Assembly (NCBI RefSeq): GCF_002954405.1
Contig: NZ_MQWC01000004.1
Location: forward strand, 3,536,668-3,600,667
Reading direction: 5' to 3'
Length of the DNA: 64,000 bases
Source: Salinibacter sp. 10B
GTDB taxonomy: Bacteria; Bacteroidota; Rhodothermia; Rhodothermales; Salinibacteraceae
Each line of letters starts with the position of its first letter. Within the stretch, counting starts at the first letter, position 1. A program made the translations under genes and the position numbers. This document shows, in pieces, positions 1 to 64,000 of this stretch. The notes below the pieces were generated by a model. The model ran no database searches and was not told the DNA's origin. It was given only the letters and a program-made list of their open reading frames with translations.

Positions 1-114
1 GAGGTGGCCACTCACCGCGACTGGCGCCAGAAGTATGGAGATTCGCTTTTTGAGGCGACGACCGTTACGTACGAGAACCTTCAACTGGAGGAGGTAGCGA
101 AGGCGACGCGGTAG
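1..114 (+). CDS. C-terminal end of an unidentified protein (partial)
   Basis: The window opens inside an open reading frame that ends at the TAG at 112-114. Only 37 residues are visible, and they contain no motif that I recognise. The tail is mixed-charge and probably folds as helix and strand (it includes DWRQKYGDSLFEATTVTYEN). The start and the rest of the protein lie upstream of the window, so no function can be given. A perfect stem-loop begins 13 bases after the stop and may help end transcription. Confidence 0.6.
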   Translation, partial: EVATHRDWRQKYGDSLFEATTVTYENLQLEEVAKATR

Positions 115-126
115 CTCTGAGCCAGC

Positions 127-196
127 GCGTATGTGAGTGCGCGCGTTCGTGCAAGATTGCACTCACATACGCACATACGCCCACACTCTCATACGA
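127..196. repeat. Intergenic stem-loop repeat with 14-bp perfect arms
   Basis: The arm gcgtatgtgagtgc (127-140) is perfectly complementary to gcactcacatacgc (159-172), with an 18-base loop. The right arm continues into further cacatacgc-like units up to about 196. The reverse complement of the ilvC/leuB spacer (55497-55580) carries the same sequence (actcacatacgc followed by ccacac), so this is one copy of a dispersed spacer repeat. No T-run follows, so a simple intrinsic terminator is not supported. Confidence 0.65.
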
Positions 197-239
197 GGGA
201 CATGGGTACAACCATAAAGATGGACGGTTGCCTCTAACC

Positions 240-1034
240 ATGCCTGCCCCGCCGGAATTTGTACTGGAAACCGGGCTTTACGCCTTGGACTTGGACGCCG
301 CCGAGACGTTCTACGGCGATGTGCTGGGGTTGGACGTGTTGTTTCGAGAAGAGGGGCGTCACGTTTTCTTCCGATGCGGGATCGGTACCGTGCTCGTATT
401 CAACCCGAAGACTACCCGTGTGGGGGAGACACTTCCGGCGCACGGCACGGAGGGAGAGGGGCACGTGGCCTTTGCGGTGGAGACTGACCAACTGATGGCG
501 TGGCGTCGGCACTTTTCCGCTCACGACATCGCGGTGGAGCACACCGAACGGTGGGGAGACGGGAAGCGGTCGATGTACGTCCGCGATCCTGCCGGCAATA
601 GTGTGGAGCTTGCCACACCCACCCTCTGGGGGACCGCAACACGTGGCGATCGGCTCCGGCAGGCACGTCCGTCCCTCGACTTGCGCACGTCGGAGTCGTC
701 CCCCGTCGAGCAGTTTCAGAACGAGACGCTGCGGCCCGTTCTGAAGTTGCTGAATCCTACGATCCTGCGCCTCGTTGCGGCCCGACTTGTCCGGTACGGC
801 GTCGGCTTTGCCAACATGGACCGGACGGACCAGCGGGACCGCCTCCGCAACCTTCTCAAGGAGGACGGGCGATTGAAGCAGACGCTTCTCGGCATGGTGG
901 TTGGTCACCTCACTGACGACGAACTCACCGTGTACCTCGATCACAGAGAAGAGGTTCGGCGTCGCTGCGTGCCGATGCTTCTGGCCCGCGCGCAAGATCA
1001 GATCGACACGATTGCGGAATGGACAGAGACGTAA
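240..1034 (+). CDS. VOC (glyoxalase-fold) domain fused to a Bacteroidota helical domain
   Basis: The ATG at 240 is preferred to a TTG at 228 and gives 264 residues. Residues 1 to about 130 form a vicinal-oxygen-chelate domain: an N-terminal half with LDAAETFYGDVLGLDV and a second half ending in the typical YVRDPAGNSVELATP. The C-terminal part from about residue 155 (QFQNETLRPVLKLLN, then LKQTLLGMVVGHLT) resembles a stand-alone Bacteroidota protein that databases usually label simply 'glyoxalase'. The VOC half may bind a metal and act on a small molecule or antibiotic; the substrate cannot be read from sequence. The fusion suggests that the two parts work together. The VOC assignment is secure and the second-domain assignment comes from recalled family patterns. 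Confidence 0.75.
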   Translation: MPAPPEFVLETGLYALDLDAAETFYGDVLGLDVLFREEGRHVFFRCGIGTVLVFNPKTTRVGETLPAHGTEGEGHVAFAVETDQLMAWRRHFSAHDIAVEHTERWGDGKRSMYVRDPAGNSVELATPTLWGTATRGDRLRQARPSLDLRTSESSPVEQFQNETLRPVLKLLNPTILRLVAARLVRYGVGFANMDRTDQRDRLRNLLKEDGRLKQTLLGMVVGHLTDDELTVYLDHREEVRRRCVPMLLARAQDQIDTIAEWTET

Positions 1035-1166
1035 AAAGGGTATCTCTGCCGTTCCAGCTCCAGTGCTTGCCATCTATCCCCCATGAACCACGAATCCACG
1101 TGCCGGATGATCGGTATGGAGGACCAATCTCACGACTCTTCTGACTGATAAGTCCCGATACGCACT

Positions 1167-1667
1167 GTGGACATCGAAGACCGTACCGTCATTATTCCCC
1201 GCGAGGAAGAAGCTGCCGATGATCCTGAAGAGGTGGCCGTCTGGCCCCTAGTCGAGGCGGCGCTCGACACGATTGACGCCGACCCGTCGACACGAGACGC
1301 GGCTGAGGCTGCTATGGAGCACGGCGACGGCTGCGTTGTGCTTGCCAACTTTCTTAACAGCGAGGCGAAGCGGGTACACGAGATGGACTACCGCTTCAAG
1401 GTGCCCCTCGTGGTGCTGGCTGCCGAGCAAGCCCGTGAGGACGACACCGCCACCTCCATCTACGATCCCGACGAGGGATGCGTCTACTTTGAGACCGACG
1501 TCAGCCAGTTTTCTTTTCACGTCTACAAAGACTGGACGGTCGACTGGCCGCAGGTGGCCGACGAGGTGCAAGAGGGCTACGAGTGGAGTGGGGAGGACAA
1601 CCAGACCTGGGCGCTTGACTGGCTCATGGACTTTCTGGATGTCCCGACGGACGACTATATGGTGTGA
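1167..1667 (+). CDS. Hypothetical strongly acidic protein
   Basis: A GTG-initiated frame gives 166 residues that are very rich in Asp and Glu, as expected for a soluble protein of a salt-in halophile. No signal peptide, membrane segment or catalytic motif is visible. Tryptophan and aromatic residues cluster in the last 50 residues (VYKDWTVDWPQVADEV, then WALDWLMDFLDV), suggesting a folded C-terminal module. The start is uncertain because there is no clear ribosome-binding site. Codon use matches the neighbours, so I take it as a real gene of unknown function. Confidence 0.6.
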   Translation: MDIEDRTVIIPREEEAADDPEEVAVWPLVEAALDTIDADPSTRDAAEAAMEHGDGCVVLANFLNSEAKRVHEMDYRFKVPLVVLAAEQAREDDTATSIYDPDEGCVYFETDVSQFSFHVYKDWTVDWPQVADEVQEGYEWSGEDNQTWALDWLMDFLDVPTDDYMV

Positions 1668-1954
1668 GTAGGGATCTGGCAGGAAGGAGGATGCCTGCGG
1701 TTGCTTCTCCCCGTCCGGCCTCCACGAGGAGACAGGGAAAAGGTGATCCCGGTCCCGTAGAACAAACGGTGGGGCCTCCAACATGCGGACTGCTGGGTAT
1801 TCCCCGTACCTGGAGGATTTACGACTATTTACGTATGGGAGACACAAGTGGAGATTAGTACAATTAGGTACGTAAAATCCCGAAGACGACCGAAAAAAAA
1901 AAGAAACTCAGCTAGGGTCGAGGTCGGGTCGTTTCTCCACAGGAAAGGGGGGAT

Positions 1955-3862
1955 ATGTTACCATACGTTGAAGCATTTTCTTATTTCCGGCCCGAGGAGG
2001 ACGAGCTGCCTCCGCGAAAAGCATCTCAGATTCAGCTCTATCGTCTCCTGAGCCTTCTTGGGGCGGTGCTTCTACCCGTCTTCGGTCTCATCCGTACATT
2101 CCTTACCCCGGAGGAGACCGATCCGCTTTGGGCTCGTCTCTCGATCTCGGGAATCATTGTGGGCCTGCTGATTGCTTCCTACGTCTGGAGGCGCGTACGA
2201 GAGAACTACGGGACGTGGATACAGGTCCTCCTCTACGGGATTGTCGTGTGGTCGGCCCTTCTGGCTGCGCTGAACCAATTCGCCAGTGACTACACGGTCG
2301 GTTTTCTGATCGTGTTTATGGTGGGAGGCTCCGTCATTGGCTTCCAGACACGGAAGATTGGGCCGGTTTTATGGTTCGCAGGGGTTGGGATTTTCGGGGT
2401 TGGAGCGGGGCTTGTCTTGGGTGCCCCTCCGGAGGTGAGCCCGTTGCTCCTTTTCGCGGGCATAACAACCGTAACCCTCATCGAGATCCTCACGCTCTTT
2501 TGGTGGCTCTCTTTTCAAGAGACCATTCGGCAGCAGGAGGAGCAACTTCAGACGATTACCGAAAACATTTCGGATGGTATTTATCGGTCGGCCCCGGGCG
2601 AGGGGCTCATTTATGCCAATCAGGCCTTTACCGAGATGTTTGGCTACGAGAGTGTAGAGGAAATTCTTACGGTTCGCCCAGGGGCGCTATACGATGACCC
2701 AGCCGCTCGCGAGGCTGTGCGGGCGCAAGCGCAGGAGGAGGGAAAACTTGGACCTGTGGAGGTTGAGCTTCAGCGGAAAGACGGGTCGACGTTTACAGGA
2801 CGTCTTCGAGGAGCGGTCGTCTGGGACGAAGACGGCACGGTTCGGTTTTACGATGGCGTCGTGACGGATATCACCCAGCGCAAACGCAGAGAGCGAGAAT
2901 TGGCCCGTCGGAAGGCCCTGCTTGAGGCACAGGCCGAGGCCACGATCGACGGTCTACTCGTCGTTGATAACGAACGAGATATTTCCTTTTACAACGAGCG
3001 CTTCCTTGAAATCTGGAACATCCCGAAAGAGATCGTGAATCGGTCTTCGACCGAGATTCCCCTCGATCGGATTCTTCTCGAAGCCGTCACTGAGCTGCTT
3101 TCCCGTCCCGAGGAATTTCGAGAGAAGGTCGAATATCTCTACGATCATCCCGATGAACGCAGTCGCGACCTCATTCAACTCACGGATGGGCGGTGGGTCG
3201 ACCGATACAGCGCTCCAATCTCTGGCGAGGACGGATCGCACTTTGGGCGGCTTTGGGTCTTCCGGGATGTGGCTGAACAGAAGCGGCGAGAGCAGAAACT
3301 TCGACACGAGGCAACGCACGATGCGCTCACTGGGCTCCCGAACCGGGCCGCTTTGCACGAAGAATTGGAGGGGTTGGTTGAGCAGAAACGTCGAGGCGCT
3401 TTGTTGTATCTTGATTTGGACCACTTTAAGCAGGTGAACGACCGCTTCGGCCACGATGTGGGAGATCAGGTGTTGAGCTGCGTGGCGGATCGGCTTGAAG
3501 GAGTAGTACGAGACGCCGATCTGGTGGCGCGGCTCGGGGGGGACGAGTTCGCCGTTTGTCTTTCGGGACCAACCGATACGGAGACCGCTGGAAGAATCGC
3601 GAAGCGAATCTACGAGGTGCTCAGCACGGCCTTTGAGGTGGGAGGACAAGAGGTGTACGTGCCTCCGAGTATTGGAGGGGTTACGAGGCTTTCTCGGTTT
3701 GGATCGGTTGAGGAGGCGCTGTCCGAGGCCGATGCGGCCATGTACGAGTCAAAGAAATACTCTCGGACTGCGAGATCTTCTGACCAGCCCTTTGTCATAT
3801 CGGAGGCGTCTGATCCTCGAAAGATCGACATGGAGTTTGCGACCAGCGAGAAGCCCCATTAG
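1955..3862 (+). CDS. Membrane-bound diguanylate cyclase with two PAS domains
   Basis: 635 residues. The ATG follows an unusually strong purine-rich ribosome-binding site (aggaaagggggg). Residues 28-185 contain about six hydrophobic segments forming a membrane sensor. A short coiled linker leads to PAS 1 (about 195-312, ending DGVVTDITQRK) and PAS 2 (about 325-445). The GGDEF domain covers about 455-610 with an intact RLGGDEF signature (GGDEF at 528-532). The RDAD at 519-522 lies five residues before it, which matches an inhibitory I-site, so the enzyme should make cyclic di-GMP and be limited by product feedback. No EAL domain follows. The signal sensed is unknown. Confidence 0.92.
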   Translation: MLPYVEAFSYFRPEEDELPPRKASQIQLYRLLSLLGAVLLPVFGLIRTFLTPEETDPLWARLSISGIIVGLLIASYVWRRVRENYGTWIQVLLYGIVVWSALLAALNQFASDYTVGFLIVFMVGGSVIGFQTRKIGPVLWFAGVGIFGVGAGLVLGAPPEVSPLLLFAGITTVTLIEILTLFWWLSFQETIRQQEEQLQTITENISDGIYRSAPGEGLIYANQAFTEMFGYESVEEILTVRPGALYDDPAAREAVRAQAQEEGKLGPVEVELQRKDGSTFTGRLRGAVVWDEDGTVRFYDGVVTDITQRKRRERELARRKALLEAQAEATIDGLLVVDNERDISFYNERFLEIWNIPKEIVNRSSTEIPLDRILLEAVTELLSRPEEFREKVEYLYDHPDERSRDLIQLTDGRWVDRYSAPISGEDGSHFGRLWVFRDVAEQKRREQKLRHEATHDALTGLPNRAALHEELEGLVEQKRRGALLYLDLDHFKQVNDRFGHDVGDQVLSCVADRLEGVVRDADLVARLGGDEFAVCLSGPTDTETAGRIAKRIYEVLSTAFEVGGQEVYVPPSIGGVTRLSRFGSVEEALSEADAAMYESKKYSRTARSSDQPFVISEASDPRKIDMEFATSEKPH

Positions 3863-3982
3863 GTCGTTTGATCGGTCAAGAAATCAGGCTGTCGAAGGCG
3901 AGGACGAAAAGGATCGGCCTCCAGAACCGCCGGTCCTTCTTTCAGGAGGGGAGAAGGCGTTCCGTTAGCGGCAGTGCCCGGG

Positions 3983-4435
3983 TTACGTAGCAATCACAAG
4001 ACTGGGAGGGATCCCGTCGCGGAGCATGCGGTCGGCCAGGCGGAGAAGGCGCTTTTGCTCGGGCCAATCAAGGCGCTGGGCCGCCTCGCGCGCGGGCCAC
4101 CAGCCGAAGGCATCGTGCTCGTCGTCGAGGGTCGGATCGTCCGAAAGAGCGGCCCCGAACGCCGGGGACAGGTTGATGCGATCTTCTTGCCACTCGTAAA
4201 ATGCGTTCACCGAGGGCAGCGACCAGAAGTGCGTAGGGGCTTGGCCGGTTTCCTCTTTCACCTCCCGCAGTCCGGTCTCCCACGCTGCCTCGTCGGTCCT
4301 GATTTTGCCTCCCACCATGCGCCACTGCCCGGCGTACTTGGTGTCCGGGGCGCGACGCAGCAGCAGAAACTCGGGGTTGACGGAGGTCTCGCGGTACGGG
4401 TACACGTCGACGACGCGAATGCTGGTCTTAGACAT
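3983..4435 (-). CDS. Nudix hydrolase
   Basis: 150 residues. The Nudix box is clear at about residues 43-65: G-x5-E-x7-REV-x-EE-x-G, with the last position Gln rather than a hydrophobic residue. This loop-helix-loop binds the divalent metal and hydrolyses a nucleoside diphosphate linked to another group. The surrounding WRMVGGKI and the short length resemble general nucleotide-pool Nudix enzymes; the actual substrate is unknown. It is transcribed convergently with the diguanylate cyclase and divergently from the small secreted protein at 4811. Confidence 0.88.
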   Translation of the reverse strand: MSKTSIRVVDVYPYRETSVNPEFLLLRRAPDTKYAGQWRMVGGKIRTDEAAWETGLREVKEETGQAPTHFWSLPSVNAFYEWQEDRINLSPAFGAALSDDPTLDDEHDAFGWWPAREAAQRLDWPEQKRLLRLADRMLRDGIPPSLVIAT

Positions 4436-4810
4436 TGGAAGCGAACGGAGTGACGGAGAATCATTGGATTGCTAACATAGCGGATGAGGCGGAGAGTGTC
4501 GATCCGGTTCCGGCCGACGGATGGGGGACGGAGTTGAGCAATGGGGGATACTGCTTTGGAGGGGGAAGGACGTGCGTGAATCGTGAGTCATAAATAGAAC
4601 ACCCCCTGTTGCTGGGGGCAGTCACGCGTCACTCGTCACGCATCACGAGGCGCGCCCAGGGGGGCGAGAGTGGGCACCTCACGAATGAGAATGCACGAAA
4701 GAGATCCAAGGATGAGCAAATGTACATGTGTGGTTTCGTGCAGACGAGGAACCCGGGACAAGGAGAGGGCTTTGTGATCATGTCTCAGTCGTAATCTCTC
4801 TTTTGTCCTC
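4436..4810. other. Intergenic region with repeat-type stem-loops, no gene seen
   Basis: This divergent spacer contains a stem-loop ccccc-(7)-ggggg at 4602-4618. It is bracketed by units of the type gcgtgaatcgtgagtca (about 4573-4590) and, in inverted form, tcactcgtcacgcatcacg (about 4629-4648). Units of the same kind recur at 22557-22625 and 63953-63979. The short frames found here have no convincing composition. Promoters for the genes on either side must lie here, but I cannot place them. Confidence 0.5.
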
Positions 4811-5191
4811 ATGCACCGACTCCGTCACATTGCGGTCTGGTTTCTGCTCGCAGCAGTCGTAGCGGGCGGAGTCGGGGGACCGGTGGTACACCACCTTCAG
4901 CATGCGGCGGAGAGTGCAGAGATCGCGTCCGATTCGTCCTGCCACTCGTCGGCTTTTCACCACGCCGACGTGCCCGTTGTGGCCGACGCGGCTTCGGAGG
5001 TCACGGCGCCGGAGTGTAATCTGTGTGCGACGCGGTTGCTCGTGGTACTGCCCGACGTGTCGCCCACGTCGGGCCCGACCATGGAGGGCACCGCACAAGT
5101 TGTGCTGCGGACCCACCTTGCGTCGGTTTACGTCGCCACCGACCGGACGATCCGCGGCCCCCCGTTCGTCTCTGGGGCCCGTCTGGCGTAG
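4811..5191 (+). CDS. Small secreted His/Cys-containing protein, probably metal-related
   Basis: 126 residues. An N-terminal signal sequence is visible (HIAVWFLLAAVVAGGVGGPV), followed by a His-rich stretch (VVHHLQHAAE, then CHSSAFHHADVP) and a CxxC pair (ECNLCATRL). This arrangement recalls DUF2946-like small proteins that often sit next to TonB receptors for metals. The next genes are a TonB receptor and a ZIP-type transporter, so a role in metal binding or delivery in the periplasm is likely. The family assignment is tentative; the signal peptide and metal-ligand-like residues are seen directly. Confidence 0.6.
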   Translation: MHRLRHIAVWFLLAAVVAGGVGGPVVHHLQHAAESAEIASDSSCHSSAFHHADVPVVADAASEVTAPECNLCATRLLVVLPDVSPTSGPTMEGTAQVVLRTHLASVYVATDRTIRGPPFVSGARLA

Positions 5192-5251
5192 CCGCCGTAG
5201 TGCCGTCTGCCGTCGGATGCAGCAGGTGAGCATGTCGTGCAGAAGCAACGG

Positions 5252-5276
5252 CCCGTCCCCGGTGTTTGGGGACGGG
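5252..5276 (+). promoter_or_regulatory. Strong 9-bp GC stem-loop before the TonB receptor gene
   Basis: The arms cccgtcccc (5252-5260) and ggggacggg (5268-5276) pair perfectly around a 7-base loop. It sits in the 215-base leader between the small secreted protein and the TonB receptor, 131 bases before the ATG. No T-run follows. It may be a transcript-stabilising or processing stem, or a factor-dependent attenuator. No cobalamin-riboswitch core was recognised nearby. Confidence 0.45.
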
Positions 5277-5406
5277 AACGCAGTCGCGGGACGGTCGGCA
5301 GGGCGTGCGAGGGCTGCGCGGATTGAGGCCCCATCTCTCTACGTTCCCCCGTCCGTCTACGGTGGGGGCCTCTCCGCGTCGTCGTACCACACCCTCCCTA
5401 TTTCCG

Positions 5407-7818
5407 ATGACCCTTCGTACGGTTCTTTCGAGTATTCTTTTTCTCATTGTTCTTACCGCATCGCCCGTTCAGGCCCAGTCCACGCGCGGTGCCGTGACCG
5501 GCACGGTCACGGGCCCCAATGGCGCCCCGTTGCCGGGCGTACAGGTCGTCGATCCGGCCCTGCAGCGTGGCACCACCACCGGGGCCGACGGGCAGTATCG
5601 CCTCGACAACCTTCCCACCGGCGATCACACCCTCGAATTTCGCTTCGTCGGCTACCAGACCGCCGTTCGTGAGGTGACGCTCGACGCCGGCGAGACGCTG
5701 CAATTGGACGTCTCCCTTAAGACGCGGGTGTTGCAGACCGACGGAGTGACCGTGACCGGCACGGCTCGGGCCCGAAGCACGCTCCGTGCCCCACAGGACG
5801 TGGATGTGATGAGCACGGAGGATTTTCAGGGCCGCAACAGCGCCTCTCTCGGCAAGCTCCTGCAGGAAAACGTGGACGGTGTGTCGTCCGTGCAGACCGG
5901 CTCGCAGGCGGGTAAACCAGTACTCCGCGGCCTGAGCGGCAACCGGGTCGTGTTGCTGAAGGACGGCATCGCGCAGGAGTACTATCAGTTTGGCGTGCGC
6001 CACTTTCCTACCACCAACGCGAGTGAGGCTGAGCGCGTGGAGGTGGTGCGCGGCGCCAGCAGCATCCTCTACGGGTCCGACGCTCTGGGCGGGGCCATCA
6101 ACGTCATTAGCAAGCCGGCGCCCACCACTGGTGTCGACGAGTTTGAGGTGGGCGGGGCTGCATCGACTCAGTACTTCACCAACAACAACGAGCGATCCGT
6201 TTCTCTCGACCTGAGTGCGGCGCAGGGGAACGTCGGGTGGCGCGTGGGAGCCGAGCGTCGCGTAGCCGACGACTATCACACGCCCGATGCCTCGACCTTT
6301 TTCGAAACGCAAAAAGGCGGCACCTACGGCGATCCCAAATACACCGGTGAGGTGCCGTTCACCAATTTTGAGCAGTGGAGTACCTACGGGCAGGTGGGCC
6401 TTCAGGGGGCGTTCGGGACCCTGCAACTGTACGGCGATTACTGGTCGAACGCCCACAATTTCCTGCTGCCCACGGGGGGACCGAACGACAATAATCCGAA
6501 CTCGCCGCCACCCAACGGACTCGGCCAGAATCTGGAGCACAGCAACGTGGTGTTGAAAGGCAATCTGGTGTCCGACGGATTCGTGTTCAAGCCGCGGCTG
6601 AGCTGGCAGCGGTCCCTCCGGCAGTCGGGCGCACCGGGCACCGCGCTCGGCGACATCCGCGACAATGGCGGACTGGGTGGGTTCGACTACCCGCTCGACC
6701 TCAAGACCGACATCTACACCGGACGGCTGGAGGTGGCCCACCCGACGATCGGTGCCCTCAGCGGTACGATCGGGGCCGAGGTGCAGCACCAGAACGCCGA
6801 TACGCGTGGTCCGGCGGAGCTGCAGCCGTCGGCAAAAACGTGGAATACGGGTCTCTTCCTGTTCGAAGACCTGGATCTCGATCCGATCACGATCTCTTTC
6901 GGAAGCCGCGTGGACGTGCGCACGGTGGAGGCGGTGCCGAATGAGCGCACGACCGACGCCGATGAGTTGGAAAATACCTACACCACGCTCTCGGGGTCTG
7001 TGGGCGCCAGCTACGCCTTCGGCGACGGGTACGCAATCGCGACGAATCTGAGCTCCGGCTTCCGCGCGCCGAGCGTGTTTGAGCTCTACGCGAGCGGGGT
7101 GCACGGCGGTGTGGCGGCCTTCCAGGTCGGGAATCCGGACCTGGGGCCGGAGCGCTCCTACAGCGCCGACTTCTCGTTCCGTGTTCGACGCGATCGGGTG
7201 ACCGCCGAGGTGACGGGCTACGTCAACGCCATTCAAAACTACGTCTACCTGGAGAACACCGGCGAGACCAACACGGGGTCCGGTCTGCCGGTCTTTGCGG
7301 CGGACCAGACGGACGCCATGATCCCGGGCATCGAGGCGACGGTGGAGGCCCGTCCCCTGCCGTGGCTGCAGGTGGGCACCAGCACCGCTGTGCTCGACGG
7401 CACGGGCGACGGGCTGGGCGCGCAGGGCAGCGACGGCCAACTCCCGCTCCTGCCCTCCAATACTGTGAGCGGCTTCGCGCGCTGGATTCCTGCCGACACC
7501 GGTCCCCTCAGCAACTCGCAGGTGGAGTTCTCCGTGAAGCACGCCTTCCAAAAAGACGCCGCCGGCCGCTTTGAACCGTTCTCCCAATTCGATGGAGAGT
7601 TTGGGCCGCCGTTCGGTACGGCGTCGACGCGGGCCTACAGCGTAGTGAACCTTGAGGCGCGCACCACGCTGGACCTGGGCCTCGGCGCGCCGCTGACGGT
7701 CTCGGTCGGGGTCGACAACCTGCTCGACGAGACGTACCGCGACTTTCTGGACACCTACAAGGGATACGCCCTCTCGCCGGGGCGCGACGTGCAGTTTAGC
7801 CTCTCCACGACGTTCTAG
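5407..7818 (+). CDS. TonB-dependent outer-membrane receptor
   Basis: The ATG at 5407 is chosen because it starts directly with a signal peptide (MTLRTVLSSILFLIVLTASP...AQA); upstream in-frame codons encode no sensible sequence. 803 residues. After the signal comes a carboxypeptidase-regulatory-like domain (about 25-108, with GTVTGPNGAPLPGV), a TonB-box-like segment (DGVTVTGTAR), the plug (about 125-235, with RGASSILYGSDALGGAINV), and a 22-strand-type barrel ending in LSTTF with the terminal Phe used for outer-membrane assembly. It imports a ligand using TonB energy. Its neighbours, a His/Cys-rich secreted protein and a ZIP transporter, point to a metal or metallophore; the ligand itself is not proven. 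Confidence 0.93.
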   Translation: MTLRTVLSSILFLIVLTASPVQAQSTRGAVTGTVTGPNGAPLPGVQVVDPALQRGTTTGADGQYRLDNLPTGDHTLEFRFVGYQTAVREVTLDAGETLQLDVSLKTRVLQTDGVTVTGTARARSTLRAPQDVDVMSTEDFQGRNSASLGKLLQENVDGVSSVQTGSQAGKPVLRGLSGNRVVLLKDGIAQEYYQFGVRHFPTTNASEAERVEVVRGASSILYGSDALGGAINVISKPAPTTGVDEFEVGGAASTQYFTNNNERSVSLDLSAAQGNVGWRVGAERRVADDYHTPDASTFFETQKGGTYGDPKYTGEVPFTNFEQWSTYGQVGLQGAFGTLQLYGDYWSNAHNFLLPTGGPNDNNPNSPPPNGLGQNLEHSNVVLKGNLVSDGFVFKPRLSWQRSLRQSGAPGTALGDIRDNGGLGGFDYPLDLKTDIYTGRLEVAHPTIGALSGTIGAEVQHQNADTRGPAELQPSAKTWNTGLFLFEDLDLDPITISFGSRVDVRTVEAVPNERTTDADELENTYTTLSGSVGASYAFGDGYAIATNLSSGFRAPSVFELYASGVHGGVAAFQVGNPDLGPERSYSADFSFRVRRDRVTAEVTGYVNAIQNYVYLENTGETNTGSGLPVFAADQTDAMIPGIEATVEARPLPWLQVGTSTAVLDGTGDGLGAQGSDGQLPLLPSNTVSGFARWIPADTGPLSNSQVEFSVKHAFQKDAAGRFEPFSQFDGEFGPPFGTASTRAYSVVNLEARTTLDLGLGAPLTVSVGVDNLLDETYRDFLDTYKGYALSPGRDVQFSLSTTF

Positions 7819-7854
7819 CCGTTGAGGGAAGGCACGTACACGTGAGTGGCCGTT

Positions 7855-7891
7855 GGGCGACGGGAGCCCGAGCGTCCGGTTCTCGTCGCCC
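7855..7891 (+). terminator. Stem-loop downstream of the TonB receptor gene
   Basis: The arms gggcgacggga (7855-7865) and tctcgtcgccc (7881-7891) match at 10 of 11 positions around a 15-base loop, 37 bases after the stop codon. The following sequence (gttccctt) is only weakly T-rich. Its position suggests transcription termination or 3'-end stabilisation. Confidence 0.45.
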
Positions 7892-8073
7892 GTTCCCTTG
7901 CGGGATCACATGCACGTTTCGAATGCGTCTCTGCCCTTTGCTTTATGAGTGATACCCGTCCCGGTCCCTTTCCGGACTGGCAGGTTGAACCGGCCGCTCA
8001 ATAGAAGCAGGAACGGCGTTCTCCCATCGTGCGCTCAGACAGACAAGTAGGACCCCAGACGCAGATTCGAACC

Positions 8074-8964
8074 ATGACGTCTTTGCTCGCTCAGTTGACA
8101 GATCGCGGCGATTCGGTAGGACCGATAATCGCCCTTCTGGCCGGCGGAGGGATGCTTCTGCTGACAATCGTGGGGATTTGGGCCTCGCTCGGGAAACTGC
8201 TGGGCATCGGATGGGTTGCGTTTGCGGCGATGGGCGGCGGGACGTGGATGGGCATTCAGTCGGAGCGTCGATCTGCGGGAGCGACGAAGGGACAGAGCCG
8301 TCGATTGATCTGGGCCTACGGGCTCTCCAGCGGAGCGATGATTACGAGCACCACGCTGTTCCTCGTCCCCACCGCGATGTCTCATCAGGCGTCGCTCGGG
8401 GGGCTGGGCATCGCGATCGGCATCGTCCTTGGGTTTGCGATTCACGCGATGCACGTTAGCACGGAGCAGCCGGCCGGGTCCGTGCTGCCCGTGGTCTGGG
8501 AGCTATCGTTGCACTCGTTCGGGGCCGGACTCGTCATCGGCGCCGTGTACGCCGCCATGCCGGCGCTGGGCCCGACGCTGGGGGTGGCCATCGTGTCGCA
8601 CAAGGCCCCTGCAGGCTACGCGGCCGCCCGGCGACTTGTGCGGCAGGGACATTCGGCGTGGGTGTTGATGGTGCCCGCATCCGCGGTGTGTATTGCAGCT
8701 CTCATCGTGGGGATCGTCGATCCGCCAGCCGCGGATGGACTTCACGCCCTAGTGTTCGGGTGCGCAACGGGCCTCTTTCTACACGTGGCCATCGACTTTT
8801 TGCCCCGGTGCGGATGGGAGGGGGAAATACACACTGTCCCGGCTTCCGAGAGTGCGGATCGGAGGGACGCGTCAGGCGAACGCGTCCGAGGGGCGCGTTG
8901 GAAGGCGATCGGGAGCACCCTGTTGGGAGGGGGGCTCGTCGTTGCAGCATGGGCACTGCTGTAG
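8074..8964 (+). CDS. ZIP-family divalent metal transporter
   Basis: About 296 residues from the ATG at 8074; a GTG at 8029 would add 15 hydrophilic residues. Seven to eight hydrophobic segments are visible. The metal-site helices of ZIP proteins are recognisable: LHSFGAGLVIGAVYAA (TM4-like) and HKAPAGYAAARR (TM5-like, His-x-x-Pro), followed by a last segment with LHVAIDFLP. The family moves zinc, iron or manganese across the inner membrane into the cytoplasm. Following a TonB receptor and a His-rich secreted protein, it completes a plausible outer-to-inner membrane uptake route. Which metal is carried is not known. A hydrophilic loop rich in charged residues precedes the last membrane segment. 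Confidence 0.8.
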   Translation: MTSLLAQLTDRGDSVGPIIALLAGGGMLLLTIVGIWASLGKLLGIGWVAFAAMGGGTWMGIQSERRSAGATKGQSRRLIWAYGLSSGAMITSTTLFLVPTAMSHQASLGGLGIAIGIVLGFAIHAMHVSTEQPAGSVLPVVWELSLHSFGAGLVIGAVYAAMPALGPTLGVAIVSHKAPAGYAAARRLVRQGHSAWVLMVPASAVCIAALIVGIVDPPAADGLHALVFGCATGLFLHVAIDFLPRCGWEGEIHTVPASESADRRDASGERVRGARWKAIGSTLLGGGLVVAAWALL

Positions 8965-9034
8965 CGGGGCGTCCGTTCCCGTATGGTCCAGGGGCGCAGA
9001 GACGGGTTCTCCCCGGATAAAGGCAGTCGGGCAA

Positions 9035-9613
9035 TCAGGAGGGGGATTCCTTCGCCTCCGTCGAAGCCGAGGCTGCTTCCTGCCGCCACGCCCGATAGTC
9101 ATAGAGGTCTTGTTCCAGCAGGGCCAGGCACGCCGACACGACCGCTGCATCGTCGAGCACCCCTACGATCGGAAGTGTATCCGGGATAAGATCAAGCGGG
9201 TTCAATACGTAGAGAAGTGCGAAGACCGCAGCGCTCAGGGTCCATAGGGGCACGCGCTGATAGGCACCCCGTCGCACGTCGCGCACCAGATCGAGCAGCA
9301 GCTGTCCGTCGTCTAGCAGGCGGCGGAGCGGGCCGTTGTTCCGAAACCGTTCCTCGATTGCATCGGCCTCCTCAACTACGGTTTCCACGTCGGTGTCCGT
9401 CACAGTGCGTGCTCCGTCTTCGACGAACTCCGTATCGAGAGCATCGAGTGCATCGGTCTCATCCGACAATTCCACGTCCCGCAGCTTCCGTCGCAGGAGG
9501 CGGGCACGTGCTTTGACTTTCGGTACTACGCTGCGGGCCTGTTCCCGTACGCGATCGGGGGCGGGAAGGAATCGACGCAGGCGCGAAGAGTCGGACGAGG
9601 CGGAATCGGTCAT
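9035..9613 (-). CDS. DUF1232 (YkvA-like) membrane protein
   Basis: 192 residues. The first 100 are hydrophilic and probably helical, with many charged residues and a predicted coiled region. The DUF1232 signature is in the C-terminal half: YVLNPLDLIPDTLPIVGVLD, followed by a hydrophobic helix. This small domain is found in bacterial and archaeal proteins of unknown function (YkvA family), some of them membrane-associated. It is convergent with the ZIP gene and divergent from the lipoprotein gene at 9823. No partner gene gives a stronger clue. Confidence 0.82.
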   Translation of the reverse strand: MTDSASSDSSRLRRFLPAPDRVREQARSVVPKVKARARLLRRKLRDVELSDETDALDALDTEFVEDGARTVTDTDVETVVEEADAIEERFRNNGPLRRLLDDGQLLLDLVRDVRRGAYQRVPLWTLSAAVFALLYVLNPLDLIPDTLPIVGVLDDAAVVSACLALLEQDLYDYRAWRQEAASASTEAKESPS

Positions 9614-9822
9614 GGGAGGGTCCGCACATCTGTGAGGTGAATCTGGACTCTGTTAACGGATCGTTAGGAAGAAAGCTCCCCACCCCTCCCTCACGGTCAC
9701 CTGCACGATGCTACAGGAATGCAATCGTCTCGCGAATCTGAGGCTTTTGCTTTTACAGCGTCGCACTCGTTCCTTAGGTTCAACTACAGACCATCGGACT
9801 GCCTCCGTTTTCTTTCCCGCCT

Positions 9823-11805
9823 ATGGCTGCTCGTTTTCGTGCTTCTCCGTTCGTTCGCCCCCTCATGTGGAGCATCTGTCTGCTGGGTGGGGTCCTGCTC
9901 GTGAACGCATGTGGGATCTCGAAGTCGACCCAGAAGACGCAATCGACCCGTACCCTTCGCCTCACGGCTCTTGATAGTACCTCAGGGACGCCCCTCGATA
10001 GTGCCCGGGCGGTGAATCGGACCCTCGGCGACACCCTTCGGACCGACTCGGCAGGGATGTTTGTGATGCGAGACATTGAGCCTGCGCTCTATGTCTTCGA
10101 CGTGAGTGGGTATGGGTACCATTCGCAGCGGCACGTGTCGGTCTTGGTAGAGCCCGAGGATACCAACGCTACCGCCACGACTACGCTGTTGCCGCAGCTT
10201 CTGAGCATTAATTGTGAGGGAAGCCGGCCGTACAACTGGGACTATCTGACGGAGGAATACAAAAAGGACTCCACGCAGGTTCGCATTCAACTGATTGAGG
10301 TATTTGCGGACGACGGGGAGGTGCAGGTGCAGCCGGTGGTGGTTAACGACATGCCCACCACGACGCTCTTTCTCCCGAACAACTTCGGGGCACTCGGGCA
10401 TTACGACGTGCAGCTGTATGATGGGAACAGCAATCGAATTCCGTTCCACTACAAAAATGCCCCGCCCGATCAGAGCGGTCATCGCATCTATTCGAAGGGG
10501 GATATTCTTCCCGTCGTCCCGAAGGGCACTGAACGCCTCGATCCCACGACCCTCGTCGTCGGAGATAGTATTGAGGATGGACGGACGATCTACGCCCGAC
10601 TGCGCTATACCTTCTCTACCGAGGACACCTTGCAGGCCACCTCCGCGACAACATTCCCGGAGCTCAACCTGGACTCGCTCCAAGTGCCCGTCTTCGACAC
10701 CCTCCGCACCGACGGTCGGGTGCGCGTGCCGGACAGTCTCGTCATCCAGCGAGACACCACCCGCATGCGCGTTGTCGGCATCGATACAACCGTAACCCGA
10801 AGCGGCTACACGCTTTTCTCAACGCTTCGAGACTCAAATGCGGCTTCAACGGCGCAGGCGGCCCGAAATATGCTCTACGTGCCTGATTCGGTGAAGACCC
10901 GCGCTCGACGCGACTCCCTCGAAGCTCGTGCTGCGGCCGACACGACGGTTCCCGACATTGATACCACCGCTGTGGGGCCCGCCACCGCTCGGTACGGCCT
11001 CCACATTGTGGATCGTACCGACCGATTGCGTCTCGACTCGCTGCTGACCAACGATGATCTCGCACAGTCCCTGGCCGGAGGACTTCCCGACCGGGATATG
11101 ACGGCTGACTCGCTGCTTGCCCTGTCGGAAACTCTCCGCGACGCGTTCCTCCGCATTCCGGTGCCGTCCACAACCGAGGTCCAGCGAGGACTGGAGACGG
11201 AGCCTGACTCTGTCCGGCGCGACTCCGTGATCCTGAGCGCTCCTGTGGCCGACTCGCTCTTCCGCATTATGTCTCCGGACACGCTCTCGGAGTACGACTC
11301 TACTGGAAGCATCGCGCAGCGGAATCCGTTCCTCCCGCCGGATCGAAGTGCGCGGATGACTCCTGGAGTCGACTCCATTCCCATCGACTCGCTGCAACTT
11401 ACGGTGGCGCCGGATGCCGACTCGGTCGTGACCGACACGGTGATTGCAGAAAACCTGAGTAATCCGCCTGCCCATACGTACTGGTTCGTTCCCGACTCGC
11501 TCTCGTTGCCTGGGACACAGGTGCTGGCCGTTGATCCGACCTTCTTTCGCCTCCGGGCCCGAGCGCACGTTGATACGACGACCACGATTGACGTAGAGGG
11601 ACTTCTCCCTGCACGCGTCGGCAAACGCCCGCAGATTGCCTCAATAGAATACCCCCAACAAGTAATCCGTTCGCCGGCCGGAACGTATCGCTCTGCGTAC
11701 TTGCAGGTGTGGAAGAAGCTGCAGTCGAATCAACTGAAACAGCAGTACTGTCAGATCTTCCCCTTTCCGCTTCGGTCGGAGTGGCGATCCACGTCCATGC
11801 ATTAA
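9823..11805 (+). CDS. Large lipoprotein with a carboxypeptidase-regulatory-like domain
   Basis: 660 residues. A type II signal sequence with lipobox LVNAC places the mature N-terminus at about residue 30. Residues 45-115 resemble a carboxypeptidase-regulatory (Ig-like) fold, with DSTSGTPLDSARA and later FVMRDIEPALYVFDVSGYGY. The remainder is rich in Asp, Ser and Thr, with many PDS/DSL-type turns and no catalytic motif. It is probably anchored to the outer membrane or surface. The stop codon lies one base before the inverted repeat of a 159-bp MITE-like element, so the natural 3' end may have been altered by that insertion. Function is unknown. Confidence 0.78.
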   Translation: MAARFRASPFVRPLMWSICLLGGVLLVNACGISKSTQKTQSTRTLRLTALDSTSGTPLDSARAVNRTLGDTLRTDSAGMFVMRDIEPALYVFDVSGYGYHSQRHVSVLVEPEDTNATATTTLLPQLLSINCEGSRPYNWDYLTEEYKKDSTQVRIQLIEVFADDGEVQVQPVVVNDMPTTTLFLPNNFGALGHYDVQLYDGNSNRIPFHYKNAPPDQSGHRIYSKGDILPVVPKGTERLDPTTLVVGDSIEDGRTIYARLRYTFSTEDTLQATSATTFPELNLDSLQVPVFDTLRTDGRVRVPDSLVIQRDTTRMRVVGIDTTVTRSGYTLFSTLRDSNAASTAQAARNMLYVPDSVKTRARRDSLEARAAADTTVPDIDTTAVGPATARYGLHIVDRTDRLRLDSLLTNDDLAQSLAGGLPDRDMTADSLLALSETLRDAFLRIPVPSTTEVQRGLETEPDSVRRDSVILSAPVADSLFRIMSPDTLSEYDSTGSIAQRNPFLPPDRSARMTPGVDSIPIDSLQLTVAPDADSVVTDTVIAENLSNPPAHTYWFVPDSLSLPGTQVLAVDPTFFRLRARAHVDTTTTIDVEGLLPARVGKRPQIASIEYPQQVIRSPAGTYRSAYLQVWKKLQSNQLKQQYCQIFPFPLRSEWRSTSMH

Positions 11806-11806
11806 G

Positions 11807-11965
11807 AGACTGTTTTGATTTTTGGCCGGATTGAAAATCGCAGAGGTGTTTCGCCGACCTGAGGGGACCGTTCATGGTTCGGAAGCCCCTAACACAGAGA
11901 GATTTCGACGACCTGCGGTCGTTACGCTCAGCCTGAAATGCGATCGTGTGAAATCAAAACAGTCT
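11807..11965. mobile_element. MITE-like element, 159 bp, perfect 15-bp terminal inverted repeats
   Basis: The ends agactgttttgattt (11807-11821) and its exact complement (11951-11965) bound a 159-bp segment that is too short to encode a transposase. The flanks read ...ttaag and ...ttaga, so a short TA-containing target duplication is possible but not provable. The left end abuts the stop codon of the large lipoprotein gene, and the right end lies 41 bases before the start of the next lipoprotein gene. It is probably a non-autonomous relic mobilised by a transposase encoded elsewhere. The inverted repeats are direct evidence; mobility is inferred. Confidence 0.7.
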
Positions 11966-12006
11966 TAGAACGCGCCACACTGCTCCTTTCTCCAACGTGT
12001 TTTCCC

Positions 12007-12540
12007 GTGCGTTTTTCTCTCTTTTGCCTTGCTGGCCTTCTCTTTGTTGCGTGCAGTCCTGAGCCCCAGGATACGGCCCGGGCCCCCGCCGTTCAAAAAG
12101 ATACCCTTTCCTATCATACCAACGGGGTTCCGAAAGAAGTGGCGATTCGGCGGGGCGACTCGGTTCTCGAACGCCGCACCTATCGGCATACCGGAATGCT
12201 GTCTCGTGTAGAGACCACGGACTCCGTACAGGGGTATTTCGATCTTCACAATCCGGATTCCGCCGCGGTCCTTCGGGATTACCTGCACGGCCGGTGGCGC
12301 AACCTCAACGCCGACACCTCCCGCGATCAGGCCAGTGCGTTCTACATTTTCGAAGAGGAGCAACTCACCTTTGAGAATCCGACCCGACGGCCGTTGGAAT
12401 CGCTGGGGGTAACCTACAAGAACAACCGGCGGCTTCTCACAGACGAAGGAATGTCGGTGCAAGCAGACATTGCCTCCTTCGATACGGTTCGCGTCACCGG
12501 ATATACCCTTATTCGCACGCTCCCTGCGGATTCCCTGTGA
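12007..12540 (+). CDS. Small lipoprotein with an antitoxin YwqK/MORN-like segment
   Basis: The GTG at 12007 is preferred because it begins a type II signal sequence (VRFSLFCLAGLLFVAC) with Cys about 16 residues in. An ATG 69 bases upstream lies inside the MITE-like element and adds residues unlike a signal. About 177 residues. The segment SYHTNGVPKEVAIRRGDSVLE...YRHTGML resembles the repeated YwqK/MORN-type motif; the rest (FDLHNPDSAAVLRDYLHGRWRNLN to the end) is lipocalin-like at best. It is probably membrane-anchored on the periplasmic side. Its function is unknown. Confidence 0.68.
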   Translation: MRFSLFCLAGLLFVACSPEPQDTARAPAVQKDTLSYHTNGVPKEVAIRRGDSVLERRTYRHTGMLSRVETTDSVQGYFDLHNPDSAAVLRDYLHGRWRNLNADTSRDQASAFYIFEEEQLTFENPTRRPLESLGVTYKNNRRLLTDEGMSVQADIASFDTVRVTGYTLIRTLPADSL

Positions 12541-12643
12541 GTGCCTTCGGCAAAAGCGGATTGAGGGAGGGGACGGAACGTCCAGAGGGAGGGGCAAATG
12601 GGCTCACGCGAGTGTTGTAGGAGAACGACCGCCAGACGGGTGC

Positions 12644-13372
12644 TCAGAATTGAATCTGGACGGAAATTGGAGCAGGGGCCGAAGATGTTCCCATCGGATT
12701 CGCTTGGACGCGATCCGGCGTGAGGGCATTCCGGAATTGATGAATGAGCACTGCAAGCCCCGTTCCCAGGGCCGCGCCCACGAGTACGTCACTCGGGTAG
12801 TGTACGCCGAGATGCATGCGACTCAGAGACACGGCCGTGGCCCACACGATCCCTGGCCCAATCACGTACCACCGGGGGTGGGAAAGACTCCACGACGTGG
12901 CCAGTGCGGCCGACAATGCGGCGTGACCGGACGGAAAAGAGGTGAACCGGTCTCCGGCCGCTGGATGATGAGCGGAGCGAGCCGTGAGCGCACGGTGCAC
13001 GTACGGACGGGGGCGCCCCACCGCCCGCTTGAGCCCATAGACGAGCCCGAAGGTTGCGCCCTGCGTGAGCGTGAGGCGGTATGCATCAGAAACATCGTCG
13101 CCCGCTCGTAGGAGGGCTGCTCCCCACGCCAGCGGTACGGCCCCGTAGAACACGGGATACGCAGAGGCATGCGCCCACCGGAGAGGCCGGACGACCCCCG
13201 GGTGAGATGTGCAGTACACTGCCGCGAGCCCTTTCGTGTCGAGCGTTCTCGTTTGGCGTGCCCTCTCCTCGCAGAACGGGACCGGGGCCTTTGCCGGTTG
13301 GGCCTGTCCGTTCTCTGCACTCGCGCAGAAAAACACAAGCAACAGGGCGGCCCCGCGAGCCATGTTCGACAT
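12644..13372 (-). CDS. PAP2-family membrane phosphatase
   Basis: About 242 residues from the ATG at 13372, which begins a signal-like hydrophobic stretch; the frame continues upstream into the end of recA but that part is not credible. All three phosphatase motifs are present: K-x6-RP (KRAVGRPRP), PSGH (SFPSGHAALS) and SR-x5-H-x3-D (SRMHLGVHYPSD). The catalytic histidine forms a phosphoenzyme in this family. Likely substrates are lipid phosphates such as undecaprenyl diphosphate or phosphatidic acid. The gene follows recA by 65 bases on the same strand, which may be coincidental. Confidence 0.88.
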   Translation of the reverse strand: MSNMARGAALLLVFFCASAENGQAQPAKAPVPFCEERARQTRTLDTKGLAAVYCTSHPGVVRPLRWAHASAYPVFYGAVPLAWGAALLRAGDDVSDAYRLTLTQGATFGLVYGLKRAVGRPRPYVHRALTARSAHHPAAGDRFTSFPSGHAALSAALATSWSLSHPRWYVIGPGIVWATAVSLSRMHLGVHYPSDVLVGAALGTGLAVLIHQFRNALTPDRVQANPMGTSSAPAPISVQIQF

Positions 13373-13437
13373 CGATCCGGGTATGGTACGCAATGGGAGG
13401 GAGGGCGATACCGGGGGGAGGGAAACCAGTCCCGAGT

Positions 13438-14514
13438 TTAGGAGTCCTCGTCCGCCTCCGCCGCTTCGGTCTCCTCGTCTTCCGCCTCTTCCAGCTCTTC
13501 CATCTCCTCCTCGGAGATCATGCCGAGCTCCTTCCGGATTGCCAGCTTGATTTCCTGTCGCTCCTCCGGATGCTCTTCCAGCCACTCCTTCGTGGCCTCC
13601 CGTCCCTGCGCGATGGTCTCTTCCCCGTACGAGTACCAGGACCCGCGCTTCTCCAGGATGTCGTGCTCGGTTCCCAGGTCGATGAGCTCCCCGAGTGAGG
13701 AGATGCCCTCTCCGTAAATAATATCGAACTCGGCTTCTTTGAAAGGAGGGGCCACCTTGTTCTTTTTGATCTTCACCCGCGTCTTGTTGCCAATCACATC
13801 CTGCCCGTCTTTTACCGCACCGATACGGCGGATGTCCATGCGGACCGACGAGTAAAACTTGAGCGCGCGCCCTCCAGAAGTGGTCTCCGGATTGCCAAAC
13901 ATGACCCCGATCTTCATGCGGATCTGATTGATGAAGATCAACGCCGTCTTCGTGCGGTTGATGGTTCCGGCCAGCTTGCGCAGCGCCTGGCTCATGAGGC
14001 GAGCCTGCAGGCCGACGTGCGTGTCTCCCATGTCTCCTTCGAGTTCCGCCTGGGGCACGAGGGCCGACACCGAGTCGATGGCGATCACGTCGAGCGCTCC
14101 GCTCCGCACCAGCGTATCGGCAATATTGAGCGCCTGCTCGCCAGTATCGGGCTGGGAAATGAGCAACTCGTCGATGTTTACGCCCAACTGCTCAGCATAA
14201 TTAGGATCGAACGCGTGCTCCGCGTCGATAAAGGCACAGGCGCCTCCCAACTTTTGAGCCTCGGCAATGATGTGGGTTGCAAGCGTCGTCTTTCCCGACG
14301 ACTCCGGGCCGAAGATCTCGATGATGCGGCCCCGGGGAACTCCTCCGACGCCCAGTGCCGAATCGAGGGCGAGAGATCCCGTGGGAATTGCTTCCACCTG
14401 CCGGTTCGGGTCGTCACTCAGCCGCATGATGGATCCCTTACCGTGCTCCCGCTGAATTTGCTTGACGGCAAGGTCGAGTGCTTTCTCTTTGGCTTCCCCG
14501 TTTTCGTCTGACAT
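13438..14514 (-). CDS. recA: Recombinase RecA
   Basis: 358 residues, full length. RecA forms filaments on single-stranded DNA, carries out ATP-dependent strand exchange and stimulates LexA-type self-cleavage. The Walker A motif GPESSGKT is at 69-76, and the conserved MAW-like and L1/L2 regions are recognisable ([31 protein letters not shown]). The last 30 residues are almost all acidic, more extreme than in most RecA proteins and consistent with a halophile. No SOS box could be identified upstream. It is followed on the same strand by a PAP2 phosphatase. Confidence 0.98.
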
Positions 14515-14712
14515 ATCCGAGTCGTACGTCTAAGTGCGAAGGGCATACGGAACCGGACGACCGCTCCGGCCGGGTACGGTGTGGACTTCTAAGACACACG
14601 CTGACCCTCGATTCTAACGTCCAGTCACGAGAGACGAGCGGACCGGGGCAATAACCGGTCGTTTGTGTTACACATATAATGCACACGTGATTCCCCGGGG
14701 CGTTTCCGGTTG

Positions 14713-14925
14713 CTAAAGGTCTTCGATTTCAGAAAGGGCGCTAACCCCGAGCTTCTTCTTAATTTTCCGGTACGTCTCCCAGTCGATGAGAACGGCGTGT
14801 GGCTCGTTGTTCTTCTGAATGAGCACCCCGCGCTTCGTCTCCCGAACATGGGTAATCAGATTCGCCGTTTCGGCTCGAAGCTCGGTAATGGTAGCAATGG
14901 AATCAACGCCTTCAGTGTTGTACAT
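14713..14925 (-). CDS. Phd/YefM-family antitoxin without an adjacent toxin
   Basis: The ATG at 14925 gives 70 residues; the frame extends upstream but through unlikely sequence. The pattern SIATITELRAETANLITHVRET, then KNNEPHAVLIDWETYRKI, is characteristic of Phd/YefM antitoxins, with a DNA-binding N-terminal fold and a C-terminal toxin-binding helix. In known pairs a RelE/YoeB or Doc toxin follows within a few bases, but the 198 bases to recA contain no such gene. It may be a solitary regulator or the remnant of a lost pair. A perfect 20-bp palindrome lies 65 bases upstream. Confidence 0.8.
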   Translation of the reverse strand: MYNTEGVDSIATITELRAETANLITHVRETKRGVLIQKNNEPHAVLIDWETYRKIKKKLGVSALSEIEDL

Positions 14926-14989
14926 GGTCGGTGGGAAACGGTGAGGGAAAGGTATTGGCCGTCGAACGGGTTCCTCTCGCTGTGTGGAT

Positions 14990-15009
14990 ACAGCGTGCAT
15001 GCACGCTGT
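14990..15009. promoter_or_regulatory. 20-bp perfect palindrome upstream of the antitoxin gene
   Basis: The sequence acagcgtgcatgcacgctgt is its own exact reverse complement. It lies 65-84 bases before the start of the Phd/YefM-like gene. Proteins of this family repress their own operons by binding palindromes near the promoter, so this is a good candidate operator. A protein-binding site is more likely than a terminator because there is no loop or T-run. Confidence 0.5.
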
Positions 15010-15273
15010 CGGCGACGGAGAGACCTGGGACGGGAGAGGAGAAGGGAGGCGTCGCGCTCAGACGGGATAGACGCAACCGATTGTTTTCCCATTTGGATCT
15101 CTTGAGAGAGAACGCAAGGGGGAAGCGTACGATCCCGCTTTCGTTCCCAAAAGAGGGGCAAAATTTCATTTCTGCACCTCCGTCCATTCCGTGGCAAATC
15201 CCCATCACAGAAGAGAGGCCAAAGAACAGTAGGTTCGTCTTGGGAAAGGAGAAGAGAGACGCAGAGAAATCCG
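15010..15273. other. Spacer between DUF4835 gene and antitoxin gene, nothing recognised
   Basis: Together with the palindrome and its flank, this makes about 350 bases without a gene. Short open frames on both strands have no convincing composition. No stem-loop with a T-run, tRNA or riboswitch core was found. Confidence 0.4.
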
Positions 15274-16179
15274 TTACTGAATCAACTTATTGTACTCGGT
15301 GGAATGAGAGGGGTCCACCTGCGTCAGAAGATTATACGCTCGATTTTGTAGGTCGCCGTCCGCAAAAATCGCGGTGAGTTCCTGATACTTCGTTGCAAAG
15401 AAGAGGTCGAGGGGATAAGACCCGGTTAGGGTCTGATTCAAATCCTGAAGCGATTCTACCACCTCCAGCACCACACCCCTCGCCTTTTCAGGTTCTTGTA
15501 CGAAGCGGTCCAGGCCCTGAAGGTGGTAGCGGTAGTACGCCCGACGGAGGGGCTGATGGCGTTGGGCCAGCAGGTCGTTGATGAGTTGACGACGATTGCG
15601 CTGATTGCTGACGGACGACCAGCCGGGGTCCCCACTTCCTTCGGCTCGGTTGGCAATCCGCCGAGCAGTCTCGAAGTACGGCGTGCCCCCGAGTTCACTG
15701 AAGGTATCGTAGTCGTAGCCAAGAATGAGGTACGCGTAAAAGTCGAGAACAGACGTAAGGGCGTTGTACTGCTCCAGGTCAAAACTCAGTGAGGTACCGC
15801 GTCCGTATTCGAAGCGCCACTCCGGGTCGTTCACCCGAATGACAGTGGTTGACTGCGAGGTGCCGTAGATGGGACGTCGGGTGGTGACGACGAGGCGAGA
15901 CCGAAACTCCGATAGACTAATCGACTCCAGGATGATAATTTGCATCGAGCACACGATCTGTTCGTGTGCCAGAAATTCCTCGTCCGTCCAGGTTTGGGTG
16001 TTCATGTACTCCTCGATGCGCCGCTCCAGGTCATCGAGAAAGGAAAATTCGGAGCCACTCAATTGGGACCGATCGAGCTGTACCTGGCAGGACAACTCTT
16101 GCGCAGCGACCGGTTGGAACGCTACCACTCCCCCAAAGAGAAGCACTGCAAGGCCAAACCATCGGATTTGCGTCAGCAC
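15274..16179 (-). CDS. DUF4835 family exported protein
   Basis: 301 residues with a clear signal peptide (FGLAVLLFGGVVAFQPVAAQ) and mature start near residue 28. The pattern ELSCQVQLDRSQLSG, then TQTWTDEEFLAHEQIVCSMQI, and the later FDLEQYNALTSVLDFYAYLILGYDYDTF match DUF4835, a Bacteroidota-restricted family of exported proteins. Two cysteines (in ELSCQV and IVCSMQ) are conserved-looking and may form a disulfide. The function is not established for the family. It is encoded on the minus strand, divergent from the outer-membrane protein genes at 16583 and 17451. Confidence 0.85.
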   Translation of the reverse strand: MLTQIRWFGLAVLLFGGVVAFQPVAAQELSCQVQLDRSQLSGSEFSFLDDLERRIEEYMNTQTWTDEEFLAHEQIVCSMQIIILESISLSEFRSRLVVTTRRPIYGTSQSTTVIRVNDPEWRFEYGRGTSLSFDLEQYNALTSVLDFYAYLILGYDYDTFSELGGTPYFETARRIANRAEGSGDPGWSSVSNQRNRRQLINDLLAQRHQPLRRAYYRYHLQGLDRFVQEPEKARGVVLEVVESLQDLNQTLTGSYPLDLFFATKYQELTAIFADGDLQNRAYNLLTQVDPSHSTEYNKLIQ

Positions 16180-16582
16180 GGATCGTACCCCCTGGTGGAA
16201 ACAAGAAAAGCGCTGGCGAAACAGAGGACCGATGCTACCTTGCGGTTCTCCTCAGGTTTCTCACCTTGACATTCGGATCACCTTTTCTAAGGTTTAAATA
16301 CAGGGTTACCTCATTCTTTTCTCTTTTGGGGAGGCCGACAATGGTCGATCCTCGACAAGTTTCAGCGGGCGACTTCCAACTCTGCTCGCTCTTGTTGCAC
16401 GGACGCGCGCCAGGGGACACGGCGGCTCAGGGTGGGCTGGAGGCGACATGGCCGGACGTGAATGTGCAGCGTTGATCACGACGGGTCGGGCGAGGGCCTC
16501 CATTCGGGGGCGTGTGTACACGGTAGGGGAGGGATGCACAATCGTTCTGCCGCCGCTCTTTTCGGCTCGATTGTTTTCGCCA
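16180..16582. other. Divergent intergenic region with possible promoter
   Basis: This region separates the DUF4835 gene from the outer-membrane protein gene. A ttgaca hexamer at about 16266 followed by AT-rich sequence (ctaaggtttaaatac) could form a plus-strand promoter, but spacing to a -10 element is not ideal. No coding or RNA feature was identified. Confidence 0.35.
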
Positions 16583-17410
16583 ATGCCTTTATCCCTTCGG
16601 CTTCTTCTGATCGGGGTAGCAATAAGCACCGTTCCGGTGTTGAGTTTCGGTCAGTCGTCGTATGATCTCTACGGGAGTGCCCGGGCGGATGCGCTCGGGT
16701 ACAGTACGACGGCCGCCCCGTCGGCTCTTGGGGTGCATGCCAATCCGGCTGCTGCAGCCACTCGGGACCGGTCCGTGGCGAGTTTTTATGCCCGGGAGGG
16801 CTTTGGCCTGGCGGCGCTCCGCTACGGGGCCGCACACGTCGTTCGCCCCTTCAGTTGGGGGGCGCCGTCGGCTGGTATCAGTACGTTCGGGTTCGAGGAG
16901 TACCGCGAAGTGCACCTGAGCGCCGGATATGCACGCAGCGTGTCCTTGGGGACCACCCGTTCTCTTCATGCCGGAGCTACAGTGCGATATCATCACACCT
17001 CGATCGCGGGGTACGGAAGTGCCGGGGCCGTGGGGCTCAATGTTGGACTTCTCGTTGCGCTGCTCCGGTCGCTCCATTTCGGGGCCCATGCGACAAACGT
17101 AAACGGGGCCCACGCGGCGAATATGACTCTGCCCCGCACACTGGCCGTGGGGATTCACTATCGGGCGCTTGACCATGTGGCAGTGCTCGCCGACGTGTTT
17201 AAAGAAGATCGCTTCCCGCTATCGGTGCGTGGGGGAATTGAGGTCTCTCCCGTTTCTCCCCTCGTACTGCGGGTGGGCGTTACCACAGTCCCCGTTCGCT
17301 TCATGGGAGGCGCCGGCCTTCGGCTGGGGCCGCTCCATGCCGACATCGCCGCCGAACAGCACCGGGAGCTGGGGTGGTCGCCCTCTGCTTCCTTGCGGGT
17401 TCAGTGGTAA
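16583..17410 (+). CDS. PorV/PorQ-like outer-membrane barrel protein
   Basis: The ATG at 16583 begins a signal peptide (MPLSLRLLLIGVAISTVPVL...FGQ); 275 residues. The mature start, YDLYGSARADALGYSTTAAP...GVHANPAAAAT, is the 'all genes of one genome start with conserved Gly/Asn-Pro turn' pattern typical of PorV/PorQ-type and FadL-like small barrels of Bacteroidota. It continues with alternating aromatic/polar strands and ends with an aromatic-terminated strand (SLRVQW). It is probably a 14-stranded barrel. The next gene, 40 bases downstream on the same strand, is another outer-membrane protein, so the two are likely cotranscribed. The exact role is unknown. Confidence 0.75.
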   Translation: MPLSLRLLLIGVAISTVPVLSFGQSSYDLYGSARADALGYSTTAAPSALGVHANPAAAATRDRSVASFYAREGFGLAALRYGAAHVVRPFSWGAPSAGISTFGFEEYREVHLSAGYARSVSLGTTRSLHAGATVRYHHTSIAGYGSAGAVGLNVGLLVALLRSLHFGAHATNVNGAHAANMTLPRTLAVGIHYRALDHVAVLADVFKEDRFPLSVRGGIEVSPVSPLVLRVGVTTVPVRFMGGAGLRLGPLHADIAAEQHRELGWSPSASLRVQW

Positions 17411-17450
17411 CGGACGCTCGTTTCGTGTATCCGCCGCTTTTTTTGCTCCC

Positions 17451-19577
17451 ATGCTTCGTGTCCTCGTATTCAGCCTCGGATGTTTTCTGCCCGTAGTCAT
17501 TCACGCACAACCGACCGCCGACACTCTACAATCGGATCTCCGCGCCGACTCGGCGGGCGTGTACGATGGCCTTCAGCGTGTTCTCGACGAGCAGCGCTTG
17601 GACACTGAAACGACGAGCCGAGCGGTCGAGGCTCTCACACGCCTTACCCGCAATCCCCTGGACGTAAATCGGGCGTCTGCTTCGGAGCTCAGTGCCCTTC
17701 CCCATCTTTCCCCGGCCCTTGCCCGTCGGATCGTTCGGTATCGTGTTGAGCACGGGTCTTTCGCCTCGCTTGATGCGCTTGCCGAGATTCCGGGACTGAA
17801 CCGTTCATTGCTCCGCGCCGTCCGTTCCTACCTCACTGTTGCCTCCACCAATGCTGACTCAGTCGGCCCCTATCCGTCGCCCCCTCCTCTGAATACGATC
17901 GTCTCCAATCTCGAGCTCGACCTTCTGCAGCGAATGACTCGGGAGCTTGACCCCGGACGTGGATTTCAGAGTGACTCCGCCCACACGACATTTCAGGGAT
18001 CACCGGTCCGTCTGACTACCCGTGTCCGAGTCGGCTACCAGCGACGCGTACAGTTTGCGCTTACGCTTGACAAGGATCCGGGAGAGGCACTCCGCTGGCA
18101 GCCGCAGACGGCCACCTACGGCTTTGATCACATCACTGGAAATTTCGCCTTGCAAGACATTGGGCGGTTGGAAACCTTGGTGGTCGGCGACTTTTCGGCT
18201 CAATTCGGACAGGGGGTAGCACTGTGGCGCGGGCTCAGCTTCGGCAAGGGGCGAGATCCAGTATCGCCCCTCATTCGCAGCGGACGGGGCCTCGTTCCGT
18301 ACCAGTCCACCGCCGAAAACCGATTCTTCCGGGGCGTGGGGGCCACCGTTGCTCTCACGCCCTCTCTTTCCGTGACTGCGTTCGGTTCTCGTCACCACCG
18401 CGACGCCACACTCGATTCGAGTCGGGTATCAACGGAAGAAGCAACGGGACCTCCTCCAGCACGGACCCTTTCGGTAGGGGGACAACATCGCACACCCGGG
18501 GAACTGGCGGGAAAGGATGCGTTTGGGCTCACGACCGTCGGCAGTGCGTTCGAATACCAGACCCCCAATCTTCACCTCGGTCTGGTTGGATACCAGAGTC
18601 GGTTCGACCGCCCACTTCGCCCGCCGCCCCAGCCCGATCAGCGGTACGACGTGTCCGGTACGCAAACGTCCATGGTAAGCGCCTTTGCAACAACCTTTGT
18701 GGGGAATTACACGCTCTTCGGCGAGGTCGCCCGCGCCCCGTCTGGGCGCTACGGCGTCCTTGCGGGAGGATCTCTGGACCATGAGGCCGGTGTCCAGGCG
18801 CTCCTGCTGGCCCGTCGGTTCCCGAAAGCGTTTCATGGGCTCTACAATTCCGCGATTGGCGAGAGCGGGTCCACCCAAAACGAGGTCGGGATCTACACCG
18901 GCCTCCGCTTGCGGGTGTCCGAGCGTTGGAGTGTGTCCGCTTACGTAGATCAGTATCGCCATCCCTGGCTCCGCTTTAGCGTACCCCGACCGTCGAGCGG
19001 GATCGACACGCGAGTCGTGGTGGAGTACGACCCGCGCCCTTGGCTTTCCACCTCTGTTCAGGTGCGGGCCGAGCAGGAAGAAAAGGGGACGGAGCGACGA
19101 GGGCCAAATGGGCGTCTTCTGTCGGCAGTCCAGCCCGAAGAACGGCAGTCGGTGCGTTGGCACACAGAGTACACGTTCAGCGATGCCCTTACGCTTCGGA
19201 CGCGTCTCCAGGGGACGCGTGCCTCCACGTCGGCTGCGCCCTCGTACGGAGTGCTTCTCTACCAGGGACTTCGTTTCCAACCGTTGCCAGCTTTACACTT
19301 TGATGCCCGGGTCGCATTTTTCAATACCGACGGCTTTGCGGCTCGTCTTTACGCCTACGAACACGATCTGCTCTACAGCTTCTCGGTGCCAGTGCTGTTT
19401 GGGCAGGGGCAGCGGTCGTATCTGCTCGTGCAGTACGAGCCCACATCCTCCCTGACCTTTGAGGCAAAATACGGCGTGACCTGGTATCCACATCGTCGAA
19501 CAATCGGCTCAGGACTGAACGCCACCGACGGTCCCCGTGTACGAGAGCTTCGTCTGCAGGTCCGATGGCAGATATGA
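17451..19577 (+). CDS. Helix-hairpin-helix domain fused to an outer-membrane beta-barrel
   Basis: The ATG at 17451 starts a signal peptide (MLRVLVFSLGCFLPVVIHAQ); 708 residues. Residues about 65-130 contain tandem ComEA-type helix-hairpin-helix motifs (DVNRASASELSALPHLSPAL, then SFASLDALAEIPGLNRSLL). The following 550 residues are beta-rich with long alternating strands and end in LRLQVRWQI, consistent with a large outer-membrane barrel. ComEA-type HhH domains bind DNA in competence systems, so a role in DNA uptake or surface DNA binding is possible but not shown. The gene follows the PorV/PorQ-like barrel gene by 40 bases. Confidence 0.78.
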   Translation: MLRVLVFSLGCFLPVVIHAQPTADTLQSDLRADSAGVYDGLQRVLDEQRLDTETTSRAVEALTRLTRNPLDVNRASASELSALPHLSPALARRIVRYRVEHGSFASLDALAEIPGLNRSLLRAVRSYLTVASTNADSVGPYPSPPPLNTIVSNLELDLLQRMTRELDPGRGFQSDSAHTTFQGSPVRLTTRVRVGYQRRVQFALTLDKDPGEALRWQPQTATYGFDHITGNFALQDIGRLETLVVGDFSAQFGQGVALWRGLSFGKGRDPVSPLIRSGRGLVPYQSTAENRFFRGVGATVALTPSLSVTAFGSRHHRDATLDSSRVSTEEATGPPPARTLSVGGQHRTPGELAGKDAFGLTTVGSAFEYQTPNLHLGLVGYQSRFDRPLRPPPQPDQRYDVSGTQTSMVSAFATTFVGNYTLFGEVARAPSGRYGVLAGGSLDHEAGVQALLLARRFPKAFHGLYNSAIGESGSTQNEVGIYTGLRLRVSERWSVSAYVDQYRHPWLRFSVPRPSSGIDTRVVVEYDPRPWLSTSVQVRAEQEEKGTERRGPNGRLLSAVQPEERQSVRWHTEYTFSDALTLRTRLQGTRASTSAAPSYGVLLYQGLRFQPLPALHFDARVAFFNTDGFAARLYAYEHDLLYSFSVPVLFGQGQRSYLLVQYEPTSSLTFEAKYGVTWYPHRRTIGSGLNATDGPRVRELRLQVRWQI

Positions 19578-20144
19578 GCGTGCGCTGGGAATCTGAGGGC
19601 CCAGATCAAGATTAGATGCTTCGGGTGTCCTGGGGAATGATGGAGGGTATAGTCTACGTGTGGAGGACGACCCCGTGCTGGTTCAGTCCCATCCGCATGC
19701 GTCTGTCTGGTGTACGAGAGTGAAGGGGATACCGAATCCCTACTGCAGACCTCCGGTGGAAGAAGGTACGGCGGAGCAATACGCAAACCCCTCTCGTGTC
19801 GTCGGCACTGTCAAGGAGGGCTCCAGAAGCGCCGGTGGACTGTGACGTTACGAGTTTAACCGCAGGGGCGACACACCGTGGCACTGGGTTTTTCGTTTCC
19901 TGAACGGTCAATATCCTCTGTGTAGCGTCGTTGGAGTTCAGCGACGCTACAACGGGGACATCTCCCTCGTCCGGCGGATAATTTTGCAATCCTACACTCC
20001 AAAGGTGGTGACCACAACTGCGAAATGAACGTTGGGGGTCGCTTCTTCGGGAGGGGATCTACGGCACAGGCGGTTCTGTTTGCACCCCGGAACTGGCGCT
20101 CTTTTCTTAGAGGCACACTAGCTCTTCGTTGTTCTCTCAACCGT
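19578..20144. other. 567-base intergenic region with a 10-bp hairpin
   Basis: The arms tgtagcgtcg (19921-19930) and cgacgctaca (19942-19951) are perfectly complementary around an 11-base loop. No T-run follows on either strand, so a terminator is uncertain. Frames in this region (for example from 19660 and 20025) lack recognisable sequence, and the latter only runs into the aminotransferase. No tRNA or riboswitch motif was found. Confidence 0.4.
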
Positions 20145-21329
20145 ATGAGCTTTTCCGTCTCGATTGCTGAGCGCGCCCGCCCGTTGGAGCAGAGCGATAT
20201 TCGGTCCGTTACTCAGCGCGTAGAGCGAGCCGGGGGCATCAATCTCGGGCAGGGCATTTGCGACTTGCCCACCCCCCAGCCCATCAAGGCCCGCGCGCAA
20301 CAGGCCATCGCCGACGACCACTCCATCTATTCGCATTATGCCGGCATCGAGCCGCTCCGCCGGGCCATCTTGGAGAAGGTGCAGGACGAAAACGACCTGC
20401 CCGCCAGTTCGCCAGAGGAGGTAATGGTTGGCGTTGGGTCCACCGGCTGCTTCGTCGCGGCGGCGTTCACTCTGCTGGAGGAGGGGGATGAGGTCGTTCT
20501 CTTCGAGCCGTTCTACGGATACCACCGAAATATCCTGGAGCTCACGGGGGCGACGATTCGGTACGTGCCCCTTGGAGGGCCTGCGTCTACGTTCGACCGA
20601 AAACGGGTTGAGGATGTGCTCACGCCAAAGACGAAGGCTGTTGTTGTGAACACGCCGGCCAATCCAAGCGGCAAGGTGTGGACGCGTGAGGAGCTTGGTT
20701 CCCTTTTGGACCTGATGCAGAAAGAGGATCTCGTGGCCATCACCGATGAGATCTACGAGTACATGCTCTACGATGGGGCGGAGCACGTATCCCTGGCGAG
20801 CCTGCCCGACGCCTACGAGCGCACCATCACCCTCTCGGGCTTCTCCAAGACGTACAACGTGACGGGCTGGCGGCTGGGCTACGGGGTGGCCCCGGATCCC
20901 ATCGCTGAGAAGATGGGGCTCATGAACGATTTGCTTTACATATGCGCCCCTCGGCCCCTCCAGCACGCAGCCCTCGCGGCCTTCGACGAGATGGGCGACG
21001 ACTACGTGGCCGAGCTGCAATCGGACTACGCCGAGCGGCGCCGATTGATGTGCGAGACGCTGGAGGACATTGGGTTCGATGTGCCCTGGCCCGAGGGGGC
21101 GTACTACGCGCTGGCGGATTTTGGGGATCTTGCCGAGGAGCGGTCCGGATTTGCGGACGACGAGGCGGCGTGCGAGACGCTCGTCCAGGAGGCGAAAATT
21201 GCGAGTGTCACGGGGCGGTCGTTCTACCAGAACCCGGCTGATGGGAAGTACCAGCTCCGGTTCTGCTTTGCCAAGGAACTGCCGGTGCTCCGGCAGGCCT
21301 GCGAGCAACTGCGGGCAGCATTTGGGTGA
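20145..21329 (+). CDS. Class I/II pyridoxal-phosphate aminotransferase
   Basis: The ATG at 20145 gives 394 residues; upstream in-frame codons back to 20025 are not protein-like. Aminotransferase I/II signatures are present: INLGQGICDLPTP near the N-terminus, the cofactor region (VVVNTPANPSGKVWTREEL, then ITDEIYEYMLYDG), the Schiff-base lysine in SGFSKTYNVTGWRLGY, and the C-terminal arginine region (YQLRFCFAKE). The overall pattern resembles aspartate/aromatic or kynurenine-type aminotransferases. The substrate cannot be fixed. It is a possible supplier of the transamination step for amino acids, but no link to the distant ilv/leu cluster is shown. Confidence 0.92.
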   Translation: MSFSVSIAERARPLEQSDIRSVTQRVERAGGINLGQGICDLPTPQPIKARAQQAIADDHSIYSHYAGIEPLRRAILEKVQDENDLPASSPEEVMVGVGSTGCFVAAAFTLLEEGDEVVLFEPFYGYHRNILELTGATIRYVPLGGPASTFDRKRVEDVLTPKTKAVVVNTPANPSGKVWTREELGSLLDLMQKEDLVAITDEIYEYMLYDGAEHVSLASLPDAYERTITLSGFSKTYNVTGWRLGYGVAPDPIAEKMGLMNDLLYICAPRPLQHAALAAFDEMGDDYVAELQSDYAERRRLMCETLEDIGFDVPWPEGAYYALADFGDLAEERSGFADDEAACETLVQEAKIASVTGRSFYQNPADGKYQLRFCFAKELPVLRQACEQLRAAFG

Positions 21330-21389
21330 GGGCAAGGAAGGACGAGTGGGGAACGGCGAGAGGTAAGGCGGTTTTTATTTCGAGACAGA

Positions 21390-22022
21390 GTGGTTGTGGA
21401 CGATACGTATCGAACCATCAACGGCGAGGGGCAGGCAGAGCTCAAAGTAGAGGGCTCGCGCTTTGTGGCAGAGATATATCCGGTGGAGACGCGAGAAGAC
21501 GTAGAGGCCCACCTCGAGGTCGTGCGGGAGCGGGAGCGCAAGGCGTCCCACCACTGTTTTGCCTATCGACTGGGGAGAGACGGCGACGACTTTCGTTACG
21601 ATGACGATGGTGAGCCGAGCGGGACGGCCGGGCAGCCGATTCTTCGCCAGATCGACGGACGGGACCTCACGAATACGCTCATTATTGTCACGCGCTACTT
21701 CGGCGGGACGAAGCTGGGGACGGGCGGTCTCATGCGGGCCTACGCGGATGCGGCCGATGCGGCGCTCGAACGGGCGACGATCGTTGAGAAGGTAGTACGG
21801 ACCCCGGTGCGGCTCCGCTTTACTTACGACGATACGGCCCCGGCGCGTCAAGTGCTTCAGCACTTCGATGCAGAGGTGACAGACAGTGACTACACGGACG
21901 TGACCGAGTTAACCGTCGGCGTGCGGGCCTCGGAGGTGGAGGCGTTCGTCGAGGCGTTTCGGAATGGACTGTCTGACCGGGGCGAAATTTTAAGCGTCGG
22001 AGAGCATGAGAGCGAAGCGTGA
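21390..22022 (+). CDS. YigZ/IMPACT family protein
   Basis: About 210 residues, starting with GTG at 21390 or 21396. The UPF0029 N-terminal domain includes SRFVAEIYPVETREDVEAHL, then ASHHCFAYRLG, DDDGEPSGTAGQPIL and ITRYFGGTKLGTGGL (here VTRYFGGTKLGTGGLMRAY), all diagnostic for YigZ/IMPACT. A second ferredoxin-like domain (DUF1949-like) covers the last 80 residues. Eukaryotic IMPACT modulates the translation-control kinase GCN2; the bacterial role is not well defined, though structures suggest binding to nucleic acid or ribosomal partners. The gene follows the aminotransferase by 60 bases on the same strand and may be cotranscribed. Confidence 0.92.
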   Translation: MVVDDTYRTINGEGQAELKVEGSRFVAEIYPVETREDVEAHLEVVRERERKASHHCFAYRLGRDGDDFRYDDDGEPSGTAGQPILRQIDGRDLTNTLIIVTRYFGGTKLGTGGLMRAYADAADAALERATIVEKVVRTPVRLRFTYDDTAPARQVLQHFDAEVTDSDYTDVTELTVGVRASEVEAFVEAFRNGLSDRGEILSVGEHESEA

Positions 22023-22054
22023 GCGAGTACGCTCCCGCGCGTCCTCTCGCCCAT

Positions 22055-22498
22055 TCACTTATACTGCTCCATCGCGGCCACGGCCAGCTCGTCGGCCATG
22101 TTGTTGAGTTCATTATCGGCGTGGCCTTTGACCCACACCCATTCCACGTCGTGCCGGTCGGCCTGCTTCAGCAAAGCCTTCCACAGTCCTTTGTTTTTCA
22201 CGTCGTCGTTGGAGGAGGTCTGCCAGTTGTTTTCCTGCCAACTGTCGAGCCAGCCCTGATTGAAGGCATTCGAAAGGTAGGCACTGTCAGTGTGAAGCGT
22301 GACGGAGGTGGGCTCGTCAAGGGCCTTCAGGGCTTCGAGCGCAGCGGTCAGCTCCATGCGATTGTTGGTGGTGTGCGGCTCGCCACCGGTCAGGCGCTCG
22401 GCGTCCTCGCCGGCAATGACGATGGCGGCCCAGCCGCCCGGGCCGGGATTGCCGCTGCAGGCGCCGTCGGTGTAGATGGTCACGTTCTTCTTGGACAT
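22055..22498 (-). CDS. rnhA: Ribonuclease HI
   Basis: The ATG at 22498 gives 147 residues, the usual length. RNase HI cuts the RNA strand of RNA-DNA hybrids, removing R-loops and primers. The active-site carboxylates are all visible: D11 in IYTDGACSGNPG, E49 in NNRMELTAA, D71 in LHTDSAYL and D136 in NNMADELAV, plus H126 in KGHADN. The frame extends upstream but through spacer sequence. It is convergent with the YigZ gene and divergent from obgE. Confidence 0.96.
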   Translation of the reverse strand: MSKKNVTIYTDGACSGNPGPGGWAAIVIAGEDAERLTGGEPHTTNNRMELTAALEALKALDEPTSVTLHTDSAYLSNAFNQGWLDSWQENNWQTSSNDDVKNKGLWKALLKQADRHDVEWVWVKGHADNELNNMADELAVAAMEQYK

Positions 22499-22869
22499 TG
22501 TGCAGGGGGAGGAGTCGTTGAGTAGGGGACGTTCTCGTATGAATGACGTCGCGTAAGGCGTGATACGTGACGCGTAGGTATCTGATCGTCGAACGACCAC
22601 GGTTCACGAACCACGGATCACGCTATGATCCACGAGGGGCACGCTCATTGGGTTGGGCTGTCGCATGTGGCGGAGCATCAGGCCGTGGGGATCTGGGATT
22701 CCCAGCATCGGCACGCGCAATCTACGGGGTGGGGCGAGGGGCGTCCACCGTTTGTCCGGAAAGCCGTCGTGAAAACGTGTAGGGCGAGGGACGCAGGTGT
22801 GGAAAAACTTTGTGGAGGCGCCCGGCGTACGACATATGTTGTTGACTTTTGGATAGAGCGGAGTGACGA
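22499..22869. other. Divergent spacer with a cgtga-type repeat hairpin
   Basis: Units such as ggcgtgatacgtgacgcg (22557-22574) are partly complementary to ggttcacgaaccacggatcacgc (by position about 22602-22624), with one inner short palindrome. Comparable units occur at 4573-4648 and 63953-63979. The region must hold promoters for rnhA and obgE but none is certain; a ttgact hexamer at about 22852 is too close to the obgE start to be its -35. No gene seen. Confidence 0.45.
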
Positions 22870-23901
22870 ATGCAGTTTTTGGATGAGGTCGACCTCAAAG
22901 TGAAAAGTGGCGACGGGGGGAAGGGCGTCGTCACGTGGCGAACGGAGAAGTATGTGCCGAAGGGCGGGCCGTCGGGCGGGGACGGAGGGGATGGTGGATC
23001 CGTATACGTGGAGGCCGACGAGAACCTCTATACCCTGATGGACCTGAGCCACAACAAGAACGTCTTCGCTGGGGATGGGGAGCCGGGGGGGCGCCGGGAG
23101 CAGACCGGGGCGTCGGGCGAGGATAAGGTGATTCGCGTGCCGCCGGGGACGGTTGTCAAAGAGACCGACTCGGGGATGGTTTTGGGCGAGGTGATTGAGG
23201 ACGGACAGCGGATTTGCGTGGCAAAGGGCGGGCAGGGCGGACGCGGCAACGCTTTCTTCAAATCGAGCACGAACCAGGCGCCTCGTCACGCCCAGCCGGG
23301 GGAGAAGGGGGAGGAACGCCACCTCACCTTCGAGCTCAAGCTGATGGCAGACGTGGGGCTCGTCGGCTTCCCGAATGCCGGCAAGAGCACGCTCGTCTCG
23401 GCCATCTCTGCGGCGGAGCCCAAGGTGGCGGACTACCCGTTCACCACCCTCACGCCCCAGCTGGGGATGATTTACGTGAGCGACTTCGAAACCTTCGTGA
23501 TGGCGGACATTCCCGGCATTATCGAGGATGCCCATGAGGGAAAGGGACTTGGCCTCCAGTTTTTGCGCCATATTGAGCGCACGTCCGTTCTTCTCTTCGT
23601 CATTCCCATCACGTCCAAAGACCTTCACGACGAATACGAGCAGCTTGTGCACGAACTCGAATCGTACGAGGCCGACCTGATGGACAAGCCCCATGTGATT
23701 GCTCTCTCCAAGGTCGACATTCTCGCGCCCGACGAGCGCGAGCTTTTGCCCGATGTAGTGGCGGATGCTTTTCCCGACGACGTTCCTCTTCTTCCCATTA
23801 GCGCCGCGGCCGACATTGGCCTCGATCAACTCAAGTATACCCTCTTCGAGCAGGTCAAATCCGTACGGTCGCACACTTCGCCGACCCCAACTGAGGCATG
23901 A
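22870..23901 (+). CDS. obgE: GTPase Obg/CgtA
   Basis: 343 residues. The N-terminal Obg fold is recognisable by its glycine-rich repeats (SGDGGKGVVTW, PSGGDGGDGG, KGGQGGRGNAFF). The GTPase domain has G1 GFPNAGKS at 166-173, the switch region with YPFTTLTPQLG, and G3 DIPGIIEDAHEG; the G4 motif reads LSKVD. Obg GTPases act in ribosome assembly of the large subunit and in stress responses. The stop codon overlaps the dprA start by four bases (ATGA), so the two genes are translationally coupled. Confidence 0.97.
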   Translation: MQFLDEVDLKVKSGDGGKGVVTWRTEKYVPKGGPSGGDGGDGGSVYVEADENLYTLMDLSHNKNVFAGDGEPGGRREQTGASGEDKVIRVPPGTVVKETDSGMVLGEVIEDGQRICVAKGGQGGRGNAFFKSSTNQAPRHAQPGEKGEERHLTFELKLMADVGLVGFPNAGKSTLVSAISAAEPKVADYPFTTLTPQLGMIYVSDFETFVMADIPGIIEDAHEGKGLGLQFLRHIERTSVLLFVIPITSKDLHDEYEQLVHELESYEADLMDKPHVIALSKVDILAPDERELLPDVVADAFPDDVPLLPISAAADIGLDQLKYTLFEQVKSVRSHTSPTPTEA

Positions 23902-25064
23902 GACTGCCCCTCGATTCCGACGACCCCTCTCCTGATCTCGACACTTCCCAAGAACAGCGCGCCCTGATCGGGCTCTCCCTCGTCCCCGGTGTGGGGGCGA
24001 CGCGCCTGCGGGCGCTTCTTGCTCACTTTGAGGCCCCGAGTGCGGTCTTTCGGGCGTCGCGCTCTGCCCTCGAACGGGTGGACGGGGTGGGTCCGCAGAC
24101 CGCCGAGGCCATTCTCACGTTCGAGGACCGCGCAGCGGTGGAGCAGGAGATGGGTCGGGCCGACGACCTTGAGGCCACACTCATCTCGCCGTGGGACGAT
24201 CGGTTCCCCGACCGACTCCGTGAGATCTACGATCCGCCGGCCTTTCTCTGGATGCGAGGCACGCTGCCGGAGGAAGCGGCGCCAATGGTGACGGTCGTGG
24301 GCACGCGCCGCTGCACCGACTACGGCCGGGCACAGGCGCATCATCTTGCGGGAGCGCTGGCCCGCCGCGGCTTCACGGTTGTGAGCGGATTGGCCTACGG
24401 CATTGACGCTGCCGCCCATAAGGGGGCCCTCGACGCCGGGGGGCGGACCCTGGCTGTGCTTGGCTCTGGCGTGGGATGTATTTATCCTCCCAAGCACACG
24501 TCGCTTGCCAAACGGATTGCGGAGAGCGGGGCTGTGCTGTCGGAGTATGCTATCGACGCGGAGCCCGACGCCCCGAATTTTCCGGAACGCAATCGGATTC
24601 TGAGCGGACTCGCCCTCGGTACGCTTGTCGTCGAGTCGTATGCAGAGGGTGGGGCTCTCATCACGGCGCGGCTGGCGTTGGAGCAGAACCGGGAGGTTTT
24701 TGCCCTCCCCGGAAATGTCACGAAAGACTCCAGTCTCGGAACGAATCGGCTCATCCAACAGGGACACGCAAAGCTGGTGATGGAGATCGAGGATCTGTTG
24801 GAAGAATTGCCGGATCTGACGGTGGAGACGGCGGAAGACGTGGATGCAGACATGGTGGCTTCCGGTACGAGGCCGGACCCTGCCGAAGAGTTGGAAGGAC
24901 CCGAGCAGGTGCTCTACGACGCCCTCTCCGATACGCCGATGCACGTGGATGCGCTCTGTGAGGAAACGGGGCTCGACCCGTCGACAGCACTCGTGTCCCT
25001 GCTAGAGTTGGAGTTTAAAGGGCTTGTGCGGCAACTGGCGGGCAAACAATTTCGACGCGCCTAA
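23898..25064 (+). CDS. dprA: DNA-processing protein DprA
   Basis: 388 residues. An N-terminal helix-hairpin-helix/SAM-like part (about 20-75) leads into the DprA Rossmann domain (about 85-300), with the typical VVGTRRCTDYGRAQAH, SGLAYGIDAAAHKGAL, ERNRILSGLALGTLV and EGGALITARLALEQNREV. A C-terminal winged-helix segment (about 325-388) is present, as in many DprA proteins. DprA loads RecA on incoming single-stranded DNA during natural transformation. Its start overlaps the obgE stop. Its presence, with an HhH-type outer-membrane protein at 17451, is compatible with DNA uptake in this organism. Confidence 0.96.
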   Translation: MRLPLDSDDPSPDLDTSQEQRALIGLSLVPGVGATRLRALLAHFEAPSAVFRASRSALERVDGVGPQTAEAILTFEDRAAVEQEMGRADDLEATLISPWDDRFPDRLREIYDPPAFLWMRGTLPEEAAPMVTVVGTRRCTDYGRAQAHHLAGALARRGFTVVSGLAYGIDAAAHKGALDAGGRTLAVLGSGVGCIYPPKHTSLAKRIAESGAVLSEYAIDAEPDAPNFPERNRILSGLALGTLVVESYAEGGALITARLALEQNREVFALPGNVTKDSSLGTNRLIQQGHAKLVMEIEDLLEELPDLTVETAEDVDADMVASGTRPDPAEELEGPEQVLYDALSDTPMHVDALCEETGLDPSTALVSLLELEFKGLVRQLAGKQFRRA

Positions 25065-25374
25065 TCAGCTTGCGGAGAAGGGGCACAAGCCATGATGAAG
25101 AGCGGGGCATGGCCATTTTGTGTAGGAAAGCCGGTTTTTTCGTGGGCACGAGTCTTCCGCTTTTTCGTCATGATCACTGGCCATTCGGCTCTTTGATTTT
25201 CTGCGGCTGCAGTTGACCGTCGGGGGGACACGTTGGGAGGCCTCCGATGAAGCGCAGGCCCGATATGAGATCGACAAGCATCGTAAGAAGCGGGACGACC
25301 CGGACGGAGGAACGAACGCTGGGCGCAGGTGCCCGTGAAAAGAGTCCATTGTCTTCAAATAATGGTGTCCCCCG
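25065..25374. other. Intergenic region, no supported feature
   Basis: The 310 bases after dprA contain no recognisable RNA or terminator. A roughly 45-codon plus-strand frame ending near 25335, encoding a charged peptide (DEAQARYEIDKHRKK), lacks a normal start codon and is not called as a gene. Confidence 0.4.
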
Positions 25375-26511
25375 ATGACCGTCGATGAGCTGCGTGCTCA
25401 CTTTCCCCATACCGACCACCGGACATACGTTAATCACGCGGCGGTGAGTCCCATGAGCCGCCCCGTAAAAGCAGCCATCGACGAGTATGTGGCCGAGCGG
25501 CACGGGGCGGATCCAAATGCGCCCATTGCCAACTTTGAGGCTTTTCAGCCGCTCATGGTAGAGGGCAAAGAGCGGGCGTCACGGGTGCTGGGGACCGCAC
25601 CGGAGCAAATCGAGTTCATTCCCAATACCTCAACCGGCCTCAACGTGCTGGCTCAGGGACTCGACTGGACGGCAGGCGACCGCATTGCACTCCCGGATGG
25701 GGCGTTCCCAACCAACGTGTATCCCTTCTTGAATCTGGAGGAAGAGGGAGTCGACGTGGATTTTGTACCGACCGATGAAGGTGCCTATACGCTCGACGAC
25801 ATTGAGCAGACCCTACGCCCCGAAACGCGGCTTCTTTCGGTCTCGTGGGTACACTTCCTCTCCGGGTTTCGGGCCGACCTAGAGGCGATCGGCGAGCTGT
25901 GCGACGCCCACGATGTCCTGTTCTGCGTCGACGCGATTCAGGGGCTCGGGGCCCTCCAAATCGACGTGGAGGCAGCGGGAATTGATTTTCTTGCGGCGGG
26001 GGGGCACAAGTGGCTGATGGCGACGCAGGGGATTGGCCTGCTTTATTGCGACGCGGCGCTGCAGGATCGGCTCCGGCCGCCTACCGGCTGGTTGCATGGG
26101 CCGGTTGACTGGGAGCACCTCGATCGGTATGAGTTGACGTTTCACGACGATGCGCGTCGGTTTCGCACCGGTACGCTCAACAGCGTCGGGGTGGCAGCGT
26201 TGCATGCAGCTCTCGGCCTTCACCTCAACGCTGGGCCGGCCTGGTGCGAAGAACAGGTGGTGGATCTTTCTACGACCCTCGCAACGGAGTTGGCAGAGCG
26301 CGGACTGCGGCGATACGGAACGTCCGATCCCCAGCATGCGAGCGGCATCGTCACCATCGCTCCGGAGGAGCCCGATGCACTGTTTGAGCACCTCGCGGCT
26401 CACGACATCACCGCGGCTGTGCGGAACCAGAAGGTTCGGTTTGCGCCCACGTACTACAACAACGCATCCGACCTGCGACACGTCTTGGATGCGGTCGATT
26501 CCTTTCTGTGA
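25375..26511 (+). CDS. Class V aminotransferase (cysteine-desulfurase-like fold)
   Basis: 378 residues. It has the class V fold-type I signatures: NHAAVSPMSRPV near the start, FIPNTSTGLNVLA, the PLP-contacting VDAIQGLGAL, the Schiff-base lysine in FLAAGGHKWLMATQGIG, and the late RTGTLNSVGVAALHAAL. The active-site loop cysteine of true cysteine desulfurases is not apparent, so NifS/IscS activity is unlikely. Relatives include isopenicillin-N epimerase-like and selenocysteine-lyase-like enzymes. The substrate is unknown. It is convergent with the CYTH-like gene. Confidence 0.88.
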   Translation: MTVDELRAHFPHTDHRTYVNHAAVSPMSRPVKAAIDEYVAERHGADPNAPIANFEAFQPLMVEGKERASRVLGTAPEQIEFIPNTSTGLNVLAQGLDWTAGDRIALPDGAFPTNVYPFLNLEEEGVDVDFVPTDEGAYTLDDIEQTLRPETRLLSVSWVHFLSGFRADLEAIGELCDAHDVLFCVDAIQGLGALQIDVEAAGIDFLAAGGHKWLMATQGIGLLYCDAALQDRLRPPTGWLHGPVDWEHLDRYELTFHDDARRFRTGTLNSVGVAALHAALGLHLNAGPAWCEEQVVDLSTTLATELAERGLRRYGTSDPQHASGIVTIAPEEPDALFEHLAAHDITAAVRNQKVRFAPTYYNNASDLRHVLDAVDSFL

Positions 26512-26592
26512 TCAAAAGCCATTCGCCGGGAGGCGTAAAGCCGCATTTTCGGCGGTTTGTCGCCGGAGCGGACAGGGGGAGCAGGCAGGGGG

Positions 26593-27228
26593 CTACGTTA
26601 CAGACGCGGGGGAGGGTTCGTCCGACGATGCCGTCAGCGTCTGAATCCAGCGGGCGTATCCGTACGAGTCGTCCGGCGAGAGGGAAGGAGGATCGCCCTG
26701 GCCGAAGAGATGATTCCCCATCTGCTGCAACGTACCGGGCAATGCCTCCGGGCGTCCTTCCGCCTCCATGCAGATGGACCATGCCTGATGCCCGTCCGAA
26801 CGAACCTCCGTCAGCTCAATCTTGGCCTCGGCCGGGTCCGATTCAATCATGTGGTCGAGGCGGGCGGCCTGTTCGTCGGGCGCGATTTCGAGCCGGAGGC
26901 GCTGCTTGTGGACCGGCACCCAGAGGCCGGTGGGGTCGTCTTCGAAGAGGTCGTGATGCTGTTCGACGGTGGGGAAACTCCACTTTACCCAACGTTCCTG
27001 CACGCCTTTTACGTTGTCCGCAAACGTGATGGGCGTGCGGTCGCCCATGCGGTGTTTGGTTTGCACCTTGCCCTCGCGGAGCTTCACGTTCATCCCTGGG
27101 TCGTTGGAGACAAGGTAGAGGTCGGTGCGGGCCGATTCGGCCTCGGCACCCAGCGAGTGGATCCAGTCGACGACGGCGTCGGGGGGCGCACCGTCAACGA
27201 ACCAGCGTACTTCGAGTGTATCGTCCAT
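26593..27228 (-). CDS. CYTH/triphosphate-tunnel-like protein downstream of ppk1
   Basis: 211 residues, starting 33 bases after the ppk1 stop on the same strand and so probably cotranscribed. The N-terminal LEVRWFVDG resembles the alternating charged strand (ExExK) that begins CYTH proteins. TDLYLVSNDPGMNVKLREGKVQTKHR looks like the second and third strands with the basic phosphate-binding residues, and acidic LRLEIAPDE / AKIELTEVRS could supply the metal-binding strand. CYTH enzymes hydrolyse or bind triphosphate and polyphosphate. The assignment is from strand pattern only, but the ppk1 context supports it. It could also be a polyphosphate-binding regulator. Confidence 0.5.
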   Translation of the reverse strand: MDDTLEVRWFVDGAPPDAVVDWIHSLGAEAESARTDLYLVSNDPGMNVKLREGKVQTKHRMGDRTPITFADNVKGVQERWVKWSFPTVEQHHDLFEDDPTGLWVPVHKQRLRLEIAPDEQAARLDHMIESDPAEAKIELTEVRSDGHQAWSICMEAEGRPEALPGTLQQMGNHLFGQGDPPSLSPDDSYGYARWIQTLTASSDEPSPASVT

Positions 27229-27261
27229 GGAGCGTACAGTCGGTGAGAGCGTGAGGGAGGG

Positions 27262-29499
27262 CTACAGAGTTCGGTGTTGAGCATGGGCCATCAACTGCTC
27301 CTGAAAGCCCATGGCCTCGTCGGGGGTGGTGGGAACGCGCTGCACGTACCGACCGCTGGCCTTCAGGTCCCAGGCCGAACGCCGATCGGTAAGAGCAGCG
27401 TCGAGGAGGTCCAGCAGGCGTTCCTTGTGTTGCGGCGCTTTGACCTCCACGATGGCCTCCACGCGATCATTCAGATTTCGACTCATCCAGTCGGCACTGC
27501 CAATGTACACCTCCTCCTCTCCATCGTTGCCGAAGTAGTAGATGCGAGTATGTTCCAGAAAACGGCCCAGAATGCTCGTCACGCGAATATTTTCGCTGTA
27601 GTTTTCCAGACGGGGACGTAAGAGGCAGTGGCCACGTACGATGAGGTCGATCTGCACGCCGGCCTGGGAGGCCCGGTACAGGTGCTGGATCATTCCCTCA
27701 TCGTTCAGTTGATTCATCTTCGCGATGATCCGGCCCTCTCGTCCTGCGGTCGCGTGGTCAATCTCACGTTGAATCAATTCTTCGAAGCGACGCCGCATGT
27801 TTTGGGGGGCCACCAGAAGCTCGCGGTAGTGCTGTTCCGGGGCATAGCCGGTGAGGTAGTGAAAGAGGTTCGTGATGTCGTAGCCGACATCCTCGTTGCG
27901 GGTGAAAAGACCCACGTCGGTATACTGTCGGGCCGTCTTCGGATTGTAATTGCCGGTGCCGATGTGGCAGTAGGTCCGTGGTTCCCCGTCCTCCTGCCGG
28001 ATGACGAGCGTAACCTTCGCGTGCGTCTTGAGCCCGACGAGGCCGTACGCCACGTGCACACCCGACTCCTCCAGCATCCGCCCCCACTCGATGTTGTTGG
28101 CCTCGTCGAATCGGGCCTTCACCTCCACGAGCACGGCCACTTGTTTGCCCTGCTCTGCGGCGTCGACGAGGGCGGCCACGATGGGCGAGTTTTCGGAGGT
28201 GCGGTAGAGCGTTTGTTTGATGGCGAGCACCTGCGGATCGTCGGCGGCCTCTTCTACAAACCGCTGCACGCTTTCCTGAAAGGAGTCGTACGGGTGGTGC
28301 ACCAAAATGTCGGATTCGCGGATGGCGGCGAAGATGTTGGGGTAGTCGGCCGTTTTGCCCTTTCGAATGAGCGCTGTTGGGTCGCCCTCCCGGCGGAGGC
28401 GAGGCGGGACGATCGGCTCCCACGGCGTGTATTTATGCTCGGGAACGTCGAGGTCCGAGAGGGGCATGCAGTCGACGTGACCGAGGAGGCTTTTGGTCTC
28501 GTACACGTCCCGGGCGGCAATGCTGAGCTCGTCCGTCAGCAACTGCCGCACGTCCGTCGGCATGCCCGGCTCCACTTCGAGACGGACGACGGGGGCAAAC
28601 CGGCGTTCCCGAAGCTCTTCGGAGATCATCTTCAGCAGGTCATCGGCCTCTTCTTCCTCGCGCCGCATGTCGGCATTGCGGGTCACCCGAAAGGCGTAGG
28701 CGCCGGTAATCTCCATCCCGCGAAAGAGATCGGCCAGGTTGTGGGCGATGACTTGCTCCAGCGGGACGTAGTGGTGCGGCTGTGACAGGGGCACCCACCG
28801 ATTTCGGTTGGAGGGCACCTTCACGCGAGCAAACTGGTCCTTGTCGCGTCTGGGATTGTGGAGCGTAACGGCGAGCGACAGGCTCAGATTGGAGAGGAAG
28901 GGGAACGGGTGGCCGGGGTCGACCGCAAGCGGAGTGAGCACCGGAAAAATATTCTCCTGAAAATATTCGTCGGCCACTGCCTGCTGGGAGGGAGATAGGG
29001 CATCGTAGTCGAGAATGTGGATGCCGGCCTTCTCGTGCAATCGGGGAACGAGCGTCTCGCCCCAGAACGAGGTGAGCCGATCATACAGCGGAACGACGGC
29101 GTCCCGAATGAGGCGCAACTGCTCTTTCGGGGTGCGCCCGTCGGGCGAGGGCTTCGTTACGCCCGCGGCAGCCTGTCGCATAAGTCCCCCCACGCGCTTC
29201 CGAAAAAACTCGTCGAGATTTCCTGCCGTGATGGCGACGAAAAAGACGCGCTCTAGAAGCGGCGTTCGGTCGTCGAGGGCCTGGTGTAGCACCCGCCAGT
29301 TAAAGTCAAGGGTGCTGAGTTCACGGTTGAAATAGAGGTGTGGATGATCGAGCGCAGCCCGAGGGGGGACGTCGCGCTGTTCGACGGAGGGAGGGAAGGT
29401 GGCGCCCGCTGAGGCCGTTGATTCGGAAGGCGAGGGGATGGGGGCCGGGTTGGAAGGCGTCCCGTCGGCGGCAGGAGCGGAATCGGAATTGGAGGACAC
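27262..29499 (-). CDS. ppk1: Polyphosphate kinase 1
   Basis: 745 residues. It builds long-chain polyphosphate from ATP. The N-terminal domain starts at about residue 52 (HLYFNRELSTLDFNWRVL), after a Pro/Ser/Ala-rich extension of about 45 residues that is unusual for the family. The catalytic histidine is H493 in LVGLKTHAKV, with the second phospholipase D-like region at YCHIGTGNYNP and conserved YIGSADWMSRNL near the end. Residues for the tunnel (arginines of the YRTSENSPIV and VKARFDEANN segments) are intact. The downstream CYTH-like gene suggests a small polyphosphate-metabolism unit. Confidence 0.97.
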   Translation of the reverse strand: MSSNSDSAPAADGTPSNPAPIPSPSESTASAGATFPPSVEQRDVPPRAALDHPHLYFNRELSTLDFNWRVLHQALDDRTPLLERVFFVAITAGNLDEFFRKRVGGLMRQAAAGVTKPSPDGRTPKEQLRLIRDAVVPLYDRLTSFWGETLVPRLHEKAGIHILDYDALSPSQQAVADEYFQENIFPVLTPLAVDPGHPFPFLSNLSLSLAVTLHNPRRDKDQFARVKVPSNRNRWVPLSQPHHYVPLEQVIAHNLADLFRGMEITGAYAFRVTRNADMRREEEEADDLLKMISEELRERRFAPVVRLEVEPGMPTDVRQLLTDELSIAARDVYETKSLLGHVDCMPLSDLDVPEHKYTPWEPIVPPRLRREGDPTALIRKGKTADYPNIFAAIRESDILVHHPYDSFQESVQRFVEEAADDPQVLAIKQTLYRTSENSPIVAALVDAAEQGKQVAVLVEVKARFDEANNIEWGRMLEESGVHVAYGLVGLKTHAKVTLVIRQEDGEPRTYCHIGTGNYNPKTARQYTDVGLFTRNEDVGYDITNLFHYLTGYAPEQHYRELLVAPQNMRRRFEELIQREIDHATAGREGRIIAKMNQLNDEGMIQHLYRASQAGVQIDLIVRGHCLLRPRLENYSENIRVTSILGRFLEHTRIYYFGNDGEEEVYIGSADWMSRNLNDRVEAIVEVKAPQHKERLLDLLDAALTDRRSAWDLKASGRYVQRVPTTPDEAMGFQEQLMAHAQHRTL

Positions 29500-30235
29500 G
29501 GTCGAGCGAGGGGCGCTGAAAAAGGGGATTCGTTCCTCTCAACGAACCGATGTGAGTTCTGGGTTCCGCCTGGGGAGAAATACGCGGTTTCTCATTCGTG
29601 CTGCTGATTCGTGGGGCAGCGGACAATGGCAGGACATCGTCTTCGATCACACATCCGGACAACATTCAATACAACGCCGTACGTCGTTTGGAGAACCGCA
29701 TACGAACTGGTATTATGGACTCGTCTAGAAAAGTGCGATCGTGCAGCCTAATATCGTCTATCGAAAATGATTGGACACTTCCGAGCTCCATTTCGTAAGG
29801 AATGCGCCTTCGTTGAGGACGGCGTCCTTCCCCACTCCGATGCGGGGGCTCCACCGGAGGAGGTGGGCACTCGAAATCGACTTGGAGCCCCTGGCGATGA
29901 GGATACTGATCCCCGGAATGAGGGTAAGATGGGCGTGCCTCGAACCCATTTCTGGCTATCAGCGTCGCTCTTGGAACGGTAGGTAGCATGTGTGTCCGGC
30001 ACCACACGCTAGAAACGGTCACATATGCCATTCACCTATCGAAAAATGAATCCTAAGAGGGAGGGACGAATTCACGCGCAGGCGGACGGGCGGAGGACGC
30101 GATAGATCACTAGAATCCATTCGAGGGGACGGCTTTACTTTCCTCGCTTCAAGGGGGAAGGGTCGAAAAGGTCGACCATCAAGATGAAGAGGGAGATGGC
30201 GCAAAACAGGCTGTACGGACCGATCTTTTCTACGC
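29500..30235. other. 736-base intergenic region, nothing recognised
   Basis: This long spacer separates divergently transcribed ppk1 and the metalloprotease-barrel gene. Two overlapping 71-residue plus-strand frames near 29767-29986 and matching frames on the other strand have no convincing sequence. I found no tRNA-like cloverleaf, riboswitch core, CRISPR-like array or strong terminator. An unannotated small RNA cannot be excluded by eye. Confidence 0.35.
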
Positions 30236-33193
30236 ATGTACGTTTTCCGTAATCTGGTTGAGTGGCTCGCTGTCACGAGGGGGCGATGCGTGCGGGGGAT
30301 GTTGATGTGTGGGGGGCTCCTTCTTTGGATCGGTACTCTGGCCCCGGTCCAAGCGCAGCAACCGCGGGCCTACGGGGTCACGTACCGACCGGATGTGGAG
30401 TATCAGGTATGGGAGAGCGACCACTTCGACCTCATTTACCAGACCGGCGCGCAGGACATGGCGCGACGTACGGCTGCCGCACTGGAAGAAACGTACACCG
30501 GAACGGACTCCCTGGTTGGGCTGGGGGCGGACCTCCACATGCCAGTCATCATCAACAATTTCAACGATCGGTCCAACGGGTTTGTCCACCCCTTGCCGTT
30601 CCGGCAAGAAATTGAGGCGCCCAGTATCAAATCCGACGCGCTGGTGGCCCGTGCATCGTCGTGGCCTGCCGTCGTGGGGCCGCACGAGCTGGTGCATGCT
30701 GCCCATGCCGAGGTGGAGGCCGGCATTGGAGTCGGCGGACTCATCGGATTGTTTGCACCGGACGTGGCCCGGACCCTCAACCTGCTGGCCCCGTCGGGGT
30801 TCATCGAAGGAGCGGCAGTATACCGGGAAAGCCGGATCGATTCAGAGACGGGACGGCTGAACGCGCCTCTTTTTCAGATGAAGATGAAGGCGGCGATGCT
30901 TTCAGACGATCCCTGGAGCCTGACGCAGCTACTAGAGTCGCCCGCCTACACGCAGCCGTTCGATCGCCACTACATCGGGGGAGGACACGCCTTTGAGTAC
31001 TTGGCCGAGCACAGCGATTCGGCATCGACGGAGTTTTTCCGAACGGCGGTGCGATGGCACAATCGCCTTCCCTTTTTTGGGCACGGCGTCTGGTTGGGGC
31101 TCAGCACCGATCAGTTCCCCTATCAGCTGAGGCGCGAGATGCAGGCGGCATTCCGCAAACAATATCAGGCCGAACTTGATCGCCGGAAGCCGTTTACGGC
31201 CCATTCTGTGGTGTCCGGAAAGGAGGGGCGAAATCATCGCCGACCGTACTGGGTGACCGACAGTACGCTGGTGGCCTACGTACACGGGTACGACGTGCGA
31301 CCAGGATTCTACCGCATCGATGCCCAAACGGGCAGGCGCACGCTCATTCGAGTACAGACGCTTACAGAAGATCGGGCCTACAGTCTTGGGGCAGACTCCT
31401 CGTCCCTCCTTGCGGGCCGATACGTGCAGGATCCACTGGTGTCTCGGCAAGAGATTGCAGAAGTGGAGCGTGTGGATTTGGCGGACGGCTCGGCGACGCG
31501 TCTGACCGATGGGGCACGGGCCTTTGCGCCCGCCGCGGGCCCCGGACGCACCGTGTACGCCATCACGAACGATGGTCCGTTTACGCGGTGGATACGGATC
31601 GGTGATAATCGGTCCACGGACATGCTTACCCCGAAGAATGCACGGAGCATCCGGCAGGTGGCCCCGTCGCCCCAAGATTCGACCATTGCGGTGCTAATAA
31701 ATGAGAAGGGACGACAGCATCTCTACCGTGCTCGTCGTCCCCTGAGCCCTTCTGCTCACCTGCGTCCCTGGATTGGATTCAAAGACGCGGTCATTCATGA
31801 TGTGAGCTGGGGACCGGAGGGACGGTATCTGCTGTTTGCGGCCGATCCGAGGGGGACATCCAACGTTTTTGCCTACGACACGGATACGGAACGCCTCCTG
31901 AAACTGGCCAACGTCCGGTTCGGGGCTTTGGAGCCCTCGCTCTCGCCCGACCGCTCCACGCTCGCGTTCGTCAACTATCGGCATGAGCGCCACGATCTGG
32001 TGCAGATGGCGTTCCGCCCTGACTCGGCGACCATCGTACCAGACTCGCTCTTCTGGCGGGGAGCGGGCGGGGGAATGCTCATTGAAGACCGGAGGTTCAC
32101 GCCCCATTCCTCATTGGATACGATCGAGGCGCGGCCCTACGCCGCCTGGCGCCACCTCGCCCCTCGAATGGTGTATCCTGTGCTCGCCGGGGAGGGGAAC
32201 GACGAGCCGCTGCCGTATCTGGAGGAGCCGAATCGGACGGGGCCGCTGGGCGCAGGCGTTGGACTCGGGGTGCAGGGGGCTGATCCGCTCCGACGCTGGG
32301 CGTATCAAGGCACCGCCTTCTGGCAGGCTGATCGGTTGTGGGGGGAGACCCGCGTACAGAGTGGCTCGTTTCTCCTGCGTCCGTCCCTCTCCGTCTACGA
32401 CCGGCCCTTTACGGCACTCGTTCGGGGCCGGCAGGAGACGTTTCTCGCAGGCGTTGAAGAGCGGGGCGGAGCCATCGGAATGCGGCTTCCGGTAACTCTA
32501 CGCTCCAATGTGTATCAGACGCGATTCCGTCTTGGGGTGACTGCCGACGTGCGCCAGACCCAGCTGTTTGGGGGCCGGTTCTCCGAGCCAACCGACTACG
32601 CAACCCGAGCCACCGTGAGCCCCCGGGCCGTCTTCGGGTATCGCCTCCAGCAAAATCCGCGTGACCTTGTGCCCAACACCGGCGTTGTGCTTGGGCTCCA
32701 GGGAGAGGTGGATACATGGACCAGTGACGGAGAGGGAAGTCGAGGGATGGTCGCCACAGTGAACACCTATCTTCCTTTTCTTCGATCTAGCCATACCGGC
32801 ATCCGACTGGGCGCACAGATGCTCGTGCAGAATGAGGCCTCGATTTTCAATACGAGCTCGTTTGTGCCTCGTGGGTATGACGGACTGAGTGCCGGGTACT
32901 CGTTCGAGAATCAAAACGACACGTTTCTGCAACTGGAAGCGGAGGTGACCCAGCCGCTCTGGTATATCGACGACGGGTTCACAATCCTTCCGCTCTACGC
33001 AAAATCCCTGTCGGTGTATGGCTTTGGAGAGACCCTTGGGGCGGTGGGGAACGAAGGGTGGGGCCACGCCCTCTCGTCCGTTGGGGGGGGACTCCGGCTC
33101 GAACTCCGCGTGTTCTACGGATTTGGGCTGGATCTTCGTATTGGCGCTGCTTATCGTCCTCAGACCAACGACGTGGTGACAATTTATCGGTAG
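30236..33193 (+). CDS. Metalloprotease / beta-propeller / outer-membrane barrel fusion
   Basis: 985 residues. A signal region ends near residue 40 (LAPVQAQ); an alternative ATG at 30299 would remove the 21-residue front. Residues about 50-310 form a peptidase-MA-like domain: HELVH at 150-154 supplies two zinc ligands and the catalytic Glu, and E191 in GFIEGAAVY is the likely third ligand. Residues about 325-610 are TolB/WD40-like propeller repeats (WVTDSTLVAYVHGYD, WGPEGRYLLFAAD, LSPDRSTLAFVN). Residues about 640-985 are a C-terminal barrel resembling surface-antigen/BamA-type strands and ending in TNDVVTIYR. The gluzincin motif is direct evidence; substrate and orientation are unknown. Confidence 0.82.
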   Translation: MYVFRNLVEWLAVTRGRCVRGMLMCGGLLLWIGTLAPVQAQQPRAYGVTYRPDVEYQVWESDHFDLIYQTGAQDMARRTAAALEETYTGTDSLVGLGADLHMPVIINNFNDRSNGFVHPLPFRQEIEAPSIKSDALVARASSWPAVVGPHELVHAAHAEVEAGIGVGGLIGLFAPDVARTLNLLAPSGFIEGAAVYRESRIDSETGRLNAPLFQMKMKAAMLSDDPWSLTQLLESPAYTQPFDRHYIGGGHAFEYLAEHSDSASTEFFRTAVRWHNRLPFFGHGVWLGLSTDQFPYQLRREMQAAFRKQYQAELDRRKPFTAHSVVSGKEGRNHRRPYWVTDSTLVAYVHGYDVRPGFYRIDAQTGRRTLIRVQTLTEDRAYSLGADSSSLLAGRYVQDPLVSRQEIAEVERVDLADGSATRLTDGARAFAPAAGPGRTVYAITNDGPFTRWIRIGDNRSTDMLTPKNARSIRQVAPSPQDSTIAVLINEKGRQHLYRARRPLSPSAHLRPWIGFKDAVIHDVSWGPEGRYLLFAADPRGTSNVFAYDTDTERLLKLANVRFGALEPSLSPDRSTLAFVNYRHERHDLVQMAFRPDSATIVPDSLFWRGAGGGMLIEDRRFTPHSSLDTIEARPYAAWRHLAPRMVYPVLAGEGNDEPLPYLEEPNRTGPLGAGVGLGVQGADPLRRWAYQGTAFWQADRLWGETRVQSGSFLLRPSLSVYDRPFTALVRGRQETFLAGVEERGGAIGMRLPVTLRSNVYQTRFRLGVTADVRQTQLFGGRFSEPTDYATRATVSPRAVFGYRLQQNPRDLVPNTGVVLGLQGEVDTWTSDGEGSRGMVATVNTYLPFLRSSHTGIRLGAQMLVQNEASIFNTSSFVPRGYDGLSAGYSFENQNDTFLQLEAEVTQPLWYIDDGFTILPLYAKSLSVYGFGETLGAVGNEGWGHALSSVGGGLRLELRVFYGFGLDLRIGAAYRPQTNDVVTIYR

Positions 33194-33373
33194 TGGAGGT
33201 CTGGAACGGCGTTTGTAGATACAAGTCCGGAGAATGTGTCGTAACGTCTGCCCGCCAGACTCGAAGCCGGAGGCGTTGGGACACGAAAACGGGTGAATGC
33301 GTCGAACCTTCTCTAAGGCGGAGCGTTCGCCCTTTGTCCACGCCAAGTCGAATTATTCAGCGCCATCCATCTT

Positions 33374-33766
33374 ATGGAGAAGGAAAAGCTGACGTGCAAG
33401 ACCTGCGGATGCGAGAGCCTGCGGCCCATGCAGGTAGTGTTCGACGAAGAGGAGGATCACGAGGTGCAAAACCTCCTCGGCGGCGAGCAAGAGTCGCGTT
33501 TTTACAGCTGCCAGGTCTGCGGGGACAACTGGCTGTCGGTAAAGGAAAAGACGGCCGACGGAAGCTGCACCATCACGTTCGTTCACCAGATGGGCACCTC
33601 CCCGGTTCTGAAGCGAGTGGCCCACATGGACAACCCGGTGATCGTCTCGGACGACAACGTGGACGAGTGGGAGTACTTCAAGGGCGATAAGCCGGTGGCC
33701 GAAGAGGAGTGGCAGAACACTCTGGACGACCGTCGGGAGACCCTGAAGGCGACGTGCATGAATTGA
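33374..33766 (+). CDS. Small zinc-ribbon protein
   Basis: 130 residues. Two CxxC knuckles are present, CKTCGC at about 8-12 and CQVCGDNW at about 46-53, separated by an acidic stretch, forming a treble-clef or zinc-ribbon site. The last two-thirds are acidic and otherwise featureless, ending in KATCMN. Zinc ribbons of this size bind nucleic acid or protein partners. No close family was recognised. A strong bidirectional terminator follows. Confidence 0.7.
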   Translation: MEKEKLTCKTCGCESLRPMQVVFDEEEDHEVQNLLGGEQESRFYSCQVCGDNWLSVKEKTADGSCTITFVHQMGTSPVLKRVAHMDNPVIVSDDNVDEWEYFKGDKPVAEEEWQNTLDDRRETLKATCMN

Positions 33767-33797
33767 CATATCCCTCTCTCCTTCTTGAGAGACCTTT

Positions 33798-33829
33798 GCC
33801 CGGAGTGATCCTCACTCCGGGCATTTCTA
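33798..33829. terminator. Bidirectional intrinsic terminator between convergent genes
   Basis: The arms gcccggagtga (33798-33808) and tcactccgggc (33812-33822) form a perfect 11-bp stem with a 3-base loop. AT-rich sequence flanks both sides: atttctat on the plus strand, and aaagg before the left arm, which reads as ccttt downstream on the minus strand. It separates the convergent zinc-ribbon and response-regulator genes. Confidence 0.85.
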
Positions 33830-33836
33830 TGAATGT

Positions 33837-34220
33837 CTACTTCGGCGCAAGGGTCATCTCGATCGCCTCTTTAAGATCGGCTCGCGTAAAGGGCTTGCTC
33901 ACGTACTGATCGAACCCGGCCTCCAAGAAGTCCTCCCGATCGCCCGGCATGGCGTAGGCCGTCAGGGCAATCGCGGGCACGTCTGCCATATCGTCACGTT
34001 CGCGGAGAAGGTGAAGAAGATCCGTGCCGGTACGCTGCTCGCTGAGGTTGATGTCGAGGAGCAGGGCATCGAACGAGTGATCGTCGACAGCCTCAAGAGC
34101 CGCATCCACTCCTGGCACAACGACAACCTCGAAGGACTTCTTCAGCAGGTGTTCTAGAAGCAGTTGGGTTTCGGAGTTGTCTTCGACCGCGAGAATGCGG
34201 GGCGTCTCTGCTGCACTCAT
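33837..34220 (-). CDS. Stand-alone response-regulator receiver domain
   Basis: 127 residues, a receiver domain only, with no output domain. The acidic pocket is AVEDNSET near the start, the phosphoacceptor Asp is in FDALLLDINLSEQRTGTDLL, the conserved Ser/Thr is in ALTAYAMPGDRE and the Lys in YVSKPF. Such single-domain regulators are CheY-like or act in phosphorelays, passing phosphate or binding a target. No histidine kinase is adjacent, so the partner is encoded elsewhere. Confidence 0.93.
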   Translation of the reverse strand: MSAAETPRILAVEDNSETQLLLEHLLKKSFEVVVVPGVDAALEAVDDHSFDALLLDINLSEQRTGTDLLHLLRERDDMADVPAIALTAYAMPGDREDFLEAGFDQYVSKPFTRADLKEAIEMTLAPK

Positions 34221-34847
34221 GGAAACGGAAAAACGGGTCTGAAAGCCAAGGCGTCGAGCGCACGTACCCAGGCGAGGGTCAACTCGCCTGAGGGGAGCTG
34301 CTTCGTCTAAGGGTAGGAAAGAATAAAAGCAGTCCCAGTTTCAGAACGAGACGGGGCGCGCGACTCTTCGCAAAAACTAATACGGCTGGTGCGATCGAAT
34401 CAGCGTATGATTCCTTTGCGACGTAAGAAAGAATGAGCTTGCGTTTGCGGCGGTGCACATATTTCACACTATTGCCTAAGCCGTCTTGAGGCTCTGACCA
34501 TCGAGAAGGGGAGGGTCAAGCCAAAGCGACAACCAGTACCGTTCTCACGATTTGAGAATTATCACATGCCATTCCAGTAACACCAGCTGAGCGCATTCTT
34601 GCGAAGAGACACGCACCCACGCAGACACAGGCAGAAGAACCACTGCTGCCCATGGTATTGAGGGAAAGTCTAAAGCAAGAATCGAACCGACATTTCTAAA
34701 AGAGGACCCGCATGACACGCGCCGTTTTTCGGCCCAGCATACTGGACTCTTCTGAAGATTGGTGCGGGGAGAGCTTCGGCTCGGAACGCCATGCGGTTTG
34801 GCACTTTGAGAGGAACGGATTTTCTTTCTCGCCGCCCACGCTCCACC
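34221..34847. other. 627-base intergenic region with an 8-bp hairpin
   Basis: The arms caggcgag (34269-34276) and ctcgcctg (34283-34290) pair perfectly around a 6-base loop, about 50 bases upstream of the response-regulator start; the structure is in its 5' leader or promoter region. The rest of this divergent spacer is AT-richer than the surrounding genes and contains no recognised gene. Confidence 0.4.
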
Positions 34848-35330
34848 ATGTCTGCCCCTTTCAATTCTACTTCTTTTCTGCGAGATGCCCTCGATCTGGC
34901 CGTTGAAAATGTCGAGTCCGGCCTCGGCGGTCCGTTTGCGGCGCTCGTCGTAGAGGACGACACGGTGCTGGCACGGGGGACGAACCGAGTGACGACCGTC
35001 CACGATCCCACGGCCCACGCCGAAATTACGGCCATCCGAGCGGCTTGTCAGGAGCGCGGCCACTTTGAGTTGGAGGGTTGTACTCTCATTTCGACCTGTG
35101 AGCCCTGTCCCATGTGCCTGGGCGCCATCTATTGGGCGCGGCTTGACCGCGTCGTTTATGCCGCTACCCGTACCGACGCCGCACAGGCGGGCTTTGACGA
35201 CGATCACATCTACCAGGAGATCGATACGCCGCCTGCCGATCGCCGCATTCCGATGACGCAGCACTTGGAGACGGAGGCCCAGCGGCCTTTTGAGGCTTGG
35301 CGCGACTACGAGGAGCGGGTAGAATACTGA
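34848..35330 (+). CDS. guaD: Guanine deaminase (cytidine-deaminase fold)
   Basis: The ATG at 34848 gives 160 residues. The zinc site is clear: H57-A-E59 (TAHAEITAIR) and C87-P-M-C90 (CEPCPMCLGAIYWARLD). The C-terminal part, DAAQAGFDDDHIYQEID and PFEAWRDYEERVEY, closely follows the bacterial GuaD pattern (including the domain-swapped C-terminus), rather than the tRNA-adenosine deaminase TadA. It converts guanine to xanthine in purine salvage and nitrogen release. The frame extends upstream but without a good start. A stop is followed by the longest apparently non-coding stretch of the window. Confidence 0.92.
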   Translation: MSAPFNSTSFLRDALDLAVENVESGLGGPFAALVVEDDTVLARGTNRVTTVHDPTAHAEITAIRAACQERGHFELEGCTLISTCEPCPMCLGAIYWARLDRVVYAATRTDAAQAGFDDDHIYQEIDTPPADRRIPMTQHLETEAQRPFEAWRDYEERVEY

Positions 35331-36154
35331 GAATGCGTTGTGCTATATTTCGATAACATATGCATCTCTCTCCAACCGAGAAAACCACCGTCGCTCCAAA
35401 GCTTGACTTGGAGCCCATCCGACGTACGGCCAAGCGTTAATTGGGCAGCCAGGTGGGCTCTGGCAATCTAGATTGCCTAGATCAAGTCTGGCCATCTAGA
35501 TGTCCAGGAGCGACGATGAAACTGTTTTGGGAAGGAGCGTGCGTGTCGGGCATCACACAGGACAGGACCTATGGCACAAGCCGATCGAAGGGAACAGGTA
35601 TAGCTCCCTTCGACTGCGGGCATCGTGGGCTGGCATGCGGCGGTCGTGCCCAATCGGCATGGGAACGTCGACATGGGACCGGCGCCGTGCTTCATCGCAG
35701 TCTCGACAAGAGACGCGGGAGCTGCTGCACGCTGCTCTCTTCCACGTAGGTATGTTCTCTGACAGGGAGGCCGGGGCACCGGATCGATTTTTTTCCTTTG
35801 CGACAGAAAAAGCGGTTCAATTCACCTTGTATTGTTTCGGGGTAACACTTAGCCTGTGAAAGTAGCGTCATAATTTCCATTCGTACGCTGGTGTTATTGA
35901 GAAATCTCTTTTTGCGAGACACAAGCATCAGTCGTATTGCTGCCTGTCCACAGGCCTCGACTTGGGTATCTTCTCTCGGTTCTCACTGAGCCGCTGCTGG
36001 TTACTGTTGATACCAGGAGGGGACGGAAGGGAGGAGGGCCTCTCGCTGGAAAGTGTTGTCGGTATCGACAGTGCGTTCCCCTTCGGTTACGAAGAGAAAC
36101 GAACAATCTGAACGGACGCCCTGCCTCTCACTTTTTGCACTCACGATAGTCCGA
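35331..36154. other. 824-base intergenic region with paired palindromes
   Basis: The notable sequence is the pair of 16-bp palindromes at 35462-35505 (listed separately). Short frames on both strands (for example 35441-35749 plus and 35477-35779 minus) overlap each other and are not protein-like. A 7-bp inverted repeat gctccaa/ttggagc lies at 35392-35413. The region may be a decayed gene, or regulatory DNA for the lipoprotein at 36155; neither is proven. Confidence 0.4.
35462..35505. promoter_or_regulatory. Two related 16-bp palindromes (operator-like pair)
   Basis: The first, ggcaatctagattgcc (35462-35477), is a perfect palindrome. The second, ggccatctagatgtcc (35490-35505), keeps the same core atctagat with three changes. 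Both are preceded by tct, and their centres are 28 bases apart, close to three helical turns, as expected for cooperative binding of a dimeric regulator. No gene starts within several hundred bases downstream, so the target is unclear. Confidence 0.45.
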
Positions 36155-36916
36155 ATGCTTATGCGTGTACGACACACCCTTATTCTCTCTCTTCTTGCCA
36201 GTCTCATTGTGATCCTCGGCGCGTGTGGAACCGGGCAGGAGGAATCCACGAATGCGTCCTCCTCGGCCACGGCAACCCTTCCCCTCACCGAACATCCGGA
36301 CACAACGGGCTGGGATCTGCTCTTCCAGCCCGACTTCTCCGACGCCATACTGGATACCGCGAATAGCTGGACCATGGAGGAGGGGGTCCTGGTTGCAAAC
36401 GATCACAGCACCATTTGGAGCGACACCACCTACGGGGATTTTGTCCTCGATTTTGAGGTGCGCACGCCCGACGGTACCAATAGTGGGGTGTTTTTCCGAA
36501 CGGCCGACCGGGCCGACATCCTCTCGGCGCTTGAGCTACAAATGTACAACCCGCCAGGGCCGGACGCGGAGGCCGACTCTGCCCATCGGTACGGGGGCAA
36601 AAACGGACTGGCCGCCCTATACGACTTGAAGGGACCGACGGGAGGGACTCCGAAACCGGCCGGTGAGTGGAATCGCTTTACGGTCACCGCACGCGATTCC
36701 ATGATCTATGTGGTTATGAACGGCGAGCAGGTCCACGAAGTGAACCTCAACAACTGGACGGAGCCCGGCCTGACGCCCGAAGGTGAAGAGCATAAGTTTG
36801 ACCGGGCGCTCATGAATCAGGCCGAGAGCGGTCCCATTGGGATTCAGGGAATCCATAGCGAAAATGAGGTGTCGGTCGAGTACAGAAATCTCAGAATCCG
36901 ACGGCTTGAGGAGTAG
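36155..36916 (+). CDS. DUF1080 (3-keto-disaccharide hydrolase-like) lipoprotein
   Basis: About 253 residues from the ATG at 36155 (a second ATG lies 6 bases on). A type II signal sequence ends in the lipobox LGAC. The mature domain shows the DUF1080 concanavalin-like pattern: GWDLLFQPDFSDA, then NSWTMEEGVLVANDHSTIWS, YGDFVLDFEVRTPDGTNSGVFFR and AGEWNRFTVTARDSMIYVVMNGEQV, ending in IGIQGIHSENEVSVEYRNLRIR. This family includes 3-keto-disaccharide hydrolases and other extracellular glycan-associated proteins. It is likely anchored outside the cytoplasmic membrane; the substrate is unknown. Confidence 0.9.
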   Translation: MLMRVRHTLILSLLASLIVILGACGTGQEESTNASSSATATLPLTEHPDTTGWDLLFQPDFSDAILDTANSWTMEEGVLVANDHSTIWSDTTYGDFVLDFEVRTPDGTNSGVFFRTADRADILSALELQMYNPPGPDAEADSAHRYGGKNGLAALYDLKGPTGGTPKPAGEWNRFTVTARDSMIYVVMNGEQVHEVNLNNWTEPGLTPEGEEHKFDRALMNQAESGPIGIQGIHSENEVSVEYRNLRIRRLEE

Positions 36917-36960
36917 CCTTCTGGTCGGGGCCAGGGGCCGTGCCTCCCCTCTACGTGAGG

Positions 36961-39690
36961 TCAAGACGTGCGGGGCGAGTACCGGGCGCGCAGCGTCAGG
37001 GCGAGTTGTCCCACCACAAGTGGGAGCAGACTCATAAGGGCGATAATGCCCCAACCGGCCGCGGAGGGGGGCTCGATGGCGAGGACCGCTGCAATTGGGG
37101 GGACGTACGTTGCCACCAGCAGAAGTCCGGTGCAGAGGGCAAGCGCTCCCCACACATACCCGTTTCGGGTCACGTCATTTCGGAGCAGGGAGGCCTCCGG
37201 GGGGCGCATGTTGAAGACGTGCCAGAGCTGACCGAATGCCAGCGTAAGAAACGAGATCGTAACGGCCGACTCCCCCGACAGCCCCAGGCCCCGGGTGGCC
37301 CAGAACAGGGCACCGAGCACCGCTCCGGCGAACACTGCGCCGTACCCTGCAATCCCGATCCAGTGCCGTCGTTGCAGTACCGGCTCCGAGGGAGGACGGG
37401 GCGGGCGACGCATGGTGGAGTCGTCGCCCTCACCGACGCCCAGGGCAAGAGCGGGGAAGACATCGGTCACCAGGTTGAGGAAGAGAATCTGTAGAGGGAG
37501 AATGGGAAGTTGGGTGCCCAGAATTGTTGCAAGGCCCACCACCGCCACTTCGCCTACGTTGCATGACATGAGGTAGTAGACGAACCGTCGGATGTTGCGG
37601 AAGATCACCCGTCCTTGCTCTACTGCGGCGACGATGGTGGAGAACGCATCGTCCTGGAGGACCATGTCCGCTGCTTCCCGGGCTACCTGGGTGCCACGCT
37701 GCCCCATCGCGATGCCAATGTCGGCTTTTTTCAGGGCCGGGGCATCGTTCACCCCGTCGCCCGTCATGGCGACAGTGCGGCCCGCCCGCTGATGGAGCTC
37801 AATCAGGTCCAGTTTTTGGCTTGGAGAGGCCCGGGCAAAGAGGCGCGTGCTGAGTTGACGGTGCCGTTCCTCGTCGTTCAGTTTCTCCGGAACCTGCAGG
37901 TCGCGCCCGTGGATGACGGGGGCTTCGGCATGGTCCACGAGTCCAACTGCGTGCGCAATGCCCTGGGCTGTTGCGGGTTGGTCGCCGGTAATCATGACGA
38001 CATCGATGCCGGCAGAGCGGCACTGCTCGATGGCCTGCTGTACGTCGTCCCGCGGCGGGTCGTAAAGCCCTACGAGGCTGAGAAGGGTCAAATCTTCGTA
38101 TGGAGAAGCAGTCGGGTCGTCTACCGTTTTTTGAGCAAGGGCGATGATCCGTAGGCCTTCCTGGGCCATTGCTTCGTTGCGCTCCATCCAGCGGGTGCGA
38201 GCCTCATCGTTGAGGGGCACCGGGCCGTCGGGGGTTGCTTCGTGTGTGGCCGCGTCGAGCACCGCTTCGGGGGCCCCCTTCACGGCGACCCGATGGCCGC
38301 CGTTGGACGTGTGCACCGTCGCCATCATCTTCACATCTGCGTCGAATGCCTCCTCCTCCACTCGCGGCCACTCCTCATCCAGTGCGTCGGGCGTAAGGCC
38401 GGCGTCCGTCCCGGCCCGCAGCAGAGCGACCTCCATGGGGTCCCCTGTCCCGGTGTCGGACGCGGAATCGTAGGTCGCACTCGTACAGAGCATGCCCACC
38501 TCCAGTACTGCGCGGAGGCGTTCGTCGTCCGTTGGGGCAATCGGGGCCTCGTCCCGTGTGAACGTCCCGTCTTGTAGATGAACGGTTTCGTCTCGGAGTG
38601 CCCACGACTTCACCGTCATCTGATTTTCGGTGAGCGTGCCGGTCTTGTCTGTACAGATGACTCCTGTGGCGCCGAGGGTTTCAACCGAGGCGAGTCGCCG
38701 AACGAGGGCGTTGCGGTGGGCCATGCGTTGCATCCCGCGCGCCAGGGCGATCGTTGCTACGATCGGCAGCCCTTCGGGAATAGCCGCTACGGCGAGCGCC
38801 AGTCCGGTTTCAATCATCAAGACCCACGCCTTCCCCGACAGCACGCCGCTCAGCGTCACGCCCACGATTACAAGCATCGTCACGCCGATCAGCTTGCGGC
38901 CCAGCTCCGCCAGCCGCTCCTCCAGGGGCGTGGCCTCCGACTCTGCCGTTGCTACGAGTGTCGAAATTTCTCCCAGCTCTGTTTGCATGCCCGTTCCCAC
39001 CACGACCCCGAGTCCGCTTCCGCGCGTGAGAGCGGTGCCCTTGTACAGCATCGAGGCCCGTTCGGCGAGGGGCGTGTCCTCGGGCACGGGCTCCACTTGT
39101 TTGTCGACCGGCACACTTTCGCCGGTGAGGGCCGACTCGTCGACCTGCAGTTTCGAGGCCTCCAGCAGCCGCACATCTGCCGTCACGACATCACCTCCTT
39201 CCAGCACAACAATGTCGCCGGGCACGAGCGATTCCGCGGAGACGATCTGCGTGTCGCCATCGCGGCGAACGCGGGCATCGACGTGGCCCAGCTCACGCAA
39301 CGCCTCCATCGACCGTACCGCCCGCAGCTCGGTTCCGAATCCAATGGCCGTATTGATGACGATAACGACGACGACAGCCCAGGCCTCCAGCACGTCTCCT
39401 GCCAGAAACGCAACAATCGCCGCCGCTCCCAGCAGCGCGATAATAAGGCTTTTGAACTGATTGGCGAGGATCGTCCATGGGCTCACGGATTCGTGTCGAC
39501 GGAGCTCATTTGGGCCGAACTCCGCTCGACGCTGGGCCACCTCGGAGGGATCGAGTCCCGTTTCGGGGTCGACCCCCAGCTCACGAGCGCTTTCGTCTCC
39601 GGATTGGGTCCACCAGGCCGACGCCGAGGAGGGAGGAGCAGAAGTCTCCAGGGAGGAGTCGTCCGTGATATTTTCCATTGGGCTTCTCAT
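36961..39690 (-). CDS. P2-type cation-transporting ATPase (Ca2+-ATPase-like)
   Basis: 909 residues. All P-type motifs are present: TGES at about 189-192, PEGLP at 305-309 in TM4, the phosphorylated Asp348 in ICTDKTGTLT, KGAPE for nucleotide binding, and TGDGVNDAPALKKADIG at the hinge. TM5 carries NVGEV and TM6 NLVTDVFPALALG, matching the Asn/Glu and Asn/Thr/Asp metal ligands of SERCA-type Ca2+ pumps. Na+-transporting relatives differ at these positions. It therefore probably exports Ca2+ (possibly Mn2+), relevant to a saline habitat. The start could be M1 or M5. It is divergent from folA. Confidence 0.93.
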   Translation of the reverse strand: MRSPMENITDDSSLETSAPPSSASAWWTQSGDESARELGVDPETGLDPSEVAQRRAEFGPNELRRHESVSPWTILANQFKSLIIALLGAAAIVAFLAGDVLEAWAVVVVIVINTAIGFGTELRAVRSMEALRELGHVDARVRRDGDTQIVSAESLVPGDIVVLEGGDVVTADVRLLEASKLQVDESALTGESVPVDKQVEPVPEDTPLAERASMLYKGTALTRGSGLGVVVGTGMQTELGEISTLVATAESEATPLEERLAELGRKLIGVTMLVIVGVTLSGVLSGKAWVLMIETGLALAVAAIPEGLPIVATIALARGMQRMAHRNALVRRLASVETLGATGVICTDKTGTLTENQMTVKSWALRDETVHLQDGTFTRDEAPIAPTDDERLRAVLEVGMLCTSATYDSASDTGTGDPMEVALLRAGTDAGLTPDALDEEWPRVEEEAFDADVKMMATVHTSNGGHRVAVKGAPEAVLDAATHEATPDGPVPLNDEARTRWMERNEAMAQEGLRIIALAQKTVDDPTASPYEDLTLLSLVGLYDPPRDDVQQAIEQCRSAGIDVVMITGDQPATAQGIAHAVGLVDHAEAPVIHGRDLQVPEKLNDEERHRQLSTRLFARASPSQKLDLIELHQRAGRTVAMTGDGVNDAPALKKADIGIAMGQRGTQVAREAADMVLQDDAFSTIVAAVEQGRVIFRNIRRFVYYLMSCNVGEVAVVGLATILGTQLPILPLQILFLNLVTDVFPALALGVGEGDDSTMRRPPRPPSEPVLQRRHWIGIAGYGAVFAGAVLGALFWATRGLGLSGESAVTISFLTLAFGQLWHVFNMRPPEASLLRNDVTRNGYVWGALALCTGLLLVATYVPPIAAVLAIEPPSAAGWGIIALMSLLPLVVGQLALTLRARYSPRTS

Positions 39691-39813
39691 TTTTTCAGTC
39701 GCAGAAGGGAGACAAACAGGAGTTGGGAACGTGCAAGCTACGGTTCCTAGGAGCAGGAGAGTGCTCTTGCAGGATCGTTCGGTCGCCTTCGTTTAGAGTA
39801 GAATTTCCCGCTC

Positions 39814-40329
39814 ATGCCCGAACTGGTTATTGTCGCCGCCGTCGCCGAAGACAATCGTGTCATCGGCAACGATCGAGACTTGCCCTGGCACATTCCGGAA
39901 GATCTTCAGCATTTCAAGGACCTCACGACGGGCCATCCGCTGATCATGGGGCGTCGTACGTTCGAGTCCGTCGTGCACCAGTTCGGCGGTCCCCTGCCCG
40001 ACCGGCGGATGATCGTGCTTACCACGCAGGGCCCGATCGACGAGTATCCAGAGGTCGAAACCTACGCCTCGATCGATGCGGCGATGGAGGCGGTGTCCGA
40101 CACAGAGCTTGTATTCATTGGGGGAGGAGAGGCCATCTACCGACAATTCTTACCGAAGGTTGATCGGATGGAGCTGACGCTCGTGGAGGGCGAGTACGAG
40201 GGCGACACGTATTTCCCTCCATTTGAGCACCTGGTCGGGGACGTCTTTGAGGAGACGGCCGTGGACCCGCGCGACGGCTTTCGGTTCGTGACCTACGAGC
40301 GGGTGGACACCGAGGAGGACGGGTCGTGA
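39814..40329 (+). CDS. folA: Dihydrofolate reductase
   Basis: 171 residues. The enzyme reduces dihydrofolate to tetrahydrofolate with NADPH. The N-terminal strand IVAAVAEDNRVIGNDRDLPW, the substrate-site Asp-equivalent region HIPEDLQHFKDLT, the NADPH loop IMGRRTFESV and the late FIGGGEAIYRQFLPKVDRMELT are all typical. No thymidylate synthase gene is adjacent, although the two are often paired. The 3' end overlaps the patatin gene on the opposite strand by 37 bases. Confidence 0.97.
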   Translation: MPELVIVAAVAEDNRVIGNDRDLPWHIPEDLQHFKDLTTGHPLIMGRRTFESVVHQFGGPLPDRRMIVLTTQGPIDEYPEVETYASIDAAMEAVSDTELVFIGGGEAIYRQFLPKVDRMELTLVEGEYEGDTYFPPFEHLVGDVFEETAVDPRDGFRFVTYERVDTEEDGS

Positions 40330-41513
40330 TCGCGTCCGTCGGTGCCAACGGGCTCGCGGGCAAAGAAGGCCTCGATGCGGTGGTGTTGGCGCTTGGCGTC
40401 ATTGTAGCCGATTTCGAGAAGGCGTTGCAGATAGCCGGGTTTAAAGAGGAGCATGCTCAACCAGTCGGATTGGGGGTCGTCCTGCCACTGGACGGCCGAG
40501 AGGAGCGTGCCCATTGCGCCCCCGATGTTCACGCTGTAGTCGTTGGCCAGGGCGCCGAGGTCCACGGAGGGGCGCAGGACGAGAAGATCGATGGGGCGAA
40601 GGCGGCCGCGCTGGTCGGGGCGGAGGCGACGCACCAGCCGATTGATGCGGCGGAGGACCGCGGCGTCGTGTTCAAGCACGTCCAGCAGCAACACGTTGGC
40701 GAGGATGCCCGCCATTTGGAAGAGCGACGGGTAGGCGGCGGTACGGCCGGAACGGGTGGCCTCGGCCCGAGATCGTTCGTAGCGGGTCGAGATGACGAAG
40801 AGGCGGTCGGCGCCGAGATGCACGGCGGGGGCAAGCGGATCGAGCATGCGGAGGCCCCCATCGCCGTACCACGCCCCATTTAGCCGCACGGCGGGAAAGA
40901 CCATCGGAAGGGCGGTGGAGGCCATCACGTGATCGAGGCCGAGTTCGGCGCGTCGACCTACGCGGTTGGGGCGTTCCCAGCTCTGGATGGAGCAGCCCTG
41001 CACCCAGGTGACGGTCTGCAGGGTGGCGTAGTTGGAGGTGGAGATGGCCAGTCCACTCAGCCGTCCCGAGTCCAGATTTTCTTGCACGCCCGTAAATTGC
41101 CCCTGCCCGTCGGTTGGCAGTCGCTTTTCGAGATAGTTTCGGAGGGGCGTCGTATCCAGAAGGGTTTGCTTGGCGCTTGGCGTCCCCTTTAGGAGCGATC
41201 GGCCCATTGTCCAGAGCGAGCGCGGCGTAAACACGTCGTCCATCGTGAGCTCTTCCCAGTACGACGTGAGGTCCGCGGTCCGTTCGGCCCACGGCGCCGG
41301 GTCGGCAGCCAGGTGGGCGGCGTTGATCGAGCCGGCCGATACCCCCGTCATGAGGGGCACGTCGGCTTCCGGGAAGGCCTCGCCCACGTAGCAGAGCACC
41401 CCGGTTTGGTAGGCCGCTCGGGCCCCGCCCCCACCCAGCACGAGGGCCGCCGATGAACGTGATGGTGGTGACAGTGTAGCGGTCCCATTCTCAGACGAAG
41501 ATCCGTCATTCAT
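40293..41513 (-). CDS. Patatin-like phospholipase
   Basis: 406 residues. Patatin-fold serine hydrolase: oxyanion loop GGGGARAAYQ (about 27-36), nucleophile S59 in GVSAGS, and the catalytic Asp in the DGG of WYGDGGLR. The serine-aspartate dyad is complete, so it should be active on lipid acyl esters. No signal peptide is visible and the first 20 residues are Ser/Thr-rich. The C-terminal 200 residues, with LLVLRPSVDLGALANDYS, form a helical extension seen in some bacterial homologues. Its last 37 bases overlap folA in antisense. Confidence 0.92.
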   Translation of the reverse strand: MNDGSSSENGTATLSPPSRSSAALVLGGGGARAAYQTGVLCYVGEAFPEADVPLMTGVSAGSINAAHLAADPAPWAERTADLTSYWEELTMDDVFTPRSLWTMGRSLLKGTPSAKQTLLDTTPLRNYLEKRLPTDGQGQFTGVQENLDSGRLSGLAISTSNYATLQTVTWVQGCSIQSWERPNRVGRRAELGLDHVMASTALPMVFPAVRLNGAWYGDGGLRMLDPLAPAVHLGADRLFVISTRYERSRAEATRSGRTAAYPSLFQMAGILANVLLLDVLEHDAAVLRRINRLVRRLRPDQRGRLRPIDLLVLRPSVDLGALANDYSVNIGGAMGTLLSAVQWQDDPQSDWLSMLLFKPGYLQRLLEIGYNDAKRQHHRIEAFFAREPVGTDGRDHDPSSSVSTRS

Positions 41514-41639
41514 TGTGATCGAAAAGCCCCAGGCAATCGCGCATCATGTGAAATATACGTTTCCTTACACACCTAGAGGACGCGCACGTTCGCCCAGACT
41601 TCAGACCGAAGGGGAGATTCGTTCCGCCTGGTCGGGAAA

Positions 41640-42446
41640 TCACGACGTATGCCAGCGATACTGACGCAGGATCTTGGCGTCGCGGGTACGCTTCATGACC
41701 GTATTGCACTTCTCGCAAACGAAGTCGACTTCCTTCACGGGGGCCGAAATGCCGAGCATGAAGAAGAAACCGGCGTTCCATCCATAGCGCGGCTTGGCCG
41801 TCACCCGAGGATGGGAGAGGTCGTGGCCACATCCACAGGTGATCATCTCCGCCTTGTCAATGGCGGACTGCTTGGTAGCCGTTTTCGCAGTGGAAGAGGC
41901 GGATAGGTCGGCCGGGTCCGCTGGTTCGCCCACGCCCCCATCCCTCGGAACGGCCTCCCGGTCCTCAAAATCGTCGTCGCGCCACCACGGCTCCGGGTCT
42001 TGGTCCTGAAGTTCGGGTTCGTGCTCAAACACATATCGATCGGCCGACCATGGACCGCTCCCAAAGACGAACACCACCCCGAGAAGGAAAAGCACGAGCG
42101 CCGAAAACTCCAGCGACTGGTTGGCCGACAGGAGTCCCTCCTGCAGGTGGACGAGGAAGACCGCTCCGATGAGAATAGGGATTTGGGTAAGGGCCGCTAG
42201 GCGGGTGAGCAGGCCCGCCGCGAGCATGAGACCCCCAAACAAGTGGGCAAAGCTGACGTAGTGTGCGAGCGCCGCCGAGGCCATCGAAAACTCCGAGAGA
42301 TCGACGAGTGTCTCCAGCCCCTGCGACGCCGAGATAAAGAGAATGCCGCGGACGAAGAGGCCGATCCCGAGATAGATTCGCACGAGGTCGAGCACCACCT
42401 CGCGATTTTCATCGATCCAGTTGATGAGGGTTCGGTAGCGTAGCAT
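41640..42446 (-). CDS. DoxX-like membrane protein with C-terminal zinc ribbon
   Basis: 268 residues. Residues about 18-135 contain four hydrophobic segments in a DoxX-like pattern (LVRIYLGIGLFVRGILFI, YVSFAHLFGGLMLAAGLL, VFLVHLQEGLLSA, FSALVLFLLGVVFVFG). A long acidic linker (about 140-200) leads to a cytoplasmic C-terminal module with CGCGHDLSHPR and VCEKCNTVM, four Cys that can form a zinc ribbon, with a short hydrophobic hairpin between the pairs. DoxX proteins are linked to thiosulfate or redox chemistry, but the zinc-ribbon fusion is unusual. Function is unknown. Confidence 0.75.
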   Translation of the reverse strand: MLRYRTLINWIDENREVVLDLVRIYLGIGLFVRGILFISASQGLETLVDLSEFSMASAALAHYVSFAHLFGGLMLAAGLLTRLAALTQIPILIGAVFLVHLQEGLLSANQSLEFSALVLFLLGVVFVFGSGPWSADRYVFEHEPELQDQDPEPWWRDDDFEDREAVPRDGGVGEPADPADLSASSTAKTATKQSAIDKAEMITCGCGHDLSHPRVTAKPRYGWNAGFFFMLGISAPVKEVDFVCEKCNTVMKRTRDAKILRQYRWHTS

Positions 42447-42769
42447 GACGGGGCGGTTGTTTTAGAGGACACCTGCGACCGTAAGGCGTCTCTCGAACCG
42501 ATGAGTGGGAGCTGCGCGGGAGAAACACCCGAGAGTGAAGTTGAGAAACGCCGTAATGCTGTATGGAAACTTATGCTTTTCTATGAATGGGCCGTGAATC
42601 GGTTGCAGGGTTTGGGGGACTGAGGGGGGACAGTGGTTTTATCGTTACACTTTTTCTTCACGACAAGAGCGAAGAGGTTTTTGACGGGACCACGTTCGCA
42701 AAAACAAACGCCGACCCGGTTCTTACAAGAGGGGCAGTAGTCCTCGACTTGTCAGGCTCTCTGATCTCT
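42447..42769. other. Divergent intergenic region, nothing recognised
   Basis: The 323 bases between the DoxX-like gene and the gene at 42770 contain no convincing RNA or repeat. The open frame that runs upstream from 42770 to 42587 encodes sequence unlike the family, so it is treated as non-coding. Confidence 0.4.
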
Positions 42770-43288
42770 ATGCCGTCCGCTACGACGCTTCTACCACGCC
42801 TTCCGGATGCTGCCCGCGTTTGGGTTCACCCCGCTGCGGCTTCTTTACCCGATGAGACGCAGAAGGCCGTCCGCAATCGTCTAGAGCGCTTCGTCGACGA
42901 GTGGACGTCCCATCAGCAGAACGTACAAGGGGGCGTAAGCATCCTCTACGATCGTTTCGTCCTGCTGGCCGGCGCGCGGACGGACGGCAATGATCCGTCG
43001 GGCTGTGCCATCGACGATGCTACGCGCGCCGTGGATGCCGTAGCCGAGGATCTGGGAATAGAGTGGGTGCCGTCCCTCCACGTGCTATACCGGACGCAGG
43101 AGGGAGAGGTGGCGGCCGTGCCCCGCTCCACCTTTCAGGAGCGAGCAGAGGCAGGCACCATCACGACCATGACGACGGTGTTTGATCCCAGCGTCACGAC
43201 CCTGGGGGCGGTGCGAGACGGGGAGTTCGAACAGCCGGCGGGACAGTCGTGGCACGCGAACGCCTTCTCGCTTCCGGAGCCAGCGTAG
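42770..43288 (+). CDS. Bacteroidota protein often labelled 'ABC transporter ATPase'
   Basis: The ATG at 42770 gives 172 residues; the upstream extension is rejected. The pattern RVWVHPAAASLPDETQKAVRN, then VDEWTSHQQNVQGGVSILYDRFVLLAGARTD, SGCAIDDATRAVDAVAEDLG and LYRTQEGEVAAVPRSTFQ matches a Bacteroidota family of small soluble proteins that databases commonly call 'ABC transporter ATPase'. No Walker A or signature motif is present, so that name is misleading. A conserved SGC-x-ID segment may be its functional site. Role unknown. Confidence 0.7.
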   Translation: MPSATTLLPRLPDAARVWVHPAAASLPDETQKAVRNRLERFVDEWTSHQQNVQGGVSILYDRFVLLAGARTDGNDPSGCAIDDATRAVDAVAEDLGIEWVPSLHVLYRTQEGEVAAVPRSTFQERAEAGTITTMTTVFDPSVTTLGAVRDGEFEQPAGQSWHANAFSLPEPA

Positions 43289-43343
43289 GTATTCCGGGGC
43301 CTTCGACCGACCGCCCTTTGCCTGAATCCTCTCTGTTTTCTAC

Positions 43344-44393
43344 ATGGCTTTGTTGGTGAATCCCTGGGAGGCCTTGATGGGCTGGTTGGCCCGGATGGAT
43401 CCGTCGCGCCGCGAGATCTTTCTGGCGAGCCTTGCTCTGCTGGTGCTCTTCGCGATTGGGACCACCGGGTATGCCCTTCTCGAAGGCTGGTCCGTGATGG
43501 ATGGGCTCTACATGACGTTCATCACGCTCTCCACAATCGGCTTCCAGGAAATCCATACCCTGTCGGATGCCGGGCGTTTGTTTACACTTGGGCTCGGCAT
43601 TACGGGCATCGGGCTCCTCACGTTTGTGGTCGCCCGGTCTGCTCAGCTCCTCCTCGCCAGCGAACGCCTCCGCGAACGCCAAAATATGAAGCAAATCAAC
43701 GAGCTTTCGGATCACTACATCATCTGTGGATACGGCCGCGTAGGACAGCGGCTGGCCGAGGACCTGATGGCGGCGGACAAGCCCTTTGTCGTAGTCGACA
43801 TCTCCGACGAAGAAATCGCCGATCTTCGGGACAAGGAGCATCTGTACGTTCAGGGGAATGCCGAAGAGGAGGAGATCCTAAAGCAGGCCGGGCTCGATCG
43901 GGCCCGCTGCTTGATCCTGACACTGCCCGAGGACAGTAGCAACGTCTTTGTGGCGCTTACCGCCCGGGAAATGAATCCCGATCTTTTTATACTGGCCCGA
44001 ACGGTGGACCACGACAACCGAAGCAAGCTTCTCCACGCTGGGGCCGACAAGGTGATTGCCCCGAGCGAGGTGGGGGCCGATCGCATGGCGCAGGTCGTCC
44101 TCCGTCCCAACGTGGACGATTTTATGGAACGGGTGCTTCATGCCAACGCTCTCAGCCTTCAAATCGACGAGGTGGAGGTACACCCCAGCGCGCCTCTCGC
44201 GGGTCAGTCCCTCGCCGAGAGTAATTTTCGGCAGCAGTTCGATGCCGTCGTGATCGGCATCATCGACGCCGAGACGGGCAACATAACATTCAATCCTACC
44301 CCCTCGGCTCGCATCGAAGCCGGGGATATTCTCATCGTTCTTGGCGATTCGGAGGTCATCCACGCCCTGCGGGAGAAGGTGTGCACGCCATGA
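43344..44393 (+). CDS. Two-TM K+ channel/RCK (TrkA-N) protein
   Basis: 349 residues. Two membrane helices (about 25-45 and 78-105) flank a pore loop, MTFITLSTIGFQEIH. The selectivity filter reads TIGFQ (64-68) rather than the usual TVGYG. A Rossmann RCK domain follows (IICGYGRVGQRLAEDL at about 126, then VVDISDEEIADL and a nucleotide-binding end), and a TrkA-C regulatory domain occupies about 265-349 (PLAGQSLAESNFRQQFDAVV, then IEAGDILIVLG). It probably conducts K+ or other monovalent cations, gated by nucleotide or Ca2+. For a salt-in halophile, K+ flux is central. Confidence 0.9.
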   Translation: MALLVNPWEALMGWLARMDPSRREIFLASLALLVLFAIGTTGYALLEGWSVMDGLYMTFITLSTIGFQEIHTLSDAGRLFTLGLGITGIGLLTFVVARSAQLLLASERLRERQNMKQINELSDHYIICGYGRVGQRLAEDLMAADKPFVVVDISDEEIADLRDKEHLYVQGNAEEEEILKQAGLDRARCLILTLPEDSSNVFVALTAREMNPDLFILARTVDHDNRSKLLHAGADKVIAPSEVGADRMAQVVLRPNVDDFMERVLHANALSLQIDEVEVHPSAPLAGQSLAESNFRQQFDAVVIGIIDAETGNITFNPTPSARIEAGDILIVLGDSEVIHALREKVCTP

Positions 44394-44611
44394 AAGAGTG
44401 AGGGACGGGGCACAGAAGGCGGCGTATGGAGGAGGGCATAGGCACACGTCTTGCGCCTCGCGGCGTCATAGACCACGAAAACGAATACGAGCCCACCAGA
44501 TGGCACGGGCGCATCGTCATGTTGGGCCCGTTGGGAAACGGATGCGTCGTATACAGGTAGACACAAATATCCCACTGGATGTCTGTTGCCTTGAACGATG
44601 CACGTCCTCGC

Positions 44612-45595
44612 ATGTCACTCTCTTTGCGTTCCCTCTTGATGTCTCTCGGGGGAATTGCCCTCCTTGCAGGCATTAGCGCCACGCCCGTCGTCGCCCAGGG
44701 ATACTTTGATCAATATGCCCTCGAAGACATCTTGTCGACACGGGCAGAAGAGCTTAACGATCTTCCCGACGTCTACTACGAATACGTCGTCCTCGACGAT
44801 TTGAGTGGCAACCACGTCGTGGCCCGCAACCGATTCTACCGCCGCATTGGGGACGGCGACACGGAGCTCGGGCGTGATCGGTCGCAGCTTATTGAGCTCC
44901 TCAACCGTCAGAGTGTCGAGAACACGCCCCTCGGCGACACGCTGGTCGTACCTACGCAGTTCGACCTCGACTTTCGGGCGTACTCCCCGTTTCCGCGCTA
45001 TTACCCAGGGGCGCACACCCTGAGCAAGGTGTTTATCATCCACAAGCGCGTGCAGGCGTTCGCGGCATACGAGTATGGCAAGCTTGCGCGCTGGGGCATC
45101 GTGAATACCGGCGATCCCGACTCGACGGCGACGCCCAACGGCCGATTCAACTTTAACTGGAAGCAGGAGCAGCGCGTCTCTACGCTGAGCCCCCCGGGAG
45201 AGGAGTGGAATATGCGGTGGGTCTTCAACTTCGTCGCGTCTCGGGGCATCCACATCCACCAGTACTCGATGCCCACCGGCGGCCCGGCCAGTCACGGCTG
45301 CGTTCGCCTCGTCGACGCCGACGCGAAGTGGATTTACGACTGGGCCGAGCCCTGGGAAACGACGAAGGGGCACATCGGTCCCAGCTCCATGCGGGGCGAT
45401 CTCATAGATCAGGGGACGATGGTCCTCGTGCTGGGCGAGGAGCCCGAGGGCGACCCCGAGCCCTTTGAGTACAAGAAGCGGTATCCGGTCCTGAAGCGGG
45501 TCCAGCTTCCCAACGATCCGTACGAGGTCCCGCCCGGCACCAACCAGCAGGAAATTTGGGACGAGCGACGACGGGAAGCGCGGGCGTCCCGATAG
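44612..45595 (+). CDS. Exported L,D-transpeptidase (YkuD domain)
   Basis: The ATG at 44612 begins a good signal peptide (MSLSLRSLLMSLGGIALLAG...VVAQ); an ATG at 44579 would add 11 residues. 327 residues. The YkuD catalytic motif is IHQYSMPTGGPASHGCVRL, with the catalytic Cys preceded by SHG and followed by VR. Such enzymes cross-link peptidoglycan or attach proteins to it, in the periplasm. The fold lies in the middle-to-late part of the protein (about residues 130-290), with an N-terminal segment of unknown function. Confidence 0.92.
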   Translation: MSLSLRSLLMSLGGIALLAGISATPVVAQGYFDQYALEDILSTRAEELNDLPDVYYEYVVLDDLSGNHVVARNRFYRRIGDGDTELGRDRSQLIELLNRQSVENTPLGDTLVVPTQFDLDFRAYSPFPRYYPGAHTLSKVFIIHKRVQAFAAYEYGKLARWGIVNTGDPDSTATPNGRFNFNWKQEQRVSTLSPPGEEWNMRWVFNFVASRGIHIHQYSMPTGGPASHGCVRLVDADAKWIYDWAEPWETTKGHIGPSSMRGDLIDQGTMVLVLGEEPEGDPEPFEYKKRYPVLKRVQLPNDPYEVPPGTNQQEIWDERRREARASR

Positions 45596-45687
45596 GGCGA
45601 TCTCGTCGCAGGTCGCGATTGATATTTTCCCGCGCACCATCTACACTCGGACATAAGTGAAGTTATTTTTTCATTTCTGCTGAGCTC

Positions 45688-47100
45688 ATGCTCTGTATTT
45701 TCCGATCGGATGCGATTGCGGTCGCTCTCGTCGTGGTTGTACTCGGCCTTGTGCTTCCGATCCCCCCCTCACAGGCGCAGTCCGATGCGTCGCCACCGCC
45801 ATTGGGGATCTCTGACGACGGCCGTCGCCTCGTGCAGCCGGACGGCACGCCCTTTTTCTGGCTCGGGGATACGGCCTGGGAGCTGTTCCATCGCCTGAAT
45901 CGTGAGGAGGCGAAGACCTACCTCGACGATCGCGCCGAGAAGGGATTTACCGTCATTCAAGCGGTCGTACTGGCCGAACAGGATGGATTGAACACGCCAA
46001 ATCCTTACGGCGAGACGCCGCTCCACAACAACGATCCCACACAGCCGAACGAGGCCTACTTCGACCATGTCGATTTCGTCGTCGACCAGGCCGAACAGCG
46101 GGGGCTCTACGTTGGAATGCTGCCCACGTGGGGCGACAAGTTCAACAAGAAGTGGGGCGTGGGGCCGGAAATTTTAACGCCGGAAAATGCGCGGGCCTAC
46201 GGCGAATTTCTGGGGGAGCGCTATCGGGACGAGCCGATCATCTGGATTCTCGGGGGCGATCGCAATCCGGAGAATGAGGAAGACGTGGCCATAATCCAGG
46301 CGATGGCCGACGGAATTGAGACGGGAGACGATGCCCCCCTGATGACCTACCATCCAATGGGTGGGTCGCAGTCGTGGCAGTGGTTTCACGCAGAGGCATG
46401 GCTGGACATCCACATGTTTCAGTCGGGGCATGACTTCGACATTGCCAACTACGAGACCACACGGGCGGGCTATCTGCGGGCGCCTCCGAGGCCGGTGATC
46501 GACGGCGAGCCGCGCTACGAAGACATCCCGGCCGGCTTTGACCCCAAGAAGGGGCGTATCGGTCCTTTCGACGTACGACAAGCGGCGTACTGGTCGGTCT
46601 TGTCGGGCGCCTTCGGCCACACCTACGGCAATAACAACATCTGGCAGATGTGGGACGAGGAGTACGAGCCGGTGTTGGGGGCCCGGTTTTCGTGGCACGA
46701 GGCCCTCGATCACGTAGGGGCGACGCAGATGGGGCACGTGCGGCAGCTTTTTCTCTCGCGTCCGTTTTTAGAGCTTGTGCCAGACCAGTCGGTGTTGGCC
46801 GGCCCGGCCGGAACCGGGGCGGCACATCAGCGGGCGGCACGAGGAGGGGGCGGACGCTACCTGATCGCGTATACGCCGTACGGGGCGCCGGTGTCGGTGT
46901 GGTTGGGGACGATTGCGGGGGAGACAGCCGTTGCGCACTGGTTCAATCCCCGGACGGGGGAGGCGCAGGAGATTGGCACGTTTGATGCGACCGATACGCA
47001 CACGTTCGATCCGCCGGGAGACACTGGACGGGGGAGCGATTGGGTCTTGGTCGTTGATGCCGCCTCTGCCGACTTCGGCTCTCCCGGGCAATTGGAGTAA
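45688..47100 (+). CDS. DUF4038 glycoside hydrolase (apiosidase-like)
   Basis: 470 residues. A signal peptide (IAVALVVVVLGLVLPIPPSQAQ) is followed by the DUF4038 TIM-barrel: LVQPDGTPFFWLGDTAWELFH, AEKGFTVIQAVVLAEQDG, PIIWILGGDRNPE and YHPMGGSQSWQWFHAEAWLD. A C-terminal beta-domain (from about residue 395, with YLIAYTPYGAPVSVWLG and AHWFNPRTGEAQEIGTF) resembles the putative collagen-binding domain commonly found next to DUF4038. Relatives include GH140 apiosidases. It is probably periplasmic or secreted; the plant-type glycan target is inferred only from the family. Confidence 0.9.
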   Translation: MLCIFRSDAIAVALVVVVLGLVLPIPPSQAQSDASPPPLGISDDGRRLVQPDGTPFFWLGDTAWELFHRLNREEAKTYLDDRAEKGFTVIQAVVLAEQDGLNTPNPYGETPLHNNDPTQPNEAYFDHVDFVVDQAEQRGLYVGMLPTWGDKFNKKWGVGPEILTPENARAYGEFLGERYRDEPIIWILGGDRNPENEEDVAIIQAMADGIETGDDAPLMTYHPMGGSQSWQWFHAEAWLDIHMFQSGHDFDIANYETTRAGYLRAPPRPVIDGEPRYEDIPAGFDPKKGRIGPFDVRQAAYWSVLSGAFGHTYGNNNIWQMWDEEYEPVLGARFSWHEALDHVGATQMGHVRQLFLSRPFLELVPDQSVLAGPAGTGAAHQRAARGGGGRYLIAYTPYGAPVSVWLGTIAGETAVAHWFNPRTGEAQEIGTFDATDTHTFDPPGDTGRGSDWVLVVDAASADFGSPGQLE

Positions 47101-47341
47101 TCCCGAATGCCGAGGCTGGTTGCACATTTTGCTTCGGCGGGTCCGGACGCGGGTCTTCGAGAGGCGGAAGTGATTCTTGCAGAGAGGCTGGCCGCACGGC
47201 TTTGATCTGACCTTCACGCAGCAACCTCCTACGTTGTATCTGCTTGAGGTGTGGAGGAGCAGACGTTGTATGTACCCGCTCCTTCAACCTTCCGGGCATC
47301 CATTCCGACGTTCGCAATTGTCCCGATAGTCTGTCCCACCT

Positions 47342-48553
47342 ATGTGTTTTGATCGTTCCCGGCCGTGGATTGGGCTCGCGGTTGTAGTTGCTGTTTTCAG
47401 TGTACTTGCGGCAGGATGTTCGTCGCCCTCACAGGCGCCGGACACAACGGCTCAGACCTCCTCCCAGCCGGCGACGCCCAGTGGTCCGAATCTTTCCCTG
47501 CTGTACGCCACAGCCGAAGAAGGGCTCGTTTTCCACGATGCTCGTCGCGACTCCAGTCGCACATTGGTGCCGGGGGCGGTCGACGACAGCGTACAGGCCC
47601 GCTCGGCGTCCGGTCGATACCTTGCGTTCACCTACCGCACGGCCGACTCGACACACTTGGCCCTGTTCGACCGTCGGGCGCAGACCCTCCAGCCGATCGA
47701 CGCCCGCAGAACGCCCGTCACCTATTCGCTGGCCTGGCATTCGTCGGAGGAGCGGCTTGCCTTTGCGTACTACAGGCCCGCACGGTCCGGCACGCGGGGA
47801 CCCGGCGATGTCTTTGTGGCCACGCCGGACGGTGCGACGCGCGACGTGGGGTGCAGCGCCGCCCGCGAGGTGTTGGACTGGTTGCCGGATGGGTCGCTCG
47901 CCACGCGCAACGACGATAAGCTCTACGTGGTGGCGCCGAGCGACTGTGCTACCCGTGCCTCCGCCGATGCCCGTCGCATGCGACGGGCGACCTACGCCCC
48001 CAGCGGGAAGCATCTCGCGTATATCCATCGAGAGCTCACCTACGACCGCGACAACCGTGAATATACACCGGACTCGTCCCTCATGCTTAGCGACGCGCGG
48101 GGCGGCAACGCGCAGGAGCTTTTTGGACACGAGCGGCGGGTGCGCCATCTCCGGTGGGGGCCGGACGCGACGGAGCTCGCCTTCGACGTACGGGTAGAGG
48201 CCTCTGGGCATCGGCAGATTGCTGTCTACAACCTCGCCCGTGAGCGGACCGTCTACCTGACACCCCCCACCCAAACGGCGGCCGACCAGGTGCACCCGAT
48301 ATGGTCACCATCCGGAACCCACGTGGCATTTACGCTGCGTACGAGCACAGGGCCGCAGGCAGCGGTGCGGATTGAAGGGCAGACGCGGCGGTTCGGATTG
48401 GTGAAGGGAGCCGTTGGGGGATGGGTGGACGATCGCACGCTCGTCGTGCCTGGACCCGACAGTCTGCGCGTCCGGGCACTCAACGGCAGTACCCAGTACG
48501 CTCATCCCGCGCCCACGTCGCTCATCCACGTTTGGAGTCGCGACCCTGCATAA
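47342..48553 (+). CDS. Lipoprotein with TolB-like beta-propeller
   Basis: 403 residues. The type II signal sequence ends in LAAGC. After a Ser/Thr/Pro-rich linker, residues about 50-400 contain repeated propeller blades of the PD40/TolB kind: SASGRYLAFTYRTADSTHLALFD, LAWHSSEERLAFAYYRP, YAPSGKHLAYIHREL, LRWGPDATELAFDVRV and PIWSPSGTHVAFTLRT. These blades usually bind proteins or display a surface. No TolB-Pal partner genes are adjacent, and no enzyme motif is present. A surface or periplasmic binding role is likely. Confidence 0.85.
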   Translation: MCFDRSRPWIGLAVVVAVFSVLAAGCSSPSQAPDTTAQTSSQPATPSGPNLSLLYATAEEGLVFHDARRDSSRTLVPGAVDDSVQARSASGRYLAFTYRTADSTHLALFDRRAQTLQPIDARRTPVTYSLAWHSSEERLAFAYYRPARSGTRGPGDVFVATPDGATRDVGCSAAREVLDWLPDGSLATRNDDKLYVVAPSDCATRASADARRMRRATYAPSGKHLAYIHRELTYDRDNREYTPDSSLMLSDARGGNAQELFGHERRVRHLRWGPDATELAFDVRVEASGHRQIAVYNLARERTVYLTPPTQTAADQVHPIWSPSGTHVAFTLRTSTGPQAAVRIEGQTRRFGLVKGAVGGWVDDRTLVVPGPDSLRVRALNGSTQYAHPAPTSLIHVWSRDPA

Positions 48554-48747
48554 CGGGAGACGACGAGCGGCACTTTTGGACAGTTTTGGTTGTGCGGGGG
48601 CGTCCGAACCAGACGCACCGGAACCGGAGTGGGGGTTGAGAATGAGAGGGGAGACCTGTTTCCATGCCTCGGTACAATTGAAGAACGGCCGGGCCCGCCG
48701 GTAGTCCGGTGGGTCGCCTGCCGGGGGCCACTTTTCCTGTTGCTTTC

Positions 48748-50880
48748 ATGTCTCTCGATCTTGCGCTCCCTCCGCCTCACTCCACTCCCCCGGCAACGGA
48801 GACCGGCTTTCCACTTCCTCTCGGTCCTCACATCTGGGACGGCGGCATCAACTTTTCCTTGTTCAGTCGTCATGCGACCCAGGTGTGGCTGGAGCTGTAC
48901 GACGAGCCCGCGGACGCCATTCCACGACATCGGTTTTCTCTGACAGCCCCACGCCATCGTACCGGCGACCTCTGGCACATCTGGGTAGAGGGGTTGGTGC
49001 CGGGGCAGCTATACGGGTACCGGGTCGACGGTCCCTATGCGCCCGAGGAGGGGCACCGATTCAATCCGTACAAGCTGTTGTTGGACCCCTATGCGGCGGC
49101 CATTACACACATGGAGAACTGGGACTTCCGCCGGGCACAGGGATACGATGCCTCGGATCCCCGGAAGGACCTTTCGTTCTCGACCGAAAACAATGCCGAC
49201 ACGGCGCCCAAGTGCGTGGTCACGGAGCGGCGGACGGGGTGGGAGGAGCGGCGCCCTCTCCGGCGACCGTGGGCGGACACGATCATTTACGAACTGCACG
49301 TTCGGGGCTTTACGGTAGATCCCAGTAGCGACGTTGAGCATCCTGGCACCTACCGGGGGCTCATCGAAAAAATCCCGTACTTGCAGGACCTTGGGATTAC
49401 GGCTGTGGAGTTGATGCCCGTGCAGGAATTCAACGAGCGAGAAATTGCTCGCGTAAATCCGCTTTCGGGAGAGCCCCTTCGCAATTACTGGGGCTACAAT
49501 CCCGCCACGTTTTTTGCCCCCAATGGGCTGTATTCCAGCACCGGTACTCAGGGGGAGCAGGTAGAGGAATTTAAGGACATGGTGAAGGCCTTTCACGAGG
49601 CCGGCATTGAGGTCATCCTCGACGTCGTGTTCAATCACACGGCAGAAGGGGATGAGATTGGGCCGACGATGAGCTGGCGCGGACTGGACAACCGCATCTA
49701 TTACCTGCTGACGGAGGATCGACGCTTCTACAAGGACTACACGGGCACCGGCAACACGGTCAAGTCGGACCATCCCGTGGTGCGCGATCTTATCCTGGAC
49801 GCGCTCCGCTACTGGGTCGTGGAGATGCACGTGGATGGTTTTCGGTTCGATCTTGCCTCGGTATTGGGACGAGACGAGGATGGGCAACTCCTGGCCGACC
49901 CGCCGCTTTTGGAGCGCATTGCTCACGACCCGGTGCTCCGCAACGTGAAAATGATTGCCGAGGCATGGGACGCAGCCGGGGCCTACCAGGTGGGACAGTT
50001 TCCAGCGAAAGGATGGTCAGAGTGGAACGGACACTTCCGCGACGACGTGCGCCGGTTCTGGCGGGGGGACTCCGGCATGTTGGGGACCTTTGCGTCTCGC
50101 CTTGCCGGCAGCTCCGACCTCTACGGCGGCGGCGAACGGGGGCCGGAGTCCAGTATCAACTACGTGACCAGCCACGACGGCTTCACGCTCAACGACCTCG
50201 TCAGCTACGCCGAAAAGCACAACGAGGCCAACGGCGAATTCAACCGCGACGGCACCGATGCCAACTACAGTGCCAATTATGGTGTAGAAGGCCCGACCGA
50301 GGACCCGCAGGTCAACGCTGTGCGGACCCGTCAGATCAAGAACGTTCTCCTCACGCTCCTGCTGTCGCACGGCGTGCCCATGCTGCTGGGCGGCGACGAA
50401 TTCCGCCGCACCCAGTACGGCAACAACAACGCGTACTGCCAAGACAACGAGGTGGGCTGGTGGTTGTGGGACCGGCTCGACGATCACAGCAATATTCACC
50501 GCTTCGTTCGCGAGTTGATCACGGCCCGGCGGGCGTACTCGCCCCTCCAGCATGCTGGATTCTACACCGACGAGGACCTCCAATGGATTGGGCCGCAGGG
50601 CGAGTCGCCTCGTTGGGAGGACTCGGAGGCTCGTGCGCTGGGCTGCTATTTGCCGGAGAAAAATGGCCTGGCCGTGCTCCTTCTTTTCAATGCCGGCCGG
50701 GAGGCCGTTGATTTCGACCTGCCCATGCAGCCGAACGACCGTCGCTGGCACCGCAAGGCCGACACCGCGCTTCCGTCCCCCGACGACATCACGCCCCTTG
50801 GTGAGACCAAGCCGCTTGATCAGCAGACGCACTACACGGTAGACCCGCAGTCGAGTGTCGTCCTCGTTGCGCCGGCGTAA
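48748..50880 (+). CDS. glgX: Glycogen debranching enzyme GlgX
   Basis: The ATG at 48748 gives 710 residues. A GH13 enzyme hydrolysing alpha-1,6 branches in glycogen or phosphorylase-limit dextrin. An N-terminal isoamylase-type beta-domain (GGINFSLFSRHATQVWLELY) precedes the TIM barrel. The catalytic residues are visible: nucleophile Asp in VDGFRFDLASVLGRD, acid/base Glu in MIAEAWDAAGAYQVG, and the stabilising Asp in NYVTSHDGFTLNDLV. The GlgX-type signature LRNYWGYNPATFFAP is present. No other glycogen genes are adjacent. The 3' flank leads into the long leader of the branched-chain amino-acid cluster. Confidence 0.96.
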   Translation: MSLDLALPPPHSTPPATETGFPLPLGPHIWDGGINFSLFSRHATQVWLELYDEPADAIPRHRFSLTAPRHRTGDLWHIWVEGLVPGQLYGYRVDGPYAPEEGHRFNPYKLLLDPYAAAITHMENWDFRRAQGYDASDPRKDLSFSTENNADTAPKCVVTERRTGWEERRPLRRPWADTIIYELHVRGFTVDPSSDVEHPGTYRGLIEKIPYLQDLGITAVELMPVQEFNEREIARVNPLSGEPLRNYWGYNPATFFAPNGLYSSTGTQGEQVEEFKDMVKAFHEAGIEVILDVVFNHTAEGDEIGPTMSWRGLDNRIYYLLTEDRRFYKDYTGTGNTVKSDHPVVRDLILDALRYWVVEMHVDGFRFDLASVLGRDEDGQLLADPPLLERIAHDPVLRNVKMIAEAWDAAGAYQVGQFPAKGWSEWNGHFRDDVRRFWRGDSGMLGTFASRLAGSSDLYGGGERGPESSINYVTSHDGFTLNDLVSYAEKHNEANGEFNRDGTDANYSANYGVEGPTEDPQVNAVRTRQIKNVLLTLLLSHGVPMLLGGDEFRRTQYGNNNAYCQDNEVGWWLWDRLDDHSNIHRFVRELITARRAYSPLQHAGFYTDEDLQWIGPQGESPRWEDSEARALGCYLPEKNGLAVLLLFNAGREAVDFDLPMQPNDRRWHRKADTALPSPDDITPLGETKPLDQQTHYTVDPQSSVVLVAPA

Positions 50881-51470
50881 CGTCAGTGTTTCGTAGACTG
50901 CGTTTTGAGAAGGGGGAAGAACCGTGGAAGGCATTCGACGAGGGACGACCAACGCTGCCCTGAGGTGGTTCTTGCTCCACTCCCCCTTTGGTTGAAGGTC
51001 CCGTCAGAACCGACCCTGGGCGCACGTAGAGAAATCATTTCTAGATCCTGAAAGGAGGGAGAAGGCTTCTGCGGGGCTGTCGAAGTTTGTATTTTTTGTA
51101 ACTTGAGGGGAGGGAGTGGGCGAGAGTGGGACGGTAAAGCCGAATCATTCCCGAAAGTGAGAGGATAGGTAAAATTCTTTTCTTTCATTTCCTGTAAATC
51201 CCCAGATATTCCGTGTTGGAAGCGCTTTCTTTCTGAAAGATACTTTATCTAGGGGTTTTGTACACTTCGTCATCTCTTCACTTGACAGGGATAGCTACGA
51301 CCCTTTACGTGGAAGCGAACTTCAAAAGACGAACCTGTTCGCTCGCGATGCGCACGGCTCTTGCCCACATGCCGGTTCCGTCTCCACAAGCCCGACGACT
51401 GTGCGGGCCGGAGGCTTTGGCTGCGAGTACAGGATCGGTCGCTTTTGAAGGGATTGCCGTCAGTGGACGA
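50881..51470. other. Intergenic region upstream of the ilv leader
   Basis: 590 bases from the glgX stop to the leader peptide. The second half is AT-rich and includes the near-palindrome ggaagcgctttc (51218-51229), which resembles LacI-family operators. A promoter for the ilv/leu cluster probably lies near 51240-51300 (ttgaca at 51282), but no good -10 element is clear. No gene found. Confidence 0.4.
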
Positions 51471-51527
51471 GTGTTCCGGATTTTGGGGCTCGTCCTTCTT
51501 CTTATTCTTGCGATTCTTCCGGGTTAA
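51471..51527 (+). CDS. Putative branched-chain amino-acid leader peptide
   Basis: The GTG at 51471 starts an 18-codon frame, VFRILGLVLLLILAILPG, ending with TAA at 51525. After the start codon, 11 of 17 residues are Leu (7), Ile (3) or Val (1), and most Leu codons are ctt, clustered in the second half. Such runs are typical of leader peptides that sense charged tRNA in attenuation of ilv/leu operons. The frame is open further upstream, so the true start might be an in-frame ATG (51348 or 51369). The stop lies 270 bases before ilvB, and a pair of competing stems begins 9 bases after the stop. Confidence 0.55.
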   Translation: MFRILGLVLLLILAILPG

Positions 51528-51535
51528 CAGCCGAC

Positions 51536-51597
51536 GGCCAATCCCTTCCACTCGATGACTCCAGGTATCGTGCGACGCTGAGGGGATTGGCCCCCTC
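51536..51597 (+). promoter_or_regulatory. Competing stems after the leader peptide (attenuator candidate)
   Basis: Stem A pairs ggccaatccc (51536-51545) with gggattggcc (51583-51592), a perfect 10 bp over a 37-base loop. Stem B pairs gagggg (51580-51585) with cccctc (51592-51597) and uses part of the same right arm, so A and B exclude each other, as in attenuators. The T-run that follows (51617-51621) is about 20 bases away, so a canonical terminator is not clear-cut. Confidence 0.5.
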
Positions 51598-51796
51598 CCC
51601 AGACTGATGCCTGATATTTTTGCCCGAGTCATCGCTTGTCCTCCCAGGGTGCCTACAGAGTGCTTGGTCTGCTCTGGAATTCCTCTGTGGTGTTCATGCG
51701 GGCACTTCGGTATTCGGTTGGGGGACGGTTGGACTGGAAGGTCGCGGTGTGTCTTCCACACGAGCGACGTTTTCTCCACGACAGGCTCCGCAACCG

Positions 51797-53584
51797 ATGC
51801 CGACTGATTCTCTGAAGACCTCCACCCCATCTACAGCTTCCAACGGCGCTCCGGACGCCCCTGTGTTGAAAGGATCCGAGATCTTTGTGCGGGCCCTCGA
51901 AGAAGAGGGAGTTGACCGTGTCTTTGGCCACCCCGGAGGGGCGGTCATTAAGATCTACGATGCAATGGAGCGGATCCAGCCCGACTACGAGCATGTGCTC
52001 GTTCGGCACGAGCAGGGGGGGACGCACGCCGCGGAAGGCTACGCCAAGGCTACTGGTCGCGTCGGCACCGTGCTCGTCACCAGCGGGCCCGGGGCCACGA
52101 ACACCGTCACGGGCATCGCGGACGCCTACTTGGATTCCGTGCCCATCGTTGTCTTTACCGGTCAGGTGCCCACCCACCTCATCGGGAACGATAGCTTCCA
52201 GGAGACGGACACCACGGGCGTGACCCGCAGCATTACAAAGCATAATTTTCTGGTGCGGGACGTCGACGAGTTGGCGTCGACGATCAAAAAGGCCTATCAC
52301 ATTGCCCGGACGGGGCGGCCGGGGCCGGTCGTCGTCGACATTCCCAAGGATGTGCAAATGGACAAGAGCACATTCGTTTATCCGGACGAGCCGGACCTGC
52401 CGGGGTATTCGGTGCCGGGAAAGGGCGCATCGAGGCAGGTTCAGCGGGCGGCACGCATGATTGAGGAGGCCGAACGGCCGCTGCTCTACGTTGGCGGGGG
52501 AACCATCAACGCGGATGCGCCGGAGCACCTCACCAAGCTGGCACGGAAGACCAACATTCCCGTGACCACCACCCTGCACGGGCTCGGGGCATTTCCGGAG
52601 ACCGATGACCTCGCGCTTGGATGGCTGGGGATGCACGGGTTCTACCATACCAACATGGCGGTGCAGAATGCCGATCTCATTATTGCTGTGGGGGCACGCT
52701 TCGATGATCGCGTCACGGGCGATGTGGATGCGTGGGCGCCCGACGCCAAGATCATCCATGTCGACATTGATCCGTCCTGCATCTCGAAAAACGTGTACGC
52801 GGACTGCGCGATCATTGGAGATGCACAGAAGGTTTTGCAACAACTTCTGCCCAAAGTGGAGCCGAAGGACACGGAGGAGTGGCTCGCCCAGATCGACGAG
52901 TGGCGCGACAGTTGCCCGCCGTATGAGTACGAACAGCCGGACGAGGATCTGATTGCGCCCGAGTCTGTGGTCGAACAGTTGTACGAGAAGACGCAAGGCG
53001 AAGCGGTCATGGTCTCGGACGTGGGGCAGCACCAGATGTGGGTGTGCCAGTACTATAAGTTTGGGCGCACGCGCTCGCACATCAGCTCGGGGGGGCTCGG
53101 CACCATGGGCTTTGGGCTTCCGGCCGCCATGGGGGCCGCCTTCGGCATGCGCGAAGGCCGGGACCTCGATGTCGTGTGCGTGAGCGGGGATGGGGGCTTT
53201 GTGATGAACGCGCAGGAGCTCAGTGTGGCGGCCGCCCACGGGTTGCCGCTTAAAATCGCGGTCCTCAACAACAATTTCCTGGGAATGGTGCGGCAGTGGC
53301 AGTCGCTCTTTCACGAGGATCGCTTCAGTCACACCGACCTGACCTCAACGAACCCCGATTTTGTGAAGCTGGCCGAGGCGCATCACTGCGTGGGGCTTCG
53401 GGCCACCTCCCCGGACGAGGTTGGCGACGTGATCGATCAGGCCTGGGAGGTCGACGACCGGCCCGTTCTCATGGAGTTTGCGGTGCCGAAGGAGGAGATG
53501 GTGTTCCCGATGGTGCCGGCCGGTGCTGCCAGCGACGACATGCTCACCGAGATGTTTAGCAAGGAGGAAATGGCAAAGGAGTGA
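51797..53584 (+). CDS. ilvB: Acetolactate synthase large subunit
   Basis: The ATG at 51797 gives 595 residues; upstream in-frame sequence is leader DNA. It condenses two pyruvates, or pyruvate with 2-ketobutyrate, the first committed step to valine/leucine and isoleucine. The catalytic glutamate is in RHEQGGTHAAEGYAKATGR, the TPP/Mg site in CVSGDGGFVMNAQELSVA and the cofactor Asn in VLNNNFLGMVRQWQ; the FAD-domain is recognisable (GARFDDRVTGDVDAWAP). The stop overlaps the left arm of a stem-loop that continues into the ilvB/ilvN spacer. It needs the IlvN subunit encoded downstream for regulation. Confidence 0.97.
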   Translation: MPTDSLKTSTPSTASNGAPDAPVLKGSEIFVRALEEEGVDRVFGHPGGAVIKIYDAMERIQPDYEHVLVRHEQGGTHAAEGYAKATGRVGTVLVTSGPGATNTVTGIADAYLDSVPIVVFTGQVPTHLIGNDSFQETDTTGVTRSITKHNFLVRDVDELASTIKKAYHIARTGRPGPVVVDIPKDVQMDKSTFVYPDEPDLPGYSVPGKGASRQVQRAARMIEEAERPLLYVGGGTINADAPEHLTKLARKTNIPVTTTLHGLGAFPETDDLALGWLGMHGFYHTNMAVQNADLIIAVGARFDDRVTGDVDAWAPDAKIIHVDIDPSCISKNVYADCAIIGDAQKVLQQLLPKVEPKDTEEWLAQIDEWRDSCPPYEYEQPDEDLIAPESVVEQLYEKTQGEAVMVSDVGQHQMWVCQYYKFGRTRSHISSGGLGTMGFGLPAAMGAAFGMREGRDLDVVCVSGDGGFVMNAQELSVAAAHGLPLKIAVLNNNFLGMVRQWQSLFHEDRFSHTDLTSTNPDFVKLAEAHHCVGLRATSPDEVGDVIDQAWEVDDRPVLMEFAVPKEEMVFPMVPAGAASDDMLTEMFSKEEMAKE

Positions 53585-53647
53585 GGTGGATTTCGTATTG
53601 CGTATCCCGTTGGAGAGAAACGGAATACGCAATACACAGCACCTCAC
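53581..53647. repeat. Repeat hairpin in the ilvB/ilvN spacer
   Basis: The core arm gtattgcgtatcccgtt (53596-53612) pairs with aacggaatacgcaatac (mismatch at one position), and an outer 8-bp pair gtgaggtg/cacctcac (53581-53588 and 53640-53647) encloses it. The outer arm includes the ilvB stop codon. The loop is about 7 bases. It belongs to the cgtattg-type repeat family shared with other spacers of this operon. Confidence 0.7.
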
Positions 53648-53701
53648 CTGTTTTGAGCACACCGCCTGACGCTGCTTCTACCCACAACCCCTGCAGCCCC
53701 C

Positions 53702-54349
53702 ATGTCCGACGAAGAGACCCTCACCCGACAGCAAATCCGCCGAAAGCGCAAGTTCGGCGAACCGATTCTGCCAGAGGAGGAAGACGAGACCGATCAGAAG
53801 CACCGGCACATCATTGCCGTCACGCTCGAAAACACGATCGGGGCGCTGAACCGGGTCACGAATCTGTTTTCTGCACGCGGCTTCAACCTTGAGAGTGTAG
53901 CGGTCGGAGAGACCGAGGATTCGTCGATTGCCCGCCTCACGCTCGTCACGGTGGGTAACGATCGCATTGTGGCGCAGGTGACGCGCCAACTGAAGGGCCT
54001 AGTGAACACGTACGACGTGACGGACCTCACCGATGCCGAGCACGTCGAGCGCGAGCTGTGTTTGTTGAAAGTGCAGTACACGTCCGACACTCGGCCGGAA
54101 ATTCTCGATATCAAGGACATTTTTCGGGGACGTGTTGTGAATGTGACACCGGAGACGATGGTGCTTGAGGTGACTGGGCCGAACAAGAAGATTAACGCCT
54201 TCATCGGCATGATGCAGGAGCACGGCATTGAAGAGGTGGCGCGGAGCGGGCAGGTGGCCATGCACCGTGCTCTGGAGTATGAAGCGCCGAATCCGCTTGC
54301 GTCGTCCGAGTCCGAGGTGAACGACAACGGCTCCTCAGACGCCAACTAG
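53702..54349 (+). CDS. ilvN: Acetolactate synthase small (regulatory) subunit
   Basis: 215 residues. After a charged N-terminal tail of about 35 residues, the ACT domain (HIIAVTLENTIGALNRVTNLF and SARGFNLESVAVGETEDSSIARLTLV) is typical of the regulatory subunit. The conserved GALNRV and GFN motifs and the second ALS-ss domain (VERELCLLKVQYTSDTRPEI, then IFRGRVVNVTPETMVLEVTG) are present. It binds the end product, usually valine, and activates the IlvB subunit. The length is normal for a two-domain IlvN, and its C-terminal tail is Ser/Asn/Asp-rich. Confidence 0.97.
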   Translation: MSDEETLTRQQIRRKRKFGEPILPEEEDETDQKHRHIIAVTLENTIGALNRVTNLFSARGFNLESVAVGETEDSSIARLTLVTVGNDRIVAQVTRQLKGLVNTYDVTDLTDAEHVERELCLLKVQYTSDTRPEILDIKDIFRGRVVNVTPETMVLEVTGPNKKINAFIGMMQEHGIEEVARSGQVAMHRALEYEAPNPLASSESEVNDNGSSDAN

Positions 54350-54350
54350 C

Positions 54351-54408
54351 GCCTCGTATAGAGGCTCGTCGTCGAGCCCTGTGTAAAGGCGTCCCGCCCG
54401 GGACGTCT
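54351..54408 (+). promoter_or_regulatory. Three adjacent stem-loops in the ilvN/ilvC spacer
   Basis: Stem 1: gcctc (54351-54355) with gaggc (54361-54365). Stem 2: ggctcg (54363-54368) with cgagcc (54373-54378). Stem 3: aggcgtccc (54387-54395) with gggacgtct (54400-54408), with one G-U pair. Stems 1 and 2 share three bases and exclude each other. They lie 40-100 bases before ilvC and differ from the cgtattg-type repeats. Possible roles are mRNA stabilisation or modulation of read-through. Confidence 0.5.
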
Positions 54409-54449
54409 CAACCCAACACTTTATCTCTCTTTGACTCTTTCTCCTGTCT

Positions 54450-55493
54450 ATGAAAGTGCATTACGAAGCAGACTCTTCACTCATCCACGACAAGCAGGTC
54501 GCCGTGATTGGATACGGCAGTCAGGGCCATGCCCATGCGCTGAATCTCCACGATAGTGGGGTCGAGGTAGCGGTGGGCCTACGGCCCGACTCCTCCTCCC
54601 GTGAAAAGGCCGAACAGCAGGGCCTGACGGTGATGGACATTGGCGAGGCCGCTGCGTGGGGGGACGTGGTGATGCTCCTCATCCCCGATCAGCACCAGAA
54701 GGAGGTGTACGAAGAACACCTGAAGGAGCACATGACGCCGGGCACTGCGCTTGGCTTTGGGCATGGGTTCAACATTCACTACGACCGAATCGAGCCGCCC
54801 GAAGGAGTGGACGTCTTTATGGTGGCTCCGAAGTCTCCCGGCCATCTCGTCCGGCGCACCTACGCGCAGGGCAGCGGGGTGCCGTGTCTCGCAGCGGTCG
54901 ACCAGGATGCCTCCGGCGGGGCCATGGAGCTTGCCGTGAGCTACGCCGACGCCATTGGGGGAACCCATGCGGGCGTTATTGAGACGACGTTCAAGGATGA
55001 GACCGAGACTGATCTCTTTGGGGAGCAGGCTGTGCTGTGCGGCGGGTCGCAGGCACTCATCCAGGCAAGCTTCGAAACGCTGGTCGATGCCGGCTATCCG
55101 CCCGAACTCGCATATTTCGAGTGTCTGCATGAGTTGAAGCTCATCGTGGATCTCTACTATGAGGGCGGCCTCGAATACATGAACTACTCGGTCAGCGACA
55201 CGGCCGAATACGGCAACTACACGCGCGGTCCTCGCGTGATCGATGATGACGTACGGGAGGAGATGCAGGACATCCTCGAGGAGATCCAGTCCGGCGAGTT
55301 TGCCGAGGAATGGATGGAAGAGTATGAGAACGGGGCGCCCAATCTGCTGGAGCAGCGGGAGGCGCTGAAGGATGAGCAGATCGAGAAGGTGGGCAAGAAG
55401 CTCCGCGGCATGATGCCATGGCTCGATGGCGACGAGACGCCGGACAACGGCGAGGCACCCGACGCAGAAGAAGCCTCGACGGAATCGGTGTAG
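54450..55493 (+). CDS. ilvC: Ketol-acid reductoisomerase
   Basis: 347 residues, the short class I form. It isomerises and reduces 2-acetolactate to 2,3-dihydroxyisovalerate with NADPH. The Rossmann motif [17 protein letters not shown] is at the start, and the loop [13 protein letters not shown] carries an arginine and serines suited to NADPH. Later active-site motifs include [15 protein letters not shown], the metal-binding [16 protein letters not shown] and [17 protein letters not shown] with the acidic ligands. The C-terminal tail is acidic. It lies between ilvN and leuB in the operon. Confidence 0.98.
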
Positions 55494-55496
55494 CTG

Positions 55497-55580
55497 CGTG
55501 TGTGGGGATGGGCGTGTGGGCGTATGTGAGTTTGTGTGTAGGAAACGTCCGTACCCCCACACTCCCAGACGCACATATGA
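55497..55580. repeat. Spacer hairpin repeat between ilvC and leuB
   Basis: The sequence atgggcgtgtgggcgta (about 55508-55525) matches, in inverted form, tacccccacactcccag (about 55553-55569) at 14 of 17 positions. The reverse complement shares actcacatacgc and ccacac with the stem-loop at 127-196. This makes it a second copy of that dispersed repeat, 55 kb away. Confidence 0.6.
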
Positions 55581-55623
55581 CTGGATAGACAACCCTCTGC
55601 TACAAGTATCTACCCTTTACCGG

Positions 55624-56721
55624 ATGGAAGATTCGAGAACCTACAATATCACCTGGCTGCCGGGGGACGGCATTGGACCCGAAGTGACGCGAGAAGCATT
55701 GCGCGTGATGGAGGCGGTGGCCGATACGCACGGATTTTCGCTCTCGGTGGACGAGCATCTTGCTGGAGGCGCCGCCATCGACGCGACCGGAGAGCCGTTG
55801 CCTGAAACCACCCGCACCGCCTGTCAGGAGAGCGACGCCGTCCTGCTCGGCGCAGTCGGCGGACCGAAGTGGGCCGACACGACGGGCGATCAGCGGCCGG
55901 AAAGCGGGCTCCTTGCGCTCCGGAAGGTGCTGGGCGTCTACGCCAACCTACGGCCCGTTCGTGTGCCGGAGAGCCTGGCCGATGCCTCTCCGCTTCGCCC
56001 CGAGCGCGTGGCCGACACCGACGTGCTCTTCGTTCGCGAACTCACCGGCGGCATCTACTTTGGCACGCCGCGCGGCCGCACCGAAGCAGGGGTGGCCAAC
56101 ACGATGGTGTATTCGGAAGAAGAAATCGAGCGCATTGCCCACATCGCCTTCCAGCGGGCCCAGCTGCGCGGCGGGCACGTGACCTCGGTCGATAAAGCCA
56201 ATGTCCTCGACGTATCTGAGCTGTGGCGGTCTGTTGTGACCGACGTGAAGGAGGAGCATTATCCGGATGTGGAGCTGCGGCACCTGTACGTCGATAACGC
56301 GGCCATGCAGGTAGTACGGGACCCTCGACAGTTTGACGTGGTACTGACCGGCAACCTCTTTGGCGACATCCTTTCCGACCTTGCGGCGGCGCTGCCCGGC
56401 TCGTTGGGCCTGCTGCCCTCGGCGAGCGTTGGAGGAACGGTCGGCCTGTTCGAACCGGTGCACGGAAGTGCCCCGGACATCGCAGGCACAGACCAGGCCA
56501 ATCCCATTGCGGCCATTCTGAGCGGCGCACTGCTCCTCGATGAGATCGACGAGACTGCGGCGGCTGATGCGGTCCGGTGGGCCGTAGATGCGACGCTGGA
56601 GGACGGACGTCGAACTGGGGACCTTGCGGCCTCCGCCGACGCTGCGTCGACCTCTGAGTTTGGCCGGGCCGTGGCCGAGCGGGCCGCCGACCATACTCCT
56701 CAAACGACCACAGCCTCATGA
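55624..56721 (+). CDS. leuB: 3-isopropylmalate dehydrogenase
   Basis: The ATG at 55624 gives 365 residues; the frame extends upstream through the repeat but not as coding sequence. It oxidatively decarboxylates 3-isopropylmalate with NAD+. Recognisable motifs are LPGDGIGPEVTREALRVM, the substrate arginines in YANLRPVRVPE and RELTGGIYFG, the metal-binding LTGNLFGDILSDLAAALPGS, and the nucleotide site EPVHGSAPDIAGTDQANP. Its position in front of leuA is unusual compared with the common leuABCD order but fits a single leu operon. Confidence 0.97.
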   Translation: MEDSRTYNITWLPGDGIGPEVTREALRVMEAVADTHGFSLSVDEHLAGGAAIDATGEPLPETTRTACQESDAVLLGAVGGPKWADTTGDQRPESGLLALRKVLGVYANLRPVRVPESLADASPLRPERVADTDVLFVRELTGGIYFGTPRGRTEAGVANTMVYSEEEIERIAHIAFQRAQLRGGHVTSVDKANVLDVSELWRSVVTDVKEEHYPDVELRHLYVDNAAMQVVRDPRQFDVVLTGNLFGDILSDLAAALPGSLGLLPSASVGGTVGLFEPVHGSAPDIAGTDQANPIAAILSGALLLDEIDETAAADAVRWAVDATLEDGRRTGDLAASADAASTSEFGRAVAERAADHTPQTTTAS

Positions 56722-56908
56722 TTTGCGCATCTCGTCGCGGAATGTCGCTCGTTCCGATTCCCGCCGCGAACTGGCACGTACAGGGACGGGTGAACCATCA
56801 ACTTATCAAGCGTCCGGACCGCCCGTCCTGAGCGACGGTTGTGTTCGGGCGCGCGTCCGCTCCTCCTGCATTCTGCGTATCTGACCGATCTGACCTGAGC
56901 ATCCGACT

Positions 56909-58555
56909 ATGACCGACCACGTCACCATTTTTGACACCACCCTGCGCGACGGCGAACAGGCGCCCGGGGCCTCCATGACTGTAGACGAGAAAGTCCGCAT
57001 CGCCCAGCAGCTTGCGACGCTCGGCGTAGATGTGATTGAGGCCGGCTTTCCGGTGTCCTCGCCCGCCCAAACCGAAGCTGTCCAGCGCATTGTCGCGGAG
57101 GTGGAGGGTCCCGTCACCTGTGCGCTTGCCCGCACGATTGAGGACGATCTTCTCGCTGCGGGGGAGGCGCTGGAGGGGGGCACCGACACCCGCGTTCATA
57201 CGTTCATCGCGACGAGCGACGTGCACATCGAGGCGAAGTTCGACAAACTTGGCGACACGATGGCCGAGAAGCGACGCGCCATCATTGAGCGGGCCCAGAC
57301 GGCGATCGAGCATGCGCTCACGTATACCGACAACGTTGAGTTTAGCGCTGAGGATGCGGGCCGTACCGACCCGGGCTTTCTCCGAGAGGTCGTGCAGGCG
57401 GCGGCGGAGGCGGGGGCGACAACCATAAACATTCCCGACACTACCGGCTATTGTGCTCCGAGCGAGTACGCCGACCTTCTGTCGGACGTTCGGGAGAGTC
57501 TGCCCGATCCGGAAGCCGTCATCCTCTCCACGCATTGCCACGATGACCTGGGACTGGCTACGGCCAATACACTGGCCGGTGTGAAGGCAGGCGCCCGGCA
57601 GGTGGAGTGCACGATCAATGGCATTGGCGAACGGGCTGGAAATGCCGCCCTGGAGGAAATTGTGATGGCCCTCGTGGTGCGGAGCGACGAGTTTAATGTA
57701 GAGACGAGCATCAACCCCAAGCACCTCACGCGAGCGAGCCAGATGGTGTCGGCGGCGTCTGGCTTTCCGGTACAACCGAACAAGGCAATCGTGGGGAGCA
57801 ATGCCTTCAGCCACGAGGCCGGCATTCACCAGCACGGCGTTCTGAAGGAGCGGTCTACCTACGAAATCATGTCGGCCGAGGACGTCGGGCAGGACACCGA
57901 ACAGATTCGCCTGGGCCGCCACTCGGGCCGCCACGGTCTTTTCAACCGCCTCGAAACGCTGGGCTACGAGGTGCCCGATGGGCATCGGTCCGAGATCTAC
58001 CAGCGCTTCCTGGATCTCGCGGATCGGAAGAAGGAGATCTTCGACGAGGACCTGGAGCGGATGATGGAGGAGTTCGGCTACGGGGGTGATTCGCCCCTTG
58101 GAGGAGAGAGGCGTATGGACGGCGCCACCGCCGATGGGGAGCCCCTGGCCTATCGCCTTGATCATTTTTCCGTCCACCTCGAGACGAACGCCGAGCCGGC
58201 GGTGGGCATCCGACTCCAGCGGTACGACGGGACGGTTCGTGAAGAAGAGGCGACGGGGGACGGGCCGGTGGAGGCCCTCTACCGCGCCATTGATCACGCT
58301 GTAGACCAGCCGCACACGCTAGTCGACTATTCCATCCGCTCGATCTCAGAGGGGGCTGATGCCCAGGGCGAGGTGGAGGTTCGCATCCGCTACGGAGAAA
58401 ATTACTTTACCGGCCGTGCTCGTGGGACCGATGTGGTGCGTGCCTCTGCGGAGGCGTACGTCGATGCCTTGAATCGGCTCGCCGCCGCTCAGTCCGACGC
58501 TGAGTCCGTCGAGTTCGTTCGGGACAGCATCATGAACGCGTATAACGGAGAGTAG
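56909..58555 (+). CDS. leuA: 2-isopropylmalate synthase
   Basis: 548 residues, full length with regulatory domain. It condenses acetyl-CoA and 2-ketoisovalerate, the committed step of leucine synthesis, and is usually inhibited by leucine. The catalytic TIM barrel begins FDTTLRDGEQAPGASM; metal ligands and catalytic residues are in STHCHDDLGLATANTLAG and NGIGERAGNAALEE, and the hinge SHEAGIHQHGVLKERSTYE is present. Residues about 420-548 form the allosteric C-terminal domain. An acidic linker with EDLERMMEEFGYGG precedes it. The gene is followed by a repeat hairpin. Confidence 0.97.
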   Translation: MTDHVTIFDTTLRDGEQAPGASMTVDEKVRIAQQLATLGVDVIEAGFPVSSPAQTEAVQRIVAEVEGPVTCALARTIEDDLLAAGEALEGGTDTRVHTFIATSDVHIEAKFDKLGDTMAEKRRAIIERAQTAIEHALTYTDNVEFSAEDAGRTDPGFLREVVQAAAEAGATTINIPDTTGYCAPSEYADLLSDVRESLPDPEAVILSTHCHDDLGLATANTLAGVKAGARQVECTINGIGERAGNAALEEIVMALVVRSDEFNVETSINPKHLTRASQMVSAASGFPVQPNKAIVGSNAFSHEAGIHQHGVLKERSTYEIMSAEDVGQDTEQIRLGRHSGRHGLFNRLETLGYEVPDGHRSEIYQRFLDLADRKKEIFDEDLERMMEEFGYGGDSPLGGERRMDGATADGEPLAYRLDHFSVHLETNAEPAVGIRLQRYDGTVREEEATGDGPVEALYRAIDHAVDQPHTLVDYSIRSISEGADAQGEVEVRIRYGENYFTGRARGTDVVRASAEAYVDALNRLAAAQSDAESVEFVRDSIMNAYNGE

Positions 58556-58561
58556 TCCGTC

Positions 58562-58626
58562 CGTATCTCGTATTGCGTAGGGCGGAAGGGAAGAAACGTC
58601 ATGAAATACGCACTACGAAATACGCC
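58562..58626. repeat. Repeat hairpin in the leuA/leuC spacer
   Basis: The left unit gtatctcgtattgcgta (58563-58579) and the reverse complement of tacgcactacgaaatac (58607-58623) agree at 15 of 17 positions. The loop is 27 bases. It is a member of the cgtattg-type spacer repeats found in this operon. Confidence 0.68.
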
Positions 58627-58686
58627 CTACCGGCACCCGAACATACTGATTTTTGAAGCTTCCTACGTTCAAATACGTCGTCTTCT

Positions 58687-60096
58687 ATGTCCACCGGTAC
58701 CCTCTACGACAAAGTCTGGGATCAGCACACCGTGCGCGAGTTGCCCACCGGCGAAACGCAACTGTTTGTGGGGCTCCACCTGATCCACGAGGTCACCAGT
58801 CCGCAGGCCTTTGGGATGCTTGAGGAGCGTGACCTGTCGGTGGCGTTTCCGGACCGCACGTACGCCACGACGGATCACATTATCCCGACGGCTGACCTGA
58901 CGCGTCCCTTTGGGGATGCACAGGCCGAGACGATGCTGCAAGAGTTAGAGCAGAACACGGCGGAGTACGACATCACATTCTTCGATCCGGATTCCGGCGC
59001 GCAGGGCATCGTGCACGTCGTGGGGCCGGAGCAGGGCCTCACCCAGCCCGGCATGACCATCGTCTGCGGCGATTCACACACGAGCACGCACGGGGCCTTC
59101 GGCTCGCTCGGCTTCGGCATCGGCACCAGCCAGATTCGCGACGTGCTGGCGACGCAGTGCGTGGCAATGGAGAAGCAGAAGGTGCGCCGCATCCAGGTGA
59201 ACGGGACGCTCGGCGACGGCGTCTATGCCAAAGACATCATTCTCAAGATTATCGGAGAGCTCGGGGTGGAAGGGGGCATCGGCCACGTCTACGAGTACGG
59301 TGGCCCGGCCATCGAAGCCCTCGGCATGGAAGGGCGGATGTCCATCTGCAACATGAGCATCGAGGGCGGTGCCCGCGCGGGGTACGTCAATCCCGATGTC
59401 ACGACATTCGAATACTTGAGGGGCCGCCCGCACGCCCCCAGTGGCGAGGAGTGGGAACAGGCCATCGATTGCTGGCAGTCTCTCCGCTCCGACGAGGACG
59501 CGACGTACGATGACAAAGTGACGTTCGACGGCTCGGCCATCGAACCGATGGTGACGTGGGGCATCACGCCGGGACAGGCCATCGGCATTTCGGAGTCCAT
59601 TCCCGATCCGGATGATCTCCCGTCCGGACAGGCGGAGACGGCTCGGAAGGCGCTTGATCATATGGACCTGTCGCCAGGCCGGACGATGCGGGGCGTGAAC
59701 GTGGACGTGGCATTCCTGGGGTCGTGTACGAACGCGCGCATCTCCGATCTTCGGGAAGCAGCGTCGATTCTGAAGACGATCGGGCGACCGGTGGCCGACG
59801 ACGTGCGGGCGATGGTCGTCCCGGGATCGCAGGGCGTGAAGCAGCAGGCCGAAGAGGAAGGGCTGGCCGATGTCTTTCGCGACGCGGGCTTTGACTGGCG
59901 CGGGGCCGGATGCTCGATGTGCCTTGGCATGAATGAGGATCAGCTTCAGGGCCGCGAGCTCTGCGCATCGTCCTCAAACCGCAACTTCATCGGGCGTCAG
60001 GGCAGCAAGGACGGCCGCACCGTACTCATGAGCCCGGCGATGGTGGTGGCCGCGGCGGTGGAAGGGGAGGTTACGGACGTACGAGAATTGCTGTAG
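58687..60096 (+). CDS. leuC: 3-isopropylmalate dehydratase large subunit
   Basis: 469 residues. With LeuD it isomerises 2- to 3-isopropylmalate. The aconitase-type [4Fe-4S] ligands are visible: the Cys of [13 protein letters not shown] and the pair in [12 protein letters not shown]. Substrate-binding motifs include [14 protein letters not shown] near the start, [32 protein letters not shown] and [18 protein letters not shown]. The TGA/TAG context at its 3' end leads into the element carrying the four-helix-bundle gene. Confidence 0.97.
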
Positions 60097-60118
60097 CCGG
60101 AGCACTGTGCTATGACCC

Positions 60119-60747
60119 GTATTGCGTATTTCGTATTGCGTAGGGGCTCTCAACGTCCGTTTGAGGCACCCTTGAAGATACGCAATGCGCAACACGAAAT
60201 ACGCTCACGACGCAAGCGGAACGTGTTCGAGTAATTCTTCCATCTGTTTGTCGGAATCTCCGTACGATGAGTCAGGCTCTCGAATTTCACCGCCTCGCTG
60301 CCTGGGAATGATGGTGAGGAGAAGACGAATAATCTCCGTCATGAAATTGAGACGATGGCGCGCGACTTGTTTACCCAGCACGAAGCGCCCTTTGTAGTAC
60401 CAGTCTCTGCTTTCGCGAGCGGAGCCCAGTGCATACTCGTAGAATCGTGCGCGATCCTTTCCGGTCCCGCGTGAATAGCCTTCGGCAATGTTTGCCCCGA
60501 CCGAGCCAACGGCCCGGTATAACTGATCAGCAACCTCTTGGGAGCGTTTTTCCTTTTGGAGTGAGCTAGCATCCCGCCAACAGACATCAGAGGCAAACAG
60601 GCTGAGCCGATACACGCGCATTTCCCAAAGCGGATCGTTTTGAATTGAGTCCGGAACCTGCTCCTTCCACGATTCAAACGTCATGGGTTGAGTGCACTGT
60701 CTGGATTGTAGCACCACACGAGATACGCAATACGCAACACGCAACAC
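60119..60747. mobile_element. IVS-like intergenic element with terminal inverted repeats
   Basis: The left end (60119-60142) and the reverse complement of the right end (60724-60747) match at 21 of 24 positions; units cgtattg and cgtattt recur. The left end also forms its own hairpin with 60179-60204, which borders the gene inside, so the gene is bracketed both by inverted and by direct repeats (21 of 24). Between them is an antisense gene for a four-helix-bundle protein with lower GC than its neighbours. The total is 629 bp, splitting leuC from leuD. It is probably an insertion, but no target duplication was proven. Confidence 0.6.
60205..60684 (-). CDS. Four-helix-bundle protein (23S rRNA intervening-sequence family)
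   Basis: 159 residues from the ATG at 60684; the frame continues upstream into the repeat but not as coding sequence. The family motif is AVGSVGANIAEGYSRGTGKD (59-78), followed by RARFYEYALGSARESRDWYY, with two more helices (FMTEIIRLLLTII). This is the TIGR02436/PF05635 four-helix bundle found in intervening sequences of bacterial 23S rRNA and as free genes, often as a pentamer-type toroid that binds nucleic acid. It is transcribed against the leu operon, between leuC and leuD, and is bracketed by operon-type repeats. The role of the family outside rRNA is not established. Confidence 0.88.
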   Translation of the reverse strand: MTFESWKEQVPDSIQNDPLWEMRVYRLSLFASDVCWRDASSLQKEKRSQEVADQLYRAVGSVGANIAEGYSRGTGKDRARFYEYALGSARESRDWYYKGRFVLGKQVARHRLNFMTEIIRLLLTIIPRQRGGEIREPDSSYGDSDKQMEELLEHVPLAS

Positions 60748-60752
60748 ATAAT

Positions 60753-61370
60753 ATGAGCACTGCGAAAGACAAAGTCGTCACTCACGTAAGCGGCTCAGCG
60801 GTTCCGGTGCGGGGCAACGACATCGACACCGATCAAATCATCCCTGCCCGATTCATGAAGGAGGTCACCTTCGACAACATGGGCGAGTATGCGTTTTATG
60901 ATGCTCGCCGGGACGACGACGGCAACCTGAACGACCACGCGATCAACCACTACCCGAACGGGGAGATTATGGTGGTGAACCAGAACTTCGGGTGCGGCTC
61001 CTCCCGCGAGCACGCCCCGCAGGCGCTCATGCGCTGGGGCATCGACGGCCTCATCGGGGAGTCGTTTGCGGAGATCTTTGCGGGCAACTGCCAGGCCCTC
61101 GGCATTCCCACTGCCACGGCCGACCACGACACAATCGAGTGGATCATGGAGCAGGTGGAGGCAGATCCCGCGCTCGAACTGACGCTCGACGTAGAGGACG
61201 AAACCGTGACCGTTGGAGACGAGACGGTGGACGTGACGGTCAGCGACGCCCAGCGCGAAGCCTTGCTCCAGGGCGTGTGGGACACGACGGCGCTCATGAA
61301 GAGCTACATGGACGAGGTGGAGCAGACTGCGAATTCGGTGCCCTACCTGAATGGGTTTTCTGAGTGCTGA
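60753..61370 (+). CDS. leuD: 3-isopropylmalate dehydratase small subunit
   Basis: The ATG at 60753 gives 205 residues; it lies five bases after the right end of the element, so no ribosome-binding site is visible. It is the swivelling subunit that completes the LeuCD active site. The N-terminus (GSAVPVRGNDIDTDQIIPARF) and the central NFGCGSSREHAPQALMRWGI are diagnostic, and the C-terminal half continues as in other LeuD proteins. Insertion of the element between leuC and leuD would separate two subunits that are normally translated together. Confidence 0.97.
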   Translation: MSTAKDKVVTHVSGSAVPVRGNDIDTDQIIPARFMKEVTFDNMGEYAFYDARRDDDGNLNDHAINHYPNGEIMVVNQNFGCGSSREHAPQALMRWGIDGLIGESFAEIFAGNCQALGIPTATADHDTIEWIMEQVEADPALELTLDVEDETVTVGDETVDVTVSDAQREALLQGVWDTTALMKSYMDEVEQTANSVPYLNGFSEC

Positions 61371-61390
61371 GCAGTGTTGCTCTACGTGTG

Positions 61391-61464
61391 TTGCGGATTT
61401 CGTATTGCGTATTTGCGGTGATGTCCTCCCCGAGTGCCAGAAATACGAAATACGGAATACGCAA
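61391..61464. repeat. Repeat hairpin in the leuD/methyltransferase spacer
   Basis: The left arm (61391-61414, beginning ttgcggatttcgtattgcg) matches the reverse complement of the right arm (61441-61464) at 21 of 24 positions. The loop is 26 bases. The right arm ends 32 bases before the methyltransferase start. The unit is the same cgtattg/cgtattt type as at the other operon spacers. Confidence 0.72.
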
Positions 61465-61496
61465 TAATCCCTCGCTCTCCTTCCGACGATTTGAAC

Positions 61497-62204
61497 ATGG
61501 AGAAATCCTCGGTCAACGACATTCGGGCGCGGTTTGACAACGACGTGGAGCGGTTCGCGTCGCTCGAAACGGGGCAGCAGAGCTTCGTGGATGCCCGTGA
61601 GGTTCTCGACCGCACCACCCGAGCGGCCGCCGCTACCAGTCCCTCGGCTACGCACCTGCTCGACGTTGGGTGCGGCGCCGGCAACTACACCCTCAAGTTT
61701 CTGGAGCACGGACCGGAGGTGCACGTCGACCTCGTGGACCTGAGCCAGCCGATGCTCAACCGGGCCGTCGAACGGGTGGGCGCGACCACGTCGGGCACGG
61801 TGCAATCCATGCAGGCCGACATTCGCGAGTGCGCCCTGGAATCCGAGCGCTACGACGTGATTCTAGCCGCAGCGGTGCTACACCACCTTCGTACCGACGC
61901 GGAATGGGAAGCGGTGGCGGCGAAATTCTACGACGCTCTCCGTCCCAGTGGGGCTCTCTGGGTGGCAGACCTCGTGGATCACGATGCACCTCCCATTCGC
62001 GACGTAATGTGGGACGAATACGGGACCTATCTCGAATCCCTCGACGGGCCCTCGTACCGAGAGGAAGTTTTTGGGTACATTGAGCAGGAAGACACGCCGC
62101 GCCCGCTTCTGGAGCAGATCGACATTTTCCGAGAGGCCGGATTCCAAACCGCCGAGATTTTACACAAGAACACGACCTTCGCCGCGTTCGGTGTGATGAA
62201 GTAG
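61497..62204 (+). CDS. Class I SAM-dependent methyltransferase
   Basis: The ATG at 61497 gives 235 residues. Motif I is THLLDVGCGAGNYTLKFL (about 50-67), followed by HVDLVDLSQPMLNRAVE (motif II region) and ILAAAVLHHLRTDAEW (motif IV), then LRPSGALWVADLVDH. These residues bind S-adenosylmethionine in the Rossmann-like fold. No substrate-specific signature is clear; it could act on a small molecule or lipid. It sits between leuD and ilvD in the operon, with short spacers, and is probably cotranscribed, though a direct role in branched-chain amino acids is not known. Confidence 0.86.
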   Translation: MEKSSVNDIRARFDNDVERFASLETGQQSFVDAREVLDRTTRAAAATSPSATHLLDVGCGAGNYTLKFLEHGPEVHVDLVDLSQPMLNRAVERVGATTSGTVQSMQADIRECALESERYDVILAAAVLHHLRTDAEWEAVAAKFYDALRPSGALWVADLVDHDAPPIRDVMWDEYGTYLESLDGPSYREEVFGYIEQEDTPRPLLEQIDIFREAGFQTAEILHKNTTFAAFGVMK

Positions 62205-62239
62205 TCCGCGTGCGGCGGTCACCCTAGATTGACGACATT

Positions 62240-63958
62240 ATGGCTGACGCATCGACGAATGGGCATTCCAAAAAAATCCAGAGCCAGGAGGTCACCGACG
62301 GCATGTGGTGTGCGCCCTCACGCGCCATGTTTCGGGCGATGGGCTACACCGACGAGGACCTCGACCAGCCGCTGATTGGCATTGCCAATCCGGCGGCCGA
62401 CGTGACGCCCTGCAACGTGCACCTCGACGACGTGGCCGACGCCGCGCGCACCGGTCTCAAGAATGCCGGTGGCACTCCGATCGGCTTTGGGACCATCACG
62501 GTGAGCGACGGCATCTCGATGGGGACGGAGGGCATGAAAGGGTCGCTCATTTCCCGCGAGGTGATTGCTGATTCGGTGGAGCTTGTCGCGTTTGCGGAGC
62601 GGCTCGACGGCCTCGTGGTCCTCGGCGGCTGCGACAAAAACATGCCGGGTATGATGATGGCGGCCATTCGGGCCGACCTGCCGAGTGTCTTTCTCTATGG
62701 CGGTTCGATCATGCCGGGCAAGCACCGGGGGCAGGACATCACGATCCAGAACGTTTTTGAGGCGCGGGGGGCGGTGGCCTCGGGGCAGATGACCGAAGAG
62801 GAACTCGACGAAATGGAGCGTCACGCCTGTCCGGGGGCTGGCTCGTGCGGCGGCATGTTTACCGCCAACACGATGGCGTCGATCAGTGAGGCAATCGGCT
62901 TTGCGCCGCTGGGGAGTGCGAGTCCGCCGGCGGAGGATGAATCGCGCTACGAGGTGGCGCGCGAATCTGGAGAACTGGTCGTAGAAGCCCTGGAAGAGCG
63001 TCGCCGACCGTCGGACTTCCTCAGCAAGAAGTCTTTCGAGAACGCGATTGCGTTGCAGGTGGCCGTGGGGGGATCCACGAACGGCGTGCTCCACCTTCTC
63101 GCGATGGCGGCGGAGGCGGGCGTCGATCTCTCCATCGAGGAGTTCGACGAGATCAGCCGTCGGACGCCCAAGATCGGCGATTTTCAGCCCGGGGGGCGGC
63201 GCGTAATGAACGATCTCCACGAGGTCGGCGGCGTGCCGGTCGTGCTGAAAGAACTGTTGGACGCCGACCTGCTGCACGGCGATGCCCTCACCGTGACGGG
63301 CGAAACGCTTGCGGAGGCGATCGAGCGGATCGATCCCCCGGCGATCGCAGACCTGGACGTTGACTACCTCTACACCGTCGATGAGCCGAAGAACGAGGAG
63401 GGGGCCATCCGCATCCTCACCGGCAACCTCGCGCCCGACGGGGCCGTGCTCAAGATTACCGGGGCCGATGACCTTCGGTTCGAAGGGACGGCCCGCGTCT
63501 TTGAAAACGAAGAAGAGGCGACGGCCCACGTGCAGAAGGGCAATATCGAGTCCGGCGACGCCATCTTTATCCGAAACGAAGGGCCGAAAGGGGGGCCGGG
63601 CATGCGCGAGATGCTGGGCGTGACGGCCGCGCGGGACGGGCAGGGACACGCCGAGGACGTGGCCCTCATCACCGACGGACGGTTCTCCGGGGCGACGCGG
63701 GGCCTTTCAATCGGACACGTGGCGCCGGAGGCGGCGGCCGGTGGGCCCATCGCTGCCGTGCAGGACGGAGACACGATCATCATCGACATTCCGGAGCGGC
63801 GACTGGAGATTGATCTCACGGACGAAGAAATAGAGGAGCGGCTGGACGACTGGTCGCCCCCTGCTCCGCAGTACAAGACCGGCGTGCTGGCAAAATACGC
63901 GACCCTCTTCGGCTCCGCCGCACAGGGCGCCATCAGCAACGTGACGCTCGACTCGTGA
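62240..63958 (+). CDS. ilvD: Dihydroxy-acid dehydratase
   Basis: 572 residues. It dehydrates 2,3-dihydroxy-acids to 2-keto-acids, serving both valine and isoleucine routes. The Fe-S ligands and active-site motifs are visible: [25 protein letters not shown] and [17 protein letters not shown], plus [18 protein letters not shown] near the end. These fit the IlvD/Edd family. It lies at the end of the cluster, and a short direct repeat begins at its stop codon. Confidence 0.97.
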
Positions 63959-63979
63959 GACGTGAATCGTGAGACGTGA
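63953..63979 (+). repeat. Tandem 13-base repeat at the end of ilvD
   Basis: The unit tcgtgagacgtga occurs at 63953-63965 and again at 63967-63979, separated by one base; the first copy includes the ilvD stop. Related cgtga units appear in the spacers at 4573-4648 and 22557-22625. The window ends before a matching inverted arm could be seen. Confidence 0.6.
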
Positions 63980-64000
63980 TAGCGGTCGCGTTCATTAATC

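Follow-up and report, generated by a model that had tools for sequence, protein, structure and literature searches.

The spacer between leuC and leuD in Salinibacter sp. 10B contains a gene of the PF05635/TIGR02436 family, which raises the question of what kind of element separates the two genes and how its ends are defined. This family is encoded in intervening sequences (IVSs) of bacterial 23S rRNA, which are excised as RNA. To our knowledge, no function has been assigned to these IVP/S23 proteins, and the origin and movement of IVSs have been open since their description around 1990.

The gene and repeats between leuC and leuD

The locus was analyzed within the window, the whole stretch of 64,000 nucleotides, in which these features were placed:

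58687..60096, + strand: leuC
60119..60142, + strand: left outer arm, three GTATTKC heptamers
60143..60177, no strand: loop of the local hairpin
60178..60204, + strand: internal copy of the right arm (R'), forming the local hairpin with the left arm (z -3.6) and, with the right outer arm, a direct repeat
60205..60684, - strand: IVP/S23 gene for a four-helix bundle of 159 aa, start codon ATG at 60684, antisense to both leuC and leuD
60718..60747, + strand: right outer arm with the heptamers TACGCAA/CACGCAA; 6-8 nt separate its end from the start codon of leuD
60756..61370, + strand: leuD

The spacer spans 659 nt and has a GC content of 52.8%, compared with 61.0% for the whole window. The product of the antisense gene matches PF05635 (57 bits, cut-off 33.8) and TIGR02436 (68.5 bits, cut-off 24). 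The AlphaFold model is a four-helix bundle (pLDDT 87). In the PDB, the S23 proteins 2rld and 2gsc match it best, and Avd matches it less well. Both the antisense four-helix-bundle gene and the lowered GC content, which the initial annotation had read from the sequence, were thereby confirmed. The start codon is the conserved ATG at 60684, and the longer GTG frame merely extends into the arm. The protein is under purifying selection, with dN/dS values of 0.06-0.18 among orthologues. A search of Rfam returned one chance match below threshold and nothing else.

The outer arms (60119-60142 and 60724-60747) are inverted over 24 nt and 88% complementary (21/24), and their pairing score of 33 exceeds the maximum of 24 found among 1000 dinucleotide shuffles. 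The terminal inverted repeats of the initial annotation therefore stand, as does its extra internal copy: the stretch at 60178-60204 compared with 60706-60747 forms a direct repeat of 76% identity over 42 nt (21/24 over 24 nt by eye). The left arm folds locally with this nearby copy, which competes with the pairing of the outer arms; the local hairpin scores 30 against a shuffle maximum of 24, again among 1000 dinucleotide shuffles. What the initial annotation missed is the tandem nature of the ends, which are arrays of period 7, the left one built of GTATTKC and the right one of the complementary word.

Heptamer words in the genome and among relatives

The genome encodes seven PF05635 genes. 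All of them are located in spacers and, judged by eye, are flanked on both sides by short arrays with a period of about 7 and a different word at each locus, the period at one locus being nearer 8 or 4. Automated scoring of inverted arms was clear for some of the seven loci and weak for others. The proposal to look for such ends beside other genes of the family was thus answered by heptamer-like arrays at all seven, with the qualification that the word is locus-specific. Two of the seven genes (L005 and L006) contain an in-frame TAG, and some IVP copies therefore decay.

Hairpins built from the element words are also dispersed in the genome without a gene, three of them in the window:

53595..53635, no strand: solo heptamer hairpin with the GTATTKC word, as at leuC-leuD
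58569..58631, no strand: solo heptamer hairpin in the leuA-leuC spacer, with GTATTKC or GTGATGC at this site in relatives
61391..61464, no strand: solo heptamer hairpin after leuD, the word alternating among relatives

Exact GTATTKC sites number 19 in the genome, and solo hairpins outnumber the gene copies; most of the heptamer hairpins escaped strict array detectors. A run of approximately 13 perfect GTATTKC units, far above the usual arm length, was observed in one relative (G010:C1:2453994-2454087).

Examination of the same site in 11 genomes of the genus, that of the window included, detected the leuC-leuD gene in nine. The spacers of the other two (G004 and G005) measure 59 and 67 nt and lack the gene. 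The spacer is likewise empty in G013, outside the genus, where a relative of the gene is located after leuD. The related IVP gene of an outside genus (L048) thus follows leuD, which it reads in sense with, and does not separate leuC from leuD. Empty sites, which the initial annotation had suggested looking for, are thus present, and two element clades with different words occupy the site (see below). What it had named as refuting its IVS-like element is therefore not the case. At L041, L045 and L046 the heptamer array and the stop codon of leuC overlap, and the C-terminus of LeuC becomes ...RET.

The genes at leuC-leuD form two clades, each with its own word and with 57-66% identity between them. 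The GTATTKC clade comprises the window's genome (G000), G008, G012 and G009 (69-79% identity), and the GTGATGC clade comprises G011, G001, G010, G003 and G006 (82-90% identity). In G012, LeuD groups with the GTGATGC species while the element belongs to the GTATTKC clade, so that the histories of element and leuD differ. This conflict shows that the element was exchanged between species separately from leuD. An ordinary, vertically inherited small gene standing beside repeats made by slippage would fit its presence in nine of the 11 genomes and the purifying selection on its protein. In this simple form it is refuted by the empty sites and the G012 conflict, as well as by a unit length fixed at 7 across phyla and by clean PIN-domain controls (see below), and we give it practically no chance.

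The solo hairpins of the leuA-leuC spacer and of the spacer after leuD carry sometimes GTATTKC and sometimes GTGATGC, not always in agreement with the element, and a single word per operon was ruled out by G003, G005 and G009, whose leu spacers mix the two. At pheS-pheT, six species have a gene element with the word GCGAATT, other species have solo hairpins of GTATTKC or AACGTT, and the spacer holds neither in G013 and G014. The initial annotation had regarded solo hairpins as relatives or excised remnants of the element. The common word supports dispersed relatives, whereas the solo words at pheS-pheT, which differ from that of the gene element, lend no support to excised remnants. Among genus orthologues, the word is common in 9/9 cases at 80% identity or above and in a third of cases at 60-80% identity. 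At most genus sites the words are partly common between species, and the average excess of a locus's own arms is a modest one, with p 0.01 for the pooled data and 0.06 when counted per site. Across nine genomes of the genus, the proportions of the two dispersed words are tilted towards the one carried by the leu element (p 0.04, without correction for kinship).

Inverted ends, empty sites and patchy presence would also be expected of a classical transposon or MITE whose terminal repeats are sequence-specific. However, the ends differ among copies in one genome and among orthologous copies, the element contains no transposase, and no target-site duplication was recognizable across the highly diverged leuC-leuD spacers. 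These non-conserved ends make such an element very improbable. No transposition event was caught among the relatives compared.

The gene and its inverted ends across phyla

A broad set of 80 loci was obtained by scanning 84,980 species genomes. For the 76 loci with full flanks, each left flank was scored against its own right flank in reverse complement, the right flanks of other loci serving as control. The median score was 29.5 for matched and 17 for mismatched flanks (MWU p 2e-32). The 95th percentile of the control was reached or exceeded by 56/76 loci, where 5% would be expected, and the 99th percentile by 34. Inside the arms, identity was 0.668 at lag 7 and 0.634 at lag 14, compared with 0.22-0.28 at other lags, and period 7 was the best period in 81/158 flanks but in only 5/152 stretches further out. 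The arms lie close to the gene, at median distances of 39 and 23 nt. PIN-domain genes of related genomes, employed as a control, had a period-7 flank in 0/54 cases and an inverted pair in 1/27. Thus, the gene and its inverted period-7 ends recur as a unit across phyla, each locus with its own word, which points to an element class that is widespread and largely overlooked, and the expectation of the initial annotation that repeat ends would accompany the gene family was borne out. An independently drawn gammaproteobacterial set gave the same picture, with 10/11 loci scoring at least 28 and a lag-7 identity of 0.82. On contigs classed as viral, 8/8 family loci scored at least 25; IVP elements with heptamer arms are found on such contigs at L227-L234. 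About a quarter of the broad loci have no clear arms, and none of the 20 arm-less loci checked is located inside rRNA.

Read into the element, the words of 38 loci have the common core [AG]TNAG[CT]N; its log-likelihood is 103, and permuted words give 72 +- 1.8. Where this core has A, the word at leuC-leuD has C. The G-rich arm is the 5' arm in 46/56 loci, and the polarity is reversed in approximately 10/56. Among loci of different phyla, words are the more similar the higher the protein identity (rho 0.22, reached by 0/500 permutations). In sampled genome stretches, 11 period-7 arrays were detected in 1.14 Mb of gene-bearing genomes and none in 400 kb of four genomes lacking the gene. Between co-oriented neighbours, the gene lies in sense at 44 and in antisense at 2 loci of the broad set, and at 10 and 4 sites, respectively, in the genus, counted by site.

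These data bear on the alternative that heptamer hairpins are host spacer structures with their own turnover, beside or into which the IVP gene just inserts. Such a reading would accommodate the excess of solo hairpins over gene copies (the 19 exact GTATTKC sites), the different hairpin words found in one spacer in different species, and the layout of leuC-leuD itself, which can be read as hairpin, gene and right arm. On the other hand, word similarity follows protein identity across phyla, the sampled stretches of the four genomes without the gene are free of arrays, and the arms stay close to the gene. We therefore consider host-made hairpins quite unlikely.

Proposed explanation and comparison with known systems

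The leuC-leuD insert is probably one copy of a widespread IVS-type element, located mainly in spacers of co-oriented genes and in rRNA, in which an IVP/S23 gene lies between inverted, locus-specific heptamer arrays. The element would spread horizontally as a unit together with its ends, and what is recognized in these would be their rhythm, with an AG core recurring at 7-nt intervals, and not any single sequence; the pentameric IVP protein is probably the reader. Once transcribed, the complementary arms may fold back into double-stranded RNA that RNase III could cut, as in the Coxiella 23S IVS, which would leave the neighbouring reading frames separate.

The anatomy of that IVS provides the closest parallel. 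It contains a 28-bp stem that is cut by RNase III, with ends mapped by RACE; its 5' arm holds GACAGAT heptamers in tandem, and its ORF is described as decaying (PMC4990558). With this matching anatomy, the kinship to rRNA IVSs that the initial annotation had proposed is well supported by the protein family, the complementary ends around the gene and the heptamers of the Coxiella 5' arm, and RNase III cutting of the leuC-leuD mRNA is, by analogy, plausible. A stricter version would hold that the element is an IVS and nothing else, the outer arms pairing in the leu mRNA, RNase III cutting the stem and selection for pairing keeping the arms complementary. The Coxiella precedent, in which cutting was shown (PMC4990558), and the mostly sense orientation in co-oriented spacers agree with it. 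In the arms, however, mismatches show no wobble preference (G.U versus A.C, 74 versus 78 on the gene strand and 26 versus 31 on the host strand), and RNA pairing is thus not seen as a constraint on them. Moreover, the local hairpin competes with the outer stem, the leuC-leuD copy is antisense, and pairing requires neither a period of 7 nor an AG core. Selection for pairing as the sole explanation is thus unlikely. As wobble pairs are not preferred and the left arm folds with the internal copy, the likeness of the arms in the proposed IVS-type element would be maintained by a copying process together with a reader of 7-nt units, for which the pentameric protein is the likeliest candidate, and RNA cutting would be the consequence that makes the insertion tolerable.

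The element contains no transposase, and no RVT_1 match was found in the genome of the window. A reverse transcriptase acting in trans was ruled out, as it is absent from this genome and from most gene-bearing relatives. A bolder possibility, which we hold tentatively and rate below even, is that such elements form a new mobile class lacking both a transposase and a reverse transcriptase. An AG core recurring every 7 nt, and no fixed sequence, would define the ends, and a pentamer of the four-helix-bundle protein would read them with one subunit on each repeat. The solo hairpins would be the non-autonomous form of this class, and the heptamers reported from Xanthomonas, Nostoc, Beggiatoaceae and the Coxiella IVS would all be its traces.

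Comparison with known systems places the element nearest to the 23S rRNA IVSs of Coxiella and Leptospira, with which it shares a PF05635/S23 protein between complementary ends and a sporadic distribution, seen here as empty sites. Tandem heptamers are found in the 5' arm of the Coxiella IVS and in the ends here. Unlike those IVSs, which lie inside an rRNA gene, this element occupies a protein-operon spacer in antisense, its word varies from copy to copy, and solo hairpins are dispersed. The protein is under purifying selection here, while the Coxiella IVS ORF is described as decaying (PMC4990558). Avd of diversity-generating retroelements has a related fold, and one family member has a PHROG match, but these retroelements have a reverse transcriptase, whereas the genome of the window is without an RVT_1 match. 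REP/RAYT systems combine a Y1 transposase with a conserved hairpin that has a GTAG foot, and by this general description the heptamer arms, which lack such hairpin anatomy, are set apart.

Heptamer arrays without this gene are known, as are the heptamers in the Coxiella rRNA IVS (PMC4990558): intergenic heptameric repeats were reported from Xanthomonas and Nostoc (PMC4692102) and TAACTGA repeats from Beggiatoaceae (PMC4679880). A term search of the latter two papers found no mention of a four-helix-bundle gene. In the open-access papers searched, preprints excluded, no report was found that joins the PF05635 family to heptamer arrays, or to locus-specific inverted heptamers, outside rRNA. A search of the sampled family loci for an identical Xanthomonas-like match found none. 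The Xanthomonas GGGAATC repeats occur in the species that is the source of the S23 structure 2gsc (PMC4692102). The family-wide signature of inverted, locus-specific heptamer arrays with an AG core provides a testable substrate for IVP/S23 proteins and a means of finding many copies of the element. By their description, the repeats of Xanthomonas, Nostoc and Beggiatoaceae resemble the element arms in being intergenic tandem heptamers of typically few units; those of Xanthomonas are often inverted pairs, as the arms are (PMC4692102), and TAACTGA, read as its reverse complement TCAGTTA, fits the AG-core word (PMC4679880). The signature would tie together several heptamer-repeat reports that are so far unexplained.
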